64,000 nt of DNA from Brachybacterium saurashtrense (GTDB lineage Bacteria; Actinomycetota; Actinomycetes; Actinomycetales; Dermabacteraceae), in assembly GCF_003355475.1 (NCBI RefSeq), contig NZ_CP031356.1, positions 310,001-374,000 of the forward strand. The letters are read 5' to 3'. A program made the position numbers and the translations under genes. The notes beneath the pieces are model-generated. The model was not told the DNA's origin, did no database searches, and was given only the letters and a program-made list of their open reading frames with translations. Below, piece by piece: positions 1 through 64,000 of this stretch. Within the stretch, counting starts at the first letter, position 1. Every line of letters begins with the position of its first letter.

Positions 1-2477
1 GCTGGCTGGTCGAGGTCGAGGGCGCTCCCGTCCAGCGCGGCGGCAGCGCGAACGCCAACTCCCGCGCCCAGGAGCGCGTGCAGCAGCGTGCCGCCTCCGC
101 GGAGATCTCCCTGGACGTCGAGGAGAGCTTCGTCGCGGGCTGGAACGGCATGTCGGTCTCGATGGACGACGCCGACGTCGCCAAGCTCCGCGGGGTCTCC
201 GGCGTCACCGCCGTGTACCCGGTGCTCGAGGTCGATCTGCCCGAGCCCGTCTATGCCTCCCCGGAGGACGTCTACGGCAACGCCATGACCGGCGTGGACC
301 AGGTGCAGGAGGTGGACGGCCTCACCGGCGAGGGCGTCACCGTGGGCGTGATCGACTCCGGCATCGACTACAACCACCCCGACTTCGGCGGCTCCGGCAC
401 CGAGGACGAAACCGCCGACTTCCCCGGCGACCGCGTGGTGGGCGGCTACGACTTCGTGGGCGACGACTACGACGCCGGCAGCGGCACCTCCCCGAAGCCC
501 GACGAGTACCCGGACGACTGCGGCGGGCACGGCTCGCACGTGGCCGGCATCATCGGCGCGGACGGCGAGGTGCTGGGCGTGGCCCCCGAGGTGGACCTGA
601 TGTCCTACCGCGTCTTCGGCTGCGACGGCTCCAGCAGCACCGACGTGATCCTCGCCGCGATGGAGCAGGCCATGGAGGACGAGGTGGACGTGGTGAACAT
701 GTCCCTCGGCGCCAGCTTCATGACCTGGCAGGACTACCCGACCGCGCAGATGTCCGACACGATGAGCGACAACGGCATCACCATGGTGATCTCCGCCGGC
801 AACTCCGGCCGCTCCGGCACCTTCTCCAGCGGCGCCCCCGGCGTCTCCTCCTCGGCGATCACCGTCGCCTCGGTGGACAGCACGCACATACGCTCGACCT
901 ACGCCACCGCGGCGGGCCGGGAGATCGGCTACACCTCCGCCACCGGCGCCCCGGAGGCACCCACCTCCGGCGAGCTCACGCTGATCTCCGCCGGCGCACC
1001 GGGCACCGAGGCCGCCCAGGCCTGTGACTCCTCCGTGGTGCCGCAGGCCACCGGCGAGGGCCAGGCACTGCTCATCGAGCGCGGCGAATGCAGCTTCCAC
1101 CTCAAGGCCCTCGCGGGCCAGGAGGCCGGCTACGACGCCGTGATCATGTACAACAACGCGCCCGGCGCCCTGAACCCCACGGTCGAGGGCGACACCGAGA
1201 TCACCATCCCCGTGGTGATGGCCAGCCAGGAGGACGGTCTCGCCCTCCAGGAGGCGCTCGCCGCCGGCGAGGTGACCTGGGCCTGGCAGGAGGGTACGAT
1301 CGTGCTCGAGAACGACACCGCCGGCCTCGTCTCCGAGTTCTCCTCCTACGGCCTCACCGCCGAGCTGGAGCTCACGCCCGACGTCGCCGCTCCCGGCGGC
1401 TCGATCTGGTCCACCATCCCGCTCGAGCAGGGCGGGCACGGCGCGAAGTCCGGCACCTCGATGGCGGCGCCCCACGTCGCCGGCGCCGCGGCCCTGCTGC
1501 TGGAGTCCGCCCCGGAGCTCGAGCCCGGTGACGTGAAGACCGCGATGATGAACACCGCGGACCCGCTCACCTGGTCGCTGATCCCCGATGCGGGCTACCT
1601 CGAGCCGGTGCACCGCCAGGGCGCGGGCCTGCTCGACATGGTCGCCGCGGTGCACACCGCCACCCGGGTGGACGAGCCCTCGCTCTCCCTCGGCGAGGGC
1701 GAGGACGGACCCCGCACCGTCACGCTCACCGTCCACAACGACTCCGACGTGGAGCAGAGCTACACGGTGGGCGTGCGCCACGGCATCGCCACCGGCCACC
1801 CCACCTACAACCCGGAGTTCTACGACGCCCAGGCCACCACGGAGCTCGGCGCCGATACCGTCACCGTGCCCGCGGGCTCCAGCACGGAGCTGACCGTCAC
1901 CCTCGGCGAGGACTTCGGCGCGGACGGGATCGTCTACGGCGGCTGGATCACCCTCACCGGCGCGGAGGACGACATCGTGGTCCCCTTCGCCGGCCTCTCC
2001 GGCGACTACCAGGCCCTGCCGATGTTCTCCGACCAGGGGATCGGCCTGCCGTTCCTGGGGGCCTCCGACGGCGAGGGCTCCATCCTCGGCATCGGTGAGG
2101 ACGGCCACGAGTTCACCATGCAGGACGGCGACGTCCCGTACCTGGCGTACTACCTGAACTACCCGGCCGAGCGCGTGGAGTTCAGCGCCTACGAGATCCG
2201 CTCGAAGGGTCGCCAGAAGGTGGTCAACCCCTCCGTCGGCCTGATCGACGCCTCCGACCACGTGGGACGCTCCGGCGAGCCCGAGGTCTACGGCTGGGAC
2301 GGCAGCTACTCGCTGAAGAACCAGAAGTCCAAGACCGTGAAGAACGGGGACTACGTGCTCGAGATGCGGGTGCTCAAGCCCCTCGGCGATCCGGAGAACC
2401 CGGACCACTGGGAGACCTTCACCTCCCCGCAGTTCACGATCGACAACCCCAGCCCGGGCAAGCCCGGGGCGCGCTGA
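1..2477 (+). CDS. S8 subtilisin-like serine protease, 3' part (5' end outside window)
   Basis: The frame is open from base 3, so the start lies upstream; 824 residues are visible. The catalytic triad is clear: Asp in GVIDSGID (bases 354-356), His in GGHGSHVAG (528-530) and Ser in SGTSMAAPHVAG (1458-1460). The oxyanion Asn sits in SAGNSGRSG (801-803). A protease-associated (PA) insert lies between the oxyanion Asn and the Ser, roughly bases 960-1340, and an Fn3-like domain follows from about 1690. The first visible residues (WLVEVEGAPV) look like the end of an inhibitor I9-type propeptide, as expected for a secreted enzyme. There is no sortase motif or C-terminal membrane segment. It probably degrades extracellular protein. 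The GTG at 78 is unlikely to be the real start because the propeptide-like frame continues before it. Confidence 0.93.
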   Translation, partial: WLVEVEGAPVQRGGSANANSRAQERVQQRAASAEISLDVEESFVAGWNGMSVSMDDADVAKLRGVSGVTAVYPVLEVDLPEPVYASPEDVYGNAMTGVDQVQEVDGLTGEGVTVGVIDSGIDYNHPDFGGSGTEDETADFPGDRVVGGYDFVGDDYDAGSGTSPKPDEYPDDCGGHGSHVAGIIGADGEVLGVAPEVDLMSYRVFGCDGSSSTDVILAAMEQAMEDEVDVVNMSLGASFMTWQDYPTAQMSDTMSDNGITMVISAGNSGRSGTFSSGAPGVSSSAITVASVDSTHIRSTYATAAGREIGYTSATGAPEAPTSGELTLISAGAPGTEAAQACDSSVVPQATGEGQALLIERGECSFHLKALAGQEAGYDAVIMYNNAPGALNPTVEGDTEITIPVVMASQEDGLALQEALAAGEVTWAWQEGTIVLENDTAGLVSEFSSYGLTAELELTPDVAAPGGSIWSTIPLEQGGHGAKSGTSMAAPHVAGAAALLLESAPELEPGDVKTAMMNTADPLTWSLIPDAGYLEPVHRQGAGLLDMVAAVHTATRVDEPSLSLGEGEDGPRTVTLTVHNDSDVEQSYTVGVRHGIATGHPTYNPEFYDAQATTELGADTVTVPAGSSTELTVTLGEDFGADGIVYGGWITLTGAEDDIVVPFAGLSGDYQALPMFSDQGIGLPFLGASDGEGSILGIGEDGHEFTMQDGDVPYLAYYLNYPAERVEFSAYEIRSKGRQKVVNPSVGLIDASDHVGRSGEPEVYGWDGSYSLKNQKSKTVKNGDYVLEMRVLKPLGDPENPDHWETFTSPQFTIDNPSPGKPGAR

Positions 2478-2505
2478 GCCCCCGGCCCACCGCGGCATGA
2501 CAGGA

Positions 2506-2536
2506 GGGCGGCGGCACCATCACGGTGCCGCCGCCC
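2506..2536. terminator. Bidirectional hairpin between protease and sialidase operon
   Basis: A perfect 13-bp stem (left arm 2506-2518, right arm 2524-2536) closes a 5-base loop. It lies between the convergent stops at 2477 (+) and 2582 (-). There is no T-tract on either side, so it resembles the U-less hairpin terminators common in high-GC actinobacteria. Confidence 0.75.
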
Positions 2537-2581
2537 TTCGTCATGTCCGGGTCGCCGGGGAAGACCCGGACCCGGGGCCGC

Positions 2582-3730
2582 TCAGGCGTCGCCGAGCGTC
2601 CCCGGCGCGATCCGCGCCACCCGGATCTCGCGGGCCTCCACCTCCCACAGCACCACGATCGCGCCGTCCTCGAGGCCCTGCACCGCGGAGTAGTCCAGCG
2701 GGCCGGGCTCGAACACCAGCAGCTCCCGCCAGGTCGCGCCGTCGTCGTCCGAGGCGCTCAGCGTGCCCCGCACCCGGGCGAAGCGGTCCCAGGCATTGGT
2801 GAACAGCAGCTGCCGAGCGCGCGGATCGCCCGCGGGCGCCCCGGGATGCCGGGCGGCGAGCTGGGCGTTGTTGCCCGGGTCCACGAACTGCGGGTCCACG
2901 CCGCGGTCCTCCCAGGTGGCGCCGCCGTCCGCGGAGACGGCGATCCGGCGGTGACCGCCGCGCACGTGATCGCGCGAGTTCAGCAGCACCCGCCCGTCGG
3001 AGAGCTCCACCACCGTGGTCTCGTCCATGTCCTCGCCCACGGGCTCGCCCCGCTGCCAGGTCTCGCCGTGGTCGTCGGAGAACAGCACGTAGGAGCGCAC
3101 CACCTCGTCCTCGCGCGGGCCCCGGCCGCCGGCGGCGGCGCCCTCGGCACGGAACCAGCCGCAGTACGGCTGCACCAGGCGCCCGGCGTAGAGGCCGCGC
3201 TGCAGCACGATGCCGCTGCCGGAGGTGGGGAACGCGGTGCGCAGCAGCGCCGGCGGGGCGGCGACCTCGGTGACGGAGCGGAAGGCCCAGCTGCGCCCGC
3301 CGTCCTCGGAGACGCCCACGGCGGAGCCCATGACGTCGCGGTCCGCATCGTCGGTGCCGGCCAGCGCATCCCAGACCCCGCGGTCCTTGGCGTGGGTGTG
3401 GAACACGAACAGCCGCCCGGCGGCGGGGTCGTGGAGGAAGCTCGGGTCGCAGTACCACTGCCTCCCCTTGCGATCCGCGTCCCGCAGCGTCTCCAGCGGG
3501 CCCCAGGTGCGGCCCCCGTCCAGGGAGCGGCACTGCACCAGACCCGTCGGGTCCGGCACGTCCTGGCCGGTCTCGCGGCCGTCGAAGGCGGCCAGCAGGT
3601 GCCCGCCGCCCAGGGAGATCAGGCCCACGATGCGGTACCGGGGCCACGGCCCCTCCCCGGCCCGGGCCAGCACCGTGTGCGGCACCGGGGCGTCGGGGAC
3701 GGGGGCCGGGGAGGAGCCGAGGTGGATCAT
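2582..3730 (-). CDS. Exo-alpha-sialidase-like protein without signal peptide
   Basis: 382 residues, GH33-like six-bladed propeller. It cleaves terminal sialic acid from glycans if active. Five Asp boxes are visible (SLDGGRTW, SEDGGRSW, SDDHGETW, SADGGATW, SDDDGATW). The candidate nucleophile pair is retained: Glu242 in VELSDG and Tyr347 in LDYSAV. The Arg-triad FRIP motif is altered to YRIV (residues 32-35), keeping the Arg but losing the Pro. The start ATG overlaps the stop of the upstream sialidase (ATGA), so the start is well fixed. The protein begins directly in the catalytic domain with no Sec or Tat signal. It is close in sequence to the upstream Tat-exported paralogue. It is the last gene of the operon. 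It may act in the cytoplasm on imported sialosides; weak activity or loss of activity is also possible. Confidence 0.85.
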   Translation of the reverse strand: MIHLGSSPAPVPDAPVPHTVLARAGEGPWPRYRIVGLISLGGGHLLAAFDGRETGQDVPDPTGLVQCRSLDGGRTWGPLETLRDADRKGRQWYCDPSFLHDPAAGRLFVFHTHAKDRGVWDALAGTDDADRDVMGSAVGVSEDGGRSWAFRSVTEVAAPPALLRTAFPTSGSGIVLQRGLYAGRLVQPYCGWFRAEGAAAGGRGPREDEVVRSYVLFSDDHGETWQRGEPVGEDMDETTVVELSDGRVLLNSRDHVRGGHRRIAVSADGGATWEDRGVDPQFVDPGNNAQLAARHPGAPAGDPRARQLLFTNAWDRFARVRGTLSASDDDGATWRELLVFEPGPLDYSAVQGLEDGAIVVLWEVEAREIRVARIAPGTLGDA

Positions 3731-4971
3731 CGCGACAGGATCCAGTCCATGTCCAGGCGCGCGAAGGTGATCGTCTCCTGCGCGGCCTCGTAGAGCAGGC
3801 CGAACTCGTCCCCGCCCAGCGGGATGATCACCGAGTACTGGCACGCACCGGGGGCGAACACCCGCTTGCGCGCCCAGGTGGCGCCGTCGTCGGTGGAGAT
3901 CTCGATGGTGCCGTTCTCCCGCGTGTGCGGCACGTGATCGGCGTGCGAGAACAGCAGCACCTTCGCCTTCGCCGAGCCCTTCGGCGCGTCCGGGTAGGCG
4001 CGGGAGAGCTGCGCGTTGTTGCCGGGGTCCACGAGGGAGGGATCGCGGTGGAGATCCTCCCAGGTCTCGCCGCCGTCGTGGCTGTAGGCCACCCAGCGCC
4101 GGCCCGTGCGGACGTGCTCGCGCGAGTTCATCATGAGGGTGCCGTCGGAGAGCTCGGCGACCTTGTTCTCGTCCATCTCGGTGCCGACGGGCGTGCCCAT
4201 GGTCCAGGTCTCGCCGTGATCGTCGGAGTAGACCGAGTACGCGGAGACGTCCTCGCCCCCGGAGCCGTTGCGGAACCAGCCTGCGTACTGCTGGATCAGG
4301 CGGCCCTTGTGCGCGCCGTAGCGCAGCTGGATGCCGGCCCCGGAGGAGGCGAACATCGCGCGGCAGTCCTCGGGCTTGACCACTTCGGTGAGGGAGCGGT
4401 GCTCCCAGGTGAGCCCGGAGTCGTGGCTGACGGAGAGGTTCGCGCTCATGATGCGGCGATCCTCGTCGTCGTTGCCGTACTCGCCATCCCACACGCCCAC
4501 GTCCTTGGAGAAGACGCAGAACAGGAAGATCGTGCCGGTCTCGACGTCCACCACGTAGGAGGGGTCGGAGTAGCCGAGCTTCTCCCCGGGCACGGACGAC
4601 TCGTTGCCGGCGCGCACCACCTCGGGCTCGCCCCAGGTGCGGCCGCCGTCCGTGGACCGACGCTGCCAGATGGAGTTGGGGGAGGGGGAGTCCCCGTGCA
4701 CGGGGCGCTTGTCGAAGGCGGCCAGCAGATCGCCGTTCGGCGCGACGGCCAGCGCGGGGATGCGGAAGTTCTGCACTCCCCAGTCGCCCGGGGCGGCGAG
4801 CACCTGCTCCACGTAGGTGCCGCGACGGCTGCCGTGCTCCTTCACCGGTGGGAGGGCGGCGGTACCGGCGTGCTCGGGCCGCTCCGCGGAGGCGGCAGCG
4901 GCGCCGCCTCCCAGCGCAGCGAGGGCGGCGGCGGTGCCCAGCAGGCCGCGGCGGGTCATCGGGATATCCAT
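3727..4971 (-). CDS. Tat-exported exo-alpha-sialidase (neuraminidase)
   Basis: 414 residues from the ATG at 4971, chosen because AAGGAG lies just upstream and because it gives a clean twin-arginine signal (TRRGLLG, then an Ala-rich stretch to about residue 29). The frame stays open further upstream to 5106, but that stretch is not signal-like. FRIP is intact at residues 69-72. Five Asp boxes are seen, near residues 106, 182, 249, 297 and 359. The candidate acid/base is Asp94, with Glu273 in AELSDG and Tyr379 in CQYSVI as the nucleophile pair. It should release N-acetylneuraminate from host or dietary glycoconjugates outside the cell. It sits 158 bp downstream of nanE, after a hairpin, and overlaps the next sialidase by 4 bases. 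Confidence 0.92.
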   Translation of the reverse strand: MDIPMTRRGLLGTAAALAALGGGAAAASAERPEHAGTAALPPVKEHGSRRGTYVEQVLAAPGDWGVQNFRIPALAVAPNGDLLAAFDKRPVHGDSPSPNSIWQRRSTDGGRTWGEPEVVRAGNESSVPGEKLGYSDPSYVVDVETGTIFLFCVFSKDVGVWDGEYGNDDEDRRIMSANLSVSHDSGLTWEHRSLTEVVKPEDCRAMFASSGAGIQLRYGAHKGRLIQQYAGWFRNGSGGEDVSAYSVYSDDHGETWTMGTPVGTEMDENKVAELSDGTLMMNSREHVRTGRRWVAYSHDGGETWEDLHRDPSLVDPGNNAQLSRAYPDAPKGSAKAKVLLFSHADHVPHTRENGTIEISTDDGATWARKRVFAPGACQYSVIIPLGGDEFGLLYEAAQETITFARLDMDWILSR

Positions 4972-5096
4972 CGGGTGTTCTCCTTCATCGGGGTTTCCTT
5001 CAGGGTCTCGTCCCATGAGGATCACGGGGCGGGGGCTCGGGGCACGCCGTCGAAGGGCTCGAGGCGTGGGGGTGCGCGGCGGGGCCGGTGACAGGT

Positions 5097-5120
5097 CCGG
5101 GCGCACTCGAGTGCACCCGG
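5097..5120. promoter_or_regulatory. Inverted repeat just after nanE
   Basis: Two 12-base arms meet between 5108 and 5109 with a single mismatch (5102/5115); the core GCACTCGAGTGC is a perfect palindrome. It lies 10 bases past the nanE stop and 126 bases before the sialidase start. It could attenuate read-through into the sialidases, protect the 3' end of the nanE message, or bind a regulator. Confidence 0.5.
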
Positions 5121-5129
5121 GGGACGGGG

Positions 5130-5813
5130 TCAGGCGTCGGTGACGGCGGTGCGGAACCAGGTGGTGAGGGTGGTGGGGTGGGTGATGGCGGTGCCGACGA
5201 CGACGGCGTGGGCGCCTGCGGTGCGGGCGGCGGCGGCCTGGTCGGGGGTGTGGACGCGGCCTTCGGCCACGAGCGCGGAGGTGGTGGGGAGGCGGCCTGC
5301 GAGCTGGTGGAGGAGGTCGAGGTCGGGGCCGGTGGTCTTCTCGCGGGCGGGGGTGTAGCCGGCGAGGGTGGTGCCGATGATGTCGATGCCGAGGTCGGCG
5401 GCTGCCAGGGCGGCGTCGAGGCTGTCGCAGTCGGCCATGAGGGGGCCGTCGAAGCGGGTGCGGATCTGCTCGACGGTCTGGGCGAGGGTGCGTCCGTCGG
5501 GGCGGGGGCGGGTGGTGCCGTCGAGGGCGAGGATGTCGGCGCCGGCGTCGAGGACGGCGAGGGCGTGGTCGAGGGTGGGGGTGATGAACACGCCGTCGGT
5601 GCCGTCCTTCCAGATCCCGATCACGGGGATGTCCACCGCGGCCTTGACGGCGCGGATGTCCTCGAGGCCCTGGGCGCGGACGGCGGAGGCGCCGCCGGTC
5701 TCGACGGCGGCGGCGACCTGGGCCATGGTGCGCGGGTCGCGCATCGGCTCGCCGGGGTAGGCCTGGCAGGAGACGATCAGGGTGCCTTCGAGGGCGGAGA
5801 CCAGAGGATGCAC
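5130..5813 (-). CDS. nanE: N-acylglucosamine-6-phosphate 2-epimerase NanE
   Basis: 227 residues. It converts ManNAc-6-phosphate to GlcNAc-6-phosphate, the last committed step of sialic acid breakdown before the amino-sugar pathway; cytoplasmic TIM barrel. Family motifs are present: catalytic Lys69 in IGIWKDG, DGTTRPRP, MADCDS and the C-terminal phosphate site GTAITHP. The GTG start at 5813 was chosen because AAAGGA precedes it by 5-6 bases and because the protein then begins at the usual family position. It follows nanK by 55 bp on the same strand. Confidence 0.95.
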   Translation of the reverse strand: MHPLVSALEGTLIVSCQAYPGEPMRDPRTMAQVAAAVETGGASAVRAQGLEDIRAVKAAVDIPVIGIWKDGTDGVFITPTLDHALAVLDAGADILALDGTTRPRPDGRTLAQTVEQIRTRFDGPLMADCDSLDAALAAADLGIDIIGTTLAGYTPAREKTTGPDLDLLHQLAGRLPTTSALVAEGRVHTPDQAAAARTAGAHAVVVGTAITHPTTLTTWFRTAVTDA

Positions 5814-5868
5814 GGCGGTCCTTTCGGGACGGCGGGTCAGCGGCAGGGCAGGTCGGGGAGCGGCGGGA

Positions 5869-6810
5869 TCAGGGGGCGAGCTCGTCGAGCGCGCGAGCGG
5901 CGGCGCCCAGCAGCGCGGCGTGGGAGCCCGCACTCGCCGGCAGCACCGGCAGTGTCGCGACCACGTCCATCGCCTCGAGGGCGAGCCCCTCGGCGACGGC
6001 CTCGTGCCACAACGGGCCGGCCTCGGCCACCCCGCCGGTGAGCGCGACCGCCTCGGGGTCCAGCACGTTCGCGAGCGCGCCCACGGCCCGGCCGGTGGCG
6101 CGCCCGGCGATCCGGCAGGCCCGACGGGCGGGGCCGTCGGCACGGGCGGCCTCGGCCACCAGCGCGCGGCCGTCGGCGAGGGAGCCGTCGGCGCCGAGCC
6201 GGTGCGCCAGGTGCACGATCCCGGGCCCGGAGGCGAGCCCCTCCAGGTGCCCGGTGCGGCCGCAGGGGCAGGGCACGCCCTCCGCCTCGGGCACCGGCAG
6301 GTGGCCCACGTGGCCCGCCGCGCCGCGGGCACCGGCGAGGATCTGCCCGTCCACGACCAGCGCGCCGCCGATGCCGGTGCCCACGGCGACCAGCAGCAGC
6401 GAGGAGCGGCCTCGTCCGGTCCCGAAGCGGGCCTCGCCCAGACCGTGGGCGTGGACGTCGTTGAGCACGGCCACGGGCACCGCGAAGCGCTCTGCGAACG
6501 GGGTGCGCACATCGGTGCCCGCCCAGCCGTTGAGGGAGGAGGTGGCATGGGTGACGGTGCCGGCCGCGCCGTCGATCACGCCGGCGCTGGAGAGCCCCAC
6601 GGCCCGCAGGCCCAGTCCGCCGCGCACACGCTCGGCGAGGTCCAGCGCCGCCCCGAGGATCGCCGTCGCGCCGGCGGCTGCAGGGGTGGGCACCTCCGCC
6701 ACGCCCTCGAGGCGCGGGCCCGCACCCGCGGCGCCCGGGGCGGCGTCGTGCACCAGGGCGGCACGGATCTTCGTGCCGCCCAGGTCGAGGGCGAGGACCG
6801 GCTCAGGCAC
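5869..6810 (-). CDS. nanK: ROK-family N-acetylmannosamine kinase NanK
   Basis: 313 residues. It phosphorylates ManNAc at the 6-hydroxyl using ATP. The N-terminal phosphate-binding motif DLGGTK is at residues 9-14. The ROK zinc site appears as GHVGHLPV...CPCGRTGH, where the last Cys of the usual CxCGxxGC is His. The GTG start overlaps the nanA stop in GTGCCTGA, so the two are translationally coupled. The position between nanA and nanE makes ManNAc the likely substrate; by sequence alone a glucokinase could not be excluded. Confidence 0.92.
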   Translation of the reverse strand: MPEPVLALDLGGTKIRAALVHDAAPGAAGAGPRLEGVAEVPTPAAAGATAILGAALDLAERVRGGLGLRAVGLSSAGVIDGAAGTVTHATSSLNGWAGTDVRTPFAERFAVPVAVLNDVHAHGLGEARFGTGRGRSSLLLVAVGTGIGGALVVDGQILAGARGAAGHVGHLPVPEAEGVPCPCGRTGHLEGLASGPGIVHLAHRLGADGSLADGRALVAEAARADGPARRACRIAGRATGRAVGALANVLDPEAVALTGGVAEAGPLWHEAVAEGLALEAMDVVATLPVLPASAGSHAALLGAAARALDELAP

Positions 6811-7744
6811 GGGCGCTCTCGAGCAGCCCCGTGCTCTGCAGGATCCCGCGGATCCGCTGCACGGCCTCGCCCTCGATCGGGGACATCGGGGTCGCCATCG
6901 TGTTGGTGGAGACGACGCCCAGCTCCCGCAGCGCCGTCTTGAACGCGCCGACGCCCGCGGCCGGGCCCACCTTGCCGGTGGGCTGGAACACGATCTCGAA
7001 CAGCGCCGCGAGACGATCCTGCTCGGTGCGCACCTGCTCCCAATCGCCGGCCTGCGCGGCGCGGTGCATCCGCGCGTACCCGGCCGGGTCCACGTTCCCC
7101 AGCCCCGGCACGGAGCCGTCGGCGCCGGCGAGGTAGGCGCCGTCCACCACCACCTCGTGGCCGGTGAGCAGCGTGAGCGGGGAGCCGGCCGCCCGGTTCC
7201 CGGCGGCCAGGCGGCGGAAGCCCACGTCATCCCCGCTGGAGTCCTTCACCCCGGCGATCACGCCGTCCGATCCCAGGCGCAGCAGCTGCGCGGCGGAGAG
7301 CTTGGTGTGCACGCACACGGGGAGGTCGTACGCCCACAACGGGCGGTCGGTCGCAGCAGCGATCGCGCGGAAGTGCGCGTCGATCTCCTCCGGGCCGGTG
7401 ATCGCGTAGAACGGGGCGGTGGCCACGTAGCCGGCCAGGTCGAAGCGCTCGGCGGCGCGGACGTGCTGGAGCACGCGATCGGTCTGCATGTCGATCACGC
7501 CCGCGATCACCGGCACCTGGCCGGCCACGATCCCGGTGACGGCCTCGAGCACCGCCTCGCGGCGGGCATCGTCCCAGAAGGCCACCTCGCCGCTCGAGCC
7601 GAGGGCGAAGATGCCGTCCACCCCGCCGTCGAGCAGGTGGGCGACGAGGCGCTCCAGCGAGGGCAGGTCCAGCTCGCCCTCGGCGGTGAGCGGGGTGAGC
7701 AGCGGGGGGACCACTCCGGAGAGCGGGGCGGGGGCAGTGGTCAT
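6803..7744 (-). CDS. nanA: N-acetylneuraminate lyase (DapA superfamily)
   Basis: 313 residues, class I aldolase TIM barrel. It splits N-acetylneuraminate into ManNAc and pyruvate. The carboxylate-binding motif is GSSGE (49-53), the catalytic Tyr is Tyr139 in WAYDLP and the Schiff-base Lys is Lys167 in GVKDSSGD. The start ATG has AAGGAG 8-9 bases upstream. Within the DapA superfamily dihydrodipicolinate synthase and other aldolases look similar; the assignment as a lyase rests on its place between the transporter and nanK-nanE. The 3' end overlaps nanK by 8 bases. Confidence 0.88.
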   Translation of the reverse strand: MTTAPAPLSGVVPPLLTPLTAEGELDLPSLERLVAHLLDGGVDGIFALGSSGEVAFWDDARREAVLEAVTGIVAGQVPVIAGVIDMQTDRVLQHVRAAERFDLAGYVATAPFYAITGPEEIDAHFRAIAAATDRPLWAYDLPVCVHTKLSAAQLLRLGSDGVIAGVKDSSGDDVGFRRLAAGNRAAGSPLTLLTGHEVVVDGAYLAGADGSVPGLGNVDPAGYARMHRAAQAGDWEQVRTEQDRLAALFEIVFQPTGKVGPAAGVGAFKTALRELGVVSTNTMATPMSPIEGEAVQRIRGILQSTGLLESARA

Positions 7745-7794
7745 GGCGGTGGAGCTCCTTCGTTCGGCGATGGGGTGCGGGGGAGGCGGTGCGG

Positions 7795-8625
7795 TCACAG
7801 CAGCGACGGCGCCGCGGCCAGCAGCGAGCGGGTGTAGTCGTCCTTCGCCTCGGAGAAGATCTGCGCGGTCGTGCCGTGCTCGACCACCTTCCCGCGGTGC
7901 ATGACGATCAGGGAGTCGGAGATGAACCGGACCGTGCTCATGTCGTGCGTGATGAACACCAGGCCCAGGCCCAGCTCCCGCTTGAGGTCGGTGAGGAGGT
8001 TCAGCACCTGCGCCCGGACGGAGACGTCCAGCGCGCTGGTGGGCTCGTCGGCGACGATGATCTGCGGCTCGAGGGCCAGTGCGCGGGCGATCGCCACGCG
8101 CTGGCGCTGGCCGCCGGAGATCTGCCGCGGCAGCACCTCGACGGCCGACTGCGGCAGGCCCACCAGGTGCAGCAGCTCCTTCACCCGGGCCAGGCGCTGG
8201 GGCTCGGTGCCGATGCCGTGCACCCGCAGCGGATCCATCAGCGTCTCCCGCACCGGCAGGCGCGGGTTCAGCGCGGTGGAGGGGTCCTGGAACACCACCG
8301 AGACCTTCCGGCCCAGCTCCCGGCGGGAGGCGCGGTCGCGGGACAGCGGCAGTCCGTCGAAGGTGACCCGCCCCGCGGTGACCGGCTGCAGGCCGGTCAT
8401 CACGCGCGCCAGGGTGGACTTGCCGGAGCCGGATTCGCCCACCACGCCGAGCACCTCCCCGCGACGCACCGACAGGCTCACCCCGTCGACGGCGCGGATG
8501 GTGTCCGGGCGGAACAGCCCGCCGCTGCGCAGGCGGTGCACCACGTGGACGTCCTGCAGCTCGATCGCGGGGGCGTCCGCCGGGCGCGGGGCGGAGGAGG
8601 ACTGCGGTGCGGAGTGTGCGGTCAT
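7795..8625 (-). CDS. Oligopeptide-type ABC transporter ATP-binding protein (DppF/OppF-like)
   Basis: 276 residues, one ABC domain: Walker A GESGSGKS, signature ISGGQRQR, Walker B IIVADEPTSALD and the switch His in ITHDMS. It ends soon after the nucleotide-binding domain and lacks the Cys-containing OppF tail. The start ATG overlaps the stop of the upstream fusion protein (ATGA). It should pair with the ATPase half of that fusion as the second nucleotide-binding subunit of the importer. In bifidobacteria, family-5 systems of this type serve sialic acid uptake, which fits this operon. Confidence 0.92.
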   Translation of the reverse strand: MTAHSAPQSSSAPRPADAPAIELQDVHVVHRLRSGGLFRPDTIRAVDGVSLSVRRGEVLGVVGESGSGKSTLARVMTGLQPVTAGRVTFDGLPLSRDRASRRELGRKVSVVFQDPSTALNPRLPVRETLMDPLRVHGIGTEPQRLARVKELLHLVGLPQSAVEVLPRQISGGQRQRVAIARALALEPQIIVADEPTSALDVSVRAQVLNLLTDLKRELGLGLVFITHDMSTVRFISDSLIVMHRGKVVEHGTTAQIFSEAKDDYTRSLLAAAPSLL

Positions 8626-10682
8626 CGCGGATCTCCTGCGAGCGGTGCGGGGACGGTGGAGGTGCTCGCGACGCGGTGGCCCGGGGCACCCACCTCGAGC
8701 AGTCGCGGGCGGGTGGTGGGATCGGCCGCGGGGTCGAGCGAGCGCGGGGCGAAGCGGTCCCCGGGGGCGAAGTCCCGCGGGGAGGGCACGGTGCCCGCCA
8801 CCTGGTGCAGCCGCTCGGCGCCCGCCTCGATCGAGAGCACCGAGCCCAGCAGGCCGCGGGTGTACTCGTGGCGCGGGTCGATGAGCAGCTCGTGGGTGGT
8901 GGCCTGCTCGATCACCTGCCCGGCGTACATCACGGTGATGCGGTCGGCGAGCTGGGAGACCAGCGCCAGATCGTGGCTGACGAAGATCATCGCGAAGCCG
9001 AGCTCCTCCCGGAGCCGGTTGAGCAGATCCACCACCTGTTTCTGCACGGTGACGTCGAGCGCCGTGGTGGGCTCGTCCGCGATCACCAGCTTCGGGTCGC
9101 GGGTGAGGGCCATCGCGATGAGTACCCGCTGGCGCTGACCGCCGGAGAGCTCGTGCGGGTAGGCGGCCAGGGTGCGCTTCGGCTCCAGGCCCACCAGCTC
9201 CAGCAGCTCCTCGGCGCTGCGGGTGCCGCCGCGGCGGGTGAGCTGTGCCATCTGGGAGCGGATCAGCATCGAGGGGTTCAGCGAGCTCAGCGCGTCCTGG
9301 TAGATCATCGCGATCTCGTGGCCGCGCAGGGCGTTCAGGCGCGTGCCCGGCAGGTCCAGCAGCTCCGTGCCGCCCAGCCGCACCGAGCCGCTGATCCGCG
9401 CGGTGCGGGGCAGCAGGCCCATGATCGCCAGGCTCGCCACGGACTTGCCGGAGCCGGATTCGCCCACCAGGCCCATCGTCTCCCCGGGGCGCACCTGGAA
9501 GGAGATCCCGTCGAGGATGTCCACGGCGCCGTGCGCCTCGGGGAAGGAGACCCGCAGGTCCTCCACCTCGAGCAGCGGGGCGGCGGTGTCGTCGGCCTCG
9601 AGGCGCTCGGGGCGGGCCGTCTCCGCGGCGCGCAGGGCGGCCAGGGAGCGGTGCAGCAGCCGGGTGGCGGTCTCGTGGTCGGTGGCGCCGAGCACGTGGT
9701 GCTCGTGCGCCGCGGCGTCCGAGGCCTCGGGGCCCGTCGCGCCCTCGGCGCGGGCGGCTTCGGCCTCGACCTCCGCCTCGGTCATCGACTGCTCGTCGGC
9801 CTCGACGTCCACGTCCACCCGCACCCGCGGGCTGGCCATCGCATCGGTGAGGCCCTCGGAGAGGATGTTCAGCGCGAGCGTGGTGAGCAGGATCGCCAGG
9901 CCCGGGAAGAAGGTGGGCCACCAGTAGCCCGCCAGCAGCAGCTGCTTGCCGTCGGCGAGGATGTTGCCCCAGGACGGGTTCGGCGGCTGCACGCCGGCGT
10001 TGATGAAGGAGAGCGACGCCTCGAGCACGATCGCATCGGCCACCAGCACGGTGGCGAACACCATGATCGGGGCGATGCAGTTGCGGGCCACGTGCTTGAC
10101 CAGGATCCAGGCGGTGGAGGCGCCCATCACCTGGGAGGCGGCCACGTAGTCCTCGCCGAACTGGGCGAGCACGTTGGCGCGCACCACACGGGCCAGCTGC
10201 GGCACGTAGAGGAAGCCGATCGCGAAGATCAGCACCGGCAGCGAGGTGCCGAACACGGCCACGAACACGGCGGCCAGGGCGATGCCGGGGAAGGACATCA
10301 CCACGTCCAGCACGCGCATGACGACCTCGGAGACCCACTTCCCGGCGGTCGCCGCGATCGAGCCGATCACGGCGGCGGCCACCAGGGCCGCGGCGGTCGC
10401 GGCGAGGCCGATCGCGAGGGAGGAGCGGGCGCCGTGGGCGACCCGGGCGAAGATGTCGCGCCCGATCGCGTCGGTGCCCATCCAGTGGTCCCCGCCGGGC
10501 GGCTGCACCGGGGTGCCGGTGGCGAGCGGCCCGTGCGGGCTGATCAGCGGGGCGAACACGGCGAGCACGCCCAGCAGCAGCAGGAACACCACCGCGATGC
10601 GGCTCGCCCAGGGCAGGGAGGTGACGGGGGCCAGCGGGCTGCCGCTGACGGCCTGGAGGCGGGATCCGAGCTTCGGTCGCAT
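8622..10682 (-). CDS. Fused ABC permease (DppC-like) and ATPase (DppD-like)
   Basis: 686 residues in one uninterrupted frame. Residues 1-285 are a DppC-type permease with several membrane segments and the EAA loop region (VLAQFGEDYVAASQVMG). Residues about 286-368 form an acidic and Ala-rich linker with no family match I recognise. Residues about 369-686 form an ABC ATPase: Walker A GESGSGKS near 407, LSGGQRQR, VIADEPTTALD and VSHDLA. These parts are normally separate proteins. The usual C-terminal Cys cluster of DppD is absent. It sits 1 base after the dppB-like stop and overlaps the next ATPase by 4 bases. Confidence 0.9.
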   Translation of the reverse strand: MRPKLGSRLQAVSGSPLAPVTSLPWASRIAVVFLLLLGVLAVFAPLISPHGPLATGTPVQPPGGDHWMGTDAIGRDIFARVAHGARSSLAIGLAATAAALVAAAVIGSIAATAGKWVSEVVMRVLDVVMSFPGIALAAVFVAVFGTSLPVLIFAIGFLYVPQLARVVRANVLAQFGEDYVAASQVMGASTAWILVKHVARNCIAPIMVFATVLVADAIVLEASLSFINAGVQPPNPSWGNILADGKQLLLAGYWWPTFFPGLAILLTTLALNILSEGLTDAMASPRVRVDVDVEADEQSMTEAEVEAEAARAEGATGPEASDAAAHEHHVLGATDHETATRLLHRSLAALRAAETARPERLEADDTAAPLLEVEDLRVSFPEAHGAVDILDGISFQVRPGETMGLVGESGSGKSVASLAIMGLLPRTARISGSVRLGGTELLDLPGTRLNALRGHEIAMIYQDALSSLNPSMLIRSQMAQLTRRGGTRSAEELLELVGLEPKRTLAAYPHELSGGQRQRVLIAMALTRDPKLVIADEPTTALDVTVQKQVVDLLNRLREELGFAMIFVSHDLALVSQLADRITVMYAGQVIEQATTHELLIDPRHEYTRGLLGSVLSIEAGAERLHQVAGTVPSPRDFAPGDRFAPRSLDPAADPTTRPRLLEVGAPGHRVASTSTVPAPLAGDPR

Positions 10683-10683
10683 G

Positions 10684-11649
10684 TCAGATGCTCCTGATCC
10701 GAGGATTGACGATGACGTAGAGGAGGTCCACGGCGATGTTCACGACGATGAAGGCGATCGCGACCACCAGGGTCACGCCCTGCACCAGGAACACGTCGTT
10801 CCGGGTGACGCCGTCGAGGATGAGCTGGCCCATCGCCTGGATGTTGAAGATGATCTCGATGATCACGGCGCCGCCCATCAGGTAGCCCACCCGCAGGCCC
10901 AGCACGGTGATCGGGGTGATCAGGGCGTTGCGCAGCACGTTGCGGCTCACCACCACCGGGTACGGGATGCCGGCGCCCACGGCGGTGCGCACGTAGTCGC
11001 GGTCCAGCTCTTCCACCATCGCGGTGCGCACCACACGGATGAGGGAGCCCGCCACGGGGATGCCCAGCGCGAGGGCGGGCAGGGCGATGTTGCGCAGATA
11101 GGTGGCGGGATCGTCGAAGAGTCCCACCCAGCGCGTGACCAGGGCGGGGAAGGCACCCCAGCCGCCCGGCACCTCGCCGAGCCACTGGATCAGCAGGATC
11201 GCGAGCCAGAAGGAGGGGGTGGCCAGCGAGGCGATGGAGAGCACGCGGATCGCCTGGTCGAGCCAGCGGTCGCGGAACAGCGCCGCGAGCACGCCCAGCA
11301 CCGTGGCCAGCACGATCGCGATGGCCAGGCCCAGTAAGGTGAGCTGCAGGGTGATCGGGAACGCCTTCGCGACCAGCTCCGTGACGGGGACGTCCCCGCT
11401 GCTGGTGCCGAGGTCGCCGTGGAGCAGGCCCCCGAGGAACCGGAAGTACCGCTCCCAGACGGGATCGTTCAGGCCGTTGGCCTCGCGGTAGTTCTCCAGC
11501 GCCTCGGTGGAGGCGGATTCGCCGAGGGCGAGGCGCGCGGGATCGGCGGGCGAGAACGACATGATGACGAACACCAGCAGGGTGACGCCGAGGATCATCA
11601 GCGGCAGCGCGAGCAGGCGCCGCCCGATCAGTCGGACGAAGTGGGACAC
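10684..11649 (-). CDS. Oligopeptide-type ABC permease (DppB-like)
   Basis: 321 residues with six predicted membrane segments. The first follows the basic start (RLIGRRLLALPLMILGVTL) and the external loop after it (ADPARLALGE...) is typical of DppB/OppB. The EAA loop (YVRTAVGAGIPYPVVVSRNV) sits before the last two segments. It pairs with the permease half of the downstream fusion to form the channel. It starts at an ATG 111 bp after the solute-binding-protein stop and is separated from the next gene by 1 base. Confidence 0.93.
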   Translation of the reverse strand: MSHFVRLIGRRLLALPLMILGVTLLVFVIMSFSPADPARLALGESASTEALENYREANGLNDPVWERYFRFLGGLLHGDLGTSSGDVPVTELVAKAFPITLQLTLLGLAIAIVLATVLGVLAALFRDRWLDQAIRVLSIASLATPSFWLAILLIQWLGEVPGGWGAFPALVTRWVGLFDDPATYLRNIALPALALGIPVAGSLIRVVRTAMVEELDRDYVRTAVGAGIPYPVVVSRNVLRNALITPITVLGLRVGYLMGGAVIIEIIFNIQAMGQLILDGVTRNDVFLVQGVTLVVAIAFIVVNIAVDLLYVIVNPRIRSI

Positions 11650-11760
11650 GAGGTCCTCCGTGACGTGACGGGGATGGGCAGGAGCGAAGGGAGCGTCAGG
11701 ACCGGCCGGGCACCAGGGCCCGACGGGTCGGCGGGGGCCGGCCGGTCCCGACGCCGCGGC

Positions 11761-13398
11761 TCAGGAGGCCTGGGTGGTGCCGACGCCGACGAAGCTCAGG
11801 CCCGTCAGCGAGATCGGCGCGAAGTCGACCAGGGTGGTCGGGTCCCAGGCGGTGGGCGCCTTGCGGTGGAAGAGCGGGTACAGCGGCACCTCGTCGGAGA
11901 GCAGGTCGAACAGCTCCCCCCAGGTGGACTCCTGCTCCGCCGGATCCGCGGCCTCCAGGCCCTGGGCCAGCAGCTCCTGGACCTTCTCGTAGGAGTCCTG
12001 GCCCTTCCAGTGCATGCGGGTGTCGGTCCAGATGTCGCCGCCGTACCACCAGCGCATCAGCAGGTCCGGGTCATTGCCGAACACCGAGGGGTCACCGGGG
12101 GCGATGACCACGTCGAAGGCGTCGTCCCCGCCGTCGATCGTGGTGTACACGTCCGAGGACTGCTTCTGCTCGAACTGCACGTCGACCCCGGCCGCGGTGA
12201 GGGACTCCTGGATGATCGGGGTGCACTGCGCCACCCAGTCGTGATCCGTGCACAGCAGGCGGAAGCTGGTCAGCCCGGTCTCGGCGAACAGCTCCTTCGC
12301 CTTCTCGAGGTCGAGCGAGTAGACGGTGGAGGCCTCCTTGTAGTTCGGGTGCTCCGTCTGCACGAAGCAGCTGGCGGCCTCGGCCTGGCCGGACAGGCCC
12401 GTCTCGATCACCTTGTCCATGTCGATCGCGTAGAGGAACGCCTGACGGTTCCGCACGTCGTTGAACGGGTTGTCCTCGCCGTTGTTGAACATCGCGAACA
12501 GCAGACCGAAGCCGCCCACGGACTCGACCTCGCCGGTGCCCTGGAGCTGATCGATCGAGAGGTAGGGGACGGAGTCGATGGCCTGGACCGTCTTCGACTG
12601 CAGCGCGTTGGTGCGAGTGGACGGATCAGGGATCACCTGCCAGGACATCGTCCTCGCCGCCGCCGGCATCGGGCCGGTGTAGTCGTCGAAGCGCTCGAAC
12701 TCCACGATCTTCGAGGCGGCGGAGTTGTCGGTCATCTGCCAGGGGCCGGTGCCCACGGGGTTCGCGTCGAAGGCGTCGGGATCGGCCTCGACCGCGGCCC
12801 GGGGCACGATCTTCACCGTGGAGAGCCGCTCGGCGAACACGCCGGTGGGGTGCTTCAGGGAGAAGGTGACGGTGGTGTCGTCCTTCGCCTCGACCGCTTC
12901 GATGAACGGGATGAACTGCGCGTACAGCGAGGTGTTGGCCGGGTCGAGCACGCGCTCGAAGGAGAACACCACGTCCTCGGCGGTCACCGGCGAGCCGTCG
13001 TGGAACACGGCGCCCTCGCGCAGGGTCACGTCCACGCTGTCGCCCTCGGCGCTGGGGGTCTCGGTGGCCAGGGCCGCGTACACCTCGCGGGTGACGGGGT
13101 GCAGCTCGGTGAGGCCCTCGAGGGTGTGCCAGTTGACGGCGACGGTGAGCGCCGACGTGGTGGTCATGGGGTCGTACCCGTTGGTGCCCAGCTCGTAGCT
13201 GATCGCGGCGGTGAGGTGGCCGTCCGGGTCCGCCTCGCCGGCGGCCGTGCCGCCGCCCTCGGAGCCGCCGCCGCCGGAGCCGCTGTCGCGGGGGGCGCAG
13301 GCGCCGATGCCGGCGACGATGCCGGCCGCGCTCGCGATGAGGGCGCTGCCGCGGAGGAATCCGCGCCTGCCGATGGGGCCTGTGGTGCTGTCGATCAC
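11761..13398 (-). CDS. Family-5 extracellular solute-binding lipoprotein of the sialic acid operon
   Basis: 545 residues from a GTG at 13398 (AGAAGGGA about 10 bases upstream). The N-terminus has a twin-arginine motif (GRRGFLRG) and ends in a lipobox-like GIGAC with Cys34, so it is probably a Tat-exported lipoprotein. A Gly/Ser-rich linker follows, then a family-5 (peptide/nickel/oligosaccharide) binding fold. It is the first gene of the operon and the ligand-capturing part of the importer. Family-5 proteins usually bind peptides; a sialic acid or sialoside ligand is inferred from the neighbours. The frame remains open upstream to 13671, without an RBS or signal-peptide logic. Confidence 0.9.
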   Translation of the reverse strand: MIDSTTGPIGRRGFLRGSALIASAAGIVAGIGACAPRDSGSGGGGSEGGGTAAGEADPDGHLTAAISYELGTNGYDPMTTTSALTVAVNWHTLEGLTELHPVTREVYAALATETPSAEGDSVDVTLREGAVFHDGSPVTAEDVVFSFERVLDPANTSLYAQFIPFIEAVEAKDDTTVTFSLKHPTGVFAERLSTVKIVPRAAVEADPDAFDANPVGTGPWQMTDNSAASKIVEFERFDDYTGPMPAAARTMSWQVIPDPSTRTNALQSKTVQAIDSVPYLSIDQLQGTGEVESVGGFGLLFAMFNNGEDNPFNDVRNRQAFLYAIDMDKVIETGLSGQAEAASCFVQTEHPNYKEASTVYSLDLEKAKELFAETGLTSFRLLCTDHDWVAQCTPIIQESLTAAGVDVQFEQKQSSDVYTTIDGGDDAFDVVIAPGDPSVFGNDPDLLMRWWYGGDIWTDTRMHWKGQDSYEKVQELLAQGLEAADPAEQESTWGELFDLLSDEVPLYPLFHRKAPTAWDPTTLVDFAPISLTGLSFVGVGTTQAS

Positions 13399-13700
13399 CG
13401 TTGATCCGTCCCTTCTGGGTGGTCCCGGCGCGCGCCGCGCCGGGGTGGTGGGACGTCCGTCCTCGTCATCCGGCGGATGCCCCGCCACCATGCGAAGATC
13501 AGACGTATGATGTCTGATGACTCGAGACAGTACATCACGGATCCGGTGATCGCCACCACCGAGGGCGGCGGTCGTGACCGATCGGTGACCAACGCGGCAG
13601 AGCGCCGCGCCGTGAGTCCGCGACGGCCGCCCGGCGGTCGTGGTCACGGCAGAATGGACCGTGCCGCACACCGCGGCGCCGGTCCGGGAGGGGAGAGAGC
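13399..13700. promoter_or_regulatory. Divergent control region between sialic acid operon and nanR
   Basis: 302 bp between divergent starts. It holds the inverted repeat at 13498-13518 in a locally AT-richer stretch and a 10-bp palindrome (ACCGATCGGT, 13577-13586). No convincing paired -35/-10 elements could be assigned to either direction. A GGAGG lies about 13 bases before the regulator start. Confidence 0.6.
13498..13518. promoter_or_regulatory. Candidate NanR operator
   Basis: Perfect 7-bp arms ATCAGAC (13498-13504) and GTCTGAT (13512-13518) flank a 7-base spacer that itself has partial symmetry. It lies 100 bp before the binding-protein start and 183 bp before the regulator start, in the only AT-rich part of the spacer. 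Size and symmetry fit a FadR-subfamily GntR site. Confidence 0.6.
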
Positions 13701-14450
13701 ATGATGCGCAGCAAGGGGACCGGGAACGTGGCCGTCGAGCGCATCCAGGACCTGATCCTGGCCGAGAAGCTGGTGCCGGGGGACCCGATGCCCACCGAGA
13801 GCGCGCTGTGCGAGCGCCTGGAGATCTCGCGCTCCTCGGTGCGGGAGGCGATGCGCACCCTCGCCTCGCTGGACATCGTGGAGGTGCGCCACGGCCACGG
13901 CACCTTCGTGGGCCAGCTCTCGCTCTCCCCGCTGGTGGACGGGCTGCTGTTCCGGGCCCGCATGAACGACGGCAACGACCTGCGCGCCCTGCGCGAGGTG
14001 GTGGAGCTGCGGATCGCGATCGACCTCTCCGTGGCCGAGCAGCTGGTGGAGATCTACCGCGACTCCCACAATCCCGAGCTGGAGGGCCTGGTGGAGCAGA
14101 TGCGGGAGCTGGCCGGGGACGGCCGCCCGTTCCCGGAGGCCGACGCCGCCTTCCACTCCGCCCTGTTCGAGCGGCTGGACAACGGGCTGCTGCGGCAGTT
14201 GGCGCAGGCCTTCTGGGAGATCCACACCGTGGCGGTGCCGCTGCTGCAGGTGCCGCCCGCCGAGGACATCCTCGACACCGTCGAGGCGCACCGGGCGATG
14301 CTCAGCGCGCTCGAGGCCGGCGACGCCGCCGCCTACCGGGAGGCCGTGATCGCCCACTACCGGCCGCTGGGGCGGGTGCTGGACGCCGCGGCGACCGCCG
14401 CGGACCGCGGGGAGGCGGGCGCCGACGCGGTGGAGGCGGGCGTCCGCTGA
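13701..14450 (+). CDS. nanR: GntR/FadR-family regulator, candidate NanR
   Basis: 249 residues. An N-terminal winged helix (about 5-70) contains MPTESALCERLEISRSSVRE and the wing VRHGHGTFVG. The rest is an all-helical FCD ligand-binding domain with His residues suited to a metal or acid ligand (AAFHSALFE, WEIHTVAV, EAHRAML). It is read divergently from the sialic acid operon, the usual arrangement for a local repressor released by sialic acid or a pathway sugar phosphate. Start: first of two consecutive ATGs at 13701, with GGAGGGGAGAG upstream. Confidence 0.85.
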   Translation: MMRSKGTGNVAVERIQDLILAEKLVPGDPMPTESALCERLEISRSSVREAMRTLASLDIVEVRHGHGTFVGQLSLSPLVDGLLFRARMNDGNDLRALREVVELRIAIDLSVAEQLVEIYRDSHNPELEGLVEQMRELAGDGRPFPEADAAFHSALFERLDNGLLRQLAQAFWEIHTVAVPLLQVPPAEDILDTVEAHRAMLSALEAGDAAAYREAVIAHYRPLGRVLDAAATAADRGEAGADAVEAGVR

Positions 14451-14460
14451 GCCGGGGGAC

Positions 14461-14466
14461 TACCGT
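14461..14466 (+). promoter_or_regulatory. -10 element of leaderless promoter
   Basis: TACCGT, then 6 bases (GGCTCC), then the ATG at 14473. There is no Shine-Dalgarno sequence between them. Confidence 0.6.
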
Positions 14467-14472
14467 GGCTCC

Positions 14473-14994
14473 ATGAGCGATCCGCACGAGAGCGCGCCGC
14501 TGGCCGCGCTGGACATCTTCCTCCCTTCGCCCCCGGCGGACCGGGACGCGCAGGAGGCCTTCCTCGACGAGGCCGCCGTGCTCGCGGAAGCCGGCCACCC
14601 GATCACCGTGTACCTGCAGGACGAGGACGCCTGGGCCTTCGCGCAGTGCGAGCCGGTGGCGGAGCTGCTGGCCTCCGCCGGGGACGCGGTGCTGCCGGTG
14701 ACTCTGCTGGGCGCGGACATCGTGGTGAGCTCGGTCTATCCCACGGCCGCGCAGATGGAGCGGTTCACGCGCTCCGGCGGCGCGCCCCGCGAGCGGCCCT
14801 CCGCCGCGGCGGCCGCCTGCGGGCCGGGCGGGGCACCGGGCGGGGCCGCCCCGATGCCGCGCGAGGCCGGCGGCTTCGCCGCGCAGCTGCTGGGCGTCGC
14901 CCCCGCGCGTCCGCGCCCCGAGGGCGGGCCGGACATCGGCGGCCGACGCAACCTCATGGGCGGCGACGTCGGGGACGGGCTTCCTGAGCGCTGA
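14473..14994 (+). CDS. ArsD-like thioredoxin-fold protein of unknown role
   Basis: 173 residues. Residues about 10-95 resemble the ArsD fold in order and motif: an initial strand (LDIFLPSPP), a helix (FLDEAAVLAEAGHPITVY), AWAFAQCEPVAELLASAG, LPVTLLGADIV and YPTAAQM. True ArsD metallochaperones carry vicinal Cys near the first strand; here that place has SPPADRD, so arsenic binding by that site is unlikely. Residues 96-173 are low-complexity Gly/Ala/Pro with no recognisable domain. No ars genes are nearby. The start is supported by a leaderless-type -10 element. The fold assignment is by eye and moderate. Confidence 0.6.
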   Translation: MSDPHESAPLAALDIFLPSPPADRDAQEAFLDEAAVLAEAGHPITVYLQDEDAWAFAQCEPVAELLASAGDAVLPVTLLGADIVVSSVYPTAAQMERFTRSGGAPRERPSAAAAACGPGGAPGGAAPMPREAGGFAAQLLGVAPARPRPEGGPDIGGRRNLMGGDVGDGLPER

Positions 14995-15096
14995 CGCGCC
15001 GGCCCAGAACGGGACGGCGCCGACGAGCGCCCCGCCGGCCGGTTCCGTGCGGGCCCGTCCCGTGCCGAGCGGCCGGTCCCGTGCCGATCCGTCGGG

Positions 15097-15789
15097 TCAG
15101 AGCGCGCAGGCCACCCCGTTGAACCCGTGGTTGCAGTAGCCGCCGGGGTTCGCCGCCAGGTACTGCTGGTGCACGGGCTCGGCGGTGTAGTACACGCCGT
15201 CGCCGGCCTCGGCCAGCGGGGACAGCTCGGTGGTGATGGCGCCGCGCCCGGCCGCGTCCAGCGCCTCCTGGTAGCGCACGGCGGAGTCCCGCACCACCTC
15301 GCCCTGCGCGGGCGTGGTCCAGTACACGGCGCTGCGGTACTCGGTGCCCACGTCGTTGCCCTGCCGGTTCGCGGTGGTGGGATCGTGCTGCTGCCAGAAC
15401 TGGGTGAGCAGCGCCCGCAGCGTCTCCTCGCCGCCGGAGTAGATCACCCGCACCGCCTCGGTGTGGCCGGTGCGGGCGGAGAACACCTCCTCGTAGGTGG
15501 GGTGCGGCGTGAAGCCGCCCGCGTAGCCGCAGGAGGTGGTGTGCACGCCCGGCACCTGCCAGGCGATCCGCTCGATGCCCCAGAAGCAGCCTCCCGCCAG
15601 GAGGATCTCCTCGGTGCCCGCGGGCCAGGGGCGCGGGTCCGTGGGGGCGTCGGGGCCCAGCATGTCCGTGCCCAGCACCGCGTGCTCGCGCGCGAGCGGG
15701 TAGGGGTACCGGTCACGACCGGGCAGGGCCTCCTCCCGCGAGACCCGCTCCTTCTTGTGCCCGTACAGGAGATCCATCATCTGCCACAT
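15097..15789 (-). CDS. msrA: Peptide methionine (S)-sulfoxide reductase MsrA
   Basis: 230 residues. It reduces methionine-S-sulfoxide in proteins. The active-site motif GGCFWG is present, as are the substrate-pocket stretch YRSAVY and C-terminal resolving Cys residues (GGYCNHGFNGVAC). The N-terminus has the extension YGHKKERV...LPGRD typical of the longer actinobacterial form. Two starts are possible: ATG 15789, 7 bases after a TACGGT element (leaderless), or GTG 15798 in the same frame, with GGAGG 6 bases upstream; the second overlaps the -10-like element. The 102 bp between its stop and the convergent ArsD-like stop show GC-rich repeats but no clear hairpin. Confidence 0.94.
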   Translation of the reverse strand: MWQMMDLLYGHKKERVSREEALPGRDRYPYPLAREHAVLGTDMLGPDAPTDPRPWPAGTEEILLAGGCFWGIERIAWQVPGVHTTSCGYAGGFTPHPTYEEVFSARTGHTEAVRVIYSGGEETLRALLTQFWQQHDPTTANRQGNDVGTEYRSAVYWTTPAQGEVVRDSAVRYQEALDAAGRGAITTELSPLAEAGDGVYYTAEPVHQQYLAANPGGYCNHGFNGVACAL

Positions 15790-15796
15790 GGGGTCC

Positions 15797-15802
15797 ACCG
15801 TA
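15797..15802 (-). promoter_or_regulatory. Possible -10 element for msrA
   Basis: TACGGT on the minus strand, 7 bases before the ATG at 15789. It competes with a GGAGG-based reading for the GTG at 15798. Confidence 0.4.
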
Positions 15803-15822
15803 GACCTCCGCGCCCCCGGGGG

Positions 15823-16374
15823 TCACCGCTGCCGGGGCAGCACCGTGAGGAACAGGACGATCGCGGCGAGCACCCCGATCACCATCATCCAGGCGCCCAG
15901 GTGCACTCCGGAGAGCAGCACCACCAGCCCGGCGGCGACGGCGCTCAGCGCCAGCACGGGCACCAGGCCCCTCGCGGCCAGCCGCCACGCGGAGGGGGCG
16001 AGCTCCCCGTGCACCGGGATCGTCGCGGCGAGGGCGAAGGCGGCATGGCCCAGCAGCAGCGCCAGGCCGATCCCCCCGGCCCGCAGCATCGGGGTGTCCC
16101 CCTGCGCCACCAGCGCGATCAGCAGGGCCACGGGGGGCACGAGGCCCAGGTCGGTGTCCGGTCGCAGGCACTGCGCCAGCAGGCCGACGCCCACCACCAG
16201 CGCCAGCAGCACGGCGCCGGAGTGCGCGAGCAGCGCCGTCGGGCCCACGGTGAGCACCAGGGCGAGCAGGGTCGCTCCGGTGCCCAGGCCGCGCAGCAGC
16301 CATTGGCTGCGGCCCACCGTGCGCAGGGCGAGCAGGCGCCGCGCGATCGGGTCCAGCAGGTCGGGGGTGCGCAT
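15823..16374 (-). CDS. Multi-spanning membrane protein at end of MoxR/DUF58 operon
   Basis: 183 residues, mostly hydrophobic, with about five to six membrane segments after a short basic N-terminus (DPIARRLLALRTVGRSQW). No family recognised. Its ATG shares one base with the stop of the DUF58 gene (TGATG), so it is translated from the same message. Small membrane proteins often close MoxR-DUF58 operons, and it may anchor or assist that system. Confidence 0.75.
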   Translation of the reverse strand: MRTPDLLDPIARRLLALRTVGRSQWLLRGLGTGATLLALVLTVGPTALLAHSGAVLLALVVGVGLLAQCLRPDTDLGLVPPVALLIALVAQGDTPMLRAGGIGLALLLGHAAFALAATIPVHGELAPSAWRLAARGLVPVLALSAVAAGLVVLLSGVHLGAWMMVIGVLAAIVLFLTVLPRQR

Positions 16375-17707
16375 CAGGACCTCCTCCGCCGGGGCGCGGT
16401 GCGGGCCACGGAGAGGGACAGCAGCACCGGGGCGAGCGAGCTCGGGCCCTCCCAGGCGGTCACCGGCACCCCGGCCTCGCGCAGCTCCCGCACCGTCCGC
16501 TCGCGCTGCATCCGGCGCATCGCCCAGGCCTCCGGCCAGAACCTGTCCGAGACCTGCCCGTCCACGCGCAGCGGCCGGCCGGCGAGCACGGAGGCGTCCC
16601 CCACGCTGGGCGGAAGGGTGTCTACCACGATCACGTCCGCGCCGTGGGCCACCAGCACCCCGATCTGTGCGATCGCGTCCCGGCTGAGCAGCGGGGAGCA
16701 CACCGCCGTGAGCGTCCCCGGGCGCACCGTGTGCAGGCGACGGGCCGGCCGGCCGGCGCCGTCGTCCCGGCCCGCGCGGGACAGCGCCGTGGTGAGCACC
16801 CGCAGCTGCCGGGGGCCGGAGCCCGGCGCGACCGGGCCGATCAGGTGACCGATGTCGAACAGGGAGACCCTGTCCCCGGCGGCGAGGTAGTGCCGGGCGA
16901 TCGCCGAGGTGGCGCGCACGGTCATGTCGAGGCTGCTGGGGGCGTCCGGGGCGGCCCAGGGGGCGGGGCCCACGTCCGCGAGGGTGTCGGTGACCACCAG
17001 CACGTCCGTGTCCTGCTCGGTGAACGTGGCGTTGGTGTGCAGCTCGCCGGTGCGGCTGGTCACGCGCCAGTTGATGCGGTGCAGGCGGTCCCCGGGGCGG
17101 AAGGCGCGCACCTCGGACAGCGCCGTGCCGTCGCCGCGGCGCCGGGACAGGTGCACCCCGCTCACCCCGATCGGCGTGGGCACCGACACCGGCGCGTCCA
17201 GCACCGTGGAGGCCGGCACCACCTGCACGTCCGCGGGCGGGAGAGTGCGCTGGGCGCGGTACGCCCCCAGCGCGTCGGCCACCAGCACGTGCACCGGGCC
17301 CACGCGGAGCCGCCCCCAGCGGTGGGAGGTGACGTGCAGACGCACCGCACCGTCCCCGCCGAGAGCACCGTGCCGGGGTGCGAGAGCGGCGCGCGGGATC
17401 CGGGGGAGGGTGGCGGCGACGAGGGTGCCGGGCGCGCTCCGCACCGACAGGGCCACGCTGCCGCCCTCCTCGATGCTGCGACGGTTCACGCGCCGCACCG
17501 GGTCCACGACTGTGCGCTCCTCCCCGCGGGCGATCCGTCGCGCCAGCGCCATGAGCGCCCAGAGCAGCAGCGGCAGGCCCACCAGCACCAGCTCGGGGCG
17601 GCCCAGCACCAGGGCGAGCGCGCTCGCGGCGCCGCCCGCCACGGCGGCCCGGACCAGCGCCGCCGTGGGCCGGGTGCGCAGCTCGTCGAGCTGCGCGGAG
17701 GGCGAGG

Positions 17708-17711
<4 letters not shown>
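16374..17711 (-). CDS. DUF58 domain protein
   Basis: 445 residues. Two hydrophobic stretches near residues 18-55 suggest membrane anchoring. The DUF58 signature is RPGDRLHRINWRVTSR around residue 230, followed by a von Willebrand A-like fold (DVLVVTDTLAD). DUF58 proteins are partners of MoxR ATPases in Bat-type operons linked to envelope stress or protein assembly. The GTG start overlaps the MoxR stop (GTGA). The frame stays open upstream to 18137 inside moxR, but the coupled start is the sensible one. Confidence 0.9.
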
Positions 17712-18750
<1,039 letters not shown>

Positions 18751-18754
<4 letters not shown>

Positions 18755-19257
18755 GGGGTCCTCTCCTCGCGCGGGGCGAGCTCTCTCAGGAAGCGGTGCA
18801 GGCGGGCACGGTCGAGGGCGGGCACGGGATGCGCCTCGGCGTCGGGCTGCCGGGCGGTCTCGAGCAGCGCCGTCAGCTCGGGGCTCAGCGGCGGGGCGTC
18901 CGGGTCGTGGGCGCGCTCGTCGGCGATCTCGCCGAGCACGCGGGCGAGGCCGCGGGCGGTCATGCGGCGCCGCGGCTGGGCGCTGTAGGCGAGGTCCTCC
19001 AGCCGCCGCACCCGGCCGTCCTGCGCATGCGGCAGGGCGTAGTCGACGTCGAGGTCCAGGGCGGGGGCGTGGAGCCGGTCGGCGCGGTCCGCGCCCTGGT
19101 CCACGATCCACGCGATCGCCCCGCCGGCCAGGCCCAGGGACAGCAGCACCGGCACGGGCAGGAACAGGCCCACCAGGGCGGCCACCGCCCACACCACCAG
19201 GGCGAGCGCGGTGCCGAGCGCGAGCCGCACCAGCAGCGGCACCCAGGGGCGGCTCAT
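18751..19257 (-). CDS. Membrane protein in MoxR operon
   Basis: 168 residues. Two membrane segments lie in residues about 8-52 (VRLALGTALALVVWAVAALV and FLPVPVLLSLGLAGGAIAW). A cytoplasmic, charged, helical tail of about 110 residues contains VRRLEDLAYSAQPRRRMTAR. I recognise no named family. It is coupled at both ends by ATGA overlaps to the DUF4129 gene and to moxR. Confidence 0.8.
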
Positions 19258-20072
19258 CGCCGGCCCTCCTGTGCAGGGGCGGCGGCGAGCTCGTCGGAGA
19301 GGCGCTCGAGGTGGCCCAGCGCCTCGTCGCGGGCGTCCTCGTCCAGCGGGGCGGGATCGAACAGGGCCCGGCGGTAGAGGTGGGAGAGGCGCTCCAGGGC
19401 GGTGCGGTCCACCGGCTGCGCCCCGAGCACCGTCACCACGTACTCCAGGGTGGTCTGGGCCGGGTCACGGCGCACGCCGGCGGCGGCGACGGCCCGCTCC
19501 AGGGCGAGCCAGGCCGCGATCACCGCGTCGTGCGGGTCCCCGAGGGCGGCCAGGCGTGCGCGCGCCTCCTGCACCGCGGCTCGCGCCTGCACCACCGTGA
19601 GCTCCTCCTCCGCGAGGTCGGCGAGGGCCGGGGCGGGCCGGGCCAGCTGCCGCATCCGCAGCGCCACCCAGACCACCGCGATCAGCAGCACCACGCCGAG
19701 GGCGATCAGGGCCACGATCACCCCGGTGTGGGTGCCGTCCGGGTCCGGGGGCCGGGTGGTGACGTCCGCCGTGGACCAGTCCGGCTCGGAGTACGGCTCC
19801 CTCTGCGGGAGCCACCGGTACTCGCCCTCGGTGTCGCCGCGGTAGACGGCGCCGGGCCCGCGGTCGGCGGCGGCGCCCAGGGTGACCAGGCCGATCGCCG
19901 CCAGCGACACCACCACCAGCATCGCCGCCACCAGGCGCCGGTGCCCGGCCCGGGCCGGGCCCGACGCGGCGGGAGAGGCGGTGGTGCTCGCGGCGGACGG
20001 GCCCGCGGCGGAGTGGCCCGCGGCGGAGGGGCCGGAGGCGGTGCTGCCCGGGGCGGGCGGGAGGGCGCTCAT
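19254..20072 (-). CDS. DUF4129 domain membrane protein
   Basis: 272 residues. A Ser/Ala/Pro-rich N-terminus precedes a first membrane segment (about 48-68). An extracytoplasmic loop with PYSEPDWSTADVTTR follows, then a second membrane segment (VIVALIALGVVLLIAVVWVA) and the C-terminal DUF4129 domain (EYVVTVLGAQPVDRTALERL, LSHLYRRALFD). DUF4129 proteins frequently accompany MoxR/DUF58/transglutaminase operons. Start ATG overlaps the methyltransferase stop (ATGA). Confidence 0.85.
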   Translation of the reverse strand: MSALPPAPGSTASGPSAAGHSAAGPSAASTTASPAASGPARAGHRRLVAAMLVVVSLAAIGLVTLGAAADRGPGAVYRGDTEGEYRWLPQREPYSEPDWSTADVTTRPPDPDGTHTGVIVALIALGVVLLIAVVWVALRMRQLARPAPALADLAEEELTVVQARAAVQEARARLAALGDPHDAVIAAWLALERAVAAAGVRRDPAQTTLEYVVTVLGAQPVDRTALERLSHLYRRALFDPAPLDEDARDEALGHLERLSDELAAAPAQEGRR

Positions 20073-21361
20073 CGAGAGCCTCCGTCCCCGCCCGGCGCGG
20101 CGCCGTCGGGGGACTGCGCCGCGTGCGGGGAGGCCACGATCACGGACTGCTCGCCGTCGATGCGGGTGAGGATCAGGGTGGCGGAGCCGTCGCCGAAGCG
20201 ACGCGGTCGCAGCTTCCGGCGCAGCTCCTCCGGCTCCACGGCGGTGCCCCGCTTCTTGATCTCGAGCACCCCGAGCCGGTGCTCGCGCAGGTAGGAGGTG
20301 AGGCGCTTGAGGGAGAAGGGCATCACGTCCCGCACCGCGTAGCCGCGGGCGAAGGGAGTGGAGAGCCGCCGGTCGCCGGTGAGGTAGGCGATGGTGGGGT
20401 CGAGGGTGCGGGCCCCGAGCCGGTCCGCGAGCGTGCCGATCAGCCCCGCCCGGATCACCGCCCCGTCGGGCTCGTACAGGTGCGCGCCCGGCGGCCCGGG
20501 CAGCGGATCGGCGGGGGCGTCGGCCCCGCGATCCAGCCGGTGGGTGCCGCTGCGGTCCAGCACCAGGGCGGAGGAGCGCACCCCCTCGCGCGCCAGCGGG
20601 CCGAACCACGCCGTCGCCTCCAGCACCTGGCCGTGGAAGGAGAGCCACTGCACCTCGACGTCCTCGTCCAGCGCCTCGCGGTCCACGGCCGGCCCGAGCT
20701 TGGCGCCCACCGGCCCCGCCGCGCCGTCGCGGCCCCTCCGGGCGGCGAGCTCCGCGACGGCGGAGAGCGGCGGCTCGTACTCCTCGGGGTCGTGCAGGCG
20801 GCGGGTGCGGCCCCGGGCCGATGCCCGACGGGCCGGGTCCAGCCAGATCCCCTCCGTGGCGTGCGGGTCGTGATCCTCCACCCGGCCCAGCTGCGCGCGG
20901 GCGTGGGGGAAGGGCCGCAGGTTCACGGTCGCGACCGCGACGGTGGCCGGGTCGCGGTCCACCGCGAGCACGTCCAGGCCCAGGCCGGCCAGCGCCATCG
21001 AGTCCCCGCCGATGCCGCAGCCGAGGTCCGCCACGCTCGCCACGCCCGCGCGGTGGAAGCGGTCGGCATGGAGGGCGGCGACCGGGAGGCGCGTGGCCTG
21101 TTCGAGGCCGTGCGGGGTGAACAGCATCGAGGCGGCGAACTCGCCGAACTTGTCCGCGGCGCGGGTGCGCAGGCGGGACTGGGTGAGCACCGCGGAGACC
21201 AGCTCCGGGGGATGGCCGGCCTCGCGCAGCCGCGCGGCCTGGCGCAGCGCCTCCTCCTCCCGGTAGGGAGGCAGCGAGTCCAGCACCGCCCAGCCCTCGG
21301 GCCGCAGCACGGGCTCCAGGGCCTGGAGGGCGGACTCGGCGTCGTCGGCGGGAGGGACCAT
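20069..21361 (-). CDS. SAM-dependent methyltransferase with THUMP-like C-terminal domain
   Basis: 430 residues. Rossmann methyltransferase core: motif I VADLGCGIGGDS, acidic loop LAVDRDPATVAVA and GIWLDPARR. The C-terminal part (RGYAVRDVMPFSLKRL... LGVLEIKKRGTAVEPEELR) matches the THUMP-like domain of a widespread, uncharacterised actinobacterial family. The substrate is unknown, possibly RNA. It is the first gene of the six-gene coupled run to 15823. Its start has a leaderless -10 element. Confidence 0.85.
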   Translation of the reverse strand: MVPPADDAESALQALEPVLRPEGWAVLDSLPPYREEEALRQAARLREAGHPPELVSAVLTQSRLRTRAADKFGEFAASMLFTPHGLEQATRLPVAALHADRFHRAGVASVADLGCGIGGDSMALAGLGLDVLAVDRDPATVAVATVNLRPFPHARAQLGRVEDHDPHATEGIWLDPARRASARGRTRRLHDPEEYEPPLSAVAELAARRGRDGAAGPVGAKLGPAVDREALDEDVEVQWLSFHGQVLEATAWFGPLAREGVRSSALVLDRSGTHRLDRGADAPADPLPGPPGAHLYEPDGAVIRAGLIGTLADRLGARTLDPTIAYLTGDRRLSTPFARGYAVRDVMPFSLKRLTSYLREHRLGVLEIKKRGTAVEPEELRRKLRPRRFGDGSATLILTRIDGEQSVIVASPHAAQSPDGAAPGGDGGSR

Positions 21362-21367
21362 TGCCCG

Positions 21368-21373
21368 AGCCTA
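21368..21373 (-). promoter_or_regulatory. -10 element of leaderless promoter
   Basis: TAGGCT on the minus strand, 6 bases before the ATG at 21361. It would drive the methyltransferase-MoxR operon independently of the quinone oxidoreductase gene, which lies further along the minus strand (21422-22408, upstream). Confidence 0.6.
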
Positions 21374-21421
21374 TCGTCCGGACAGGCGTCCGGGACCGCA
21401 CCCGCCGCCGGGCGCGGCGGC

Positions 21422-22408
21422 TCAGGCCCGCAGGTCGAGAACCAGCTTGCCGCGGGTGTGGCCCTCCTCGAGGCGGCGATGCGCCTCCGCGATCTCCGCG
21501 ACGGGCAGCACCTCGGAGACCTCCAGCGGGTAGCGACCCGCGCGGATGCCCTGGGCGAGACGGTCCAGCCGGTCCCGCCCGGGCACGATCGCCGGGATCC
21601 GCGCCTCGAGGCCGCGCTCGAGCGCGGGGGAGAGGTCCGCCAAGGTGGGCAGGGCGACGATCCGGCCGCCGTCGGCGAGCTGGTCGAGGCTGGGCAGGAA
21701 GGTGGAGTGGTAGTGGGTGTCCAGCACCACGTCCACCCCGCGACCCTCGGTGAGGCGCTGCAGCTCGGCCTCCCAGTCCAGGGCGTCGTAGGCCAGCGGC
21801 ACGGCGCCCAGCTCACGGATCCGCTCGGCGTTCGCCGCGCGCCCGGTGGCGTACACGGCGGAGGCGCCCGCCTCCTGCACCATCGGGATCAGCAGCTGGC
21901 CCACCCCGCCGGCGCCGCCGTGCACCAGCACGCTCTCGCCCTTCGCCACACGGGCGGTGTCCTGCACGGTCGCGATCGCGGTGAGACCCACCAGCGCCAG
22001 GCCCGCCCAGCGGGGGAGGTCCTCCTCGGGGATCTCCCCGGGGATCGGGGCGAGATCGTCCGCGGAGATCGCGATCACCTCGGCGGCCACGCCGCGCGGA
22101 TCCTCCGGGCCGCGCATGCCGAACACGCGGGTGCCCACGGTGAGCCCGCGCGAGCCGAGCTCGGCCTCGTCCAGCTCCGAGCCCGCCCCGATCACGGTCC
22201 CGGCCATCTCCCGGCCGGTGCCGGCGGGCAGCGCCAGATCCTTCGCCCGCCCGGAGGAGCCGTCGCGGATCTTGAAGTCCAGCGGGTTCAGGCCCGCGAA
22301 GGCCACCTGCACCAGCACCTCGCCCGGGGCGGGCTCCGGTGTGGGCGCATCGGTGTGGAGGGTCAGGACCTCGGGGCCGCCGAAGCGGTCGAATCGGATC
22401 TCGCGCAT
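21422..22408 (-). CDS. NADP-dependent quinone oxidoreductase-like protein (zinc-free MDR family)
   Basis: 328 residues. The N-terminal GroES-like domain starts MREIRFDRFGGPEVLTL and contains AFAGLNPLDFKIRDG. The nucleotide site is VLVHGGAGGVGQLLIPM, followed by ATGRAANAERIRELGA. No zinc-binding Cys/His set is present, as expected for the QOR group. It reduces quinones or other activated alkenes with NADPH; the exact substrate is unknown. It is divergent from the MoeA-like gene, with 145 bp between starts. Confidence 0.9.
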   Translation of the reverse strand: MREIRFDRFGGPEVLTLHTDAPTPEPAPGEVLVQVAFAGLNPLDFKIRDGSSGRAKDLALPAGTGREMAGTVIGAGSELDEAELGSRGLTVGTRVFGMRGPEDPRGVAAEVIAISADDLAPIPGEIPEEDLPRWAGLALVGLTAIATVQDTARVAKGESVLVHGGAGGVGQLLIPMVQEAGASAVYATGRAANAERIRELGAVPLAYDALDWEAELQRLTEGRGVDVVLDTHYHSTFLPSLDQLADGGRIVALPTLADLSPALERGLEARIPAIVPGRDRLDRLAQGIRAGRYPLEVSEVLPVAEIAEAHRRLEEGHTRGKLVLDLRA

Positions 22409-22553
22409 ACCCCCATCATGCACCCCCGGACCCACCCGCGGCACGGCCCGGACGGCCCGGCCCCGCCGTGCTCCGTGAGGGATGATGACAGGACGAGACT
22501 CGACACGACCGCCCCGTCGGCTCGAGCGCGCCGCCCACCCCCTCCGGAGGACC

Positions 22554-23828
22554 ATGAGCACCCGCCGACCCACGCCCGTGCAGTGGCGCGAGGAGCTCCT
22601 CGCCGCGATCTCGCTCGACCGCTCGGCGGAGCGGCTCCCGCTCGAGAAGGCGCGCGGGATGGTGCTCGCCGCGCCGGTGCGCAGCCCCGAGGCGCTCCCG
22701 CCCGTCCCCCTGGCCGCGATGGACGGCTTCGCGGTGCGGCGAGCGGAGCTCACCGCCCCCGGCACCACCACGCTGCCTGTCCTCGCCGAGCTGCCCGCCC
22801 GGCCCGGCGCCGTCGGCCCCCTGCCCCCGGGCGCCGCCGCCCGGATCATGACCGGCGCCCCCGTGCCCCGCGGCGCCGACGCCGTGATCGAGGTCGAGGC
22901 GACCGACGCCGACCCCTTCGGCCCCGTCCCCGCCGAGGTGGCTCTCACGCTCCCGGACCTGCCCGTCCCCGGCCGGCACGTGCGCGCACCGGGGGAGGAG
23001 ATCGCGGCCGGTGCCGTGCTCGCCGAGTCCGGGGACCGGGTGGGCGCCGGCCTGCTGGGCCTGGCCCGCACCCTCGGGATCGCCCACCTGGACGTGCAGC
23101 GCCGCGTGAGGGTGGCCGTCGTGGTCACCGGGGACGAGCTCGCCCCCGCCGCGGGCACCGGGGCCGGGCCGGCTCCGGCCGTGGGCGCGGTGCGCGAGTC
23201 CAACGGCGCCATGCTCACCACGGCGCTCGCCGTCGACGGCGCGGCGCCGCTGCCCGCCCGGCGCTGCGGGGACCGGCACGAGGAGCTGCGCCGCACGCTC
23301 GCCGACGCCGCCGCCGAGGCGGACCTCGTGCTCACCACCGGAGGCATCGGCCACGGGGCCTTCGACGTGGTCAAGACGCTGCTGGGGTCGCGGGGGAGCG
23401 GCACCTCCCGCTTCGCCCACCTGGCCCTGCGCCCCGGCGGGCCCCAGGGGCACGGCACCCTGCCCGGCGGCGTGCCCGTGGTGCATCTGCCGGGCACCCC
23501 CGTGGGTGCCTTCGTGGGCTACCACCTCTTCGTGCGCCCGCTGCTCCTGGGCGGGGCCGCCGCACCGCGACGGGTGCGCTGGGCCGACGTCCCGGGCGGC
23601 ACCGCCCCCCGGGAGCCCTCCCGTGCAGGGCGCTCCGGCGGCGTGCACGCACAGCCCGGCCGGCTGGGACGTGCCGCCGACGGCGCCGAGACCGTCGCCC
23701 TGCTGCCCGGCAGCCGTCTGGCCCCCTACGGGCGGGCCGACGCGATCGTGCTGTGCGAGGCCGCCGGCGGAGGGGCGCACGCCGGGAACGACGACGGCAC
23801 CGTGCTGGTGCTCCCTCTGACCGCCTGA
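22554..23828 (+). CDS. MoeA-like molybdopterin molybdotransferase (Glp type)
   Basis: 424 residues from the ATG at 22554, which has CGGAGG directly upstream; the frame remains open to 22482. MoeA domain order is kept: AAMDGFAVR, RIMTGAPVPRGADAVIEVE, VVVTGDEL, ESNGAML, TTGGIGHGAFDVVK and LPGTPVGAFVGY. It differs from the canonical MoeA at 33795 in having GTPVGA where GNPVSA is usual and in a Gly/Ala-rich insert after TGDEL. It inserts molybdate into adenylylated molybdopterin, or has a specialised variant of that job. It lies 7 kb from the rest of the pathway. Confidence 0.85.
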   Translation: MSTRRPTPVQWREELLAAISLDRSAERLPLEKARGMVLAAPVRSPEALPPVPLAAMDGFAVRRAELTAPGTTTLPVLAELPARPGAVGPLPPGAAARIMTGAPVPRGADAVIEVEATDADPFGPVPAEVALTLPDLPVPGRHVRAPGEEIAAGAVLAESGDRVGAGLLGLARTLGIAHLDVQRRVRVAVVVTGDELAPAAGTGAGPAPAVGAVRESNGAMLTTALAVDGAAPLPARRCGDRHEELRRTLADAAAEADLVLTTGGIGHGAFDVVKTLLGSRGSGTSRFAHLALRPGGPQGHGTLPGGVPVVHLPGTPVGAFVGYHLFVRPLLLGGAAAPRRVRWADVPGGTAPREPSRAGRSGGVHAQPGRLGRAADGAETVALLPGSRLAPYGRADAIVLCEAAGGGAHAGNDDGTVLVLPLTA

Positions 23829-23895
23829 CCGCCCGACCGGCTGACCATCCGTCGCCCGCGGCCCGGCCCGATTCGGGAGGTGGGGCCGGCTTCGC

Positions 23896-23901
23896 TACCG
23901 T
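23896..23901 (+). promoter_or_regulatory. -10 element of leaderless promoter
   Basis: TACCGT, 6 bases before the ATG at 23908, with no Shine-Dalgarno sequence. Confidence 0.6.
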
Positions 23902-23907
23902 GGGCGC

Positions 23908-24552
23908 ATGCCGCACGATGAGCCCTCGAGCCCCCCGGAACATGACGATGCCATCGCGCTGCGCCCCCGCAGCGCGACGGTGATCTCCCTCCTCGTCTGG
24001 GTGCTCGGCGCCGGTCTCGCGATCGATGCCGTGCTGCGCGCCGGCTGGCAGGGCGTGGCCGTGCTGCCGGTGCCGGTGCTGATCATGGCGCTGGTGTGGG
24101 CGGTGCTCTGGCTGCCGCGGGTGGTGGTGCACCGCGACCGCGTCGAGGTGCGCAACATCGTCGTCACCCATCACGTGCCCTTCGCCGCCCTGGAGAAGGT
24201 GCGGCTGGGCGCGATGCTGCGACTCGACGTCGCCGGCCCGTCCGGGGTGCGCACCCTCACCGCGTGGAACGCCCCCGCGCTGGGCCGGGAGAACCCGCTG
24301 CGCCGCGAGGCCGTGATCCACGAGCAGAACCTGCGCGGACGCGGCCTCACCCGCTCCGAGAAGCTCGCCCACGACCAGCAGCGCTCCCGCTCGGCGGTGC
24401 TCGAGGAACGATTCGTGGCGTGGATGGCGCAGCAGCGCGGCGCGCAGGGCGCACCCGGCGGCGACGCCCGCGTCTCCACCCGCCCCAACCTGCTGCCCCT
24501 CGCGGTGCTCGCCGTCTGCGTGCTGCTGGTGCTCGCCCGCACGATGCTCTGA
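23908..24552 (+). CDS. PH-domain-like membrane protein
   Basis: 214 residues. Two membrane segments near residues 24-70 (VISLLVWVLGAGLAIDAVL; VAVLPVPVLIMALVWAVLWL). A beta-rich bacterial PH-like domain follows (VVVHRDRVEVRNIVVTHHVPFAALEKV), then a charged helix and a C-terminal membrane segment (LLPLAVLAVCVLLVLARTML). Function unknown; such proteins are common one-gene units in actinobacteria. Confidence 0.75.
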   Translation: MPHDEPSSPPEHDDAIALRPRSATVISLLVWVLGAGLAIDAVLRAGWQGVAVLPVPVLIMALVWAVLWLPRVVVHRDRVEVRNIVVTHHVPFAALEKVRLGAMLRLDVAGPSGVRTLTAWNAPALGRENPLRREAVIHEQNLRGRGLTRSEKLAHDQQRSRSAVLEERFVAWMAQQRGAQGAPGGDARVSTRPNLLPLAVLAVCVLLVLARTML

Positions 24553-24570
24553 GCACGCCCCGCACGCACG

Positions 24571-24610
24571 GAGGAGGGGCCGGACCGCCGCAGCGGTCCG
24601 GCCCCTCCTC
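24571..24610. terminator. 18-bp bidirectional hairpin
   Basis: Perfect 18-bp stem (24571-24588 with 24593-24610) and a CGCA loop, between convergent stops at 24552 (+) and 24632 (-). No T-tract. Confidence 0.8.
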
Positions 24611-24631
24611 ACAGCACGTCGATCAGGCGGG

Positions 24632-26359
24632 TCAGGCGGAAATTCCCACCTGGGTCCAGTCGGTGCTCTCGAACTGCGAGGCACCGGTGTTCACGACGCC
24701 CTGCTTGATCGCGACGATGTTCGGCGTCGCGTAGAAGGGGATCACGGTCCAGGTCTCCGCGACGATGGTCGACAGCTCGTTGGCGAGCTGGTGGCGCTCG
24801 TCGATGTCGAACGCGCCCTTGAGCTGCTCGTTCACCGGGCCGATGCGGTCATCGGCGTAGCCGGTGAAGTTCTGGCCGGACTCGAGCGGGTACACCAGGT
24901 TCGCGGAGGAGGACTCCGGGTACGGGGTGCCCACCCACGAGAAGGTGACCATGTCGAAGGAGCCCGGCATCACGTAGTCGGGGAAGTAGCCGTCGGAGGG
25001 GACCGTCTGCAGCTCGCAGTTGAAGCCCACCGCGTTGAGGTTGGTCTGCACCTGGCGGGCGCGGTCGGAGTTCGACTTGGTGTCCGCCGGGATGATGACG
25101 CTGAGATCCAGGGACTTGCCGTCCTTGGAGCGCGTCTCGCCCTCGAGCACCCAGCCGGCCTCGTCCAGCAGCGCACCGGCCGCCTCCGGGTCGAAGGTGA
25201 GGCTGCCCATCGGCTCGTAGGAGTCCTGGTAGCCGTCCTGGCCGGGCATGTACACGAAGTTGTTCACCAGCACGATGGGCGCCTCCAGCGGACCCACCAC
25301 GGCGCGGCCGATCGCATCGCGGTCGATCGCGCGGGCGATCGCCTCGCGCACCGCGACGTCCTCGAGCACGCCGTCGCCGCCGTTGACGTTCATGGTCAGG
25401 TGCGTCCAGGTGAGACCGTTGGTGGTCTGGATGTTCGCATCGGAGCGGGTCTTCGCCTGCGAGAGCACGTCACCGGTGCCCACGTCCAGCCAGTCGATCT
25501 CGCCGTTGGCGAAGGACTGCGGCTGCGTGGTCTGGTCCACCACCTGGAAGATGATGGACTCCAGCTTCGGGGCGCGGCCCCACCAGTGCTCGTTGCGCTC
25601 GAGGGTGACCACACCGCCGGACTGGTCCAGGTTGCCCACGGTGAACGGGCCCTTGCCCGGGGTGGGACCGTCGGCGTAGCCGCTGTTGAAGTTCTCCGCA
25701 TCCTCGAACACGGAGGCGGGCGCCTCCGGGTGGAGCACGGTGATCCAGTCGATGTACGGGCTGGAGAAGACGATCTCGGCGGAGTACTCGTCATCGGTCT
25801 GCGTGATCGACTCGATCTGGTCCCAGCCCACGGTCGAGACGACGAGGAAGTCCTCGTCGGAGCCGTTGAGCGCCTCCCACTGGGCGATGAGGTCCGCCAC
25901 CACGATCGGGGAGCCGTCGTCCCACACGGCGTCCGGGTTGTACTTCACGACGACCGTCTGCGGATCCTCGGAGGTCATCTCCGCGGACTCGATGTAGTCG
26001 GGGTTGAGCTCCTTCTCACCGGTCTCGGAGACGATGATCTCCGCGCCGGCGCCGCAGGGCTCGGCGATCTCGGTGGTGTCGGCGTTGTTGCCGTCCACCT
26101 GCGAGCGGTTCCAGTTCGCGGGGAAGGTGAGGATCGCCTTGCGCAGGGTGCCGCCGTCCGGGACGTCGTCATAGTCCATGCGCTCCCAGTCGGTCGAGGG
26201 CAGCTCGGAGGTCGCCTCCGCCGCCTCCTCGTTCTCCTGGGCGGCCTGGGACTGCTGCTCCTCCTCGGACTGCTGGCCGCCGCAGGCGGCCAGCGCGGCC
26301 GCCGACCCGACGACGCCGGTGCCGGCGAGGAAAAGACGACGAGTGCTCGTGATCTTCAT
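24632..26359 (-). CDS. Family-5 extracellular solute-binding lipoprotein, second transporter
   Basis: 575 residues from ATG 26359. The signal TRRLFLAGTG ends in the lipobox LAAC with Cys26. A Gln/Glu-rich linker (about 27-55) tethers a family-5 binding fold (DGGTLRKAILTFPANWN, PGKGPFTVGNLDQ, HWWGRAPKLESI). It is the ligand-binding part of the transporter encoded just upstream at 26451-30556. It comes last in the operon, 91 bp after the ATPase gene. The ligand is probably a peptide, by family; no catabolic gene nearby indicates otherwise. Confidence 0.92.
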   Translation of the reverse strand: MKITSTRRLFLAGTGVVGSAAALAACGGQQSEEEQQSQAAQENEEAAEATSELPSTDWERMDYDDVPDGGTLRKAILTFPANWNRSQVDGNNADTTEIAEPCGAGAEIIVSETGEKELNPDYIESAEMTSEDPQTVVVKYNPDAVWDDGSPIVVADLIAQWEALNGSDEDFLVVSTVGWDQIESITQTDDEYSAEIVFSSPYIDWITVLHPEAPASVFEDAENFNSGYADGPTPGKGPFTVGNLDQSGGVVTLERNEHWWGRAPKLESIIFQVVDQTTQPQSFANGEIDWLDVGTGDVLSQAKTRSDANIQTTNGLTWTHLTMNVNGGDGVLEDVAVREAIARAIDRDAIGRAVVGPLEAPIVLVNNFVYMPGQDGYQDSYEPMGSLTFDPEAAGALLDEAGWVLEGETRSKDGKSLDLSVIIPADTKSNSDRARQVQTNLNAVGFNCELQTVPSDGYFPDYVMPGSFDMVTFSWVGTPYPESSSANLVYPLESGQNFTGYADDRIGPVNEQLKGAFDIDERHQLANELSTIVAETWTVIPFYATPNIVAIKQGVVNTGASQFESTDWTQVGISA

Positions 26360-26450
26360 GGGGTTCTCTCTTCCTGAGTGAGGTGTGCAGTCCTGCACGG
26401 GGGTCTTGGGGTGATGCGGGGTACTGCGGTCGAGGGCGGCCGAGCAGGGC

Positions 26451-28550
26451 TCAGTCGCCGGGAACGGGGGACAGGGCGGAGATGTCGGCGTCGTCGAGAC
26501 GACCGATCTCCTCGACGTGATGGCAGGCCACACGCGAGGCGCCGTGTGCGGTCTGCGCCGGGTCGGTTCCCAGGCACTGGGCCTGGCGGTCCTCGTCGAG
26601 CATCCGGAACAGGGGGCAGCGGGAGGCGAAGTTGCATCCCGGGATGTCCTCGGTGGGGCTCGGCATGTCGCCGGTGAGCAGGATGCGTCGCCGCTCCCGC
26701 TCGATCGCCGGATCCGGCACCGGCACCGCGCTCATCAGCGCGCGGGTGTAGGGGTGGCGGGGGGACTCGAAGACCTCCTGCACCGGCCCGTACTCGACGA
26801 TCCTGCCCAGGTACATCACCGCGATCGTGTCCGCGATCTCGCGGACGATCGCGAGGTCGTGGGCGACGAACAGGTAGGACAGGCCCAGCTGGTCGCGCAG
26901 ATCCTCGAGCAGATTGATCACGCCCGCCTGCACGGAGACGTCCAGCGCGGAGACCGGCTCGTCCAGCACCAGCACCTTGGGATTGGTGATCAGGGCGCGG
27001 GCGATGCCGATGCGCTGGCGCTGGCCGCCGGAGAACTCGTGCGGGTAGCGGTCGGTCATCTCCGGGGCGAGCCCCACCAGGTCCAGCATCTCCAGCACCC
27101 GACGGTTCCGCTCGGCGCGGGGCACGCGGTGCACCGTGAGCGGCTCGGCGATGATGTCGCCCACCGGCATGCGCGGATCCACCGCCGCCATCGGGTCCTG
27201 GAACACGATCTGCACGTCCTGGCGCATCCTCAGGCGATCCGCCTTCGAGAGCGAGGAGACGTCCTTGCCGGTGACCTCGAGGCTGCCGCGCTGGGGAGCG
27301 GTGAGCTCCATGATCTCCAGCGCCGTGGTGGACTTGCCCGAGCCGGACTCGCCCACCAGACCGAGGGTCTCCCCGGGCCTGACCTCGAAGTCCACGCCGT
27401 CCACCGCCTTGACCGTGCCGACGGCGCGGCGGAACACCGAGCCCTTGTACAGCGGGAAGTGGCGCACCAGGTCCTGCGCCCGGACCACGGGGGCCTGGGA
27501 CTCGGACTGCGACAGCTCGCGCTCCTCGTGCGCGGGGCGCGGGAAGATGTCCGAGGGCTGCAGGGTGCCGGCGGCGATCTCGTCGGCCCGGTGGCAGGCC
27601 ACCTCGCGGCCGTCGCCGAACTCGGCCACCAGCTCCGGCTCGGTGGTGCGGCAGCGATCCTGCGCGGCCGGGCAGCGATCCGCGAAGGGGCACCCGGCGG
27701 GCAGCTTCGCGAGGTTCGGCGGGCGCCCCTCGAGGGGCACCAGGCGCTCCGTACCGGCGGTGAGCATGTTCGGCACCGAGCGCAGCAGGCCCATGGTGTA
27801 CGGCATGCGGGGGGCGGCGAACACCTGGTCCACCGGCCCCTTCTCCACCAGCTTGCCCGCGTACATCACGGCTACACGGTCCACGTTGCCGGCCACGACG
27901 CCGAGATCGTGCGTGATCAGCACCACCGCGGCCCCCGTGACCTCCTTGGCCTTCTGCAGCACCTCGAGGATCTGGGCCTGGATGGTGACGTCCAGCGCGG
28001 TGGTGGGCTCGTCGGCGATGATCAGCGTCGGATCGTTCGCCATCGCGATCGCGATCATGGCGCGCTGGCGCATGCCGCCGGAGAACTCGTGCGGGAACGC
28101 CTTCACGCGCCGCTCCGGCGCCGGGATCCCCACGATCTTCAGCAGCTCGACCGCGCGCTTCTCGGCGCTGCGCGCCGAGAGCGACTTGTCGTGGAGAGTG
28201 AGCGCCTCCTCGATCTGCTGGCCCACCGTGTACACGGGGGTGAGCGCGGAGAGCGGATCCTGGAAGATCATCGCCATGTCGCGGCCGCGCAGCCGGGAGA
28301 GCTCGCGGTCGCGCATCCCCAGCAGCGACTCGCCGCGGAAGGTGATGTCGCCGGTGATCTGCGCGGAGGAGGGCAGCAGGCCCATCACCGCGAGGGACGA
28401 GACGGACTTGCCCGAGCCGGACTCGCCGACGATCCCGAGGAATTCGCCCTCGTCGACGGTGTAGTCCACGCCGCGCACGGCGCGCACGCCGCCGTCGGCG
28501 TTGGGGAATGTGACGGTCAGGTCGCTGACCTTCAGCAGAGGTTCAGGCAC
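26451..28550 (-). CDS. Fused double ABC ATPase (DppD-DppF-like)
   Basis: 699 residues with two complete ABC modules. Module 1 is about 1-330: Walker A GESGSGKS, FSGGMRQR, IIADEPTTALD. Module 2 is about 355-699: GESGSGKS, FSGGQRQR, VLDEPVSALD. Each module ends with the OppD/F Cys-rich tail (GCPFADRCPAAQDRC; GCNFASRCP). It powers peptide-type uptake with the two permeases upstream. The GTG start overlaps the DppC-like stop (GTGCCTGA). Confidence 0.95.
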   Translation of the reverse strand: MPEPLLKVSDLTVTFPNADGGVRAVRGVDYTVDEGEFLGIVGESGSGKSVSSLAVMGLLPSSAQITGDITFRGESLLGMRDRELSRLRGRDMAMIFQDPLSALTPVYTVGQQIEEALTLHDKSLSARSAEKRAVELLKIVGIPAPERRVKAFPHEFSGGMRQRAMIAIAMANDPTLIIADEPTTALDVTIQAQILEVLQKAKEVTGAAVVLITHDLGVVAGNVDRVAVMYAGKLVEKGPVDQVFAAPRMPYTMGLLRSVPNMLTAGTERLVPLEGRPPNLAKLPAGCPFADRCPAAQDRCRTTEPELVAEFGDGREVACHRADEIAAGTLQPSDIFPRPAHEERELSQSESQAPVVRAQDLVRHFPLYKGSVFRRAVGTVKAVDGVDFEVRPGETLGLVGESGSGKSTTALEIMELTAPQRGSLEVTGKDVSSLSKADRLRMRQDVQIVFQDPMAAVDPRMPVGDIIAEPLTVHRVPRAERNRRVLEMLDLVGLAPEMTDRYPHEFSGGQRQRIGIARALITNPKVLVLDEPVSALDVSVQAGVINLLEDLRDQLGLSYLFVAHDLAIVREIADTIAVMYLGRIVEYGPVQEVFESPRHPYTRALMSAVPVPDPAIERERRRILLTGDMPSPTEDIPGCNFASRCPLFRMLDEDRQAQCLGTDPAQTAHGASRVACHHVEEIGRLDDADISALSPVPGD

Positions 28551-29565
28551 GGTTCACCTCACTGGTGGGGTCGATGGCGTCGCGCAGGGCGTCGCCGACG
28601 AGGGCGACACCGGTGAGCAGCGCGACGAGGAAGCCGGCGGGGATCACGAACAGCCAGGGGCGGGAGACCGCCGCACCGGTGCCGTCCTGGAGCAGGGTGC
28701 CCAGGGAGACGTCCGGGGCCTGGATCCCCAGGCCGAAGAAGGACAGCGAGGTCTCGGCCAGGATCGCCATCGCCACGCCCAGGGCGCCGTCGATGATCAG
28801 CAGCGAGGCCACGTTGGGGACGATGTGCCGGCTCAGGATGGTGGGCGTGCTCACGCCCATGAAGCGGGCGGCCTTGACGTACTCGCGCTCCTTGAGGGAC
28901 TTGGTCTGGTTCTTCACGATCTGGGCCATGATCATCCAGCTGAACAGGCCGATCGCGATCACCAGCAGGCCCCAGGAGGGAAGGAAGCCCAGCCACTGCA
29001 GCGCCGCGGGGAGGTTCCCCGGATCCGCGATGGCGGGGGAGACGATCATCAGCACGTAGAACACCGGCAGCACCAGCAGCAGGTTGATCAGCCAGTTGGT
29101 GAACATCTCGAACACGCCGCCGAGATACCCGGCCAGCGATCCCATGATCGCCGCGATGAGCGTGGCGGTGGGTGCGGCGAGGAAGCCGATCAGCAGCGAC
29201 TTGCGCAGCGCCGAGGTCATCGAGGCGTAGAGGTCCACGCCGATGGCATCGGTGCCGAAGTAGTGCTGGGCGCTGGGCGGGGAGTTGAAGTTGAAGGTGT
29301 CCTGCTGGCCCTGCTCGTAGATGTTGAACAGATCGCCGAACAGCGCGAAGGCCACGATGAGCGCCACGATCGTGCCGCCGATGTAGAAGTTCGGCTTGCG
29401 CTTCAGGCGGCGCCACACCAGGCGGCTGCGGGAGATGGGGCGGTGCGCCTTCTCCTTCTCGGACTCGGTGCGGTCCCGGCGCTCCGCGATGAGGGAGGCG
29501 GTGGGCTCGATGTCCTCGGCCAGGTCGGTGCCGTGATCGGCGGGAGGCTGTGCGTTCATCGACAT
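28543..29565 (-). CDS. Peptide-type ABC permease (DppC-like)
   Basis: 340 residues. A charged N-terminal tail of about 50 residues (RRDRTESEKEKAHRPI) precedes the first membrane segment. The periplasmic stretch SAQHYFGTDAIGVDLYAS is the DppC signature and the EAA loop reads YVKAARFMGVSTPTILSRH. It starts 1 base after the dppB-like stop and overlaps the ATPase gene by 8 bases. It forms the channel with the protein at 29567-30556. Confidence 0.93.
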   Translation of the reverse strand: MSMNAQPPADHGTDLAEDIEPTASLIAERRDRTESEKEKAHRPISRSRLVWRRLKRKPNFYIGGTIVALIVAFALFGDLFNIYEQGQQDTFNFNSPPSAQHYFGTDAIGVDLYASMTSALRKSLLIGFLAAPTATLIAAIMGSLAGYLGGVFEMFTNWLINLLLVLPVFYVLMIVSPAIADPGNLPAALQWLGFLPSWGLLVIAIGLFSWMIMAQIVKNQTKSLKEREYVKAARFMGVSTPTILSRHIVPNVASLLIIDGALGVAMAILAETSLSFFGLGIQAPDVSLGTLLQDGTGAAVSRPWLFVIPAGFLVALLTGVALVGDALRDAIDPTSEVNRA

Positions 29566-29566
29566 G

Positions 29567-30556
29567 TCAGACCCTCACTCTCGGGTCGAGTGCCGCATAC
29601 AGCACTTCGGACAGGGTGGAGCTGAACAGCAGCAGGATGGCGGTGAAGCACACGTTGCCGGCCAGCGCGTTGACGTCGGAGGTCTGCACGGCGACGATGC
29701 CGTACTGCCCCATGCCCGACCAGGAGAAGACGATCTCGAGGAAGGCGGAGCCGGCCACCAGCGTGCCGAAGTTGTAGGCGAAGTACGTGGACATCGGGAT
29801 CAGCGCGACGCGCACGCCGTGCTTGACCAGCGCGTGGTTGCGGGTGGCGCCCTTCGCCCGCGCGGTGCGGATGAAGTCGCTGCCCAGCACGTCCAGCATC
29901 AGCGAGCGCTGGTAGCGCGAGTACCCGGCGGCGCCGAACAGCGCCAGCGCGATCGTGGGCAGCAACAGGTGCACCAGGGCGTCCCACAGCTGGGGGAAGA
30001 AGCCCGTGATGCCCGCGGTGTAGGCGCCGGTGAAGCGGATCGCCTGGAAGCCCAGCAGCTCGTTGAAGTTCGTCGCGACGATCATCAGGATCACGCCGCC
30101 CACGAAGGTGGGCGTGGAGATCAGCACGAAGGAGGCGTAGGTGACCACCTGATCGGAGGCCTTGTACTGCCGCACCGCGCCCCACACGCCCAGGGTCACA
30201 CCGAGGACCGCGCCCAGCAGCGCGCCCAGCAGCAGCAGTCGGAGGCTGATGCCCGCGCGGCTCATGATCTCGGGGATCACCCAGTTGCCCTGGAGGTCCT
30301 GGCCCAGCTTCTGGGAGAGGGGCTCGAAGAGGATCCGCTCGATCCACCACCAGGTGCGCAGCAGCACCGGGTCCTTGTCGTTGACGCCGTAGGCGCTGAG
30401 GATGCCGTCGATCGACTCCTCCGGGATCGGAGGGTTGATGCCGAGGTAGCGGCGGCGCGGGAAGAAGAACAGGCTCGCCGCGATGTAGGAGAAGACCGTC
30501 GCCACACCCGTGAGGATCAGGTAGTTGACGAACCGCCGAAGGATGTACTTGATCAT
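29567..30556 (-). CDS. Peptide-type ABC permease (DppB-like)
   Basis: 329 residues. MIKYILRRFVNYLILTGVAT begins the first membrane segment; a long external loop (about 33-100) follows, then five further segments. The EAA loop is FIRTARAKGATRNHALVKHG. It is the first gene of the second transporter operon. GGGGG lies about 8 bases before the ATG as a weak ribosome site. The substrate is not evident from context. Confidence 0.92.
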   Translation of the reverse strand: MIKYILRRFVNYLILTGVATVFSYIAASLFFFPRRRYLGINPPIPEESIDGILSAYGVNDKDPVLLRTWWWIERILFEPLSQKLGQDLQGNWVIPEIMSRAGISLRLLLLGALLGAVLGVTLGVWGAVRQYKASDQVVTYASFVLISTPTFVGGVILMIVATNFNELLGFQAIRFTGAYTAGITGFFPQLWDALVHLLLPTIALALFGAAGYSRYQRSLMLDVLGSDFIRTARAKGATRNHALVKHGVRVALIPMSTYFAYNFGTLVAGSAFLEIVFSWSGMGQYGIVAVQTSDVNALAGNVCFTAILLLFSSTLSEVLYAALDPRVRV

Positions 30557-30984
30557 TCACGAGCCCCCGGGAGGGAGGTGGGGACCTTCGCACGGTGTAC
30601 CGGCAACAGGCTGTCACTGCGAAGAATCCGCAGGTGACTCCGGACGGGCGAGCGAGATCGCATCGACTGTTCCTCACGTGGTTCGGTGCTCGCCCCGCGG
30701 CGGTGCGGGGGTGTGAGCGATTTCCAGCACTGTAGGTCATGTGGGGACGCGTCCTCGCGCCCTCGGAATCTCCATGACCGAATCGTTATGCAGGGCCGCC
30801 GCGATGGCGGACCGCCTGGCCGTGGGGGACACTACCTCACATGGTGGAAGCAGATGGAGTTTTCGGGCCGAATGTGCGTGCTGCGGTTACCGATCAGTTG
30901 TCTCGGGAGGGTCACGACCCGCAGGTCGGGGACCTCCAGGGCGCCCCGAGGCCCCGTACCGCACCGGATCTCCGGGAGCGGGCC
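30557..30984. other. Divergent spacer before moeZ
   Basis: 428 bp between the second transporter operon (-) and moeZ (+). It contains a short GC hairpin (CCCCGC at 30693 with GCGGGG at 30705) and an isolated TACAGT (-) at 30729-30734 that could be a -10 element for the transporter. The moeZ frame is open from 30841, but that part does not look like protein of the family. No operator could be assigned. Confidence 0.4.
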
Positions 30985-32124
30985 GTGCCGCTGCCCGCCG
31001 TGCCCGCCCCCGTCCCCTCGGCGCGGTACCGCCGCCAGATGCGCCTGCCCCAGCTGGGAGAGACCGGGCAGCGCCGTCTGGCCGCCGCCCGGGTGGCGGT
31101 GATCGGCGCGGGCGGGCTGGGCGCCCCGGTCCTCGCCTATCTGGCCGCCGCCGGCATCGGCGAGATCACGGTGCTGGACCCGGACGTCGTCGAACCCTCG
31201 AACCTCCACCGGCAGGTGCTGTTCACCGAGGCGGACACCGGTCGCGCCAAGGCGGTCGCGGCGGCGGAGCACCTGCGCGCCCAGAACCCGGAGATCTCGG
31301 TGCGGGCCGTGGTCGGCGCGCTCACCCCCGAGAACGCGCTCGAGGAGCTCGCGGGCCACCACCTGGTGCTGGACGGCACCGACAACTTCCCCACCCGATA
31401 CCTCGCCTCCGACGCCTGCGAGCTGCTCGACCTGCCCCTGGTGTGGGGGTCGATCCTGGCCTTCGCCGGGCAGGTGAGCGTGTTCTGGGGGGCGCAGGGC
31501 CGCGGCGTCACCTACCGCGACGTGCACGCCGTCCCGCCCCGTCCCGGCGAGGTGCCCAGCTGCGCCGAGGCCGGGGTGCTGGGCATGCTGTGCGGCGTGA
31601 TCGGCTCCACCATGGCGATGGAGGCGGTGAAGGTGCTCACCGGCAGCGGGGACGCGCTGTACGGGCGGCTCGCGCTCTACGACGCCCTCCGTGCCCGCTG
31701 GGACGAGGTGCCGCTGGCGCGGGACCCCGGCCGCCCGCCGGTGACGCACCTCGAGGACGTCGCGCTCACCTGCGGACTGCCCGGCCCCGGAGGGCCGGTG
31801 GAGGGCGAGGTGACCCTCGCGCAGCTGCCGGCGCTGCGCGAGGCCGGGGCACGGCTGCTCGACATCCGCGAGGCGGAGGAGCTCGCCGCCGGGATGCTGC
31901 GGGGCGCGGAGCACCTGCCGATGGGCGAGCTGCTGGCCCGGGCCGAGGCGGACCCGGCCGGCGCGCGGCGCGAGCTCTCCGACGCCGTGCTCTACTGCGC
32001 CGCGGGCTCCCGCTCGGCGAACGCGCTGCAGGCGCTGGCGGCACACGGGATCGCGGTGCGGTCCCTGCGCGGCGGCTTCGACGACGCCGCCGCGGCCGGG
32101 GCGGATCTCGTCCCGCCGGCCTGA
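30985..32124 (+). CDS. moeZ: MoeZ-type adenylyltransferase/sulfurtransferase
   Basis: 379 residues from the GTG at 30985, which has GGGAG 7 bases upstream; an earlier in-frame ATG at 30841 gives an unusual 48-residue extension. It activates the C-terminal Gly of MoaD-like proteins by adenylation and supplies sulfur. The E1-like domain (about 10-260) has the ATP motif GAGGLGAP, SNLHRQVLF and the Cys of VPSCAEAGVLG. The two zinc Cys pairs of classical MoeB are missing (GVTYRDVHAV; RDPGRPPVTH), as in mycobacterial MoeZ. The C-terminal rhodanese domain has its active Cys in LYCAAGSRSANAL. It is convergent with moaD. Confidence 0.9.
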   Translation: MPLPAVPAPVPSARYRRQMRLPQLGETGQRRLAAARVAVIGAGGLGAPVLAYLAAAGIGEITVLDPDVVEPSNLHRQVLFTEADTGRAKAVAAAEHLRAQNPEISVRAVVGALTPENALEELAGHHLVLDGTDNFPTRYLASDACELLDLPLVWGSILAFAGQVSVFWGAQGRGVTYRDVHAVPPRPGEVPSCAEAGVLGMLCGVIGSTMAMEAVKVLTGSGDALYGRLALYDALRARWDEVPLARDPGRPPVTHLEDVALTCGLPGPGGPVEGEVTLAQLPALREAGARLLDIREAEELAAGMLRGAEHLPMGELLARAEADPAGARRELSDAVLYCAAGSRSANALQALAAHGIAVRSLRGGFDDAAAAGADLVPPA

Positions 32125-32178
32125 GGGACCCCGTCGTCCCGCCGGCCGGGTCGTCCCGTCGGCCCGCCGGGCGGTCCC
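32125..32178. terminator. Imperfect hairpin between moeZ and moaD
   Basis: Outer arms GGGACC (32125-32130) and GGTCCC (32173-32178) enclose GC-rich, partly pairing sequence between convergent stops at 32124 and 32205. Less regular than the other hairpins here. Confidence 0.35.
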
Positions 32179-32204
32179 GCTGCGGGCCGCAGGGCCCCGG
32201 CCGC

Positions 32205-32498
32205 TCAGCCGCCCGCGAAGGGCGGCAGCACGTCCACCCGGTCCCCGTCGGCGAGCACCCGGTCCCGGTCGGTGCAGGCCACGGCGTTGACCAGGAGGCT
32301 GGAGCGGTCGATCACCTGCACCGCCTCCGCGGCGGCGCCGTCCTGCAGTGCGGCGACGGCCTCGGCGAGCGTGCGCGCCCGCACGCGGGCGTCGTCGGCC
32401 CCGAAGGCCGCGGCGGCGCCCGCGAACAGGCGCACCTCGATCAGCGGCGCCGCGGCGGGCCCGCCCTGCGCCGGGGTGTCGGTCTCGGCGGTGGTCAT
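32205..32498 (-). CDS. moaD: MoaD small subunit of molybdopterin synthase
   Basis: 97 residues, ubiquitin-like. It ends in the obligatory Gly-Gly (PPFAGG), whose thiocarboxylate delivers sulfur to precursor Z with MoaE. The core starts IEVRLFAGAAAAFG and includes LLVNAVACTDRDRVLADGDRV. A roughly 18-residue flexible N-terminus precedes it. GGGAGG lies 6 bases before the ATG. It is 11 bp downstream of moaA. MoeZ, encoded convergently, is its likely activator. Confidence 0.93.
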   Translation of the reverse strand: MTTAETDTPAQGGPAAAPLIEVRLFAGAAAAFGADDARVRARTLAEAVAALQDGAAAEAVQVIDRSSLLVNAVACTDRDRVLADGDRVDVLPPFAGG

Positions 32499-32509
32499 CG
32501 CATCCTCCC

Positions 32510-33610
32510 TCAGCCGCCGATCGCGCTCATCGGGCGCTCCGGCGGCACGAAATCCTCCCGGTCCATGCCGTGACCGGCCTTCTTCCCCCACTGCGCGGCG
32601 CGCCAGATCTGCGCGATCGCCTCGTCGTCGGCGCCGGAGCGCAGCGCATCGCGCAGATCCGTCTCCTCGCGGGAGAACAGGCAGGTGCGCACGCGGCCCT
32701 CGGCGGTGAGCCGGGTGCGGCGGCAGTCCGCGCAGAACGGACGGGTCACCGAGGCGATGATTCCCACCCGGCCGCGGTGGTGCCCGGTGGCGCGATCGGC
32801 CACCTCGAACAGCTCCGCGGGCGCGCCGTCGCGCGCCTCGGCCACGGGGCTGAGCGCAAAGCGGGGCGCGAGCATCGTGTGCACGTCCCCGGCGGTGACC
32901 ATCGCCCCGCGGTCCCAGAGGTGGTCCGCATCCAGCGGCATCTGCTCGATCACCCGCAGCTGCAGGCCGCGCGTCAGGCACCAGTCCAGCAGGTCCGGCA
33001 GCTCGTGGTCGTTGACACCCGGCAGCAGCACGGCGTTGACCTTGATCGGGTCGAGCCCGGCCGCCCGGGCCCCGTCGATGCCGGCCAGCACCCGGTGCAG
33101 CAGCGGGCGGCGGGTGAGACGCTCGAAGGTCTCCGTGACCACCGAGTCCAGCGAGACGTTGATCCGGTCCAGCCCGGCCGCGCGCAGCGCGCCCGCCCGA
33201 TGGTCGAGCCCGATCGCGTTCGTGGTCAGCGAGATGTCCGGCCGGGGATCCAGCGCCGCCACCCCGGCGATGATCTCCTCGAGGTCCGGGCGGGTCAGCG
33301 GCTCGCCGCCGGTGAAGCGCACCTGCGCGATCCCCAGGCGCTCCACGCCGATCCGCACCAGGCGGACGATCTCCTCGACGCCCAGCAGCTGGTCCTTCTT
33401 CAGGAACACCATCCCGGATTCGGGCATGCAGTACGTGCAGCGCAGGTTGCAGAAGTCCGTGAGGGAGATCCGCAGATCCGTGGCCTCCCGGCCGAAGCGG
33501 TCGGCGAGGGCCGAGGTGGCGGGACGATCGGTCGTGTCCGGAAGCGCGGCGGCCGTCTCGTCGGTGCGGCGCGGCACGGGCATCCCCAGGGCGATGCGTC
33601 GCGAGGCCAT
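32510..33610 (-). CDS. moaA: GTP 3',8-cyclase MoaA
   Basis: 366 residues, radical SAM. It makes the first molybdopterin intermediate from GTP together with MoaC. The N-terminal 4Fe-4S/SAM motif is CNLRCTYC (Cys54, 58, 61). The second cluster ligands are in FCADCRRTRLTAEGRVRTC near the C-terminus. The required terminal Gly-Gly is present (SAIGG). GGAGGTGA sits 6 bases before the ATG at 33610, fixing the start. It leads the moaA-moaD pair and is divergent from moeA. Confidence 0.96.
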   Translation of the reverse strand: MASRRIALGMPVPRRTDETAAALPDTTDRPATSALADRFGREATDLRISLTDFCNLRCTYCMPESGMVFLKKDQLLGVEEIVRLVRIGVERLGIAQVRFTGGEPLTRPDLEEIIAGVAALDPRPDISLTTNAIGLDHRAGALRAAGLDRINVSLDSVVTETFERLTRRPLLHRVLAGIDGARAAGLDPIKVNAVLLPGVNDHELPDLLDWCLTRGLQLRVIEQMPLDADHLWDRGAMVTAGDVHTMLAPRFALSPVAEARDGAPAELFEVADRATGHHRGRVGIIASVTRPFCADCRRTRLTAEGRVRTCLFSREETDLRDALRSGADDEAIAQIWRAAQWGKKAGHGMDREDFVPPERPMSAIGG

Positions 33611-33794
33611 CTGCTCACCTCCAGGGCCGGGATCGGGGCGGACGGGGAACCTCCAGGATAGGTGCCCGCATGCGCCGGTGGTCGGGACCGGGGACCCGAT
33701 GCCCGCGACGCACCCGTCGTGCGCGCCATACTGGGCGGGGGCCGATCCGCCGGCCCGGCCGCGACCGGCTTCGACGAGGACGAGGAGAGTGCAC

Positions 33795-35066
33795 GTGACC
33801 TCGCAGACGCGCAGGGTCCCGCTCGAGGACCACGTGGCGGACGCCGTCGCCCTGCTGGGCGCCGTCCGCGGCACCGAGGTGATTGCGCTGGCCGGCCGCG
33901 CCGTCGGCCGGGTGGCGGCCTCACCGCTGCGCGCCCTCGTGGACGTCCCCGGCGTGGACAACTCCCAGATGGACGGCTTCGCCGTGGCGAGCACCGATCT
34001 CGCGGACCTCGGCGCCGAGAGCGTCCTCGACCTCCCGCTGGGGCCGACGATCGCCGCGGGGGACGCCCCCTCCGCCCTCGCCGGCGGCACCGCCCGGCCG
34101 ATCATGACCGGCGCCCCGCTGCCCGACGGGGCGGACCTGGTGATCCCGGTCGAGGAGAGCGCCGACGGCCGCTTCCCCGGCCCGGGCGCCGCGGCCGTGC
34201 GCCTGGCGCCCGGCGCCGTGACCCCCGGCCGCTTCGTGCGACGGCGCGGCTCCGACACCCGGCGCGGGGACAGCATCCTGCGCGAGGGGCGGGTGCTCAC
34301 CCCGCCCCGGATCGCGCACCTGGCCGCCTGCGGGCTGCGGGAGGCGGAGGTGCTCGCCCGCCCGCGCACCCTGGTGCTCTCCACCGGCTCCGAGGTGCTG
34401 CCGGCCGCGACCGGCGCGACCGCGGAGCCCGCCCCCGGCACCCTGTTCGACGCCAACGGGCCCGGCCTCGCCGCCGCCCTCGCCGAGGCCGGCGCCGAGG
34501 TGGTGCACACCGCCGCGGTGCCCGACGACGCCGCGGCCCTCCACGCGCACCTGCAGCAGATGGTCCGCGCCGAGGACGCGGAGCTCGTGGTCACCAGCGG
34601 CGGCGTGAGCCGGGGCGCCTTCGAGGTGGTGCGCCAGGCCGCCGAGCTCCCGGGCGTCGAGCTGTCCTTCCCCTCCCTCGCCCTGCAGCCGGGAGGCCCG
34701 CAGGGCATCGGCACCCTCACCGTCGACGGCCGCCGCGTGCCCTGGCTCGCGTTCCCCGGCAACCCCGTCTCCGCCCTGCTGAGCTGCGAGCTCCTCGCCC
34801 GCCCGGCGCTCGGCGCCCCGCCCCGCCGGCGCCTGCGCCTCCCGCTGCGGCTCGAGGGCGAGGAGAGCTCGCCCGAGCACCTGGACCAGTACCGGCGCGC
34901 GCACGTGCTCCCCTCGGGGGCGGTGCGCCTGGCCGGAGGCGCGTCCTCCCACCTGATCGGCGGCTACGCGGCCGCCGACGCGCTCGTGCTGGTCCCGCGG
35001 GGCACCGCGGTGCTCCGCGACGGCGACCTGCTCGAGACCCTGCTTCTGCCCGGAGGTGACGCATGA
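33795..35066 (+). CDS. moeA: Molybdopterin molybdenumtransferase MoeA
   Basis: 423 residues. It inserts molybdate into adenylylated molybdopterin. Family motifs: NSQMDGFAV, IMTGAPLPDGADLVIPVEE, LSTGSEV, DANGPGLAAAL, TSGGVSRGAFEVV and FPGNPVSALLS. The GTG at 33795 was chosen because GGAG lies about 8 bases upstream; GTG 33789 would be too close to it. The stop overlaps moaC (ATGA). It is the first gene of a four-gene chain moeA-moaC-mog-moaE linked by 4-base overlaps. Confidence 0.93.
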   Translation: MTSQTRRVPLEDHVADAVALLGAVRGTEVIALAGRAVGRVAASPLRALVDVPGVDNSQMDGFAVASTDLADLGAESVLDLPLGPTIAAGDAPSALAGGTARPIMTGAPLPDGADLVIPVEESADGRFPGPGAAAVRLAPGAVTPGRFVRRRGSDTRRGDSILREGRVLTPPRIAHLAACGLREAEVLARPRTLVLSTGSEVLPAATGATAEPAPGTLFDANGPGLAAALAEAGAEVVHTAAVPDDAAALHAHLQQMVRAEDAELVVTSGGVSRGAFEVVRQAAELPGVELSFPSLALQPGGPQGIGTLTVDGRRVPWLAFPGNPVSALLSCELLARPALGAPPRRRLRLPLRLEGEESSPEHLDQYRRAHVLPSGAVRLAGGASSHLIGGYAAADALVLVPRGTAVLRDGDLLETLLLPGGDA

Positions 35067-35605
35067 ACGCCCTGCCCGCCCAGAACGCCGCGGAGAACGC
35101 CGCCCAGAACGCCCTGTCCCACGTGCGGGACGACGGCTCCGCCCACATGGTCGACGTGACCGACAAGGCGGTGACCTCGCGCCGCGCCCGTGCCCGCGCC
35201 GTGCTGCGCACCCGCGAGGACGTGGTGGACCGGATCGCGAGCGGGGACCTGCCCAAGGGCGAGGCGCTCGCCACCGCCCGGATCGCCGGGATCATGGGCG
35301 CCAAGCGCACCCCGGACTTGATCCCGCTGTGCCACCCGCTGCCGCTGTCCGGCGTGGAGCTCGACCTCACCCCGCACGGGGACCGGGTGGAGATCCTCGC
35401 CGAGGTGCGCACCCGCGGTGTCACCGGGGTGGAGATGGAGGCGCTCACCGCCGCCTCCGTGGCCGCCCTGACCCTGTACGACATGATCAAGGCCGTGGAC
35501 CACCTGGCCCGGATCGAGGGGATCGAGGTGCTCGCGAAGTCCGGCGGCAAGAGCGGCGACTGGGAGCGGGATGCGGGGTCGCGGCCGGGGGAGGGGACGC
35601 CATGA
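35063..35605 (+). CDS. moaC: Cyclic pyranopterin monophosphate synthase MoaC
   Basis: 180 residues. It converts the MoaA product to cyclic pyranopterin monophosphate. Conserved stretches: HMVDVTDKAVTSRRARA, GDLPKGE, IPLCHPLPLSGVELDL, TGVEMEALTAASVAALTLYD and the catalytic-loop DMIKAVD...KSGGKSG. A 20-residue N-terminal tail (LPAQNAAENAAQNAL) is a local repeat and not part of the fold. Start ATG overlaps the moeA stop; GGAGG is 6 bases upstream. Confidence 0.96.
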   Translation: MNALPAQNAAENAAQNALSHVRDDGSAHMVDVTDKAVTSRRARARAVLRTREDVVDRIASGDLPKGEALATARIAGIMGAKRTPDLIPLCHPLPLSGVELDLTPHGDRVEILAEVRTRGVTGVEMEALTAASVAALTLYDMIKAVDHLARIEGIEVLAKSGGKSGDWERDAGSRPGEGTP

Positions 35606-36150
35606 GGCACGTGCCCGCCCGGCGCACCGCCGCCGACTGCCGCCTTCGCGAGGAGGGGCAGGACCCGCCGGCCCTGCGCGGCTCGGCCCGCGTGCTCATC
35701 GCCTCCACCCGCGCGGCCGACGGCACCTACGAGGACCGCACCGGCCCGCTGCTGGTGCAGTGGCTCGCCGGCCGCGGCCTCCACCCTGTGGATCGGCAGG
35801 TGGTGGCCGACGGCCCCGAGGTGGGCCGCGCCCTCGCCGCCGCGATCGACGAGGGGATCGACGTGGTGATCACCTCCGGCGGCACCGGGATCAGCCCCAC
35901 CGACGCCACCCCGGAGCAGACCGCCCCGCTGCTGGATCGCGAGCTGCCCGGGATCCCCGAGGAGGTGCGCCGCCTGGGCGCGCGCACCGTGCCCACGGCG
36001 CTTCTCAGCCGGGGGCTGGCCGGCATCGCCCGCCGCAGCCTGGTGGTGAACCTGCCCGGCTCCCGCGGCGGGGTGCGGGACGGCATCGAGGTGCTGGACC
36101 CGCTGCTCGACCACCTGCTGGACCAGCGCGACGGAGGCGACCACCGATGA
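35602..36150 (+). CDS. mog: MogA/MoaB-family molybdopterin adenylyltransferase
   Basis: 182 residues. It adenylates molybdopterin before metal insertion by MoeA. Motifs: DRTGPLLVQWL, VITSGGTGISPTDATPE and VNLPGSRGGVRDG. The first 28 residues are an atypical Arg-rich lead (ARRTAADCRLREEGQ). The ATG overlaps the moaC stop by 4 bases and the gene's own stop overlaps moaE. Confidence 0.93.
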   Translation: MRHVPARRTAADCRLREEGQDPPALRGSARVLIASTRAADGTYEDRTGPLLVQWLAGRGLHPVDRQVVADGPEVGRALAAAIDEGIDVVITSGGTGISPTDATPEQTAPLLDRELPGIPEEVRRLGARTVPTALLSRGLAGIARRSLVVNLPGSRGGVRDGIEVLDPLLDHLLDQRDGGDHR

Positions 36151-36674
36151 GCACGGAGCACCACCCCGATCCCGCCCGCGGCCGCACCCCCTTCGGCGCG
36201 GACCCGTCGGCCCTCCGTCTCGCCGGGGACCCCGCCCCGGATCCCGCGGCCGCGCGGGTGCGCGGCGCGGAGATCGCCGCGCAGGAGGTCACCGTGACGG
36301 CGATGGCCGCGGCCGTCGCCGATGCCCGCTGCGGTGCGGTGGTCACCTTCGACGGCGTGGTGCGCGATCACGACGGGGGTCGCGGGGTGCACCGCCTGGA
36401 GTACACCGCGCACCCCACCGCGGGGGAGGAGCTCGCCGCCGTGGCACGGGAGATCGCCGAGCGGTACCCGGACTGCCGGGTGGCCGTGGCGCACCGCCAC
36501 GGCCCGCTCGCGATCGGGGACTCCGCCCTGGTGTGCGCCGTGGCCGCCCCCCATCGCAAGCAGGCCTTCGCCGCCTGCGACGACCTCGTGGACACCGTGA
36601 AGCAGCGGGTGCCGATCTGGAAGCACCAGGTGTTCGCCGACGGCACCTCCGAGTGGGTGGGCGCGCTGGGCTGA
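36147..36674 (+). CDS. moaE: Molybdopterin synthase catalytic subunit MoaE
   Basis: 175 residues. It transfers sulfur from MoaD to precursor Z. The core starts near residue 45 (EVTVTAMAAAVADARCGAVV) and has GVVRDHDGG, LEYTAHP, VAVAHRHG, IGDSALVCAVAAPHR and the active-site Lys in IWKHQVFADG. An N-terminal extension of about 40 residues is Pro/Asp-rich and disordered-looking. The ATG overlaps the mog stop. GGAGG is about 9 bases upstream. Confidence 0.95.
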   Translation: MSTEHHPDPARGRTPFGADPSALRLAGDPAPDPAAARVRGAEIAAQEVTVTAMAAAVADARCGAVVTFDGVVRDHDGGRGVHRLEYTAHPTAGEELAAVAREIAERYPDCRVAVAHRHGPLAIGDSALVCAVAAPHRKQAFAACDDLVDTVKQRVPIWKHQVFADGTSEWVGALG

Positions 36675-36726
36675 GCGCGCCGGGGCAGGCCCCTGTGCTC
36701 GTCACCTCCCGGCCACCTGCGCTGGC

Positions 36727-36732
36727 TACGGT
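36727..36732 (+). promoter_or_regulatory. -10 element of leaderless promoter
   Basis: TACGGT, 6 bases before the ATG at 36739. The gene would thus be transcribed separately from the moeA-moaE chain. Confidence 0.6.
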
Positions 36733-36738
36733 GAGGCC

Positions 36739-37593
36739 ATGCGCATCCTGCACCTCACGGACACCCACCTGTACGGCGACCCCGACGCCCGCCACTACGA
36801 CCGCATCGACCCCGCCGCCGCCCTGCGCGGCCTGCTGGCCCGCCTGGACGGGCTGGCGGACATCGACGCCGTGGTCCACACGGGGGACGCCTCGGAGGAC
36901 GGCACACCCGGGAGCTACCGCCTGCTCCACGAGATCCTCGACCCCGTCGCCGCCGCGCTCGAGGCACCGCTGGCGGTGGTGATGGGCAACCACGACGTCT
37001 CCGCCGTGTACGGGGAGACCATCGCCGCCGGGCAGCGCCTGCAGGAGCGGCAGGACAGGGTGGTGCCGCTCGCCGGCGGCGGCAGGATCGTGCTGCTGGA
37101 CACCAGCGTGCCCGGCGCCGGGTACGGCCACCTCGAGACGGCGCAGCTGGACTGGCTGCGGGACGTGCTCGCGGAGCCGGCCGCGCAGAGCACCGTGCTG
37201 GCCCTCCACCACCCTCCCCTGGAGGGGGCCACCGCGCTGCTGCGCGCCCTGGACCTCGACGGCCTCGACGCGCTCGCCGAGGTGCTGGCCGGCACCGACG
37301 TGCGGATCGTGCTCGCCGGGCACTACCACCACGCGATGGACGGGGCGATCGCCGGGATCCCCGTGCACGTGGCGCCGGGGGTCACCAACGTGGTCGATCC
37401 GCTCGCACCGGGCCGGCACGAGCAGGCGCTGGCGCTGTCCGGGGCGAGCCTCATCGAGCTCGGCGAGGGCGCCCCGCGCGTGATCACCGCGGTCCACCCC
37501 AGCAGCGGTGACGTGCTCGGGGACGCGGAGCAGCCCGTCTACCGCTTCGACCCGGAGCAGGTGGGGAGGATCATCGCCGCGGCGGGCCGCTGA
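36739..37593 (+). CDS. Metallophosphoesterase, CpdA-like (cyclic nucleotide phosphodiesterase family)
   Basis: 284 residues. All five metal-binding blocks are present: LTDTHLYG (D-x-H), VHTGDAS (GD), MGNHD (GNHD), ALHHPP and AGHYHH (GHxH). This order and spacing match the class III 3',5'-cAMP phosphodiesterase family. The substrate cannot be read from sequence; other phosphoesters are possible. A single-gene unit bounded by a leaderless start and a hairpin. Confidence 0.88.
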   Translation: MRILHLTDTHLYGDPDARHYDRIDPAAALRGLLARLDGLADIDAVVHTGDASEDGTPGSYRLLHEILDPVAAALEAPLAVVMGNHDVSAVYGETIAAGQRLQERQDRVVPLAGGGRIVLLDTSVPGAGYGHLETAQLDWLRDVLAEPAAQSTVLALHHPPLEGATALLRALDLDGLDALAEVLAGTDVRIVLAGHYHHAMDGAIAGIPVHVAPGVTNVVDPLAPGRHEQALALSGASLIELGEGAPRVITAVHPSSGDVLGDAEQPVYRFDPEQVGRIIAAAGR

Positions 37594-37623
37594 GCGCCAC
37601 GGCCGCGCGCGCCCCGGAACGCA

Positions 37624-37658
37624 CCGAGCCCCCGCGGACGTGGTCCGCGGGGGCTCGG
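37624..37658. terminator. 16-bp bidirectional hairpin
   Basis: Perfect 16-bp stem (37624-37639 with 37643-37658), 3-base loop, between convergent stops at 37593 (+) and 37679 (-). Confidence 0.8.
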
Positions 37659-37678
37659 CGCATGCTCGTGGGGGCGGG

Positions 37679-37852
37679 TCAGCGCCCCAGGCCGATGGAG
37701 CTGATGCCCTGGCTGGAGCGGGCCTTGACGACGGCGGCGTAGTTCGCGCCGAGGCGGTGGTCCGACACCAGGTCGCCGCGCTCGACGTCCTGGCCCTGCA
37801 TGCGCTCGGACATGCGGCCCAGGGCGGAGCTGAGGGAGCGGAGGAAGGTCAT
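37679..37852 (-). CDS. Small protein of 57 residues
   Basis: Begins MTFLRSLSSALGRMSERMQG, an amphipathic helix, then a polar tail ending SSQGISSIGLGR. AAGGGGA lies about 9 bases before the ATG. It has its own terminator hairpin downstream and a 437-bp spacer upstream shared with groES. No family recognised. Evidence that it is real: ribosome site, isolated transcription unit and amino-acid composition unlike a shadow frame. It weakly resembles the ORF at 57910-58074. Confidence 0.6.
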   Translation of the reverse strand: MTFLRSLSSALGRMSERMQGQDVERGDLVSDHRLGANYAAVVKARSSQGISSIGLGR

Positions 37853-37921
37853 GGTCTGGGTCCCCTTCGGTTCGGAGCGGTGGTGCCTCCCGGGCCCTGG
37901 ATCGCAGGTGCTCCGGTCGGC

Positions 37922-37938
37922 GTGATACCTCAGTGATA
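37922..37938. repeat. Direct repeat GTGATA with 11-bp period
   Basis: GTGATA at 37922-37927 and again at 37933-37938, one helical turn apart, in the probable leader of the 57-residue ORF. A tandem half-site for a regulator is possible. Confidence 0.4.
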
Positions 37939-38106
37939 TCGCGCTCCACGAGGAGGTGTCACGACCTTTCCGAGCGCAAGTTATCGGGTTCACAAAAAGC
38001 ACGTGACCTGGTGCTCCGGAGGGTGATCGGCGGCACTGTCGGGGGTCTCCCGCGCGGCTCGTATGCCGCCCTGCGCGACGGGGCGGCGAGGCCTCCGGGC
38101 GCCGGA

Positions 38107-38133
38107 TTGGCACTCGCCTTGCATGAGTGCCAG
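38107..38133. promoter_or_regulatory. CIRCE element 1 (HrcA operator)
   Basis: TTGGCACTC - 9 bases - GAGTGCCAG, a full-length CIRCE with the core arms CACTC/GAGTG intact. It overlaps the -35 element of the groES promoter, so HrcA binding should block transcription. Confidence 0.92.
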
Positions 38134-38148
38134 CCGACGTCCTAGAGT
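38119..38148 (+). promoter_or_regulatory. groES promoter
   Basis: TTGCAT (38119-38124), 18-base spacer, TAGAGT (38143-38148). It is nested between the two CIRCE copies, predicting transcription start near 38155, at the edge of CIRCE 2. Confidence 0.65.
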
Positions 38149-38155
38149 TGCCGCG

Positions 38156-38182
38156 TTGGCAGTCGACGGCCGAGAGTGCCAG
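38156..38182. promoter_or_regulatory. CIRCE element 2 (HrcA operator)
   Basis: TTGGCAGTC - 9 bases - GAGTGCCAG; the left arm has one change from the first copy (CAGTC for CACTC). It lies at the predicted transcription start. Confidence 0.88.
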
Positions 38183-38289
38183 AGGCTGCCGCGAGGGATC
38201 ACCGCCGGTCGGCACCGCGACGACGATCGGCACCGGATCCCGTCCACGAACTCACACAGAGTCAATCTCTTCATGAAGGAGTGAGCCGC

Positions 38290-38586
38290 ATGTCGGTCTC
38301 CATCAAGCCCCTCGAGGATCGCGTCGTCGTCAAGCCGCTCGAGGCCGAGCAGACCACCGCCTCCGGCCTGGTCATCCCGGACACCGCGAAGGAGAAGCCC
38401 CAGGAGGGCGAGGTCGTCGCCGTGGGCGCCGGTCGCTTCGACGACAAGGGCGAGCGCATCCCCATGGACGTCAAGGTCGGCGACAAGGTCGTCTTCTCCA
38501 AGTACGGCGGCACCGAGCTGAAGTACGGCGCGGACGAGTTCCTCGTGCTCGGTTCCCGCGACATCCTCGCGATCATCGAGGCCTGA
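38290..38586 (+). CDS. groES: Co-chaperonin GroES
   Basis: 98 residues; the lid of the GroEL folding chamber. Typical sequence: [18 protein letters not shown], the mobile loop [19 protein letters not shown] and [24 protein letters not shown] lies 8 bases before the ATG. It is transcribed with groEL, which starts 3 bases after its stop. Heat-shock control by HrcA is indicated by the two CIRCE elements. Confidence 0.98.
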
Positions 38587-40176
<1,590 letters not shown>

Positions 40177-40221
40177 GGTCATGAGCGGCGATCCGACGTG
40201 ACGTCGGGTCGGCTCGCGCCA

Positions 40222-40263
40222 CGAGGGCGGGCGGACCGGGGAGACCCGGGCCGCCCGCCCTCG
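40222..40263 (+). terminator. groESL terminator hairpin
   Basis: A 13-bp stem (40222-40234 with 40251-40263) with a 16-base loop that can itself pair (CCGGG/CCCGG). 46 bases after the groEL stop. Confidence 0.75.
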
Positions 40264-40373
40264 TCGTCGCTGTCGCCGTGCCACTGAGGAGGCAGGGTGT
40301 CGCCGCTGGTCGGGCCGCCCTCCCGAGCGGTCCGGTCTGCGGCGAGTCGTCCCGGAGAGGTCGCCGGGAGTCC

Positions 40374-40379
40374 TAAGAT
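40374..40379 (+). promoter_or_regulatory. -10 element
   Basis: TAAGAT, about 37 bases before the GTG at 40416; a short leader with GGAGGAG follows. It serves the three-gene unit to 42945. Confidence 0.55.
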
Positions 40380-40415
40380 GGGCTCGGTCACATCAGGTCG
40401 ACGGGCGGAGGAGCA

Positions 40416-41120
40416 GTGGTGATCAGCATCCCGGACACCGCGTCCTCCGGTCAGGACGACTCCCTCCCCACCCGCACCTTCGGCCCTCCCGCGCCCGTGG
40501 TGATCGGCACCCTGGTGGTGGGTGTCGTGTTCGTGGTGATCCTCGAGTTCCTCGTGATCATCAGCTTCGTGGGCCAGAGGCTGTGGCGCGATCCGGCGCT
40601 GCTGCACGACCCGCTGTTCACGCTGCCGCTGCTGATCTGGGTGCTGATCGCCGTCGCCGTCACGGTGACCTGCCTGCGCGTGCTCACCTCCTGGCTGCAC
40701 ATCGACGGCGAGCGCTTCGTGCTGCGCAGCCTCTTCCGCCGCCCCCGCGGCGCGCGCTGGGACGAGGTGGGCACGGTCATCGCCGTGCGGGACATCGCAC
40801 GCGGCGCCACCCCCGCCGAGGCGCTGGACGCTCCGGAGACGGCCTATGACGGGGTGTACGTGATGGACACGGAGGGCCGTCGGCTGCTGGCCGTCTCCAG
40901 CCGCTTCTTCGGCCCGCGCGCCCAGCAGATGATGCTGCGCCGGGCGCGGGAGGCGGGCGTGCGGATCGAGCACATCGACGCGATCACCCCGGCCGAGCTG
41001 CGCCGCCAGGCGCCGCAGGCGATGAGCTTCGTGGACCGTCACCCGAACCCCCTGATCGTGGCGCTGCTGCTGTTCTACGTGGGGCACAACGTGCTCACCT
41101 TCATCGTGTGGGGGCTGTGA
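40416..41120 (+). CDS. Membrane protein with PH-like domain
   Basis: 234 residues from the GTG at 40416 (or the adjacent GTG at 40419), with GGAGGAG upstream. Two membrane segments (about 28-58 and 68-92), then a soluble region containing LHIDGERFVLRSLFRRPRGA and LLAVSSRFFGPRAQQM, resembling a bacterial PH-like fold. A C-terminal membrane segment ends FYVGHNVLTFIVWGL. Function unknown. The stop overlaps the pseudouridine synthase start (GTGA). Confidence 0.75.
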   Translation: MVISIPDTASSGQDDSLPTRTFGPPAPVVIGTLVVGVVFVVILEFLVIISFVGQRLWRDPALLHDPLFTLPLLIWVLIAVAVTVTCLRVLTSWLHIDGERFVLRSLFRRPRGARWDEVGTVIAVRDIARGATPAEALDAPETAYDGVYVMDTEGRRLLAVSSRFFGPRAQQMMLRRAREAGVRIEHIDAITPAELRRQAPQAMSFVDRHPNPLIVALLLFYVGHNVLTFIVWGL

Positions 41121-42169
41121 GCCCGGGGCCCGACGGCCCCGGGGCGGACGGCGCGCACACGCCGCCGAGCGCTCGCGACGAGGGCCCCGCCGCGCCCCGA
41201 CCCGGTCGGGCCGCGCGCCGCCGCGCTCGTCGGCGGCCGCCGCCGCTGCCGCAGCGGGAGGGGCTGGATCCCGTGCGCTGGCTGGTGCCGCGCGAGCACG
41301 AGGCGCCGCGCCCCGCCCTCGAGGCCCTGCGCGCGCGGTTCCCGGCGCTGGTCGATCCCGCCGCCACCCCGCTCCCGCGGCGCTTCGCCGACGGGGAGAT
41401 CGTGGACCCCCTGGGCAGGCCCTGGCGCGCCGAGGACGCGGTGGGCGCCGGCGACGAGCTGTGGTTCCACCGGGAGCTGCGGGAGGAGACGGTGCCGCCG
41501 GTGCCGCTCACGATCCTGCACCGCGATGCCCACCTGCTGGTGCTCGACAAGCCCCACGACATGGCGACGATGCCCCGCGGCGCGCACGTGCTCGCCAGCG
41601 CCCTGGTGCGGCTGCGGCGCGCCACCGGGATCACCGACCTGGTGCCCCTGCACCGCCTGGACCGCCGCACCGCCGGGGTGCTCGCCTTCGGGATCCGCCC
41701 CGCGGAGCGCGCCGCCTATCAGCAGCTGTTCGCCCGCCGCGAGGTGCACAAGCAGTACGAGGCCCGTGTGCGCCCCGGCCCGTCCTCGCCGCTGCCGCGC
41801 ACGCCGGGGGAGCGCCTGCTGCTGCAGGACCGGCTGGAGCGCCCCCGCGGCGCGCTCACGGTGCGCGCCGTGGCCGGGCCGCCGAACGCCCAGACCCTGC
41901 TCGAGGTGGTCGCCGCCGAGGTGGACGGCACCCTCCGCCTCCGGCTCCACCCCCGCACCGGCCGCACCCATCAGCTGCGGGCCCAGCTCTCCGCCCGGGA
42001 CGCCCCGATCCTGGGGGAGGACCTCTACCCGCAGCCCGGCCCCGAGCCCCCGCTGCCGCTGCAGCTGCTGGCGCGCCGCCTCGCCTTCGAGGACCCGGTC
42101 ACGGGGGAGGCGCGGGCGTTCCTCAGCGCGCAGGAGCTCGCGGCCGGCCCTCGTACGCTGGACCCGTGA
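41117..42169 (+). CDS. RluA-family pseudouridine synthase
   Basis: 350 residues. It isomerises uridine in RNA. The catalytic Asp is in PLHRLDRRTAGVLAF; other family blocks are ILHRDAHLLVLDKPHDMATM, KQYEARV and HPRTGRTHQLRAQL. An Arg/Pro-rich N-terminus of about 50 residues precedes the fold. Which RNA and site it modifies cannot be told. The GTG start overlaps the upstream stop and its own stop overlaps the next gene. Confidence 0.92.
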   Translation: MSPGPDGPGADGAHTPPSARDEGPAAPRPGRAARRRARRRPPPLPQREGLDPVRWLVPREHEAPRPALEALRARFPALVDPAATPLPRRFADGEIVDPLGRPWRAEDAVGAGDELWFHRELREETVPPVPLTILHRDAHLLVLDKPHDMATMPRGAHVLASALVRLRRATGITDLVPLHRLDRRTAGVLAFGIRPAERAAYQQLFARREVHKQYEARVRPGPSSPLPRTPGERLLLQDRLERPRGALTVRAVAGPPNAQTLLEVVAAEVDGTLRLRLHPRTGRTHQLRAQLSARDAPILGEDLYPQPGPEPPLPLQLLARRLAFEDPVTGEARAFLSAQELAAGPRTLDP

Positions 42170-42945
42170 CCGCCCCCCGCGCCGACGACAGCGCCCACCG
42201 AGCGCCCGCACCCCGCCGTACCCGGGAGGGCGCCGTGGTGGTGGGCCCCACGATCTGGGCCCGCTACCGCCCCGGACTGCTGTACGGCCTGCCGCTGCTC
42301 TCCGTGCTGCTGAGCCCCTTCGGCGGCATCGCGATCCAGACCTGGCGCTCCGCCCGCCTGCACGCCGGCCACGACGGCCTGGTCGAGCAGCTCCTCGCCG
42401 CCACCGGGGTGCAGCTGCTGCTGGGTGCCGTCGGGCTGTGGATCCTGTGCGGACTGTGGGCGGTGGTGCCGCTGGTGCTCACGCACCGCGCGGTGCTCTT
42501 CGACGAGCGCACGGGCACCCTGACCCTGCGCCGCGGCCTGCGCGCAGCGGACCGCGCCGACCTCGCCCAGGTGCGCTACGCCACCGGCGATGCGGAGCGC
42601 GGGGGCCTGGGACTGATCGGTCTCACCTCCGAGCCCGGGGCCGCGGAGAGCGCGGAGCGGCAGTGGGTGGTGCCCGAGACGGGCTGGGACGACGCAGGCT
42701 TCGACGGGCTGCGTGTGCTCCAGGCGGCGGCCGGGCTGCGCCCCGCCCCGCCGCGTTCCGCGCTGGTGGCCGAGGCGCGCCGGGCCCGACGCGAACGCGG
42801 GAACCGGGAGCTGGCCGCGCGGCTGGGCATGCCGTGGCGGGCGGAGTACGCGCACGACGAGGCCGCGTTCCAGGCGGAGTTCGACCGCGTGCGCCGGGTG
42901 CTCGGCGGGCGCGCGCCGCGGCGGGACGGCGACCCCGCGCCCTGA
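42166..42945 (+). CDS. Membrane protein, function unknown
   Basis: 259 residues. Two membrane segments (about 38-58 and 78-108), then LTHRAVLFDERTGTLTLRRG, a beta-rich PH-like start, and a charged helical C-terminus (VAEARRARRERGNRELAARL). Its plan is similar to the first gene of this unit. The GTG start overlaps the pseudouridine synthase stop. Confidence 0.75.
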   Translation: MTAPRADDSAHRAPAPRRTREGAVVVGPTIWARYRPGLLYGLPLLSVLLSPFGGIAIQTWRSARLHAGHDGLVEQLLAATGVQLLLGAVGLWILCGLWAVVPLVLTHRAVLFDERTGTLTLRRGLRAADRADLAQVRYATGDAERGGLGLIGLTSEPGAAESAERQWVVPETGWDDAGFDGLRVLQAAAGLRPAPPRSALVAEARRARRERGNRELAARLGMPWRAEYAHDEAAFQAEFDRVRRVLGGRAPRRDGDPAP

Positions 42946-42957
42946 CCCGAGCCCTGA

Positions 42958-42976
42958 GCGACCCGCGTGGGGTCGC
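42958..42976. terminator. Short hairpin between convergent genes
   Basis: GCGACCC (42958-42964), 5-base loop, GGGTCGC (42970-42976). It lies between stops at 42945 (+) and 43049 (-). Confidence 0.5.
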
Positions 42977-43048
42977 GATGCCGGGCGGCGGTGCGGGCAG
43001 GCCGTGCGAGCCGGTGCGGGTGGCTCAGAGCAGACCTGCGCGGGCAGC

Positions 43049-44710
43049 TCAGAAGAGCGCGCGCAGCACCAGCACCACCACGGCGCCGATCCCCGCGGCG
43101 GCGGGCAGGGTGATGATCCAGGCCAGGAAGATCGGCCGCATCAGCCGCCAGTTCGCCGCCCGGTTGACGATGCCCACGCCGAGCACGGCCCCGATGAGGA
43201 TGTGCGTGGAGGAGACGGGCAGCCCCAGCACCGAGGCGAGCAGCACGATCGCGGCGGCCGCGAGCTCGGCGGCGAAGCCGGAGGAGGGGTGCATCGAGGT
43301 GAGCCCGGTGCCGACGGTGTGGATCACCTTCCGGCCCACGAACCACAGGCCGGAGACCAGGGCGATGCCGAAGGCGACCAGCACGGCGGTGGGGACGGCG
43401 GCCTCCTCGGAGACCACGCCGGTGCGCAGCACGTCCAGCACCGCGGCGAAGGGACCCACCGCGTTGGCGATGTCGTTGGCGCCGTGGCTGAAGGCGAAGG
43501 CGCAGGCGGTGAACACCTGCATCCAGCTGAACATGAGGAAGGTGGCGCGGGAGATCGACTGCTTCTTCAGGGCCCGTGCGAACACCGTGGTGGCCATCCA
43601 CACGGCGAGGGCCAGCATCGTCAGCAGCAGCACCCCGCCGCCGAGGGAGAAGGTGATCCCGGTGTTTCCCAGGCCCTTGAACACCAGCATCGCGGCCAGC
43701 AGCACCGAGGCCAGCGCCGCCAGCGGCGGGACCCGCTTCTCCAGCGCGTGGTACGCCGCCTTGCGCTCCACCTTGCGGGCGGCCTTGCGCTCCTTCTTGC
43801 TCAGGTGCGCGGCCTGCTCGGCGAGCTCCGCGCCCGGGGTGCCGGGGGTGAGGTCCAGGGCGGCGGACTCCGCGAAGGCGGACTGCTGCAGCTCGGTGAC
43901 GCGCTCGTAGCCGGCCACGTGGCGGTTCTGCTCGTCGGGATCCTCCGCGTCCTCGGCGTCGTCGTCGTCCTCGTCGTCCTCGTCGTCCTCGGCGTCGTCG
44001 AAGCCGCGGGAGCCCAGCGCGATCGCGCGTGCGGCCGGTGCCAGGATGTGCTGCTTGATCAGCCGGAACACGAGGTACGCGGTGATCCCGCCCAGCAGCG
44101 GGGAGAGGATCCAGGAGATCGCGATCTTCCCGATCTCGCCCCAGTGGACCATCTCGAACCCGCCGGACCCGGTGGCGAAGCCGGTCGTCACCGCGGCGCC
44201 CACGATGCCGCCGATGATCGCGTGCGTGGTGGAGACCGGCCAGCCCATCCGGGTGGCCAGCAGCAGCCACACCGCCGCGCCCAGCAGCGCCGCCATCATG
44301 ATGTAGGCGAAGGACATCGCGTCCACCGCCACCCCGTCGAGGTCCACGATCCCCTTGCGCACCGTCTCGGTGACGGAGCCGCCGGCGAGGACCGCGCCGG
44401 AGACCTCGAACACCGCGGCCACCACCAGCGCCTGCTTCATGGTGAGCGTCCCCGCGCCCACGCTGGTGCCGAACGAGTTCGCGACATCGTTGCCGCCGAT
44501 GTTGAAGGCCATGAACAGGCCGAAGGCGATCGCCAGCAGCATCAGCGCGATGCTGGTGTCGGTGCCGGTGTGGGAGAAGGCCCAGATCGTGAACGTGACG
44601 GCCATCACGACCGTCATCAGTCCGGCGCCGAGGTGCCAGGAGCGGTCGGGGCCGTGCAGGCCAGCGCGGATCGGGGCGGCGGGGGTGGTCTGGGTGCGCG
44701 AACCAGGCAT
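43049..44710 (-). CDS. pit: PiT-family inorganic phosphate transporter
   Basis: 553 residues. Both halves of the inverted-repeat signature are seen: FNIGGNDVANSFGTSVGAG in the first half and SHGANDIANAVGPFAA in the second. Ten or more membrane segments. A central cytoplasmic loop (about 225-330) carries a run of some 20 acidic residues (DDEDDEDDDDAEDAED) and a Lys-rich patch (KKERKAARKVERKAAYH). It takes up phosphate, usually as a metal-phosphate complex, with protons. The start ATG lacks a strong ribosome site. A PHO-box-like repeat upstream suggests phosphate control. Confidence 0.95.
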   Translation of the reverse strand: MPGSRTQTTPAAPIRAGLHGPDRSWHLGAGLMTVVMAVTFTIWAFSHTGTDTSIALMLLAIAFGLFMAFNIGGNDVANSFGTSVGAGTLTMKQALVVAAVFEVSGAVLAGGSVTETVRKGIVDLDGVAVDAMSFAYIMMAALLGAAVWLLLATRMGWPVSTTHAIIGGIVGAAVTTGFATGSGGFEMVHWGEIGKIAISWILSPLLGGITAYLVFRLIKQHILAPAARAIALGSRGFDDAEDDEDDEDDDDAEDAEDPDEQNRHVAGYERVTELQQSAFAESAALDLTPGTPGAELAEQAAHLSKKERKAARKVERKAAYHALEKRVPPLAALASVLLAAMLVFKGLGNTGITFSLGGGVLLLTMLALAVWMATTVFARALKKQSISRATFLMFSWMQVFTACAFAFSHGANDIANAVGPFAAVLDVLRTGVVSEEAAVPTAVLVAFGIALVSGLWFVGRKVIHTVGTGLTSMHPSSGFAAELAAAAIVLLASVLGLPVSSTHILIGAVLGVGIVNRAANWRLMRPIFLAWIITLPAAAGIGAVVVLVLRALF

Positions 44711-44788
44711 CGTCGTGTTCCCGGGTGGTGAGGAGGGTGGGGACCGTGGCGGCGCGACGACCGCCGGCTCCCCGACAGGGCCGCCGCC

Positions 44789-44794
44789 ACTCTA
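44789..44794 (-). promoter_or_regulatory. -10 element of the pit promoter
   Basis: TAGAGT on the minus strand, 79 bases before the pit ATG. No good -35 precedes it; the repeat at 44810-44831 covers that position, as expected of an activator-dependent promoter. Confidence 0.55.
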
Positions 44795-44809
44795 GGCCGT
44801 CAAGGGTCC

Positions 44810-46528
<1,719 letters not shown>

Positions 46529-46538
46529 GCCTTCGGGG

Positions 46539-46581
46539 CGGGACCTCGCCGTCCGGGCCGGTGCCCGGCGGCGGGGTCCCG
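46539..46581. terminator. 19-pair bidirectional hairpin
   Basis: Arms 46539-46558 and 46563-46581 pair with one bulged T (46552) and one T-G pair around a CGGT loop. It lies between the stops of guaB (+) and the VOC gene (-). Confidence 0.8.
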
Positions 46582-46594
46582 TCGCGGTGTGCGG

Positions 46595-47029
46595 TCAGGG
46601 CTCGACGGTCACTGCCTGCTCGGCGGGCTCGGTGCCGTGCTCGTAGCCGATCAGCCACAGCACCCCGTAGCGGTCGCGCAGCTGGCCGTCGGAGGCGCCC
46701 CAGGGGCGCCGCTGGAGCTCGTCCACCACTTCGCCGCCCTCGGCGAGGGCCGCGAACCAGGTGCGCAGGGTGGTGGGCTCGGCGGTGCCCAGCAGCGCCA
46801 CCATCAGGCCGCGGGCCGAGAACGGCTCGTCGTGCTCGCCGGCGTCGGCCACGAACAGGTCCACCGCACCGCGCACCATGCCGTGGGCGATCGCGGAGGC
46901 GGGGCCGTCGGTGCGTTCGAACTCCGCGAACGTGGCCCGCGAGGTCTCCCCGCCGAACACCCCCTGATAGAACTCGAGCGCCTCGGCGGCGGTGCCGGGC
47001 AGGTGCAGGTACAGGGCGGGTGCGGGCAT
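46595..47029 (-). CDS. VOC-superfamily protein, PhnB-like
   Basis: 144 residues; two beta-alpha-beta-beta-beta repeats: LYLHLPGTAAEALEFYQGVF at the start and GLMVALLGTAEPTTLRTWFA at the second repeat, with a closing DRYGVLWLIGYE. Such glyoxalase/bleomycin-resistance-fold proteins have varied or unknown substrates. GGAG lies 6 bases before the ATG. Confidence 0.88.
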   Translation of the reverse strand: MPAPALYLHLPGTAAEALEFYQGVFGGETSRATFAEFERTDGPASAIAHGMVRGAVDLFVADAGEHDEPFSARGLMVALLGTAEPTTLRTWFAALAEGGEVVDELQRRPWGASDGQLRDRYGVLWLIGYEHGTEPAEQAVTVEP

Positions 47030-47137
47030 CAGGTCTCCTCGGGCGCGGGACGGAACGCGTGCCCCGTGATCATTCCTCCCCACAGCGCTCGCGTCCACAG
47101 CGTCCGTCCCGCGGGGCGGGAGGTGGGGGAGGGGCCC

Positions 47138-47143
47138 TAGTCT
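47138..47143 (+). promoter_or_regulatory. -10 element of leaderless promoter
   Basis: TAGTCT, 6 bases before the ATG at 47150; no Shine-Dalgarno sequence. Confidence 0.6.
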
Positions 47144-47149
47144 GGGGGC

Positions 47150-47860
47150 ATGAGCATTCCCACCTGGACCGACGCCCCGCTGCTCGGCTTCGACACCGAG
47201 ACCACCGGCACGAACGTGGAGAAGGATCGGATCGTCACGGTCGCGCTCGTCCACTCCGTCGGCCCGGGCAGGGAGCACGAGACGGTCGCGACCTGGCTGA
47301 TCGATCCGGGGGTGGAGATCCCCGAGCCCGCCCAGCGCGTGCACGGCATCTCCACCGAGCACGCCCGCGAGCACGGCATGCAGCCCGCGGCCGCGCTCGA
47401 GGAGGTCGCGACGATGATCGTCGAGGCGCTCGGGAAGGACGTGCCCCTGGTCGCCTTCAACATCGGCTTCGACCTCGCGATCCTCGAGAACGAGCTGACC
47501 CGTCTGGGCCTGCCCACCCTCGTCCAGCGGCTCGGCCACGACATCGCCCCCGTGATCGACGGCCTCGTAATCGATCGCGGCGTGGACCGCTACCGCAAGG
47601 GCAAGCGCACCCTCACCGACGTGCTCGCCCACTACGGCCTCGAGCAGGACGGCCGGCTCCACACCGCCGACGTCGACGTCTCCGCGACCCTCGACGTGGT
47701 CCGCGCGATCGCCGCGAAGTACCCCCAGGTCGCCTCCTCCAGCCTCGAGGAGCTCCACCGCGAGCAGGTGGGCTGGCACCGACGCTGGGCCGAGGGCATG
47801 AACGAGTGGCTGACGAAGAAGGGCAAGACCCCGGACGTGAACACCGCCTGGCCGCTGTGA
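47150..47860 (+). CDS. DEDDh 3'-5' exonuclease (DnaQ/RNase T-like)
   Basis: 236 residues. Exo I LLGFDTETTGT (Asp, Glu), Exo II FNIGFDLAIL (Asp) and Exo III LHTADVDV (His, Asp) are all in place, with HGISTEHA between. A free-standing proofreading-type exonuclease; it could act on DNA or RNA ends. It lies between guaB and guaB3 on the same strand but has its own leaderless start, so a role in purine metabolism is not implied. Confidence 0.92.
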   Translation: MSIPTWTDAPLLGFDTETTGTNVEKDRIVTVALVHSVGPGREHETVATWLIDPGVEIPEPAQRVHGISTEHAREHGMQPAAALEEVATMIVEALGKDVPLVAFNIGFDLAILENELTRLGLPTLVQRLGHDIAPVIDGLVIDRGVDRYRKGKRTLTDVLAHYGLEQDGRLHTADVDVSATLDVVRAIAAKYPQVASSSLEELHREQVGWHRRWAEGMNEWLTKKGKTPDVNTAWPL

Positions 47861-47925
47861 CCTGCGCCCGGGCGGTCCCGCCGCGCCACGGGGTGGGCAC
47901 GGACCGGCAGGGCGGGACCCGACGG

Positions 47926-47931
47926 TAGACT
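47926..47931 (+). promoter_or_regulatory. -10 element of leaderless promoter
   Basis: TAGACT, 7 bases before the GTG at 47939. Confidence 0.55.
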
Positions 47932-47938
47932 CGCGGGC

Positions 47939-49051
47939 GTGATGAGCGAGATCGAGATCGGCCGCAACAAGCGGGGACGGCGCAGCTACAGCCTGGACGA
48001 CGTGGCGGTGGTCCCCTCCCGCCGCACCCGGGACCCGGAGGACGTCTCCACCGCCTGGCAGGTGGACGCCTACCACTTCGACATCCCGATCTTCGCCGCC
48101 CCGATGGACTCCCTGATGTCGCCGGAGACGGCGATCGAGCTGGGCCGGCTCGGCGGCCTCGGCGTGCTGGACCTCGAGGGGCTGTGGACCCGCTACGAGG
48201 ACCCGTCCGCACAGTTCGCCCGCATCGCCGACGCCTCGGACGACGAGGTGGTCGCCGTGATGCGCGAGATCTACGACGAGCCGGTCAAGGCCGAGCTGAT
48301 CCGTGACCGGATCCAGCAGCTGCGCGACGCCGGCGTGACCGCGGCCGGCGCCCTCTCCCCGCAGCGCACCCAGGAGCACTGGCGCACCGTGGTGGATGCG
48401 GGCGTGGACCTCTTCTTCATCCGCGGCACCACCGTCTCCGCCGAGCACGTCTCCAGCGGCCGCGAGCCGCTGAACCTCAAGAGGTTCATCTACGAGCTGG
48501 ACGTGCCGGTGATCGTGGGCGGCTGCGCCACCTACACCGCCGCCCTGCACCTGATGCGCACCGGCGCCGCGGGCGTGCTGGTGGGCTTCGGCGGCGGCGC
48601 CTCCCAGACCACCGAGGAGACGCTGGGCATCTCGGTGCCGCTGGCCAGCGCGGTGGCCGACGTCGCCGCCGCGCGCCGCGACTACATGGACGAATCCGGT
48701 GGCCGCTACGTGCACGTCATCGCCGACGGCGGCCTGGGCCGCTCCGGGGACCTGGTCAAGGCGATCGCCTGCGGCGCCGACGGACTCATGGTCGGCGCCG
48801 CGCTCGCCCGCGCCGAGGAGGCGCCGGGCCGTGGCCACCACTGGGGCAGCGAGGCGCACCACCCCACCCTCACCCGCGGTCACCGGGTGAGCGTGGGCAC
48901 CGCCGCGCCGCTCGAGCAGATCCTCTTCGGCCCCTCCCGGGCGGCCGACGGCACCACCAACCTCGTGGGCGCGCTGCGGCACGCCATGGCCACCACCGGC
49001 TACCTGGACCTCAAGGAGTTCCAGCGGATCGAGGTCGTGACCACCGCCTGA
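47939..49051 (+). CDS. guaB3: GuaB3-family IMP dehydrogenase-related protein
   Basis: 370 residues, IMPDH-like TIM barrel without CBS domains. FAAPMDSLMSPETAIELGRL matches the IMP dehydrogenase N-terminus and HVIADGGLGRSGDLVKAIA the phosphate site. At the position of the IMPDH catalytic Cys loop it reads GFGGGASQTTE, so Cys is replaced by Gln and the following Arg by Glu. GuaB3 proteins in actinobacteria have no settled function. Start GTG 47939, directly followed by ATG 47942. Confidence 0.9.
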   Translation: MMSEIEIGRNKRGRRSYSLDDVAVVPSRRTRDPEDVSTAWQVDAYHFDIPIFAAPMDSLMSPETAIELGRLGGLGVLDLEGLWTRYEDPSAQFARIADASDDEVVAVMREIYDEPVKAELIRDRIQQLRDAGVTAAGALSPQRTQEHWRTVVDAGVDLFFIRGTTVSAEHVSSGREPLNLKRFIYELDVPVIVGGCATYTAALHLMRTGAAGVLVGFGGGASQTTEETLGISVPLASAVADVAAARRDYMDESGGRYVHVIADGGLGRSGDLVKAIACGADGLMVGAALARAEEAPGRGHHWGSEAHHPTLTRGHRVSVGTAAPLEQILFGPSRAADGTTNLVGALRHAMATTGYLDLKEFQRIEVVTTA

Positions 49052-49080
49052 GCGGTCGCGTCGCGGGGACGGTCGCAGGG

Positions 49081-50067
49081 ATGAGCGCACACGGCACGGC
49101 TCGACGCGCCGCGGGGCTGTCCCCGGTCGGGGTGCTGCTGTGCGGGATCGCGGCCGCCGCCGCGTGCATGCTGCTGCTGTACGCGCCGTGGTACCCGACG
49201 TATGCGCCGGGCCAGGTGCTGGAGCACGCGCTGTACGGTCTGCTCGCGGACCATCTGCCGTACGCGCTGTTCGCGCTGCTGCTGGGAAGGTTTCCGCTCA
49301 CGGTCGCCGTGGTGCTGCTCCTGGTCCTGGTGCTGCTGCCGGTGGGCCTGGCCACGAACCTGCGGGAGGATCATCGGCCCCGCCGCGGCACGCCGTCGGA
49401 CAGTGCCGACCCGGTGCTCGTGCGCTCCCTCGCCCACCTGCGCGCCCGCGCCGAGGAGGAGGGCATCCCCTGGAGCCCGGGCTTCGAGACCGAGGGCGGG
49501 GCGCGCGGAGTGCTGGAGATCCTCCACGCGATCGAGACGCAGCCCGCAGAGGGTCGGCGCCCCGTGTCGGGCGGCGCGCAGGCGTCGGCCGCCTCGCCGG
49601 AGTCGGCGCCGGCCGGTGAGCCGGCAGCCGCACAGCACGGATCCCCGGCGCCGGGACCCTCCCTGGCGGAGTCCTCCCCGGAGCCGTGCCCCGTCCCCTC
49701 CGACCCCATCCCCTCGGAGTCCTTCCCGGCGAAGTCCTCGCCGGCGGAGTCCTCTCAGACGGTGGCCGCGAGCGGACGGTCCGACCTCACGACGGCCGCG
49801 CCCCCGCACCGCCGCACGGCCGAGGACATCGGTGAGGCGGGCGACGCCCGCTCGTTCTCGCGGGCCTCGTGGAGTCCGGGCTCCAGCGGGTCCGTGTACA
49901 CCTCGACCTCGGTGTACACCTCCTCGCGGCTCACCGGGGAGGACCCCGCCGATGCCCGCCACGGCGACGAGCGGGACGGCGAGGAGCGGGACGGCGAGGA
50001 CCCGAGGGGCGACGGCGGGATCGGCGACGTCGGGCGCGGGGCCCAGGACGGCGAGGAGGGGCGATGA
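49081..50067 (+). CDS. Membrane protein with long Ser/Pro-rich tail
   Basis: 328 residues. About three membrane segments in residues 15-90 (VGVLLCGIAAAAACMLLLYA ... LTVAVVLLLVLVLLPVGLA). Then a short helical segment ending EEEGIPWSPGF and some 180 residues of Ser/Pro/Ala and Asp/Gly-rich, disordered-looking sequence. No family recognised. Only a weak ribosome site precedes the ATG. The stop overlaps the next membrane-protein gene (ATGA). Confidence 0.65.
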   Translation: MSAHGTARRAAGLSPVGVLLCGIAAAAACMLLLYAPWYPTYAPGQVLEHALYGLLADHLPYALFALLLGRFPLTVAVVLLLVLVLLPVGLATNLREDHRPRRGTPSDSADPVLVRSLAHLRARAEEEGIPWSPGFETEGGARGVLEILHAIETQPAEGRRPVSGGAQASAASPESAPAGEPAAAQHGSPAPGPSLAESSPEPCPVPSDPIPSESFPAKSSPAESSQTVAASGRSDLTTAAPPHRRTAEDIGEAGDARSFSRASWSPGSSGSVYTSTSVYTSSRLTGEDPADARHGDERDGEERDGEDPRGDGGIGDVGRGAQDGEEGR

Positions 50068-50582
50068 GCCGCGCCGACACCGCCCGGACGCGGAGGATCT
50101 CCGCGCGGTTCCTGCTGGTCATCGCGCTCGTCGCGGTGGTGCTCGCGCTGCTCGTGATGCGACCCTTCTCGCACTGGGTGTACGAGCCGCGGATGATCCC
50201 GTACCTGGTGCCGTGGCTGCTCGATCCCCGCACCGGTTTCCTCTCCCTGACCCTCGTGCTCTGGGCCCTGGTCGCCGTCCCGTACCTGCTGCGGGCGATG
50301 GCCGCGCGCGGGATCGCCCGCCGCTCGCTGCGCGAGGCCCGCTCCGCCCTGTCATCGCCCACCCGCCGCGGTACCTCTGCCGCGGAGGACGGTGTCGAGG
50401 GCGCCCAGGACCAGGTGTCGATCCCGGCCGTGTCGCTGGAGGAGATGGGGCCCGTGCACCGGGTCGAGATGGCCGAGGCGCTGGGCATCCCCTGGGACGA
50501 CTCACTGGTGCTGGACGACGGCGCATGGGCGCGCGCCTGCCGCGACGCCGCCCGGGAGCGTGCCGCCGCCCGCCGTCGCTGA
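50064..50582 (+). CDS. Membrane protein, partner of the preceding gene
   Basis: 172 residues. Two membrane segments (about 15-33 and 58-78), then a soluble part containing EMAEALGIPWDDSLVLDD. The GIPW motif after an acidic helix recurs in the upstream gene. Arg-rich C-terminus. GAGGAGG lies 5 bases before the ATG, which overlaps the previous stop. Confidence 0.7.
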   Translation: MSRADTARTRRISARFLLVIALVAVVLALLVMRPFSHWVYEPRMIPYLVPWLLDPRTGFLSLTLVLWALVAVPYLLRAMAARGIARRSLREARSALSSPTRRGTSAAEDGVEGAQDQVSIPAVSLEEMGPVHRVEMAEALGIPWDDSLVLDDGAWARACRDAARERAAARRR

Positions 50583-50650
50583 GGCGGGACGACCCTGTCG
50601 CTGAGGCGGACGATGCTGTCCCTGCGGCCCCCGACGCCGCCGCCGGAACG

Positions 50651-50687
50651 GCACGACCCCGCCGCGCGAGGCGCGGCGGGGTCGTGC
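50651..50687. terminator. 17-bp bidirectional hairpin
   Basis: Perfect 17-bp stem (50651-50667 with 50671-50687) and a GAG loop, between convergent stops at 50582 (+) and 50709 (-). Confidence 0.8.
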
Positions 50688-50708
50688 TCGTGGGTCTCGT
50701 GCCCGGGG

Positions 50709-51263
50709 TCAGGAGCGCACGCGCGCGATGATCCCCCAGATCAGCAGGGCGATCGCGACCAGGCCCAGCAGGACGGGGATCGCGATGCCGATCGCGCCTC
50801 CCACCAGGGTCCCGAGGAAGCCGACGTCGGAGACGGCCACGTCCTCGGCGCCCTCGCAGGTCACCGTCACCTCCTGCGCGGTGGAGACCTGGAAGGTGCC
50901 GACGTCGGAGTACTCCGTGCCGTCGACGGCGGTCGGCAGCTGTCCCGCGTCCGCGGTGTCCCAGGTCACGGTGCCGCCGTCCACGGTGCAGGTGGCCGAG
51001 CCGGCGTCCGCCGTCGGCACATACACGTAGTACAGGGACGTCTCCGTGGCGTCGACCGTGCCCGAGGAGCCGCCCAGCGACACCGGAGTGGCCGTCAGCA
51101 CCGCGAAGATGGCGACGGCGAACGCGGCGACGAACGGCATCACGATCAGGCCGATCCCGTTGGCGACGATGCCCAGGACGCCGAAGATGATCCTCTTCAT
51201 GCCGCGCTTCTTCCGCGGCGGCGGCTGCTGGGCGTACGTGCCGTAGGGCGCCGGGTATGTCAT
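50709..51263 (-). CDS. Membrane protein with small extracytoplasmic domain
   Basis: 184 residues. Cytoplasmic Pro/Tyr-rich N-terminus (PAPYGTYAQQPPPRKKRG), membrane segment(s) at about 24-58, an extracytoplasmic beta-rich domain with one Cys pair (ATCTVDGG ... VTVTCEGA) that could form a disulfide, and a C-terminal membrane segment. No family recognised. AGGGGGA lies before the ATG, and a TATCCT element (51297-51302, minus) is a likely -10. Confidence 0.75.
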   Translation of the reverse strand: MTYPAPYGTYAQQPPPRKKRGMKRIIFGVLGIVANGIGLIVMPFVAAFAVAIFAVLTATPVSLGGSSGTVDATETSLYYVYVPTADAGSATCTVDGGTVTWDTADAGQLPTAVDGTEYSDVGTFQVSTAQEVTVTCEGAEDVAVSDVGFLGTLVGGAIGIAIPVLLGLVAIALLIWGIIARVRS

Positions 51264-51296
51264 CTGTTCCCCCTGAGTGCGGTGACTGTCACGCTC

Positions 51297-51302
51297 AGGA
51301 TA
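51297..51302 (-). promoter_or_regulatory. -10 element for the 50709-51263 gene
   Basis: TATCCT on the minus strand, 33 bases before the ATG at 51263 and just past the ackA stop. Confidence 0.45.
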
Positions 51303-51314
51303 GGGCCTGGGAGC

Positions 51315-52535
<1,221 letters not shown>

Positions 52536-52563
52536 GGGGGAGCTCCTGAGAACGGGGGAGGGG

Positions 52564-54648
52564 TCAGACGGCGACGGAGGGCGACTGCGCCTGCGCCTGG
52601 ATCGCGGTGATGACCACGGTGTTGATGATGTCGTCCACCAGGGCGCCGCGCGAGAGGTCGTTGACCGGCTTGTTCAGGCCCTGCAGGACGGGGCCGATCG
52701 CGATCGCCCCGGCGGAGCGCTGCACGGCCTTGTAGGTGTTGTTGCCGGTGTTGAGATCCGGGAAGACGAACACCGTCGCCCGGCCCGCCACCGAGGAGTC
52801 CGGCAGCTTCGTCTTCGCGACCGAGGCATCCACGGCCGCGTCGTACTGGATCGGCCCTTCCACGTCGAGCTCCGGGGCGCCGGCGCGCACCAGCTCGGTG
52901 GCCTCGCGCACCTTGTCGACGTCCGCGCCGCTGCCGGAGGTGCCGGTGGAGTAGGAGAGCATCGCGATCCGCGGTGCGATCCCGAACTGCTGCGCGGTCG
53001 CGGCGGACTGCGCGGCGATGTCCGCGAGCTGCTCGGCCGTGGGATCGGGGTTCACGGCGCAGTCGCCGTACACCAGCACCCGGTCCTCGAGCGCCATGAG
53101 GAACACCGAGGAGACGATCTTCGCGCCGGGGCGCGTCTTGATGATCTCGAAGGAGGGGCGGATGGTGTGGGCGGTGGAGTGGACCGCCCCGGAGACCATC
53201 CCGTCGGCCTCGCCCATCTGCACCATCATGGTGCCGAAGTAGGAGACGTCCTGCACGGTCTCCCGCGCCTGCTCGAGGGTGACGCCCTTCTTCGCCCGCA
53301 GCCGGGCGTACTCGGCGGCGAAGCGCTCCACCCGCTCCTCGTCGTGCGGGGAGACCACGCGCGCCTCGGAGATGTCGTGGCCGAGCTGGGCGGCGCGGGC
53401 ACGCACCGTGCTCTCCTCGCCCAGCAGGACCAGATCGGCGACGCCGCGGGCGAGGATCGCCTCCGCGGCGGCGAGGATGCGCGGCTCCTCGCCCTCGGGC
53501 AGCACGATGGTCTTCTTCTCCCCGCGGGCCCGGGCCAGCAGCTCGAACTCGAACATCATGGGGGTGACCACCTCGGCACGGGTCATCTCCAGCGCCGCCA
53601 GCAGCTCCGGGATCGGGAGGTGCTCGGCCACGGCGCGCCGGGCCGCGTCCATCTTCTGGGGGCTGGCCACCTCCAGGCGTCCCCGCGACTTCGCCACCCG
53701 CAGCGCCGTGTCGAAGGTGGACAGCTCCGTGGTGAGGATCGGCAGGTCCTGCCGCACGCCGGAGATCAGGCGCCCCACCTCCGCCGGCACGTCGTAGCCG
53801 CCGGTGAGCAGGATCGAGGACAGCGCGGGGAAGGTGCCGGACTGCTGCGCCATGACCAGGCCGGGCAGCAGGTCGTAGCGGTCGCCGGGCGCGATCACCG
53901 TGCAGTTCTCGGTGAGCCGACTGAGCACGTTGGGCAGGCTCATCGCCGCGATGACGGTGCCCACGGCCACGCGGTCCAGCCACTCGGGGTTGCCGTGCAG
54001 CAGCGTGCCGCCCACCGCGTCCTTCAGGCCCTGCACGGTGGGCGCGAGGATCACGGGGTTCTCGGGGATCGCGGCCACCAGGGGGCCGCGCACCTTCTGG
54101 GAGACGGCGGCGCGGACCGCGTCGAGGCTGTCGGCGTCGGCACGGTTGACCACCAGTGCGATCGGCAGGGCGTGGTGGCCGCCGAACTCGCCGACGGAGA
54201 CGGCCGCCAGCGCGGCGATCTGGTCCGGGCTGCGGTCCAGGCCGGAGAGCACCACCACCACCGGCGCGCCGATGTTCGCGGCCACCTCGGCGTTGAAGGC
54301 CAGCTCGGTGGGGTTGGCGAGGTCGTCGTAGTCCGAGCCGAGCACCACCAGCACCGAGTAGCGCTCGGCGAGGTCGCGGTGGCGGGCGAGGATCCGTTCG
54401 TGCGCGGCCTCGGGGTCGGAGAGCACCAGCTGGTGGTCCACGCCGATCGCGTCCTCGTACTCCTGATCCACGGCGGGATGGCTGGTGAGGAGGTTGACGG
54501 CGTAGTCGCGGGTGCGGGCGGACTTCACGACGGGGCGATACACCCCGACGCGCTCCGACCGGGAGGCGAGGGCTTCGAGGAGACCGAACGCCACCATCGA
54601 CTTTCCGGTCATGCCCTCCGGGCTGGCGATGTACACACTCTGGGTCAC
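52564..54648 (-). CDS. pta: Phosphate acetyltransferase Pta (long form)
   Basis: 694 residues. It converts acetyl-CoA and phosphate to acetyl phosphate. N-terminal BioD-like P-loop domain (IASPEGMTGKSMVAFG), a central DRTGG-type domain, and the C-terminal catalytic domain with LPEGEEPRILAAAEAILARG, MVSGAVHSTAHTIRPSFEII and SYSTGTSGSGADVDKVREAT. The GTG at 54648 was taken as start because it lies 7 bases after a TATGCT element; the in-frame ATG at 54660 lies inside that element. Confidence 0.95.
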   Translation of the reverse strand: MTQSVYIASPEGMTGKSMVAFGLLEALASRSERVGVYRPVVKSARTRDYAVNLLTSHPAVDQEYEDAIGVDHQLVLSDPEAAHERILARHRDLAERYSVLVVLGSDYDDLANPTELAFNAEVAANIGAPVVVVLSGLDRSPDQIAALAAVSVGEFGGHHALPIALVVNRADADSLDAVRAAVSQKVRGPLVAAIPENPVILAPTVQGLKDAVGGTLLHGNPEWLDRVAVGTVIAAMSLPNVLSRLTENCTVIAPGDRYDLLPGLVMAQQSGTFPALSSILLTGGYDVPAEVGRLISGVRQDLPILTTELSTFDTALRVAKSRGRLEVASPQKMDAARRAVAEHLPIPELLAALEMTRAEVVTPMMFEFELLARARGEKKTIVLPEGEEPRILAAAEAILARGVADLVLLGEESTVRARAAQLGHDISEARVVSPHDEERVERFAAEYARLRAKKGVTLEQARETVQDVSYFGTMMVQMGEADGMVSGAVHSTAHTIRPSFEIIKTRPGAKIVSSVFLMALEDRVLVYGDCAVNPDPTAEQLADIAAQSAATAQQFGIAPRIAMLSYSTGTSGSGADVDKVREATELVRAGAPELDVEGPIQYDAAVDASVAKTKLPDSSVAGRATVFVFPDLNTGNNTYKAVQRSAGAIAIGPVLQGLNKPVNDLSRGALVDDIINTVVITAIQAQAQSPSVAV

Positions 54649-54655
54649 ATCGCCC

Positions 54656-54661
54656 AGCATA
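54656..54661 (-). promoter_or_regulatory. -10 element of leaderless promoter
   Basis: TATGCT on the minus strand, 7 bases before the pta GTG at 54648. Confidence 0.5.
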
Positions 54662-54737
54662 GGTGCGCCGGGACGGGGTGAGGGGGACGTCCGTCACCGC
54701 CGCGGCCGCTTCGCGGTGCTGTCCCAGGTGCGGCTCG

Positions 54738-54743
54738 TAGCAT
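54738..54743 (+). promoter_or_regulatory. -10 element of leaderless promoter
   Basis: TAGCAT, 6 bases before the SURF1 ATG at 54750. Confidence 0.6.
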
Positions 54744-54749
54744 GGCGGC

Positions 54750-55664
54750 ATGCTCCGCGTCGCCCTCCGCCCCCGCTTCCTGGGCCTGCTCGCCCTGATG
54801 GTGGCGGCCACCCTGGTGTGCGGACTGCTGGCGAGCTGGCAGTGGGATCGCGCGCACCGTGCGATGACCGACCGGGCCGCGGAGCCCGTCCACCTCGGGG
54901 ACATCCGCGACGTGGTGGGCGTGGGCGATGCGGTGACCAACGAGATCGTGGGGGAGACCGTCTCCGCGACCGGAAGCTACGTGCCCGGCGAGCAGGTGCT
55001 GGTCACCGACAGGAACATCGACGGCACCCCGGCCGTGCTGGTGGTCTCCGCCCTCCTGGTCGAGCTCGAGGACGGCACCCGGGCCCGGCTGCCCGTGGCC
55101 CGCGGCTGGCTCCCCGAGGCGGAGGTGACCGGCGCCGACGGCGCGCTCGATCCGTCCCTCGCCCCCGCCCCGCCGGACGGGGAGGTGGAGATCACCGGCC
55201 GGCTCGAGGCCAGCGAGGCCGCCGCCGAGGGCGTCCACGATCACCTCGTGAGCATGATCGCCACGCCGCTGCTGGTCAACGAGTGGGGTTCGCCCATGTT
55301 CGCCGGCTACGTCTCCCTCGACGACCCCGGCGGCGGCCTGCAGCCCCTTCCCGCGGCGGAGTCCGAGTTCTCGCGCAACCTCGACTGGCAGAACATCGGT
55401 TACTCCCTGCAGTGGGTGCTGTTCGGCGGCTTCTTCCTCTACCTGTGGTGGCGCTCCGTGCGCGCCACCCATCTCGACGAGGTCGCCGCGCGCCGCGAGG
55501 CGATGGAGGAGGCGCTCGCCGAGGCTCCTTCGTCCTCGTCCTCGTCCTCGTCCTCGTCCGCGCCCGACGCACCGGCCCCGGCCGGTGTCGCCGCCCGGCC
55601 CGCCCCGTCCGCCGCCGCGGCGGCCCCCACCGACTCCGACCCCCTCCCCGACAAGGACGTGTGA
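54750..55664 (+). CDS. SURF1 family protein
   Basis: 304 residues; cytochrome oxidase assembly factor family. A first membrane segment (about 10-30, FLGLLALMVAATLVCGLLAS), the family motif WQWDRAHR, an extracytoplasmic domain with VTATGSYVPGEQVLV-like GETVSATGSYVPGEQVLV, PVARGWLPE and NIGYSLQWVLFGGFFLYLWW as the second membrane segment. The tail has ten consecutive Ser encoded by five TCGTCC repeats, then Pro/Ala-rich sequence. It is 3 bp before a DUF3817 gene. Confidence 0.92.
   Translation: MLRVALRPRFLGLLALMVAATLVCGLLASWQWDRAHRAMTDRAAEPVHLGDIRDVVGVGDAVTNEIVGETVSATGSYVPGEQVLVTDRNIDGTPAVLVVSALLVELEDGTRARLPVARGWLPEAEVTGADGALDPSLAPAPPDGEVEITGRLEASEAAAEGVHDHLVSMIATPLLVNEWGSPMFAGYVSLDDPGGGLQPLPAAESEFSRNLDWQNIGYSLQWVLFGGFFLYLWWRSVRATHLDEVAARREAMEEALAEAPSSSSSSSSSSAPDAPAPAGVAARPAPSAAAAAPTDSDPLPDKDV
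55530..55559 (+). repeat. Five tandem TCGTCC hexamers in SURF1
   Basis: An in-frame hexamer repeat encoding poly-Ser in the cytoplasmic tail. Copy-number change would not shift the frame. Confidence 0.85.
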
Positions 55665-55667
55665 CCC

Positions 55668-56072
55668 GTGCCCGCACCCCGCCCCCTCGACGACGTCGCC
55701 TGCAGGACCTCCTTCGCCCGCTTCCGCGTGGCCTCCATCGTGGAGGGCATCGCGCTGCTGGTGCTGGTGGGGATCATGACGATGCGCTACCTCGTGTTCG
55801 GCGGCGACGCCTGGTTCACCTCCACCTCCCACTTCTGGGAGCAGGTCTCCTCGGTGTGGTCCCCGATCCACGGGCTGATCTACATGGTGTACGTGGTCCT
55901 CGGCTTCGACCTGTGGATGAAGATGCGCTGGGGCCTGCCGCGGATGCTGCTGCTGATGTTCTTCGGCGTGGTGCCGGTGCTGTCCTTCTTCGGCGAGCGC
56001 TGGACCCACCAGAAGGTCGAGTCCGACCTCGCGCTGCGCCCCACCCTCGAGGACGAGGCCCGCGGGGCCTGA
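55668..56072 (+). CDS. DUF3817 membrane protein
   Basis: 134 residues with three membrane segments. DUF3817 features: FRVASIVEGIALLVLVGIMT, SPIHGLIYMVYVVLGFDLW and LLLMFFGVVPVLSFFGERW. This family is common in actinobacteria, often fused or adjacent to respiratory or cytochrome genes, and has no defined activity. GTG start, 3 bases after the SURF1 stop. Confidence 0.9.
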   Translation: MPAPRPLDDVACRTSFARFRVASIVEGIALLVLVGIMTMRYLVFGGDAWFTSTSHFWEQVSSVWSPIHGLIYMVYVVLGFDLWMKMRWGLPRMLLLMFFGVVPVLSFFGERWTHQKVESDLALRPTLEDEARGA

Positions 56073-56194
56073 CCCCGTCGCGCCGCACGGCGGGCGCCCG
56101 CCCCGGAGGGTGGCGGATGCCGGCGCGCGGCAAGGGTGACGAGGATCGTGCGCGCCCCGCGCGGATCGCGGCGCCGCACCCCGAGGCACCCACG

Positions 56195-56200
56195 TAGACT
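56195..56200 (+). promoter_or_regulatory. -10 element of leaderless promoter
   Basis: TAGACT, 7 bases before the guaA GTG at 56208. Confidence 0.6.
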
Positions 56201-56207
56201 CCCCGGT

Positions 56208-57797
56208 GTGAACGACACCGACCAGCGCCCCGTCCTCGTCGTCGACTTCGGCGCCCAGTACGCACAGCTCATCGCCCGCCGCGTGCGGGAGGCCCGGGTC
56301 TACTCCGAGGTGGTCCCGCACTCCATGCCGGCCGCGGAGATCCTCGCCAGGCGGCCTCGAGCGCTCATCCTCTCCGGCGGGCCCAGCTCCGTCTACGCCG
56401 AGGGCGCCCCGCGCCTGGACCCCGCCCTGCTCGAGGCGGGCGTGCCCGTGCTCGGCCTCTGCTACGGCTTCCAGTCCATGGCCGCGGCGCTGGACGGCAC
56501 CGTCGCCCCCACCGGCGTGCGGGAGTACGGCGCCACCCGCCTAGAGAGCCTCGACGACTCCTCGGCCCTGCTCGCCGCGCAGGATCTGGCGCAGAACGTG
56601 TGGATGAGCCACGGGGACTCCGTCACCGCCGCCCCGAGCGGCTTCTCCGTGGTGGCGACCTCCGCCGGCAGCCCCGTCGCCGCTTTCGAGAACACCGAGA
56701 AGTGCCTGTTCGGCGTGCAGTGGCACCCGGAGGTGGGCCACTCGGATCGCGGCCAGGAGGTGCTGGAGAACTTCCTGTACCGCGGTGCGGGCATCGAGCC
56801 CACCTGGACCACCGGCAACGTCATCGAGGAGCAGGTGGAGCGGATCCGCGCCCAGGTGGGCGAGGGCACCGCGATCTGCGGCCTCTCCGGCGGCGTGGAC
56901 TCCGCCGTGGCCGCCGCCCTTGTGCAGCGCGCCATCGGAGATCGGCTCACCTGCGTGTACGTCAATCACGGCCTCATGCGCCAGGACGAGTCCGCGCAGA
57001 TCGAGAAGGCCTTCGGGGAGTCCACCGGCGGCGCGAAGCTGGTGATGGTCGATGCCGAGCAGCAGTTCCTCACCGCGCTCGCCGGGGTCACCGATCCCGA
57101 GCAGAAGCGCAAGATCATCGGCCACGAGTTCATCCGCACCTTCGAGCAGGCGCAGGCCGACATCCTGCGCGAGCAGGGCGTCGTGGAGGGCGACCACGCC
57201 GAGGCGACAGCGTTCCTGGTGCAGGGCACCCTGTACCCGGACGTCGTCGAGTCCGGCGGCGGCGAGGGCGCGGCGAACATCAAGAGCCACCACAACGTGG
57301 GCGGACTGCCGGAGGATCTCTCCTTCGAGCTGGTCGAGCCGCTGCGGGCCCTGTTCAAGGACGAGGTCCGCGCCGTCGGCTCCCAGCTGGGCCTGCCCGA
57401 CGAGATCGTGTGGCGCCAGCCCTTCCCGGGCCCCGGCCTGGGCATCCGCATCATCGGCGAGGTCACCAAGGAGCGCCTGGACCTCCTCCGCGCCGCGGAC
57501 GCGATCGCGCGCGAGGAGCTCACCGCCGCGGGCCTGGACCGCACCATCTGGCAGTGCCCCGTGGTGCTGCTGGCGGACGTGCGCTCCGTGGGCGTGCAGG
57601 GCGACGGCCGCACCTACGGCCACCCTGTGGTGCTGCGCCCCGTGACCAGCGACGACGCGATGACCGCGGACTGGGCCAAGGTGCCCTACGACGTGCTCTC
57701 ACGCATCTCCACCCGGATCACCAACGAGGTCAGCGAGATCAACCGCGTCACGCTCGACATCACCTCCAAGCCCCCGGGGACGATCGAGTGGGAGTGA
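56208..57797 (+). CDS. guaA: GMP synthase (glutamine-hydrolysing) GuaA
   Basis: 529 residues. It aminates XMP to GMP. The N-terminal glutaminase domain has nucleophile Cys85 in VLGLCYGFQ and the His/Glu pair in VQWHPEVGH. The synthetase domain has the P-loop [11 protein letters not shown], followed by the dimerisation domain ending [21 protein letters not shown] start at 56208; the frame is open to 56136, but the -10 element and family start agree on 56208. Confidence 0.98.
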
Positions 57798-57828
57798 CCG
57801 CCCGCTGAGCGGTCCCTCTCGCGCAGAC

Positions 57829-57878
57829 GGCGCGGCGGACGGCGGACGACCTCACCGGTCCTCCCCGTCCGCCGCGCC
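57829..57878. terminator. 14-bp hairpin after guaA
   Basis: Perfect 14-bp stem (57829-57842 with 57865-57878) with a 22-base loop, between convergent stops of guaA and the 54-residue ORF. Confidence 0.7.
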
Positions 57879-57909
57879 GCGTTCGTGCCCGCCCGCGGCG
57901 GGCACGACC

Positions 57910-58074
57910 TCACGGACGAGCGGCGGGCTGCGCCGGCTGGTGGGGCGAGGACGCACTGCTGGTCGCCGACGCGTGCTCACGCGGCGCCCGGGGCTGCACC
58001 CCGTGCCGAATGGCGTTGCCCGTGTCGATCGCCCTCGCGAGCTCCATGACGCCGCGCCCGATGCTCCTGAACAT
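57910..58074 (-). CDS. Small protein of 54 residues
   Basis: Begins MFRSIGRGVMELARAIDTGN, an amphipathic helix, then AIRHGVQPR and a Ser/Pro/Ala-rich tail. GGAGGAGAGG lies 9-18 bases before the ATG. Two hairpins lie upstream (58096-58113 and 58131-58154). No family recognised. Like the ORF at 37679-37852 it starts with a short RS-containing amphipathic helix and faces a convergent gene across a hairpin. Confidence 0.55.
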   Translation of the reverse strand: MFRSIGRGVMELARAIDTGNAIRHGVQPRAPREHASATSSASSPHQPAQPAARP

Positions 58075-58334
58075 GCTGCTGCACCTCTCCTCCGGCCCGG
58101 GTCCGCTCCCGGGCGACGGCAGAACGGCCCGGCCCCGACTCCGCTGCCGGGGCCACCGCTGACCTGATCTGATGCGGCCATTCTGGGATGCGGACGAGGT
58201 CTTGCGCAAGGTGACGAATCACCCTCTCACCTGGCAGTTCTCCGGTCATCGGGGTGTCGGACAATCCGGTGGCCGGGAGTGCGGCCGCGGGCGGCCCCAG
58301 CAGGGCGGGCGGGGCCGCACCCGGTGCCGGAGGC

Positions 58335-59432
58335 TCAGCCCTCCGGCGGCGGCTCGAGCAGCCGCGAGGGGTGCATCGCCGCCGAGGAGCACCAGGTCTC
58401 GGTGCGCTCGAACGTCTCCCAGCCCATCGCCGCGTAGAGTCCGTCGGCGCCGGTGGGGGAGTCGGCGTCGACCTCGAGGTCCACGTGGGCGCGGCCGCGC
58501 TCGGCGGCGTCGGCGATCGCGGTGCGCAGCAGGGCCTTCGCGATCCCGTGCCCGCGGGCGCTGCGGTGCACGCCCAAGTACTCCAGGTACGTGCCCTCGC
58601 CCAGGGAGGCCGTGGCGACGGTGGGCACGGCCACCAGGCCGCCAGCGGGGAGCCAGCGGTCGCCGCGCAGGATCTCCGCGACCCACCACTGGTCCCAGCC
58701 CGCCTCCTCGGGGCGCTCGATGAGGCGCTGGGCGAACTCGGCGAAGGATTCGCGGTAGGAGCCCCAGTGATCCGCGAAGGACTCCTCGAGCATCCGGTGC
58801 ACGGTGCGCACGTCCTGGGACACGGGGAGCCCGGACTCGTGCCGGTGCACCGGGCGCACCCGGGTCCCCTCGCGCGGGGCGGGCAGGGAGCGGGCCTCCT
58901 CGGGCGCGACCGGGCGGCGCATGTGCAGCCAGGTGCGCACCTTCTCGTAGCCGGAGGCCGCCAGCAGGCGCGCGCGGTCGGTGTCGCGGTCCTCGATGTC
59001 GATGTCCAGCTGTGTGACCTCCACCCCGCGTGCGCGGGCGAAGGAGCCGCCCACCTCCACGGCCCAGTCCAGCAGCGCCGCGGCGAGGGCGTCGCGCTCG
59101 GGGAGGTCGGGGGCGAGCACGAACTGCACGTTGGTGCGGCCGGTGGCGCGGTCCTCGAGAGCGATCCAGCCCACCGGCGCCCGGTCCCGGCCGGCGCTGC
59201 CGTCGGCCTCGGCGGGCACCACCACCACCTGGCGCCGCGCCCAGGACTTCAGCCCCACCATGCGGGAGCGCAGCGTCTCCTCGTCGGTCACCGCATCGGG
59301 CGTGTGCTGCCGCGCCTCGGCGCCGAGCAGGGCGGCGATCGCGGGGACGTCCCCCTCGATCGGCACCCGGGTGGTCAAGCGCCCTTCCAGGGCGTCGGGC
59401 ATCCGCGGCGGCACATGATCGGTGAGCAGCAT
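58335..59432 (-). CDS. Tandem GNAT acetyltransferase-like protein
   Basis: 365 residues with two GNAT folds. The N-terminal half (about 18-170) has RTNVQFVLAPDLPERDALAA and LAASGYEKVRTW but a weak acetyl-CoA loop. The C-terminal half (about 190-355) has the motif A sequence VHRSARGHGIAKALLRTAI and YAAMGWETFERTETW. The two-domain plan recalls mycothiol synthase MshD, but length and motifs do not settle it. The substrate is unknown. A possible -10 (AAAGAT) lies 6 bases before the ATG. Confidence 0.85.
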   Translation of the reverse strand: MLLTDHVPPRMPDALEGRLTTRVPIEGDVPAIAALLGAEARQHTPDAVTDEETLRSRMVGLKSWARRQVVVVPAEADGSAGRDRAPVGWIALEDRATGRTNVQFVLAPDLPERDALAAALLDWAVEVGGSFARARGVEVTQLDIDIEDRDTDRARLLAASGYEKVRTWLHMRRPVAPEEARSLPAPREGTRVRPVHRHESGLPVSQDVRTVHRMLEESFADHWGSYRESFAEFAQRLIERPEEAGWDQWWVAEILRGDRWLPAGGLVAVPTVATASLGEGTYLEYLGVHRSARGHGIAKALLRTAIADAAERGRAHVDLEVDADSPTGADGLYAAMGWETFERTETWCSSAAMHPSRLLEPPPEG

Positions 59433-59478
59433 GGCCCCATCTTTCCACGAGCGCCCTGCGCCGCTCCGGGGACGGAGG

Positions 59479-59515
59479 CGGCCCCCGCCCCTCCGCGGGG
59501 GAGGTGCGGGGGCCG
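59479..59515 (-). terminator. Hairpin after the DHA2 transporter
   Basis: Stem of 10 plus 5 bp (59479-59488 with 59506-59515; 59490-59494 with 59500-59504), just past the transporter stop at 59536. Confidence 0.7.
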
Positions 59516-59535
59516 TGACCCGGCGGCGGGGCGGC

Positions 59536-61254
59536 TCAGCGCCGGGGCTCGGACTCCGGCGGGAGCGCCGGGATCGGCCCGGTGCGCGGGTGCAGCTCCT
59601 CCGGCTCGGTCCCGGTCCCGGCGAGCTCCGCGGCGGCGTCCGCCCCGGGCTGTGCGCCGGGCTCCGCCGCCTCGAGCGTGTCCCGCAGCGGGATCTGCTC
59701 GACGAAGGCGGAGAGCACCAGGGCGGCCAGCACGAACGGCACCGCGGTGAGGAAGACGACGTGCATCGCCTCACCCATCCCGGCGCGGATCGGGTCGATG
59801 AGGAACTCCGGCAGCTGCGCGAGCGCCTCGGGGTCCAGCACCGAGGCCTCGAGGTCCGCGGCCTCGCCGCCGCCGGACTGCAGGGCGGCCAGCTGCTCCG
59901 GCGGCAGGGCGGCGATCCGCTCGCTGATCGCGGAGCTCATCTGCGCGCTCATGACGGTCCCCAGCACGGCGGTGCCGATGGTGGAGCCGATGTTGCGGAA
60001 GAACTGCACGGCGGCGGTGGCCACGCCCAGCTCGCTGCGGGGCACCACGTTCTGCACCACCAGCGTGTACACCTGCATGCACAGTCCCAGGCCCAGGCCG
60101 ATCACCACCATCGCGGCCGTCAGATGCCAGGCGGAGTCGCCGTACTCGATGCCGGCGAGCATCAGGTAGCCGGCCGTCAGCACGGCGCCGCCCAACAGCA
60201 GGAACACCTTGTAGTTGCCGAAGCGGGTGATCAGCAGGCCCACCACGATCGAGGTGAGGATCATCGCCACCGAGAGCGGGATCAGGATCGCCCCCGAGTT
60301 GGTGGCGGAGACGCCCATGACGCCCTGCGCGTAGACGGGGATGTAGATGATCGCGCCGAACATCGCCACCGCGATCGCGAAGGACGCGGCGATGGACAGG
60401 GCGATCACGGGGCGGGTGAGCAGGTGCATCGGCAGCAGCGGCTCCTCGACCCGGGTCTCGACCACCACGAAGGCCGCCAGCAGCACTGCGGCGACGGCGT
60501 ACATGCCGATGATCACCGGGGAGTCCCAGGCGTAGTCGTTGCCGCCCCAGGTGGTGGCCAGCAGGCCGATCACCAGGCCCGGGGTGAGGGTGAGGATGCC
60601 GGCCAGGTCCACGCGGCCGTGCTGGGCGGCGCGGGGCAGGTGCAGGTACCGCAGGATGAAGGCGAAGGCGGCCACGCCGATCGGCAGGGTGAGGTAGAAC
60701 AGCCAGCGCCAGCCCAGGTGGTCCGTGACGGTGCCGCCCACCAGGGGGCCCACCACGGAGGTGACGCCGAAGACGGCGCCCATGATGCCCTGGTACCTGC
60801 CGCGCTGCCGCGGCGGAATGATGTCGCCGATGATGGTCTGGCTGAGCGGCATCAGGGTGCCCATGCCCAGGCCCTGCACGGCGCGTGCGGCGACCAGGAA
60901 CCAGAAGTTCGTGGCCATGCCGGCGAGGATCGAGCCGAGCATGAACACGGCCAGGCCCGCGAGGTAGAACCAGCGGCGGCCGTAGAGGTCGGAGAGCTTG
61001 CCGACGATCGGCACCGCCACGGCGGAGACCAGCATCGCGGCGGTCGCGACCCAGCTGTAGTACTCGACGCCGCCGAGCTCGGCGACGATGCGGGGCAGGG
61101 CGGGGCCCACGATGGTCTGCGACAGCGAGGCGACGAACATGCCGAGCATGAGTCCCACGAAGACCAGCCTGCCCTGGCGGTCGAGGCCCGTGAACGCGGC
61201 GGGAGCGGAGGTGGGTGCGGCGGTGGTGGGGACGGAGGGCGGTGCTGAGCTCAC
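59536..61254 (-). CDS. DHA2-family MFS drug efflux transporter
   Basis: 572 residues, about 14 membrane segments, as in proton-driven multidrug exporters. Signatures: FVASLSQTIVGPALPRI (DHA2 motif in segment 1), GKLSDLYGRRW (motif A) and VVGPLVGGTVTDHLGWRW (motif C region). The N- and C-termini are Pro/Ser-rich. GTG start with GAGGAG 4 bases upstream. Divergent from a TetR gene that probably represses it; the substrate is unknown. Confidence 0.94.
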   Translation of the reverse strand: MSSAPPSVPTTAAPTSAPAAFTGLDRQGRLVFVGLMLGMFVASLSQTIVGPALPRIVAELGGVEYYSWVATAAMLVSAVAVPIVGKLSDLYGRRWFYLAGLAVFMLGSILAGMATNFWFLVAARAVQGLGMGTLMPLSQTIIGDIIPPRQRGRYQGIMGAVFGVTSVVGPLVGGTVTDHLGWRWLFYLTLPIGVAAFAFILRYLHLPRAAQHGRVDLAGILTLTPGLVIGLLATTWGGNDYAWDSPVIIGMYAVAAVLLAAFVVVETRVEEPLLPMHLLTRPVIALSIAASFAIAVAMFGAIIYIPVYAQGVMGVSATNSGAILIPLSVAMILTSIVVGLLITRFGNYKVFLLLGGAVLTAGYLMLAGIEYGDSAWHLTAAMVVIGLGLGLCMQVYTLVVQNVVPRSELGVATAAVQFFRNIGSTIGTAVLGTVMSAQMSSAISERIAALPPEQLAALQSGGGEAADLEASVLDPEALAQLPEFLIDPIRAGMGEAMHVVFLTAVPFVLAALVLSAFVEQIPLRDTLEAAEPGAQPGADAAAELAGTGTEPEELHPRTGPIPALPPESEPRR

Positions 61255-61352
61255 GGGACTCCTCAGGGGAGAGATCTGCGGACGGAACGGGACGAGGCGG
61301 GAGCGCCGTGGTGCTCCCCGGCCGCAGCACGACGGCGGGCTTCGACCCGGAC

Positions 61353-61358
61353 ATGCTA
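61353..61358 (-). promoter_or_regulatory. -10 element for the DHA2 transporter
   Basis: TAGCAT on the minus strand; its -35 position falls inside the inverted repeat at 61368-61397, so a bound repressor would block it. Confidence 0.5.
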
Positions 61359-61367
61359 GCGAACTGT

Positions 61368-61397
61368 TGCATTCACTGCACTATTGCAGTGGATGCA
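61368..61397. promoter_or_regulatory. Candidate TetR operator
   Basis: A 13-bp inverted repeat with one mismatch: TGCATTCACTGCA (61368-61380), CTAT, TGCAGTGGATGCA (61385-61397). It is the most AT-rich part of the divergent spacer, between the -10 elements of the two genes. Confidence 0.8.
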
Positions 61398-61418
61398 TGT
61401 TCTGTGATCTGTCGGACC

Positions 61419-61424
61419 TACCAT
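61419..61424 (+). promoter_or_regulatory. -10 element of leaderless promoter for the TetR gene
   Basis: TACCAT, 7 bases before the GTG at 61432. Its -35 position touches the right edge of the operator, allowing autoregulation. Confidence 0.6.
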
Positions 61425-61431
61425 GGGGGGC

Positions 61432-62043
61432 GTGACCGAAGAGACCGCCGAGTCCGATCAGACCCTGGGGCTGCGCGAACGCAAGAAGCGCCAGTCCCGC
61501 CTCGCGATGCACCGCGCCGCCCTCGAGCTCGTCAACGAGCACGGGCTGAGCGGCGTCACCGTCGAGGCCATCGCGCAGCGCGCCGGGGTCTCCACCCGCA
61601 CCTTCTTCAACCACTGGACCACCAAGGAGTCCGCGATCATCGGGGTGCACAGCACGCGCGACGGCGAGATCGCCGAGTCGCTGCGGCGCCGCGCCGAGGA
61701 GGAGGGGCCGCGGCAGGCGCTGCGCAGCGTGCTGCGCGAGGCGATCGCCCTCGCCCCCGCGGACGTGGGCCTGCGGGAGCTGAAGAAGGAGATCATGGCC
61801 AAGGAGCCGCGGCTCCACTCGCTCTCCACCGGCACCCTGCTCACGGTGCAGACCGAGATGGTGGAGGTGCTGACGGAGCTGCTCGACGGGGAGGAAGCGA
61901 AGGAGCGGGCCATGCTCGCGGTGCAGCTCGGCTTCGCCGTGACCCGCACCGCGTTCGCGGTCTCGATGGCTCGCGGTCTCGACCTGCCCGCCGCCTACGA
62001 TGAGGTGCTCGACCGGTACGACGAGGGCGATCTGCCCTTCTGA
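61432..62043 (+). CDS. TetR-family transcriptional regulator
   Basis: 203 residues. The N-terminal helix-turn-helix has LGLRERKKRQSRLAMHRAAL, VTVEAIAQRAGVSTRTFFNH. The rest is a helical ligand domain with no recognised specificity. GTG 61432 is preferred over the in-frame ATG 61423, which lies inside the -10 element. It is divergent from the DHA2 pump with a strong operator between, so it is probably the pump's repressor. The convergent neighbour ends 18 bp past its stop. Confidence 0.92.
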   Translation: MTEETAESDQTLGLRERKKRQSRLAMHRAALELVNEHGLSGVTVEAIAQRAGVSTRTFFNHWTTKESAIIGVHSTRDGEIAESLRRRAEEEGPRQALRSVLREAIALAPADVGLRELKKEIMAKEPRLHSLSTGTLLTVQTEMVEVLTELLDGEEAKERAMLAVQLGFAVTRTAFAVSMARGLDLPAAYDEVLDRYDEGDLPF

Positions 62044-62061
62044 GCAGTCCCCGCGGGGAGG

Positions 62062-63102
62062 TCAGCGCACCAGGCGCCCGGTGCCGGTGCTCCAGCCGCG
62101 CCCGTCGGCCAGCCGCTCGGCGAGGGCCGTCTCCAGGCGGGTGCGCCGCGGCAGCGTCGCGGGGTCCACGGGCGGGCGCAGGCCGAACACGAAGAACAGC
62201 GCCCCGTCGGCGCCGTCCTGATCGCTCGCCAGCAGCTCCCAGCGCGCCGCGAAGCGGGCCAGGTTCGACTCCGGGCCCGTGATCTCGGCGAAGGCGTCGT
62301 TCAGCAGCCAGGAATCGCAGGTGAACTCGTGCCCGAAGGCGGGGTCGCGTGCGTCGCGCCCCTCCCCGAGGTCGGCGTAGTGCGCGGTGAAGTAGGCGGT
62401 CGCCGCCTCGAGGGACTGCTCCACGGCGGTCGGGTCGAGCGGTCCGCTGGCGGGGATGTGGGTGCCGATCACCCAGCGCTGCGGCGCGGCCTCCGGGGCG
62501 GGGTGCTCGCCCCGCTCCAGCAGGGGCACGGGGCGCCGACCGAGGTCGAACTGCAGCCTCCCCAGGTGCACCAGGCGGCCGGCCCAGTTGCCGCTCACCC
62601 AGTTCAGCTGGTGCAGGCCCAGTCGCCCCGTGGCGCGGCGGTGCACCCGCATCTGCTGGCCCAGATCGGCGAGCACGTGCCAGGAGAGCTCCTCGTCGAG
62701 TCCGCGCGCGGCGTGCCAGGCGCGCACCGTCGAGGTGGAGACCGTGAAGGCGAGGATCGCCAGCAGCCCCTCCCCGGGAGCGAGCCGCTGCTGCAGGGCG
62801 TTCAGGTGCTCCGCGCGCGCGGCGAGGTCGAGAGCCTCCGTCTCGAGTCCCGCCTCGCGCCGCAGGGCATCCGCGATCGCGGTGACCTCGCCCCGCAGGG
62901 CGTCGTCGGCGGCGACCGCGCTGGCGAGCGGCGCGAGCTCGTCGGCGTCCTCCCCGGTGATCCCGAGCCGCTCCAGCAGCCCGGGGAACGACGGGGCGGT
63001 GAGCATCACCCGCACCTGGTCGGCGGTGAGCGGGGCGGTGGCGCGCACGGCCCGGGGCGGGGCGCCGAGGGTCTCGTGCGGCGGGCGGCGACGATCGGTC
63101 AT
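62062..63102 (-). CDS. Probable acyltransferase with GNAT-like C-terminal domain
   Basis: 346 residues. A helical N-terminal half (about 25-170), then LVHLGRLQFDL, WVIGTHIPASGPLDP, a helical segment YFTAHYADL and FTCDSWLLNDAF. This pattern is found in an uncharacterised actinobacterial acyltransferase family with a GNAT-like C-terminal domain; the assignment is from memory of that pattern. No catalytic residue can be named with confidence. Leaderless -10 before the ATG. Confidence 0.65.
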   Translation of the reverse strand: MTDRRRPPHETLGAPPRAVRATAPLTADQVRVMLTAPSFPGLLERLGITGEDADELAPLASAVAADDALRGEVTAIADALRREAGLETEALDLAARAEHLNALQQRLAPGEGLLAILAFTVSTSTVRAWHAARGLDEELSWHVLADLGQQMRVHRRATGRLGLHQLNWVSGNWAGRLVHLGRLQFDLGRRPVPLLERGEHPAPEAAPQRWVIGTHIPASGPLDPTAVEQSLEAATAYFTAHYADLGEGRDARDPAFGHEFTCDSWLLNDAFAEITGPESNLARFAARWELLASDQDGADGALFFVFGLRPPVDPATLPRRTRLETALAERLADGRGWSTGTGRLVR

Positions 63103-63108
63103 GGCTGC

Positions 63109-63114
63109 ACGCTA
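63109..63114 (-). promoter_or_regulatory. -10 element of leaderless promoter
   Basis: TAGCGT on the minus strand, 6 bases before the ATG at 63102. Confidence 0.6.
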
Positions 63115-63261
63115 CTGCCTCGCCCGCGCGGCACCGGCCCACCCCGCCGGACGGCTCCCGCGCCGCTCGGCACGGCCTCGGCCCGCGCGGCGGGGCCGCT
63201 ACGATTCCAGGGTCGAGATCCCGCACCTGTAGGCCTGCGCCGACGCAGGAGGAGTCAGAGC

Positions 63262-64000
63262 ATGAGCACCACGGACCAGAGCGCCGCCGGCACCGGCGGC
63301 GGGGAGATCAGCGCGGAGGTCGCCGCGATCTCGGAGGCCTACGCGTTCGAAGGCGCACGCATCCACCTGGGCGCCCTGCTCGAGGGGGAGGAGCCGAACC
63401 CCGCGGTGGCGGTGAACCTCGCGGTGGGCATGCTGAACCGTCACGGTCTCATCGCGGGCGCCACCGGCACCGGTAAGACCCGCACCCTGCAGGTGATCGC
63501 CGAGCAGGCCGCGCACGCCGGCGCCGCCGTGTTCGTCGCGGACATGAAGGGCGATCTCTCCGGCATCGCCGTGCCCGGCCCGGCCTCGTCGACGCTCACC
63601 GCCCGTGCCGCCACCCGCGGCCAGGAGTGGGTCTCCCGCGCCGCCCCCACGGAGTTCTTCACCCTGGGCGGGCAGGGCGAGGGCGTGCCGATCCGCACCA
63701 CCGTGAGCGACTTCGGCCCGGTGCTGCTGTCCAAGGTGCTCGAGCTCAACGAGACCCAGGAGTCGTCCCTGGGCCTGATCTTCCACTACGCGGACTCCCA
63801 CGGCCTGGCGCTGCTGGACCTCAAGGACCTCCGCGCCCTGATCCAGTTCCTCACCTCCGAGGAGGGCAGGAGCGAGCTGAAGGGCATCGGCGGCATCTCC
63901 ACCGCCACCGCGGGCGTGATCCTGCGCAGCCTCACCGCCTTCGAGGCCTCCGGGGCGGACGTCTTCTTCGGCGAGCCCGCCTTCGACCCCGCGCAGCTGC
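63262..64000 (+). CDS. HerA/DUF853-type ATPase, 5' part (3' end outside window)
   Basis: 246 codons visible, open to the window edge. Walker A is AGATGTGKT (about residues 72-80), followed by VIAEQAAHAGAAVFVADMKGDLSGIA, characteristic of the DUF853/YjgR group of HerA-like P-loop ATPases. The sequence runs on through LELNETQESSLGLIFHYAD. These proteins are nucleic-acid translocase-like; the precise role is not known. AGGAGGAG lies 8 bases before the ATG, so this start is Shine-Dalgarno-led. TACGAT at 63199-63204 is a possible -10. Confidence 0.88.
   Translation, partial: MSTTDQSAAGTGGGEISAEVAAISEAYAFEGARIHLGALLEGEEPNPAVAVNLAVGMLNRHGLIAGATGTGKTRTLQVIAEQAAHAGAAVFVADMKGDLSGIAVPGPASSTLTARAATRGQEWVSRAAPTEFFTLGGQGEGVPIRTTVSDFGPVLLSKVLELNETQESSLGLIFHYADSHGLALLDLKDLRALIQFLTSEEGRSELKGIGGISTATAGVILRSLTAFEASGADVFFGEPAFDPAQL

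Follow-up and report, generated by a model that had tools for sequence, protein, structure and literature searches.

A signal-less sialidase paralogue beside its exported twin in a Brachybacterium sialic acid operon: a probable active cytoplasmic exo-sialidase

The window (the whole 64-kb stretch of DNA analysed here) contains a row of minus-strand genes that ends in two GH33-type sialidase genes, P0002 and then P0001, the former with a Tat-like export signal and the latter with no signal peptide. We favour, with reasonable confidence, the reading that P0001 is an active cytoplasmic exo-sialidase and a signal-less duplicate of the exported copy. One NedA-type exo-α-sialidase gene would have been duplicated in or before the Brachybacterium ancestor; the upstream copy would have retained its Tat-like signal and would free sialic acid outside the cell, and the downstream copy, without a signal and apparently translationally coupled to the preceding gene, would stay in the cytoplasm. 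There it would act as a retaining exo-sialidase, with Tyr347 as nucleophile together with Glu237, Asp57 as acid/base and three arginines for the carboxylate, would hydrolyse sialic acid α-ketosides that reach the cytoplasm, and would supply the operon's lyase, kinase and epimerase with free Neu5Ac. Gene layout, the lack of a signal in orthologues, the intact catalytic residues, the predicted fold, purifying selection and persistence without the exported copy are observations; the cytoplasmic location of P0001, its coupling, its activity and its substrate are what we infer in this scheme.

The sialidase pair, its operon and its distribution

Gene order and spacing suggest that satABCD-nanA-nanK-nanE and the sialidase pair form one operon, whose features are as follows (window coordinates).

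2582..3730, minus strand: P0001, GH33-type sialidase without signal peptide; 382 aa, YRIV; R33, D57, D95, E237, R253, R319, Y347; five Asp-boxes
3727..3730, minus strand: ATGA overlap, read from the DNA, in which the P0002 stop TGA and the P0001 start ATG have 4 bases in common
3727..4971, minus strand: P0002, GH33-type sialidase with Tat-like signal; 414 aa, FRIP; R70, D94, D136, E268, R284, R351, Y379
5130..5843, minus strand: nanE, N-acetylmannosamine-6-phosphate epimerase, start provisional; NCBIfam PRK01130 above cut-off
5869..6795, minus strand: nanK-like ROK kinase, start provisional; NCBIfam ROK models all under cut-off, named with operon position
6803..7741, minus strand: nanA-like lyase of the DapA/NanA superfamily, start provisional; NCBIfam dapA and nanA models all under cut-off, named with operon position
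7795..8622, minus strand: putative satD-like importer ATPase; models under cut-off
8622..10682, minus strand: putative satC-like permease-ATPase fusion; Pfam BPD_transp_1 and ABC_tran above cut-off
10684..11649, minus strand: putative satB-like permease; models under cut-off
11761..13404, minus strand: SatA-like substrate-binding protein, twin-Arg signal by eye, start provisional; phmmer matches to 5za4, 5z99 and 5yyb at 487-488 bits
13701..14450, plus strand: divergent GntR-family regulator; models under cut-off

P0001 and P0002 share 45% identity across 361 columns (E 5e-96), both score above the Pfam BNR_2 cut-off, and they are the sole matches to a P0001 query and to BNR_2 in the complete 3.72 Mb genome (G000). 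The original prediction had described paralogue genes that overlap by 4 bases, the upstream protein with a twin-arginine signal and an intact FRIP motif and the downstream one without a signal and with YRIV, its Glu and Tyr kept; the shared ATGA, the Tat-like signal (by eye) and FRIP (read) of P0002, and YRIV at 32-35, Glu237 and Tyr347 of P0001 bear this out. Beyond the pair, and facing it, lies a gene for a subtilase with S8, PA and Fn3-like domains (window 78-2477), of which 10 of the 20 stretches fetched have a relative next to the sialidase, and a short ORF that adjoins the regulator gene (window 14473-14994) has an ArsD Pfam match barely above cut-off (32 vs 27 bits).

Orthologues of P0001 are present in 15 of 47 family genomes, its own included, at 58-83% identity and all in one genus, to which 38 of the 47 genomes examined belong; the records that carry them include B. 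massiliense, B. tyrofermentans, B. subflavum and B. endophyticum. Among the matches listed in a contig scan for relatives (best 80 of 125), all eight at 57-83% identity are Brachybacterium and the next is at 45%, and a sample of 394 genomes from across the class, in which no more than 4 candidates per genome were scored at an E cut-off of 1e-20, gave no match above 43-48% beyond the window's own protein.

The order nanE-exported-internal is found in seven of the 15 genomes with an internal copy (tallied by hand), an extra gene lies between nanE and the exported copy in two, and both copies are on a short contig in one; the internal gene directly follows nanE in four (G003, G030, G005 and G034) and a broken nanE remnant in one (G014). 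Three nan operons (L127, L128 and L131) among the 20 fetched stretches have the exported copy only. G005 and G034 have a GH33-type gene of another clade elsewhere (L125 and L124, respectively), and searches with P0001 and with the BNR_2 profile found no GH33-type protein besides the internal copy in G003, G014 and G030, the last a MAG in about 520 contigs. The nan operon of G014 (L115) is gone, and the broken nanE remnant, with an internal TGA, is directly before an intact internal sialidase gene, whose persistence there may reflect only recent deletion.

We note two further rearranged or expanded loci. In L130 (G027) part of the importer gene is continuous with that for the exported sialidase and the nan genes are missing, so that a large deletion appears to have joined the importer and sialidase genes. 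The extra genes between nanE and the exported sialidase (L117:7085-8245 and L121:6684-7874) encode proteins of 386-396 aa with a signal-like start that score above the PF01696 cut-off (36.4 and 29.1 vs 24.5 bits), a match that may only reflect a beta-helix; Beta_helix is under cut-off in L121.

Could P0001 fold in the cytoplasm and leave the cell as a passenger on Tat-exported P0002, or serve as its non-catalytic partner, as the original prediction allowed? The genes are adjacent, the start of the internal gene overlaps the exported gene by 4 bases in 9/9 pairs read, and Tat is generally able to carry folded complexes. However, orthologues of P0001 persist in G003, G014 and G030, where no exported GH33-type protein was found and where the internal gene overlaps nanE or its remnant instead; it directly follows nanE in all four genomes with that layout; some nan operons have the exported copy only; and the catalytic residues of P0001 are all intact (below), which speaks in particular against a non-catalytic subunit. 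Since internal-only genomes and exported-only nan operons both occur, neither copy needs the other, and we regard carriage or partnership as very improbable.

Export signals and the start of P0001

The P0002 N-terminus, MDIPMTRRGLLGTAAALAALGGGAAAASA, is a Tat-like signal as judged by eye, and twin Arg precede the domain in all 14 exported copies displayed, that of G027 among them in its fused frame. By eye and by hydropathy, a signal-like stretch is absent from all 14 P0001 orthologues whose start can be read; the fifteenth, from G029, is in a fragmentary MAG and has a frameshift, and its start is not readable. The original prediction had pointed out that a signal peptide on the YRIV protein of relatives would indicate a misplaced start here, and because none of the 14 has one, such a misplacement is very unlikely on this comparison. 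An annotation error, with the true start farther upstream or the gene frameshifted, is to us a hardly credible cause of the missing signal: the P0001 frame is indeed open far upstream within P0002 in the window, but nothing signal-like appears in the 60 residues of it displayed, the frame closes 17-25 codons 5' of the start in four orthologues, and the start is at about the same position in all 14. Where nanE precedes the internal gene directly, the overlap is by ATGA in G030 and by TGATG in G003, and in G014 the start overlaps the nanE remnant.

Of 30 GH33-type rows from outside Brachybacterium, 22 carry a 15-residue stretch of strong hydrophobicity (at least 1.7) N-terminal to the domain; in the other eight (L043, L054, L057, L061, L062, L091, L099 and one of two in L095) it is weak or absent, as scored over no more than the 150 residues that immediately precede the domain. 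L126 (G006), of another GH33-type clade of the genus, has no signal stretch either; it and the Paenarthrobacter loci L057 and L061 have no clear signal, and no nan genes were seen in the stretch searched around them. These are possibly further signal-less groups, or else wrong starts. Since other GH33-type rows are also without a signal stretch, its absence is not unique to the P0001 clade.

Active site, importer and substrate

The best solved relative of both proteins is NedA (1eur), with E values of 1.3e-77 for P0001 and 1.2e-106 for P0002. The NedA catalytic positions, which we take to be R68, D92, D131, E260, R276, R342 and Y370 (the alignment fits a common offset of 42), correspond by alignment counting to R33, D57, D95, E237, R253, R319 and Y347 of P0001 and to R70, D94, D136, E268, R284, R351 and Y379 of P0002, and all seven residues are kept in each. 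P0001 thus has the complete Arg triad (R33, R253 and R319), the Tyr nucleophile Y347 with E237, and the Asp acid/base D57. Among the 15 internal rows, E260, the second and third Arg, the Tyr and D131 are present in all, and the first Arg and D92 in 14, the single gap being the frameshifted MAG. P0001 is a single-domain protein of 382 aa most like NedA, and its AlphaFold2 model (30 aligned sequences; mean pLDDT 91.8, pTM 0.91) is a predicted six-bladed sialidase propeller, for which the nearest PDB entries are NedA and other sialidases (Foldseek top match 1eur, TM 0.88, 41% identity). Its five Asp-boxes (S/T-x-D-x-G-x-x-W/F) start at 69, 141, 218, 266 and 327.

The Y/FRIP motif is altered in P0001, where Tyr, Arg and Ile are kept and Pro is replaced by Val. 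This Pro is gone from 14/14 readable internal rows (Val in 12, Cys in 2), and FRIP is present in 16/16 exported orthologue rows, one of which, from a fragmentary MAG, has Thr in the Tyr column. The part of PMC10298468 consulted gives the sialidase motif as Y/FRIP, so that Tyr for Phe is normal, and because six of 32 rows from other clades, their active sites intact, have Thr (three) or Ala (three) at this position, the Pro is treated here as a usual, not strictly defining, GH33 feature. The assignment of P0001 to GH33 would then rest on the Arg triad, the Tyr, Glu and Asp, and the predicted fold rather than on Y/FRIP; of the emphasis that the original prediction placed on YRIV, the reading of the four residues stands and the weight given to them was too great. 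One more conserved Arg, which does not belong to the triad (position 316 of NedA by residue count; A293 in P0001, R324 in P0002), is lost in 9 of 15 internal rows (Ala 4, Gly 4, Val 1), once according to the tree; of the 32 other rows, 8 have lost it too, each of them from a genome of this same family.

The loss of the Pro in 14/14 rows and of the non-triad Arg in 9/15 counts against an active sialidase and, with the long stem branch of the clade (below), would suit a pseudo-enzyme, that is, a cytoplasmic sialic acid-binding or regulatory protein that has lost hydrolysis. We consider this unlikely, given that no orthologue row spanning these positions has lost the nucleophile, the acid/base or any of the triad arginines, and that the Pro is replaced elsewhere in rows with intact sites. 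The internal enzyme is probably real and active.

What would reach such an enzyme depends on the importer. The SatA-like protein matches 5za4, 5z99 and 5yyb far above the next PDB entry (120 bits), and the locus has the SatABCD-type architecture, a SatA-type binding protein together with a pair of permease domains and a pair of ATPase domains, the NCBIfam models displayed for these ABC parts all being under cut-off. The original prediction considered that an internal sialidase would make sense if short sialosides entered by this family-5 importer, an idea disfavoured by the SatA homology of its binding protein, since the characterised SatA binds free β-Neu5Ac: 5Z99 is SatA of the Haemophilus ducreyi SatABCD, with a Neu5Ac Kd of 133 nM (PMC10017367, in the portion available), and the SatA structure has the β-anomer bound with His333 at the carboxylate (PMC11364026, likewise in part). 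The aligned residue of the window protein appears to be His, within one position (the numbering is approximate). By analogy the operon's importer probably carries free Neu5Ac, which is the likelier cargo because SatA binds β-Neu5Ac whereas glycan sialosides are α-linked. An importer type known for free Neu5Ac leaves the internal enzyme without an evident substrate, which also counts against reading P0001 as an active sialidase. Alongside SatABCD import of free sialic acid, the true substrate could be some so far unrecognised sialoside, present inside the cell or imported by a separate route, a genuine if doubtful possibility that would make P0001 the same puzzle as NanH1 of Bifidobacterium infantis.

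Alternatively, P0001 may be an active cytoplasmic enzyme on something else, such as a nonulosonate glycoside or an anhydro or acylated sialic acid. The long stem and the residues that set the clade apart would fit this, an importer suited to free sialic acid means that the substrate need not be sialyllactose, and the NanH1 just mentioned is a comparable enzyme without a known natural substrate (PMC6109692, accessible text). We hold this to be unlikely, as the catalytic set is the same as that of NedA and a NeuB-type synthase is present in only 3 of the 15 genomes with an internal copy (G000, G010 and G036). NeuB is present in 22 of the 47 family genomes overall and does not track the internal sialidase (the NeuB-type synthase of the window's genome is at G000:C1:3416191-3416895), and a link to home-made nonulosonic acids was dropped. 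An E. coli NanY query, a probe for the anhydro route, gave 26 matches in the window's genome, the best with E 6e-24 at 28% identity and some above 30% over part of the length; a NanOx-type enzyme may be among these, or all may be generic oxidoreductases.

History, selection and known relatives

In a 59-row tree, which left out rows of less than 38% identity as well as L014, L053 and L055, the internal copies form one clade of 14 rows (100/100), and the exported copies from this operon are its sister (15 rows; the pair is supported at 97/92). A tandem duplication with later loss of the signal from the internal copy would account for this; loss rather than gain is the likely direction because the outgroups are mostly exported. 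The stem of the internal clade is 1.06 changes per column long, and this length may reflect a substrate range different from that of the exported copy.

The median omega over the same 36 genome pairs is 0.249 for the internal and 0.278 for the exported copy (Nei-Gojobori, pairwise, the G029 fragment being left out of these sets), and over all 91 internal pairs omega is 0.15-0.51; the internal copy is under purifying selection. G003 and G030 are sister rows for which no exported copy was found, and their internal genes have an omega of 0.16. As the internal copy is the sole GH33-type protein found in these two genomes and is constrained to this degree, it is maintained without the exported copy. 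G014 is weaker evidence for such independent retention because it has lost its nan operon, perhaps only recently.

According to the available part of a survey of 1,969 actinobacterial species (PMC8754123), 82 of the nan clusters from 255 species contain sialidase genes, and for the order Dermabacterales sialic acid catabolism is reported in 8 of 12 species; the name Brachybacterium is absent from its main text as consulted. Titles and abstract openings of the literature on Brachybacterium and sialidase contain nothing on a signal-less/exported pair. A signal-less sialidase in a nan operon is already known from Bifidobacterium, so the surprise is limited and the novelty modest; as far as literature searches show, what is newly described is a genus-limited internal clade accompanied in its operon by an exported twin. 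The interest lies in the substrate question, for which Brachybacterium offers a natural series beside the same importer (exported copy only, both, internal only), with natural strains that carry either copy, both or neither. Whether the internal enzyme permits use of intact sialosides is thereby made directly testable.

Among known systems, NedA of Micromonospora viridifaciens (1eur/1eus) resembles P0001 in the predicted fold (TM 0.88; 41% identity in the structural alignment) and in all seven catalytic residues; NedA is secreted, whereas P0001 is without a signal and has YRIV for YRIP. The SatABCD importers of Haemophilus ducreyi and bifidobacteria resemble that of the window in having four genes and in the SatA-like binding protein (487-488 bits); here the SatB, SatC and SatD names come from gene order and domains, and the cargo is predicted by homology. 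Neither of two sialidases of Bifidobacterium longum subsp. infantis has an export signal; NanH1 belongs to a sialic acid catabolic cluster and NanH2 to a milk-oligosaccharide cluster, both being active on α-2,3 and α-2,6 sialosides and the former without an identified natural substrate (PMC6109692, as far as its accessible text goes). NanH1 and NanH2 share with P0001 the lack of an export signal, and NanH1 its place in a sialic acid cluster (PMC6109692, PMC10298468 and PMC10629584, each in part); unlike P0001 they are proven active in vitro, and the consulted passages of these papers describe no exported twin in the same operon. P0002 and its orthologues form a sister clade (45% identity, the same seven residues being present in P0002), which differs in its Tat-like signal and FRIP.
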